Assembly (NCBI GenBank): GCA_030616165.1
Contig: JAUWXV010000131.1
Location: 1-10,058, forward strand
Direction: 5' to 3'
Length of the DNA: 10,058 nucleotides
Origin: a bacterium
GTDB lineage: Bacteria; SM23-31; JAUVVT01
Shown: positions 1 through 10,058 of the stretch, in pieces
Numbering within the stretch: position 1 is the first letter of the stretch
Layout of the letters: every line of letters begins with the position of its first letter
Notes under the pieces: model-generated
What the model saw: only the letters and a program-made list of their open reading frames with translations
What the model was told of the DNA's origin: nothing
The model's database searches: none
Translations under genes and position numbers: made by a program

Positions 1-1
1 A

Positions 2-1636
2 TCAGAAGAGGTTATCGGTAAAGGGCTCGATTTTTTACTTCCAAACAGGCAGATTGAAGATAAAGAACTGGAGTGGATTGAAGATGTTGTTTTAAAGAAT
101 AATGCTATTGTGAATCACGAAACTGAAAGGATTACAAAATCAGGGAAAAGAATCATAGCTGGGGTTACAAGAACACTTTTAAGAAATGAAAATGATGAGG
201 TAATAGGCTTTTCGGAGATAATAAAAGATATCACCGATAAGAAAAAGATAGAGGAAGAATTAAAGAACACTATAGAGGAATTATCAAAAATTAATGAAAT
301 AGCAGAATTTATTCATGGTACGCATGATGAGAATGAGATTTTAAATTTGATGCTCACTGGGGTTACTGCTGGAGAGGGATTCAGATTTAATAGAGCTTTT
401 CTTTTTCTCTACATAGAGGATAAAATGCTTCTCGAGGGCAGCAATGCAGTTGGTCCGTCAAATCCTGAAGAAGCAGGAAGAATATGGTCTGCTCTTGGAA
501 AACCGAGGTCCTTTAAAGATATATTAAACTTATATAAAGATAATGTTGATAAAACTGATATTGCTATTAAGGAGATAGTAAAAAATATAAAAATACCTAT
601 TTCCAATGAAAATAATATCCTTGTTAAATCTTTCAATACAGGTCAGCATGTAAGGGTTGAAAAGAAAAATACATCTGACCCTGAAACCTTAAATCTGTTG
701 AAAGAATTCAATACTGACCATTTTATCGTAATTCCGCTAATTGGAAGGAATAGATCAATAGGTGTTCTTGTCGTTGATAATGCAATCTCAGGTGAGAGAA
801 TTCGTGATGAGGAGATAGGGCTATTGCGGTTATTTGCATACCAATCAAGTCTTGCAATTGAGAATGCAAAACTTTACAGCAGTTTTGAAGAAAAACTGAA
901 ACTGCTTGAAGAGGCATATAATGACCTCGAGAAAAGTCAGGAAAAACTTATGCAGGCAGAGAGGCTGGCTGCGGTGGGAGAGGTAACCGCAAGAATAGCA
1001 CACGAAATCAGAAATCCTTTAGTATCAATAGGTGGATTTGCCAGAGTTATTAAAAAGGAAATCGAAAGTGGGAATATTAACTTTGAACATATCAATATCA
1101 TTATTGATGAAGTAGCAAGACTGGAGAAAATCCTTGCAAATATTGTAAGTTTTACTAAGACAACACATATTTCTGATAAAAAATTAGGGAATATCAATAA
1201 TACCATTGACAGAGCTGTTAAAATAATGAATGAGGAGTTCAATTCTCATAAGATAATAATTGAGAAATCTCTTGCAAGCAACTTACCAGAAATGTATTAT
1301 GATGACTGGGAAATCTCTCAGGTTTTTCTTAATTTGTTCAGAAATGCCATTCAGGCAATGCCTTACAGCGGAAAACTATTTTTAAGAAGTTTTTTATTTG
1401 ATAATGAAGTTAAGGTTGAGATAGAAGATACTGGAAGTGGTGTTCCTGAGAATGTGATAAGAGATATTTTTAATCCTTTCTTTACCACAAAATCAACCGG
1501 TGTTGGATTAGGGCTCACCATCTGTAAACAAATTTTATCTAATCATAACTGTAATATTGATATTAAAAGTGAATTGAATAAAGGAACCACTTTTATATTA
1601 AGTTTTTCCGTTATTAAAAACCATGTTAATGGTTAG
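2..1636 (+). CDS. Sensor histidine kinase (PAS-GAF-HisKA-HATPase), 5' end missing
   Basis: The open frame enters from the left edge (first full codon at base 2), so the true start lies upstream and 544 residues are visible. An internal GTG at 110 would begin in the middle of the PAS domain and is not the start. Visible order: the end of a PAS domain with its typical exit (FSEIIKDITDKKK, about residues 1-85), a short coiled coil, a GAF domain (about 96-296), a second coiled coil, then HisKA with the H-box AHEIRNP. The phospho-accepting His is codon 1001-1003. The ATPase domain has an N-box Asn (codon 1343), the DTGSG G1 box (from 1427), NPFFTTK, and the G2 box GVGLGL (from 1499). It should autophosphorylate in response to a ligand sensed by PAS or GAF and pass phosphate to a regulator, probably the next gene. 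No membrane segment is visible, but one may lie upstream. The family is certain; the signal is unknown. Confidence 0.95.
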   Translation, partial: SEEVIGKGLDFLLPNRQIEDKELEWIEDVVLKNNAIVNHETERITKSGKRIIAGVTRTLLRNENDEVIGFSEIIKDITDKKKIEEELKNTIEELSKINEIAEFIHGTHDENEILNLMLTGVTAGEGFRFNRAFLFLYIEDKMLLEGSNAVGPSNPEEAGRIWSALGKPRSFKDILNLYKDNVDKTDIAIKEIVKNIKIPISNENNILVKSFNTGQHVRVEKKNTSDPETLNLLKEFNTDHFIVIPLIGRNRSIGVLVVDNAISGERIRDEEIGLLRLFAYQSSLAIENAKLYSSFEEKLKLLEEAYNDLEKSQEKLMQAERLAAVGEVTARIAHEIRNPLVSIGGFARVIKKEIESGNINFEHINIIIDEVARLEKILANIVSFTKTTHISDKKLGNINNTIDRAVKIMNEEFNSHKIIIEKSLASNLPEMYYDDWEISQVFLNLFRNAIQAMPYSGKLFLRSFLFDNEVKVEIEDTGSGVPENVIRDIFNPFFTTKSTGVGLGLTICKQILSNHNCNIDIKSELNKGTTFILSFSVIKNHVNG

Positions 1637-1654
1637 TTTTTTATTATAAAAAAT

Positions 1655-1660
1655 GGAGGG
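1655..1660 (+). promoter_or_regulatory. Ribosome binding site selecting a TTG start
   Basis: GGAGGG lies six bases before TTG at 1667. Starting there gives the N-terminus MTKLLIVEDE, which is exactly where receiver domains normally begin. No ATG or GTG start gives a full domain, so the non-canonical TTG start is well supported. Confidence 0.75.
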
Positions 1661-1666
1661 ATTGAA

Positions 1667-2020
1667 TTGACAAAGTTATTAATAGTAGAAGATGAAAAAA
1701 ATCTTCGAACTCTATATAAAAATGAATTTACGGAGGAAGGATATGAAGTTTTTCTTGCAGAAGAAGGTGGAGAAGCTATAAAGATTGCTGAAAGAGAGTC
1801 TCCCAACCTGATTATTATGGATATAAGAATGCCCAATATGGATGGAATTGAGGTGATGAAAAAAATTCTTGAAAAGAATAAAGATATACCAATAATAATA
1901 AATTCAGCATACTCTGGTTATATGGACAATTTTATGAGTTGGGCTGCTAAAGCATATGTTATAAAATCTTCAGACTTATCCGAATTGAAATCAAAGGTGA
2001 GAGAATATGTCGGTGTGTAG
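1667..2020 (+). CDS. Single-domain response regulator (CheY/Spo0F-like receiver)
   Basis: The 117-residue protein is only a receiver domain, with no DNA-binding or enzymatic output. Visible landmarks are the acidic pair E8/D9, phospho-acceptor D52 in IIMDIRMPNMDG, S80 in the conserved Thr/Ser position, and K100 in YVIKSSD. It starts 30 bases after the kinase stop, so it is very likely co-transcribed with that kinase and is its phosphorylation target. A lone receiver works either by binding a partner protein or as a relay to a phosphotransferase; neither partner is in the window. The segment NFMSWAAKAYVIKSSDLSELK resembles a receiver subgroup common in deltaproteobacteria-like genomes (recalled, not searched). 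Confidence 0.93.
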   Translation: MTKLLIVEDEKNLRTLYKNEFTEEGYEVFLAEEGGEAIKIAERESPNLIIMDIRMPNMDGIEVMKKILEKNKDIPIIINSAYSGYMDNFMSWAAKAYVIKSSDLSELKSKVREYVGV

Positions 2021-2150
2021 ATTATTCATTCCCTTTTAAATCTATCTTTAGCATATATATCTTTGTTTATCTAATTTAATATGCTGAAATATTAGGATAT
2101 TATTGAGTAATCACAATTCAACTAAATAATGCAAATTTATTAGCCGCACT

Positions 2151-2196
2151 TCATATAACATTTCAATAATTATATGATTCTAATTTTTCTTTTTTT
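2151..2196 (+). terminator. Weak AT-rich terminator-like hairpin
   Basis: TCATATAA (2151-2158) pairs with TTATATGA (2170-2177) across an 11-base loop, followed by a T-rich stretch from about 2184 to 2196. The stem has only two G-C-type pairs and the loop is long, so this may be a weak terminator for the kinase-regulator transcript or a chance pairing in AT-rich DNA. Confidence 0.25.
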
Positions 2197-2253
2197 ACAA
2201 TTTTTATTTAAATTGGTAAAAAATAAAAATTTATCGGAAATATAAAAAAAATA

Positions 2254-2282
2254 TTGACATAGTTGTAAAATTTTATTACATT
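2254..2282 (+). promoter_or_regulatory. Sigma-70-type promoter candidate for the peptidoglycan operon
   Basis: A perfect TTGACA (2254-2259) is followed after 17 bases by TACATT (2277-2282), which matches TATAAT at four of six positions. Transcription would start near 2289, giving a leader of about 125 bases before the gene at 2415. The perfect -35 box and ideal spacing make this the best promoter in the gap, though AT-rich DNA produces many look-alikes. Confidence 0.5.
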
Positions 2283-2305
2283 TAGAGAAATTAATAATTA
2301 TTGTG

Positions 2306-2337
2306 ATTTTAAAAAATTTTTTCATATTTTTTAAAAT
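2306..2337. repeat. Perfect 12-bp AT-only inverted repeat in the leader
   Basis: ATTTTAAAAAAT (2306-2317) and its exact reverse complement ATTTTTTAAAAT (2326-2337) are separated by eight bases. It lies just downstream of the predicted transcription start. It could fold as a weak RNA hairpin or simply reflect base composition. Confidence 0.4.
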
Positions 2338-2338
2338 A

Positions 2339-2357
2339 TAAATTTGATTCAAATTTA
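2339..2357. repeat. 19-bp inverted repeat, possible operator
   Basis: TAAATTTG (2339-2346) and CAAATTTA (2350-2357) are perfect inverted arms around the three bases ATT. The size and symmetry suit a dimeric regulator site, and it lies between the predicted promoter and the first gene of the operon. No known operator is recognised. Confidence 0.3.
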
Positions 2358-2414
2358 ATTGAGGATTATTAAAGGGCTTTCTTTATATCACAGGTAATTT
2401 GGTTTAAATTAATT

Positions 2415-3437
2415 ATGAGAGAAATAAAATATTCAGTTTTAGTATTCATTATTATTCTTATATCTTTTGGATTGTCAAAAGAATCTGCAATACTTTCTCA
2501 AGAATTTAAAAAAGTAGATTTAATTAATTATGGGGATTTATATAATAATGATAAGATACCTTATAATCTAATGTTTATGAATCGGGATGATTCCCCTTAC
2601 GCGATTCTTGCAGAGAAATCATCCCAGATGTTATACCTTTACTCAATAGAAGATAAGCCGAGACTTCTAAATATCTATTCGTGTTCTACTGGTAGGGTTA
2701 CCGGGAATAAAAAGGAGATTGGTGATCACAAGACTCCTGAAGGTATATATTATTTCGAGGGGATTAAAGAGGGTGAGGAACTTCCAGAGGAATATGGAGT
2801 TCGGGCTTTTGTAATGAATTATCCCAATAAGTTTGACAGATTGGAGCAGAAAAATGGGTATGGAATCTGGCTTCATGCTACCAATGAACCAGACCGTGCT
2901 AAATTGCCAAATAATACTAAAGGTTGTATAATTGTTAATAATGAAGATATGATAGATTTATCAAATTATATCTCCCTTAACAAAACTCCTATAATTGTCG
3001 AAAAGGATATTGTATATTTGTATCATGAGCAGACTTCTGATTATAAGAACGAAGTAAAAATGTTTATAGATAAATGGCTTGAGAATTGGGAGAATAGAGA
3101 TATAAATGAATACATGGAAAATTATTCTAAATATTTTTATTCTCAAAAGAAAAATTGGAAAAAATGGAGAAATTATAAGAGAAAATTGTTTAATAGATAT
3201 TCCTGGATTAATGTAGAGGTTGAGGATTTAAGTATTTTAATAAAAGAGAATAACTATATTATAAATTTCAAGCAGAAATTTATTTCTAATCAATATTTGG
3301 ACCAAGGAATTAAAAGACTTTATATATGCAAAAATAATAGGAAATTTGAAATTATCGGAGAAGAATGGAAACCAGGTCCAGATGTGCCGATTTTTGCGGA
3401 AAGAAATGAAGAAGAGGTAATGTCAAATGGAAGATGA
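2415..3437 (+). CDS. Exported YkuD-family L,D-transpeptidase/carboxypeptidase, Csd6/Pgp2-like
   Basis: The 340-residue protein starts with a signal sequence or anchor (residues 5-20 are hydrophobic). The YkuD catalytic domain spans about 61-197. It has GDHKTPEG (103-110) and the active-site pair H154 (IWLHATNEP) and C171 (TKGCIIVNN), the catalytic cysteine that attacks the stem-peptide mDAP-D-Ala bond. The C-terminal part (about 208-318), with FIDKWLENWENRDINEYMENYS, resembles the NTF2-like tail of Helicobacter Csd6 and Campylobacter Pgp2, which trim tetrapeptides to tripeptides. The protein may therefore be an L,D-carboxypeptidase rather than a cross-linker; sequence alone cannot decide. It is the first gene of a four-gene run and overlaps the next by 11 bases. 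There is no clear Shine-Dalgarno before 2415, but the signal sequence supports this start. Confidence 0.88.
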   Translation: MREIKYSVLVFIIILISFGLSKESAILSQEFKKVDLINYGDLYNNDKIPYNLMFMNRDDSPYAILAEKSSQMLYLYSIEDKPRLLNIYSCSTGRVTGNKKEIGDHKTPEGIYYFEGIKEGEELPEEYGVRAFVMNYPNKFDRLEQKNGYGIWLHATNEPDRAKLPNNTKGCIIVNNEDMIDLSNYISLNKTPIIVEKDIVYLYHEQTSDYKNEVKMFIDKWLENWENRDINEYMENYSKYFYSQKKNWKKWRNYKRKLFNRYSWINVEVEDLSILIKENNYIINFKQKFISNQYLDQGIKRLYICKNNRKFEIIGEEWKPGPDVPIFAERNEEEVMSNGR

Positions 3438-4206
3438 TGTATTAACTATAATGTTTGTAAGACAGAGTGGGAAGATAAGGTCTATAAAATTGGAGATAAA
3501 AAAACTCTTTTTTCTTGCAGCAGGATTAGTTTCACTTATACTGGCTTTTGTCGGATTAATGTATGGATATATATATATTTATCGTGAGAATAGTAACTTG
3601 CTTGCAATGGTTGAAAAGATAGAAAAGGCTGAAATAGCAATTCCTTATGAAGAAGTTTCAAAACAGGGGATTTCAGAAGAAGGTGCAGGAGGCGAAATTG
3701 TAAAATTACAAGTGATTGATGAAGAAGCCAAGGAAAAAATAGTTGAAGGTACCCAGAAAGAAATTGTTGAAAATCTCGATGGTAGACTTATTAATATTTT
3801 TTCCACTGATTCAGATTCTTACAAGGTCACAATAGAGGATTTTAAAGTAGAAAAAAGTGATAAGATGTCTGGGATAAGGGTTATATTCAAAATCGTTAAT
3901 GTAAATCAGGTTTCAAAAATTATAGGATTTTGGGCAATAGTTGGAGAAAATAAAAAGAAAAATGCTATTTTTAAGAGAAGTTACCCCAAAACTTTCATAA
4001 ATACTAGGGGTGAAATAGTAAATAATAAAAATGCAAGCCTTGTATCTGCTACCTGGTTTTCAATTGAAAGACTTAAGCCTGTTACAGGGCAGTTGGAATT
4101 TGATAATGAATTTGATGAATATAATGCTATTTACATATATATATATTCAATAAAAGGTGATTTATTATTACAAAGTAAATTTAACAGATGGAGACTAACA
4201 ACATAG
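3427..4206 (+). CDS. Unrecognised single-pass membrane protein with extracytoplasmic domain
   Basis: I do not recognise this 259-residue protein as a named family. It begins with a short cytoplasmic stretch containing FVRQSGKIRSIKLEIKK, then one membrane helix (about 27-52). A charged, low-complexity linker rich in E and K (about 60-115) follows, and then a predicted beta-rich domain (about 118-257) ending in alternating YIYIYIYSIKG strands. The N-terminal layout (a short basic tail running into a helix) recalls the membrane anchors of some M23-peptidase proteins, but no catalytic motif is present. GAGG at 3413-3416 lies about ten bases before the ATG. The gene overlaps the upstream enzyme by 11 bases and ends three bases before the M99-like gene. 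Tight coupling to two wall-editing enzymes suggests an anchor, scaffold or regulator for them; this is inference from position. Confidence 0.85.
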   Translation: MEDDVLTIMFVRQSGKIRSIKLEIKKLFFLAAGLVSLILAFVGLMYGYIYIYRENSNLLAMVEKIEKAEIAIPYEEVSKQGISEEGAGGEIVKLQVIDEEAKEKIVEGTQKEIVENLDGRLINIFSTDSDSYKVTIEDFKVEKSDKMSGIRVIFKIVNVNQVSKIIGFWAIVGENKKKNAIFKRSYPKTFINTRGEIVNNKNASLVSATWFSIERLKPVTGQLEFDNEFDEYNAIYIYIYSIKGDLLLQSKFNRWRLTT

Positions 4207-4209
4207 TTT

Positions 4210-6138
4210 ATGATGAAATATTATGTCTCTTCGAAAAAATCTCGCGTATCTTCCTCTATTTTGTTTTTTTTAAACTTATTCCGTTTAACAAAAAATATCG
4301 GTAAAATCTCTTCAAAGGCAATATTTAATATTTTATTATTTTTAATAATCTTTTCTGGTAGTGATTTAATATTATTTGGCAGTGGTGAAAGATTCAAAAG
4401 AGATGTTCTGTTTGAAAATACAGAATATGAGTTTAATATTTATTATATTTATGGGAGCGAAAAAGGTAATACTATGCTGATTATTGGTGGGATGCATAAT
4501 GAGCCCGGAGGATATTTGACTGCAGATGAATATGTTAATATTTCTTTAGAAAAAGGGAATCTGATAGTTGTTCCGAGAGCCAATTTTAATACAATTGTTC
4601 ACGACCAAAGAGGAATTAACGGAGATATGAATCGTAAATTTGCACAGAATGAAAAACCAAGAGATTATGATGAAATTATTGTTGAAAACATTAAACAATT
4701 GATGGCTGAAAGTGATGTAGTTTTAAATCTTCACGAAGGAAGTGGTTTTTACATAGAAACTTATGTAGATAAATTAAGAAATCCTATGCGTTTTGGTCAG
4801 TCAATTATTGCTGACAGCGATATATATTATTCAAATAAAAATAACGATAATATAAATCTTGAGGAATTGGCAAAGGAAATACTGAATACGGTGAACAAAA
4901 AAATAAAAGACGAAAAATACTATTTTCGATTTAATAATCACCGCACTTCAGAAGAAGACTCTCCACATAAGGAACAGAGACTTTCTGCTACATATTACGC
5001 CCTCACTAATCTTGAAATCCCTGCTTTTGGGATAGAAGTTTCGCAAGAACTTCCAAATATGGAAATGAAAATTAAACATATGAGTTGGGTTATAAATGAA
5101 TTTATGAGCGAATTTAATATTATTCCTGAATATCCGGGAGCTTATATTGATGAACCGGTTTTGAAATTTATAAATGTTTCGATAAATAATCAGGTTCCAA
5201 TAAGTTTGAAAAATAATGAAACTTTTTATGTTAATCCGGGCGATGAGATTGAAATCACTTATGTAGAGACAAATTACAATAGAGGAATTTCGATAGATAT
5301 AGAGGGTTATGGAGGGATTCAGGATTTCAAAAAAAGATTCAAAGTTGATAAAAATGCAAGAATAGATGTCAAGAAAGATAAATATAATTGCGGGTCAGTA
5401 CATATGGTCTTAAAAAGAGAAATTAAAGAAACAACCGATGAAATAAGTTTAAGTGAGGATTATTTCTTGATTGATATAAATAATAATAGATTAGTATTTT
5501 TTCCAGAAGAAGAGATAAAAATTGTAAGAGGAGATGAGATAAAAATAATAGATATATCTCCATCGTTAAAAAGTCACGGTAGTATAAGTGTAAATTTTTA
5601 TGGTTATGAACCACCTGATAAATCTGCTGAAGATAGGGGATATGTTATTAATACTCAGAAAGATTTGCTACCTTTTTATTCCTTAGATAAGAAAGGTGAA
5701 AAGTATGAAATCAGAATAGAAAGGAGAGAAGGAGGTGTTTTTGAAATATTTGAAAAGGTTTATGTTAACGTAGTTGAACCGAAACTTGAATATATTATTT
5801 TAATATTGAATGAAGATAAAAAACTATGGTTTTACAATGGTGAAGTTTTAAATTTATCTTATAATGATTATTTAAAAATAGTTGATGTAAAGTCGAATAT
5901 TCCAAGTGATGATGAATTTGGCGTAAAGGTTAATTTTTATGGATTTGTTGGTAGAGGGGATGGAAATGATATGAATATGGAGATTAGATTAGATGATAGT
6001 CTTTTGAAAAATTACTCTGTATTGGAGAAGGGTGAAAGATATGAGATACGGATTTCAAGGGGGAATAATATATTTGGAAAGATATATGTTGACCTTTCTC
6101 CAAAGAATGTAACTAATGTTGATTTTATTGAAAATTAG
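4210..6138 (+). CDS. M14/M99-like zinc carboxypeptidase (Csd4/Pgp1-like) with repeated C-terminal domains
   Basis: The 642-residue protein has a long basic N-region and a hydrophobic segment (37-56) that should export or anchor it. The peptidase part (about 65-305) has GGMHNEPGG (93-101, first zinc site), DMNRKF with substrate-binding-type R142, NLHEGSGFY with zinc ligand H175, and AFGIEVSQ with catalytic-type E276. The EPGG, LHEGSG and closing E-V-S pattern point to the M99 group, whose members Csd4 and Pgp1 remove mDAP from uncross-linked tripeptides. The first zinc motif is odd: the Gln or His normally three residues before the Glu is M95, and H96 lies only two before E98. After residue 317 come three related beta-rich modules (about 317-403, 417-524 and 528-631). 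It starts three bases after the previous stop, so translation is probably coupled. Fold assignment is firm, substrate less so. Confidence 0.85.
   Translation: MMKYYVSSKKSRVSSSILFFLNLFRLTKNIGKISSKAIFNILLFLIIFSGSDLILFGSGERFKRDVLFENTEYEFNIYYIYGSEKGNTMLIIGGMHNEPGGYLTADEYVNISLEKGNLIVVPRANFNTIVHDQRGINGDMNRKFAQNEKPRDYDEIIVENIKQLMAESDVVLNLHEGSGFYIETYVDKLRNPMRFGQSIIADSDIYYSNKNNDNINLEELAKEILNTVNKKIKDEKYYFRFNNHRTSEEDSPHKEQRLSATYYALTNLEIPAFGIEVSQELPNMEMKIKHMSWVINEFMSEFNIIPEYPGAYIDEPVLKFINVSINNQVPISLKNNETFYVNPGDEIEITYVETNYNRGISIDIEGYGGIQDFKKRFKVDKNARIDVKKDKYNCGSVHMVLKREIKETTDEISLSEDYFLIDINNNRLVFFPEEEIKIVRGDEIKIIDISPSLKSHGSISVNFYGYEPPDKSAEDRGYVINTQKDLLPFYSLDKKGEKYEIRIERREGGVFEIFEKVYVNVVEPKLEYIILILNEDKKLWFYNGEVLNLSYNDYLKIVDVKSNIPSDDEFGVKVNFYGFVGRGDGNDMNMEIRLDDSLLKNYSVLEKGERYEIRISRGNNIFGKIYVDLSPKNVTNVDFIEN
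5458..6102 (+). repeat. Tandem protein-level repeat: modules 2 and 3 of the M99-like protein
   Basis: Residues 417-524 and 528-631 align as repeats. Both carry VNFYG followed by Y or F, then a spacer, YSL/YSV, KGE-K/R-YEIRI-x-R, and a closing K-V/I-YV strand. The earlier module at 317-403 is a more diverged relative, with IDIEGYGGIQD in the VNFYGY position. The similarity is at protein level and the DNA copies have drifted, so this is an old duplication. Such modules usually bind glycans, proteins or wall material; the role here is unknown. Confidence 0.65.
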
Positions 6139-6161
6139 AATCTTATTATAGAAGGGATAAA

Positions 6162-7112
6162 ATGTATTATATTGGGATTGACCTGGGAGGCACCAAGATA
6201 TTTGCTGGTGTGGTTAGCTCAGAAGGTAAGGTTATAAAGAAAATGATGGTTTTGACACACAGGCACAGACCTTGGGAGGAAATTGGTGATGAGATTGTAA
6301 ATTGTACAAAAAATGTTGTTAAATCTGCTGGTCTTAAGCTCTCTGATATTAAGGGAATTGGGATTGGCTGTCCAGGAGCTATATCTCGCGATAGAGAAAC
6401 GATATTCATTGCACCCAACCTTCATTGGAAGAATGTTCCTTTCAGGAAGTATCTTTATTCTAAAATAAATATTCCTGTAAGGTTAGAGAATGATGTTAAT
6501 TTAGGGACTCTCGGAGTGAGCTACTTTGGGGAAGGGAAAGGTGTTTCTTCACTGATAGGGATTTTTGTCGGCACTGGAATTGGTGCAGGGATAATTATAA
6601 ACGGGGATTTGCATATCGGATATAACGGCACTGCTGCCGAGTTTGGGCATATGGTAATTGACATTGATGGATATAAATGTGGCTGCGGTAACAGGGGGTG
6701 CTGGGAAACGCTTGCTTCAAGGATTGCCATTAACAGAAAAATTGACGAATATATTGAAAAAGAGGGTAAAAATAATGAAGTAAGCAGGCTCTTTAGCCGA
6801 ATGAAAAATAAAGGAAAGGCTATGATAGAAGGGTATAAAATGGGATTGGATGTAGTTGTAGAAGCCGTTGATGAGTCAAGTAAGTTCATAGGAATCGGCT
6901 TAGGAAATATAATGACTATGTTTAATCCTGAAATGATTGCTTTAGGAGGAGGGATTATTGATGATTTAGGAGAGTTTATGATACCCATTATAAAAAAAAC
7001 AGTAAAGAAATATGCAATTACTGGTTCTACTAAAGGAGTTAAAGTTGTCCATACCTCATTGGGAAGTGATGCTATTATGCTGGGAGCAGCTGCTTTGGCT
7101 ATGAAAGGATAA
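6162..7112 (+). CDS. ROK-family sugar kinase (glucokinase-like)
   Basis: The 316-residue protein is a full-length ROK kinase. It has the phosphate-binding DLGGTK (7-12), the catalytic Asp D111 in ENDVN, a second phosphate loop GTGIGAGIIING (137-148), and EFGHMVID with E160 and zinc-type H163. The ROK zinc knuckle CGCGNRGCWE follows, with C173, C175 and C180. It should use ATP to phosphorylate a hexose in the cytoplasm. Glucose is the default guess, but ROK enzymes also phosphorylate N-acetylglucosamine or N-acetylmannosamine, and the surrounding wall-recycling genes make an amino sugar plausible. GAAGGG (6151-6156) lies five bases before the ATG. The gene follows the M99-like gene by 23 bases, so it is probably in the same operon. 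There is no N-terminal helix-turn-helix, so it is an enzyme and not a ROK repressor. Confidence 0.93.
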   Translation: MYYIGIDLGGTKIFAGVVSSEGKVIKKMMVLTHRHRPWEEIGDEIVNCTKNVVKSAGLKLSDIKGIGIGCPGAISRDRETIFIAPNLHWKNVPFRKYLYSKINIPVRLENDVNLGTLGVSYFGEGKGVSSLIGIFVGTGIGAGIIINGDLHIGYNGTAAEFGHMVIDIDGYKCGCGNRGCWETLASRIAINRKIDEYIEKEGKNNEVSRLFSRMKNKGKAMIEGYKMGLDVVVEAVDESSKFIGIGLGNIMTMFNPEMIALGGGIIDDLGEFMIPIIKKTVKKYAITGSTKGVKVVHTSLGSDAIMLGAAALAMKG

Positions 7113-7235
7113 AAATTTTAATTATAATTCATATATTTACCAAAGTTTGTTATTCTAAGTTTTTATTTAAAGAATCATTATATTTAAAGATGTTTAGATT
7201 AATAAAATATGACAAACCTTGATTTTTTTTGTAGT

Positions 7236-7257
7236 GGCAATTTATGAATTGCCTTTT
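7236..7257 (+). terminator. Terminator-like hairpin after the ROK kinase
   Basis: GGCAATT (7236-7242) and AATTGCC (7247-7253) form a perfect 7-bp stem with a TATG loop, followed directly by TTTT. It lies 124 bases after the kinase stop and before the next promoter candidate, where a terminator would be expected. The T-run is short, so termination may be partial. The sequence may instead be a decayed dispersed palindrome (see findings). Confidence 0.5.
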
Positions 7258-7270
7258 AATATAGTACTGC

Positions 7271-7297
7271 TTGATAAATATATCATTTATTTATAAT
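7271..7297 (+). promoter_or_regulatory. Promoter candidate for the amidase-murI pair
   Basis: TTGATA (7271-7276) and a perfect TATAAT (7292-7297) are separated by 15 bases, slightly shorter than ideal. Transcription would start near 7304 and give a leader of only about 20 bases. The arms TGATA and TATCA form a small inverted repeat over the -35 region (7272-7285), which could be a regulator site but is too short to call. Confidence 0.45.
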
Positions 7298-7322
7298 AAT
7301 TAGAATGTACACTTATTAACGA

Positions 7323-8867
7323 ATGAAAATGATAGATAAAAATAAAATATTTTATCTAATAATAGTGATAAGTATTTATTTATTCAATTCTATTTTTGCC
7401 GAGATAAAAGAGGTTAGTGTAAAATATAAAGGTAGTGTTAATGATATAACTCCTCTAAGAGTTTCACAGATAGGTGATGTTTGCTTTGTTTCTGCAAAAG
7501 AACTTGCAAAAAAACTTCAGTGTAATATTGTAATAAATAAGCCATTAAGAAAAGCGGTTCTTTATCCTGAGGGGATACAGGTGAAAATCTCTGGAGAAAA
7601 TCCCTTCATGATGATTGGGGAAAATGTATATCAACTTCCAGTAGAGGTAAAATATAATGTTGATGAATTATTTATTCCATTAAACTATTTTATTGAGAAT
7701 TTGAATGATGCGCTTTCTGGCAGGTATGTTTTTAATAAAAATGAAAGAGTATTGGAAATCGATTTAGGTGGTTATAATTTGCGTGGTATTTTTATAGATG
7801 AGAAAAAGAATGGAACGCTTATAAGGATCGGTGCTTCGGAGAAATTTAAGAAATTTTCGAGTTTGAGTCTTCCTTCAGGGGAATTAGGTTTTCAGATTAT
7901 TGGAGGTAAAATTGATACTTTAGATAAAGCGAATTATCCTTCAATAGAGAAGAATGGTAATATAAGAAAGATTATTATTGATCAGATGGAGGATTTGATC
8001 CAGATTTCAGTAAATTTGCAAGAAGATGTTGAAGGTCATGTTATTACACAGGATGAAGAGAGCAAAGAAATACAAATCAGCCTTACCGGAAAAATGCCAG
8101 AAGGGAGTAAACCGACTGTTAATATTGCAGAGATTCTGAAAGAACAGAAAAAGAACTGGGAGATAAATACTATTGTATTGGATGCAGGACATGGAGGTAA
8201 AGATCCAGGTACCAGAGGAATTAATGGAACTAAGGAAAAAGATATTACTCTTGATATCACAAAAAGACTTGGTTCACTTCTTAAAAAAAATCTTAAACTT
8301 GATGTTAAATATACCCGCCTTGCGGATAAATTTGTCCCCTTATGGGAGAGAACGAGATACGCAAATAGTGTAAAAGGTAAATTGTTTATAAGTATTCATG
8401 CAAATTCAACAGGAAGGAGAATAACTAATGTAAGGGGGATGGAAATCTATCTTTTAAGTTCTTCAAAAGATAAATCATCCATCGAAGTAGCCAAAAGAGA
8501 GAATAAGGTTATAGAGGAATATGAAAATGTTGAAAGATATAACCAAATATTGAAAGGTGATAATATGCTTTTTTCAATGATGCAGAGTGGGTTCGTTAAG
8601 GAAAGTGAGGAATTGGCTTCTTTACTTTTGGATGATGTTATCAAGAAGACTAAAGTTGTAAAAAGGGGTGTTAAACAAGGAGGATTTGTAGTTCTTGTGG
8701 GCGCATCAATGCCAAGCGTTTTAGTTGAAGTTGGATTTCTTAATAATAGAATTGATGAAACAAATTTGAGAAGAAGGGAATATCGACAGAAGGTAGCAGA
8801 GGGTTTATTTGAAGGGATTAGAGAATTTATTAGAAGTAGCAGGAGGGAAATAGCAAGAGTAAATTAA
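7323..8867 (+). CDS. Exported N-acetylmuramoyl-L-alanine amidase (Amidase_3) with N-terminal stalk
   Basis: The 514-residue precursor has a signal peptide (hydrophobic 9-25, likely cleavage after SIFA at 26). About residues 30-148 resemble a copper-amine-oxidase-N-like stalk domain (SAKELAKKL, LFIPLNYFIENL), and about 150-257 an AMIN-like beta domain that would target the enzyme to the wall. The zinc amidase domain covers about 283-503. Its ligands are H290 (LDAGHGG), E305 (GTKEKDI) and H359 (SIHAN), and E469 in VLVEVGFLNN is the catalytic-type Glu. It cleaves the bond between N-acetylmuramic acid and L-alanine in the periplasm, in cell separation or turnover. The region about 378-430 is an insertion with charged helices; in AmiC-type amidases an insertion here occludes the active site, but equivalence is only inferred. 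No clear Shine-Dalgarno precedes the ATG. It overlaps murI by one base. Confidence 0.93.
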   Translation: MKMIDKNKIFYLIIVISIYLFNSIFAEIKEVSVKYKGSVNDITPLRVSQIGDVCFVSAKELAKKLQCNIVINKPLRKAVLYPEGIQVKISGENPFMMIGENVYQLPVEVKYNVDELFIPLNYFIENLNDALSGRYVFNKNERVLEIDLGGYNLRGIFIDEKKNGTLIRIGASEKFKKFSSLSLPSGELGFQIIGGKIDTLDKANYPSIEKNGNIRKIIIDQMEDLIQISVNLQEDVEGHVITQDEESKEIQISLTGKMPEGSKPTVNIAEILKEQKKNWEINTIVLDAGHGGKDPGTRGINGTKEKDITLDITKRLGSLLKKNLKLDVKYTRLADKFVPLWERTRYANSVKGKLFISIHANSTGRRITNVRGMEIYLLSSSKDKSSIEVAKRENKVIEEYENVERYNQILKGDNMLFSMMQSGFVKESEELASLLLDDVIKKTKVVKRGVKQGGFVVLVGASMPSVLVEVGFLNNRIDETNLRRREYRQKVAEGLFEGIREFIRSSRREIARVN

Positions 8868-9688
8868 TGAATAGAGCTCCAATAGGAATATTTGATTCTG
8901 GGATCGGGGGATTAACAGTAGTTAAAGAGATAGAAAAAAGGCTGACATTTGAGGATATAATATATTTTGGAGATACAGCAAGGGTACCTTATGGTTCAAA
9001 ATCTGACGAGATTATAAAGGGCTTTTCACTCCAAAATTCTCTTTTTCTTTTGAAATTTAATGTAAAATTGATTGTTATAGCCTGCAATACAGCATCTGCT
9101 GTTGCGCTTGATTATCTTAAAAGTTTGTTTAAAGTTCCGATAATCGGGGTTATTGAGCCGGGAGTGGTCAGTGCACTCAATAAATCAAAAACTAAAAGGA
9201 TAGGTGTAATCGGAACTTATAGTACTATAAATAAAAATGCTTACGGAAGACTTTTGAAAGAGAGAAACCAATCTGCTGAAATCTTTTCTGTGCCCTGCCC
9301 ACTCTTCGTTCCCATTGCAGAGGAGGGTATTGCCGATGAGAAATTCGTCGACCTCATTGTTGAAAAATATCTTTCACAGTTAAAAGATAAGAATATAGAT
9401 ACCCTTATACTGGGGTGTACTCATTATCCCATTTTAAAAAAGCCAATAAAAAAATTTATAGGAGAAAATATTGAACTCGTGGATTCCGCTGAAGAAACTG
9501 CAAAAGCAGTGGAAAGGATTTTATCCATAAATAGTATAAAAAATGGAGAAAAGGCAAAAGGGAAAACGCACTTTTTTATCAGCGACATACCATATCGTTT
9601 TAGAGAGATGGGAAGCAAATTTTTGGGCAGAGAAATAAGTAAGGTGGCTGCTGTTCATCAGGATGTATTTGGAAATTATTATACTTAG
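8867..9688 (+). CDS. murI: Glutamate racemase
   Basis: The 273-residue cytoplasmic enzyme interconverts L- and D-glutamate, supplying the D-Glu of peptidoglycan precursors. Family landmarks are all present: GIFDSGIGGLTV (7-18) with D10 and S11, YFGDTARVPYG (33-43), catalytic C73 in ACNTASA, EEG near 152-154, and catalytic C184 in GCTHYP with neighbouring H186. Length is typical and the gene looks intact. Its ATG shares one base with the amidase stop (TAATG), and AGGAGGG lies 19 bases upstream inside the amidase gene, so translation is probably by coupling. Pairing D-Glu synthesis with a wall hydrolase in one transcript is a wall-maintenance arrangement. Confidence 0.97.
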   Translation: MNRAPIGIFDSGIGGLTVVKEIEKRLTFEDIIYFGDTARVPYGSKSDEIIKGFSLQNSLFLLKFNVKLIVIACNTASAVALDYLKSLFKVPIIGVIEPGVVSALNKSKTKRIGVIGTYSTINKNAYGRLLKERNQSAEIFSVPCPLFVPIAEEGIADEKFVDLIVEKYLSQLKDKNIDTLILGCTHYPILKKPIKKFIGENIELVDSAEETAKAVERILSINSIKNGEKAKGKTHFFISDIPYRFREMGSKFLGREISKVAAVHQDVFGNYYT

Positions 9689-9769
9689 AAGATTAATTAT
9701 AAATATTAAAAATTATTAAATAACAAAAAATTTGATGAATATTTAAAATTTTATTTTTAACCTGATATA

Positions 9770-9798
9770 TTCATAAGTGTTGAATTGCATAATATAAT
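9770..9798 (+). promoter_or_regulatory. Promoter candidate upstream of the hairpin region
   Basis: TTCATA (9770-9775, four of six matches to TTGACA) and a perfect TATAAT (9793-9798) are 17 bases apart. Transcription would begin near 9805, just before the first GC-rich hairpin. Confidence 0.4.
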
Positions 9799-9804
9799 AG
9801 ATTG

Positions 9805-9899
9805 TCATTTTCCGCCAGAGGCGGAACCACTTTTGGTGGACGAGCGGAGCACTTAGGACGGAGCAAGTTATATAGCCGGTTTAAAACCGGTTTTTTTTT
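9805..9899 (+). ncRNA. Candidate small structured RNA or structured intergenic repeat
   Basis: Between the promoter candidate and a strong terminator lies about 95 bases that is clearly more GC-rich than its surroundings. TTCCGCC (9810-9816) pairs with GGCGGAA (9820-9826) around AGA. CCAC (9827-9830) can pair with GTGG (9836-9839). A purine-rich stretch follows with two related units, GGACGAGCGGAGC (9838-9850) and GGACGGAGC (9856-9864). No known RNA family is recognised. It could equally be a dispersed intergenic repeat or the structured 3' end of the murI transcript. Confidence 0.35.
9874..9899 (+). terminator. Rho-independent terminator
   Basis: CCGGTT (9876-9881) pairs with AACCGG (9885-9890), and the stem can extend by G9875-T9891 and A9874-T9892. 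Nine T residues (9891-9899) follow at once. The direction is + strand. It would end either the murI transcript, 186 bases after its stop, or the candidate small RNA. Confidence 0.8.
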
Positions 9900-9920
9900 G
9901 AGACAGATGTATGCAAAAGT

Positions 9921-9980
9921 GTTTCAGTTTGTCTAAATTTGTCTCAGTTTGTATCAATTAGTATCAATTTGTCTCATTTT
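9921..9980. repeat. Array of six 10-bp tandem repeats with a GTCTCA-type core
   Basis: Six consecutive 10-base units run without gaps: GTTTCAGTTT, GTCTAAATTT, GTCTCAGTTT, GTATCAATTA, GTATCAATTT and GTCTCATTTT. Positions 1, 2, 4, 6, 8 and 9 (G, T, T, A, T, T) are invariant. GAGAC, the reverse complement of the core, occurs before the array at 9900-9904 and after it at 9993-9997 and 10002-10006. Near-helical spacing would put every unit on about the same face of DNA, as expected for cooperative binding by a regulator, transposase or initiator. Confidence 0.75.
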
Positions 9981-10058
9981 TGGGGTGATTTTGAGACGGG
10001 GGAGACAATTAAGGTTTTAATTATCAGTTATTTAGATTATTTGTCTTACTTTTTTTAT

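Follow-up and report, generated by a model that had tools for sequence, protein, structure and literature searches.

Type 1 SaPIs encode their own terminase small subunit (TerS), which recognizes their own pac site and thereby diverts the packaging machinery of the helper (PMC6893505). In published TerS rings, approximately one B-DNA turn separates neighboring helix-turn-helix motifs, and DNA wrapping has been put forward as a model; the DNA-binding domain of the SF6 TerS displays little sequence specificity (PMC4737164). A recent structural paper calls the reading of DNA by TerS a subject of major debate (PMC11331095). The gene transfer agent (GTA) RcGTA packages random DNA, and no packaging site is known for GTAs (PMC6854486). 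Here we describe dispersed mobile repeats whose sole recognizable gene encodes a terminase small subunit. Our search of the open-access literature, whose silence is weak evidence, turned up neither dispersed orphan TerS-array elements nor a gene transfer agent from KSB1. The best overall reading of the locus, to which we assign a probability of about 0.6, is that it belongs to a family (F1) of mobile one-gene units in which the array is a pac-like TerS site.

The window (the whole stretch of DNA analyzed, 10,058 nucleotides) comprises an entire contig, C98, of a 3.74 Mb draft genome from a class that named relatives place with candidate division KSB1 and bacterium SM23_31. At 9921-9980 on the forward strand it contains six tandem 10-mers without gaps (GTTTCAGTTT GTCTAAATTT GTCTCAGTTT GTATCAATTA GTATCAATTT GTCTCATTTT; consensus GTMTCARTTT), in which positions 1, 2, 4, 6, 8 and 9 are invariant across all units. 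Their 10-bp periodicity yields the top score in the window (52 of 60), as against a maximum of 44 and a mean of 40.3 (SD 1.3) in 60 shuffled windows. Both flanks of the array carry an inverted GAGAC half-site on the minus strand: one at 9900-9904 forms the left edge of the element, where most other copies have GAGAA; a second at 9993-9997 lies 22 bp after the last unit, a distance conserved among F1 copies; and a third at 10002-10006 follows 9 bp further on. The gapless six-unit array and its bracketing by GAGAC in the opposite orientation, both of which an earlier note had read from this DNA, are thus borne out. The array is preceded by GCCGGTTTAAAACCGG with a T-run, and a terminator-like stem (CCGGTTTAAAACCGG plus T-run; 9877-9899, plus strand) directly adjoins the array end of the element on its left. 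Several other F1 copies have a comparable stem in front of them, while the copy on C329 has none and that at C233a has a different one, so that the placement of the array directly after a terminator holds here and in only some of the copies. The sequence of the left flank (9860-9897) also recurs without an array elsewhere in the genome (G000:C30:4623-4659), and is apparently a separate dispersed repeat.

The contig ends 52 bases past the last GAGAC, as is expected of an assembly interrupted at a repeat. Between these points the minus strand encodes KKSKTNNLNN followed by a stop codon (10024-10056), which matches the C-terminus of the full-length F1 TerS on contig C128 (L009:2158-2535) residue for residue. 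The remainder of this terS lies beyond the contig end, and the copy whose array end the window contains is probably one that bears the gene. This inverts the earlier view that the array starts a new unit to its right: it instead closes a minus-strand unit at its 3' end, with terS ahead of the array, and the contig breaks off within that unit. An operator of the gene beyond the window is likewise ruled out, as the terS to the right reads towards the array.

A search of the genome with the array recovers approximately 11 similar copies, and the F1 pattern is present with identical architecture at about 10 places in a genome from another genus of the same family (G001); it has no match in the four other members of the six class genomes, and a reversed-pattern control has zero matches in any class genome scanned. 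The copy counts vary with search thresholds, and the genomes are fragmentary draft assemblies. The dispersed copies, together with those of the second genus, rule out a local slippage repeat. A full copy spans about 0.6 kb in the order promoter, gene for a 125-residue protein, array; C128 and C329 bear such copies, with the gene on the strand opposite to the array. Aligned copies have a common left boundary (GAGAA in most), 4-8 array units spaced by 10 or 11 bp, then TTTGGGGTGATTTTGAGAC and, in most cases, a further GAGAC-like site after another 9 bp. Their right end, read on the other strand, resembles a promoter, with TTGACTTCCC followed by a TATAAT-like stretch. At least four other copies (C16, C293, C319 and C277) lack most of the gene and have one deletion junction in common, which means that a deleted form has multiplied. 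These comparisons identify the array as an end of a small mobile element present in dispersed copies. In both genera, short CACAGGGCAGGCAGAG-type repeats are frequently found within or beside the elements (L012, L015, L017, L104-L106, L184, L187, L190), as if the elements attract or accumulate a minisatellite. The second genus also contains a second F1 subfamily (C114, C258 and C139; L183, L185, L189) with a different right arm and the same promoter-like end sequence.

The F1 gene product matches the Pfam model HTH_Tnp_1_2 (PF13022) with 55.7 bits; this and a further score of 49.1 bits both exceed the curated cut-off of 27.9. Four PHROG terminase small subunit families also match the F1 protein (best E 4e-12), and its nearest solved structure is 2ao9, a phage protein of nine chains to which PMC11331095 refers as the small terminase pHBC6A51. 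The genome of the window has seven TerS-type genes, one of which, on contig C76, is an ordinary TerS with TerL and portal genes behind it. The other six are orphans, and no F1, F2 or F3 copy has an adjacent TerL. On these matches the proteins of the three families are orphan members of the terminase small subunit (phBC6A51/PF13022 type). There is weak support for selection on the orphan TerS genes (dN/dS 0.63, not significant; dN/dS 0.31, p 0.04), and the TerS tree is poorly resolved. A lone TerS in the second genus (G001:C68; L144:4929-5300), with neither a downstream TerL nor an array, was rejected as an F1 gene, as it groups with the TerS of the conserved cluster described below (support 91/89); it may be a remnant of that cluster. 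The orphan TerS has no match in the phage collection, alignment recovers only distant viral relatives, and a scan of named genomes with the TerS alignment was also negative. As it has no plasmid match and no other sign favors a plasmid-type iteron, that candidate was dropped. Exact-pattern scans of IMG/VR, likewise, gave no support for a phage origin: those for F2 and F3 had zero matches, and that for F1 matched only an unrelated GTGTCACTTT repeat. This repeat is present in triplicate on two viral contigs (L207:7495-7520 and L208:8597-8622), and is probably an operator-type array.

The orphan TerS genes fall into three families, each of which pairs its own TerS with its own downstream array. 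F1, the family of the window, has GTMTCA arrays; F2 (terS on C128 and C339; about 17 array copies) has alternating TTATCA/TGATAA half-sites; and F3 (terS on C173 and C192; about 16 array copies) has TTCCCA/TGGGAA half-sites. Each family has its array 3' of terS, dispersed gene-less copies and a retained promoter-like end. The three have a common end geometry of half-site, 19-22 bp, inverted half-site, 9 bp, half-site, so that the distance from the last unit to the inverted half-site seen in F1 has its counterpart in F2 and F3. The F3 family is the weakest case, with exact half-sites numbering only about 4 or 5. In the scan of the class genomes the F2 and F3 patterns are confined to the genome of the window. 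Many F2 copies (L069-L082) have conserved right arms of several hundred bases with no evident intact terS.

The occurrence of F1 at about 10 sites in the second genus with no neighbors in common argues that the element moves: no flanking genes are common to the F1 sites of both genera (flanks of about 1.5 kb in G001). The earlier suggestion of a multi-site transposon end survives in part, in that the array is a multi-site end of a mobile element; the full-length copies, however, contain no transposase gene, TerS being their only gene, and the mirrored array that was expected at the other end is absent, its place being taken by the promoter-like sequence. The one-gene element also has no integrase or replication genes, and neither REP palindrome pairs nor a RAYT (TnpA-REP) gene, having phased arrays and TerS instead. 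The main rival to the pac-like reading is a MITE-type transposon family, in which the array and the promoter end would be recognition ends for a transposase acting in trans, and the captured TerS an accessory end-binder or repressor with no part in packaging. It accounts for insertion at new loci, and is consistent with the common deletion junction of the gene-less copies, the different insertion sites in the two genera and the orientation of the array end, which points towards the 3' end of a co-oriented neighbor gene in 15 of 20 cases (manual count, p 0.04). However, no terminal inverted repeats were seen in the element, the flank words in common are short and inconsistent and yield no firm target-site duplication, and full copies encode no transposase. 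The retention of TerS with a matching array in three families is also left unaccounted for, and on balance we regard a MITE-type family as rather unlikely.

The geometry of the arrays supports the pac-like reading. The half-sites of F2 strictly alternate at 10, 11, 10 and 11 bp, a mean of 10.5 per step, so that in both F1 and F2 the spacing keeps helical phase, in agreement with the earlier proposal of binding along one face of the DNA. Binding of a protein to one DNA face predicts such a pattern, in which the phase is kept although the number of units and the single-base spacing vary, and the spacing of about one helical turn between the helix-turn-helix motifs of TerS rings fits the array. 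These observations suggest that the helix-turn-helix domains of an orphan TerS ring might bind the array units at approximately one per helical turn, and we consider it quite probable that the array (9921-9980), recognized by its periodicity and recurrence, is a pac-like site bound by such a ring. In favor of a structured non-coding RNA, with transcription running through the array, are the promoter-like end retained in all families and a conserved hairpin that the array strand could form. Nevertheless, among 15 copies from the two genera no predicted pair occurs in more than one Watson-Crick kind and there is no covariation, whereas unit number and the 10 or 11 bp spacing vary with the helical phase retained; an RNA as the conserved product thus seems hardly credible.

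Phased multi-site arrays would suit any cooperatively binding regulator, and the F1 arrays are intergenic. Domesticated orphan TerS proteins might therefore be DNA-binding regulators, with the dispersed arrays as operators or anchoring sites in chromosome organization. Most F1 arrays, however, lie downstream of the adjacent gene rather than at its promoter, their sites are not conserved across the two genera, and the parallel expansion of three families looks selfish, all of which render a regulatory role improbable. Dispersal in two genera, the TerS gene, the gene-less derivatives, the three TerS-array families and the TerS-TerL-portal cluster considered next are, in contrast to the functional readings, established at the level of sequence.

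The TerS gene on C76 belongs to a cluster in the order TerS, TerL, portal, present in a single copy in the genome of the window. Its TerL is found, also in single copy, in five of the six class genomes (48-53% identity to the C76 protein), and the gene order is the same across the class wherever the contig reaches the portal gene, the clusters being incomplete on short contigs. A single-copy major head protein is present in four of the six genomes. In two genera (G004 and G005) the same Nramp gene adjoins the cluster (61% identity), a common neighbor that suggests vertical descent of the kind seen in gene transfer agents. Across the class (L154 on G000:C76, L204 on G000:C238, L145-L148, L153 and L205), the cluster encodes, besides the major head protein, TerS, TerL and portal, a large protein that contains an ATP-dependent DNA ligase domain. 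These features make the conserved cluster a candidate for a gene transfer agent in KSB1-type bacteria. Inspection of the surroundings of the cluster TerS genes in five class genomes, and of those of viral TerS relatives, brought up no conspicuous phased array, which leaves putative the role of the array as a packaging site of that system.

The C-terminal part of TerS contacts TerL in other phages, and a C-terminal motif is common to the orphan and cluster TerS proteins. Under the pac-like reading, TerS bound to the array might recruit to the element the TerL packaging motor that the GTA-like cluster encodes, DNA carrying the element would be packaged preferentially, and gene-less copies, consisting of the site alone, would be served in trans. 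We offer this diversion of TerL tentatively, as somewhat less than an even prospect. Against the overall reading speak the low sequence specificity of the SF6 TerS domain, the weak support for selection on the orphan genes, and the second genus, which has F1 arrays and whose genome yielded no F1 TerS; that genome is 70% complete, and the missing F1 TerS and TerL may reflect this. Packaging by itself creates no new insertion loci, which lie outside the reach of the model; a packaging hijack and a MITE mobilized by an unknown transposase could both hold. Should the arrays instead serve the host, they would seed GTA-like packaging of adjacent host genes to its benefit, as might be supposed from tens of arrays across a 3.7-Mb genome and a cluster conserved in the class. 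Yet four class members keep the cluster with no arrays, the arrays differ between genera and none is near any cluster TerS, making a host-serving role very improbable. The full extension of the pac-like reading, a class of minimal selfish elements parasitizing a gene transfer agent by means of a lone TerS and a pac-like array, with three specificities and with gene-less arrays as second-order parasites, is a possibility that we hold with some doubt.

If packaging does occur, hardly any packaging hijacker described so far would be smaller than F1, which would also parasitize a gene transfer agent, and a GTA would gain the site-specific packaging that is said to be missing from GTAs. Even if it does not, tens of arrays with three specificities, each matched to its TerS, provide a test of how TerS rings read DNA.

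Among known systems, the type 1 SaPIs and PICIs compare with F1, which combines a TerS with a candidate site of its own. F1 differs in having no integrase, replication or capsid-redirecting gene, in its full length of only about 0.6 kb with many dispersed and mostly gene-less copies, and in its candidate helper, a GTA-like cluster in place of an active phage. The pac sites of SPP1-like phages similarly contain direct repeats at terS, around whose product, a TerS ring, about 100 bp of DNA have been proposed to wrap (PMC4737164), whereas the F1 array is 3' of terS, far more regular and found in many copies that lack the gene. RcGTA is comparable in that apparent vertical inheritance, a trait of GTAs, also marks the class-wide TerS-TerL-portal cluster, but the RcGTA TerS is devoid of the N-terminal domain for specific DNA binding that the orphan TerS proteins possess. 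REPIN-RAYT systems also consist of many short intergenic non-autonomous copies and a few full-length genes for the cognate DNA-binding protein (PMC3116915, PMC8266576); RAYT, however, is a transposase-type nuclease acting on palindromes, whereas the repeats here form phased arrays and TerS lacks a catalytic domain. As judged from gene content and repeats, the missing integrase, transposase gene and REP palindromes set the element apart from the PICI, IS and REPIN families, while in its possible mode of working it may resemble both PICIs and REPINs.
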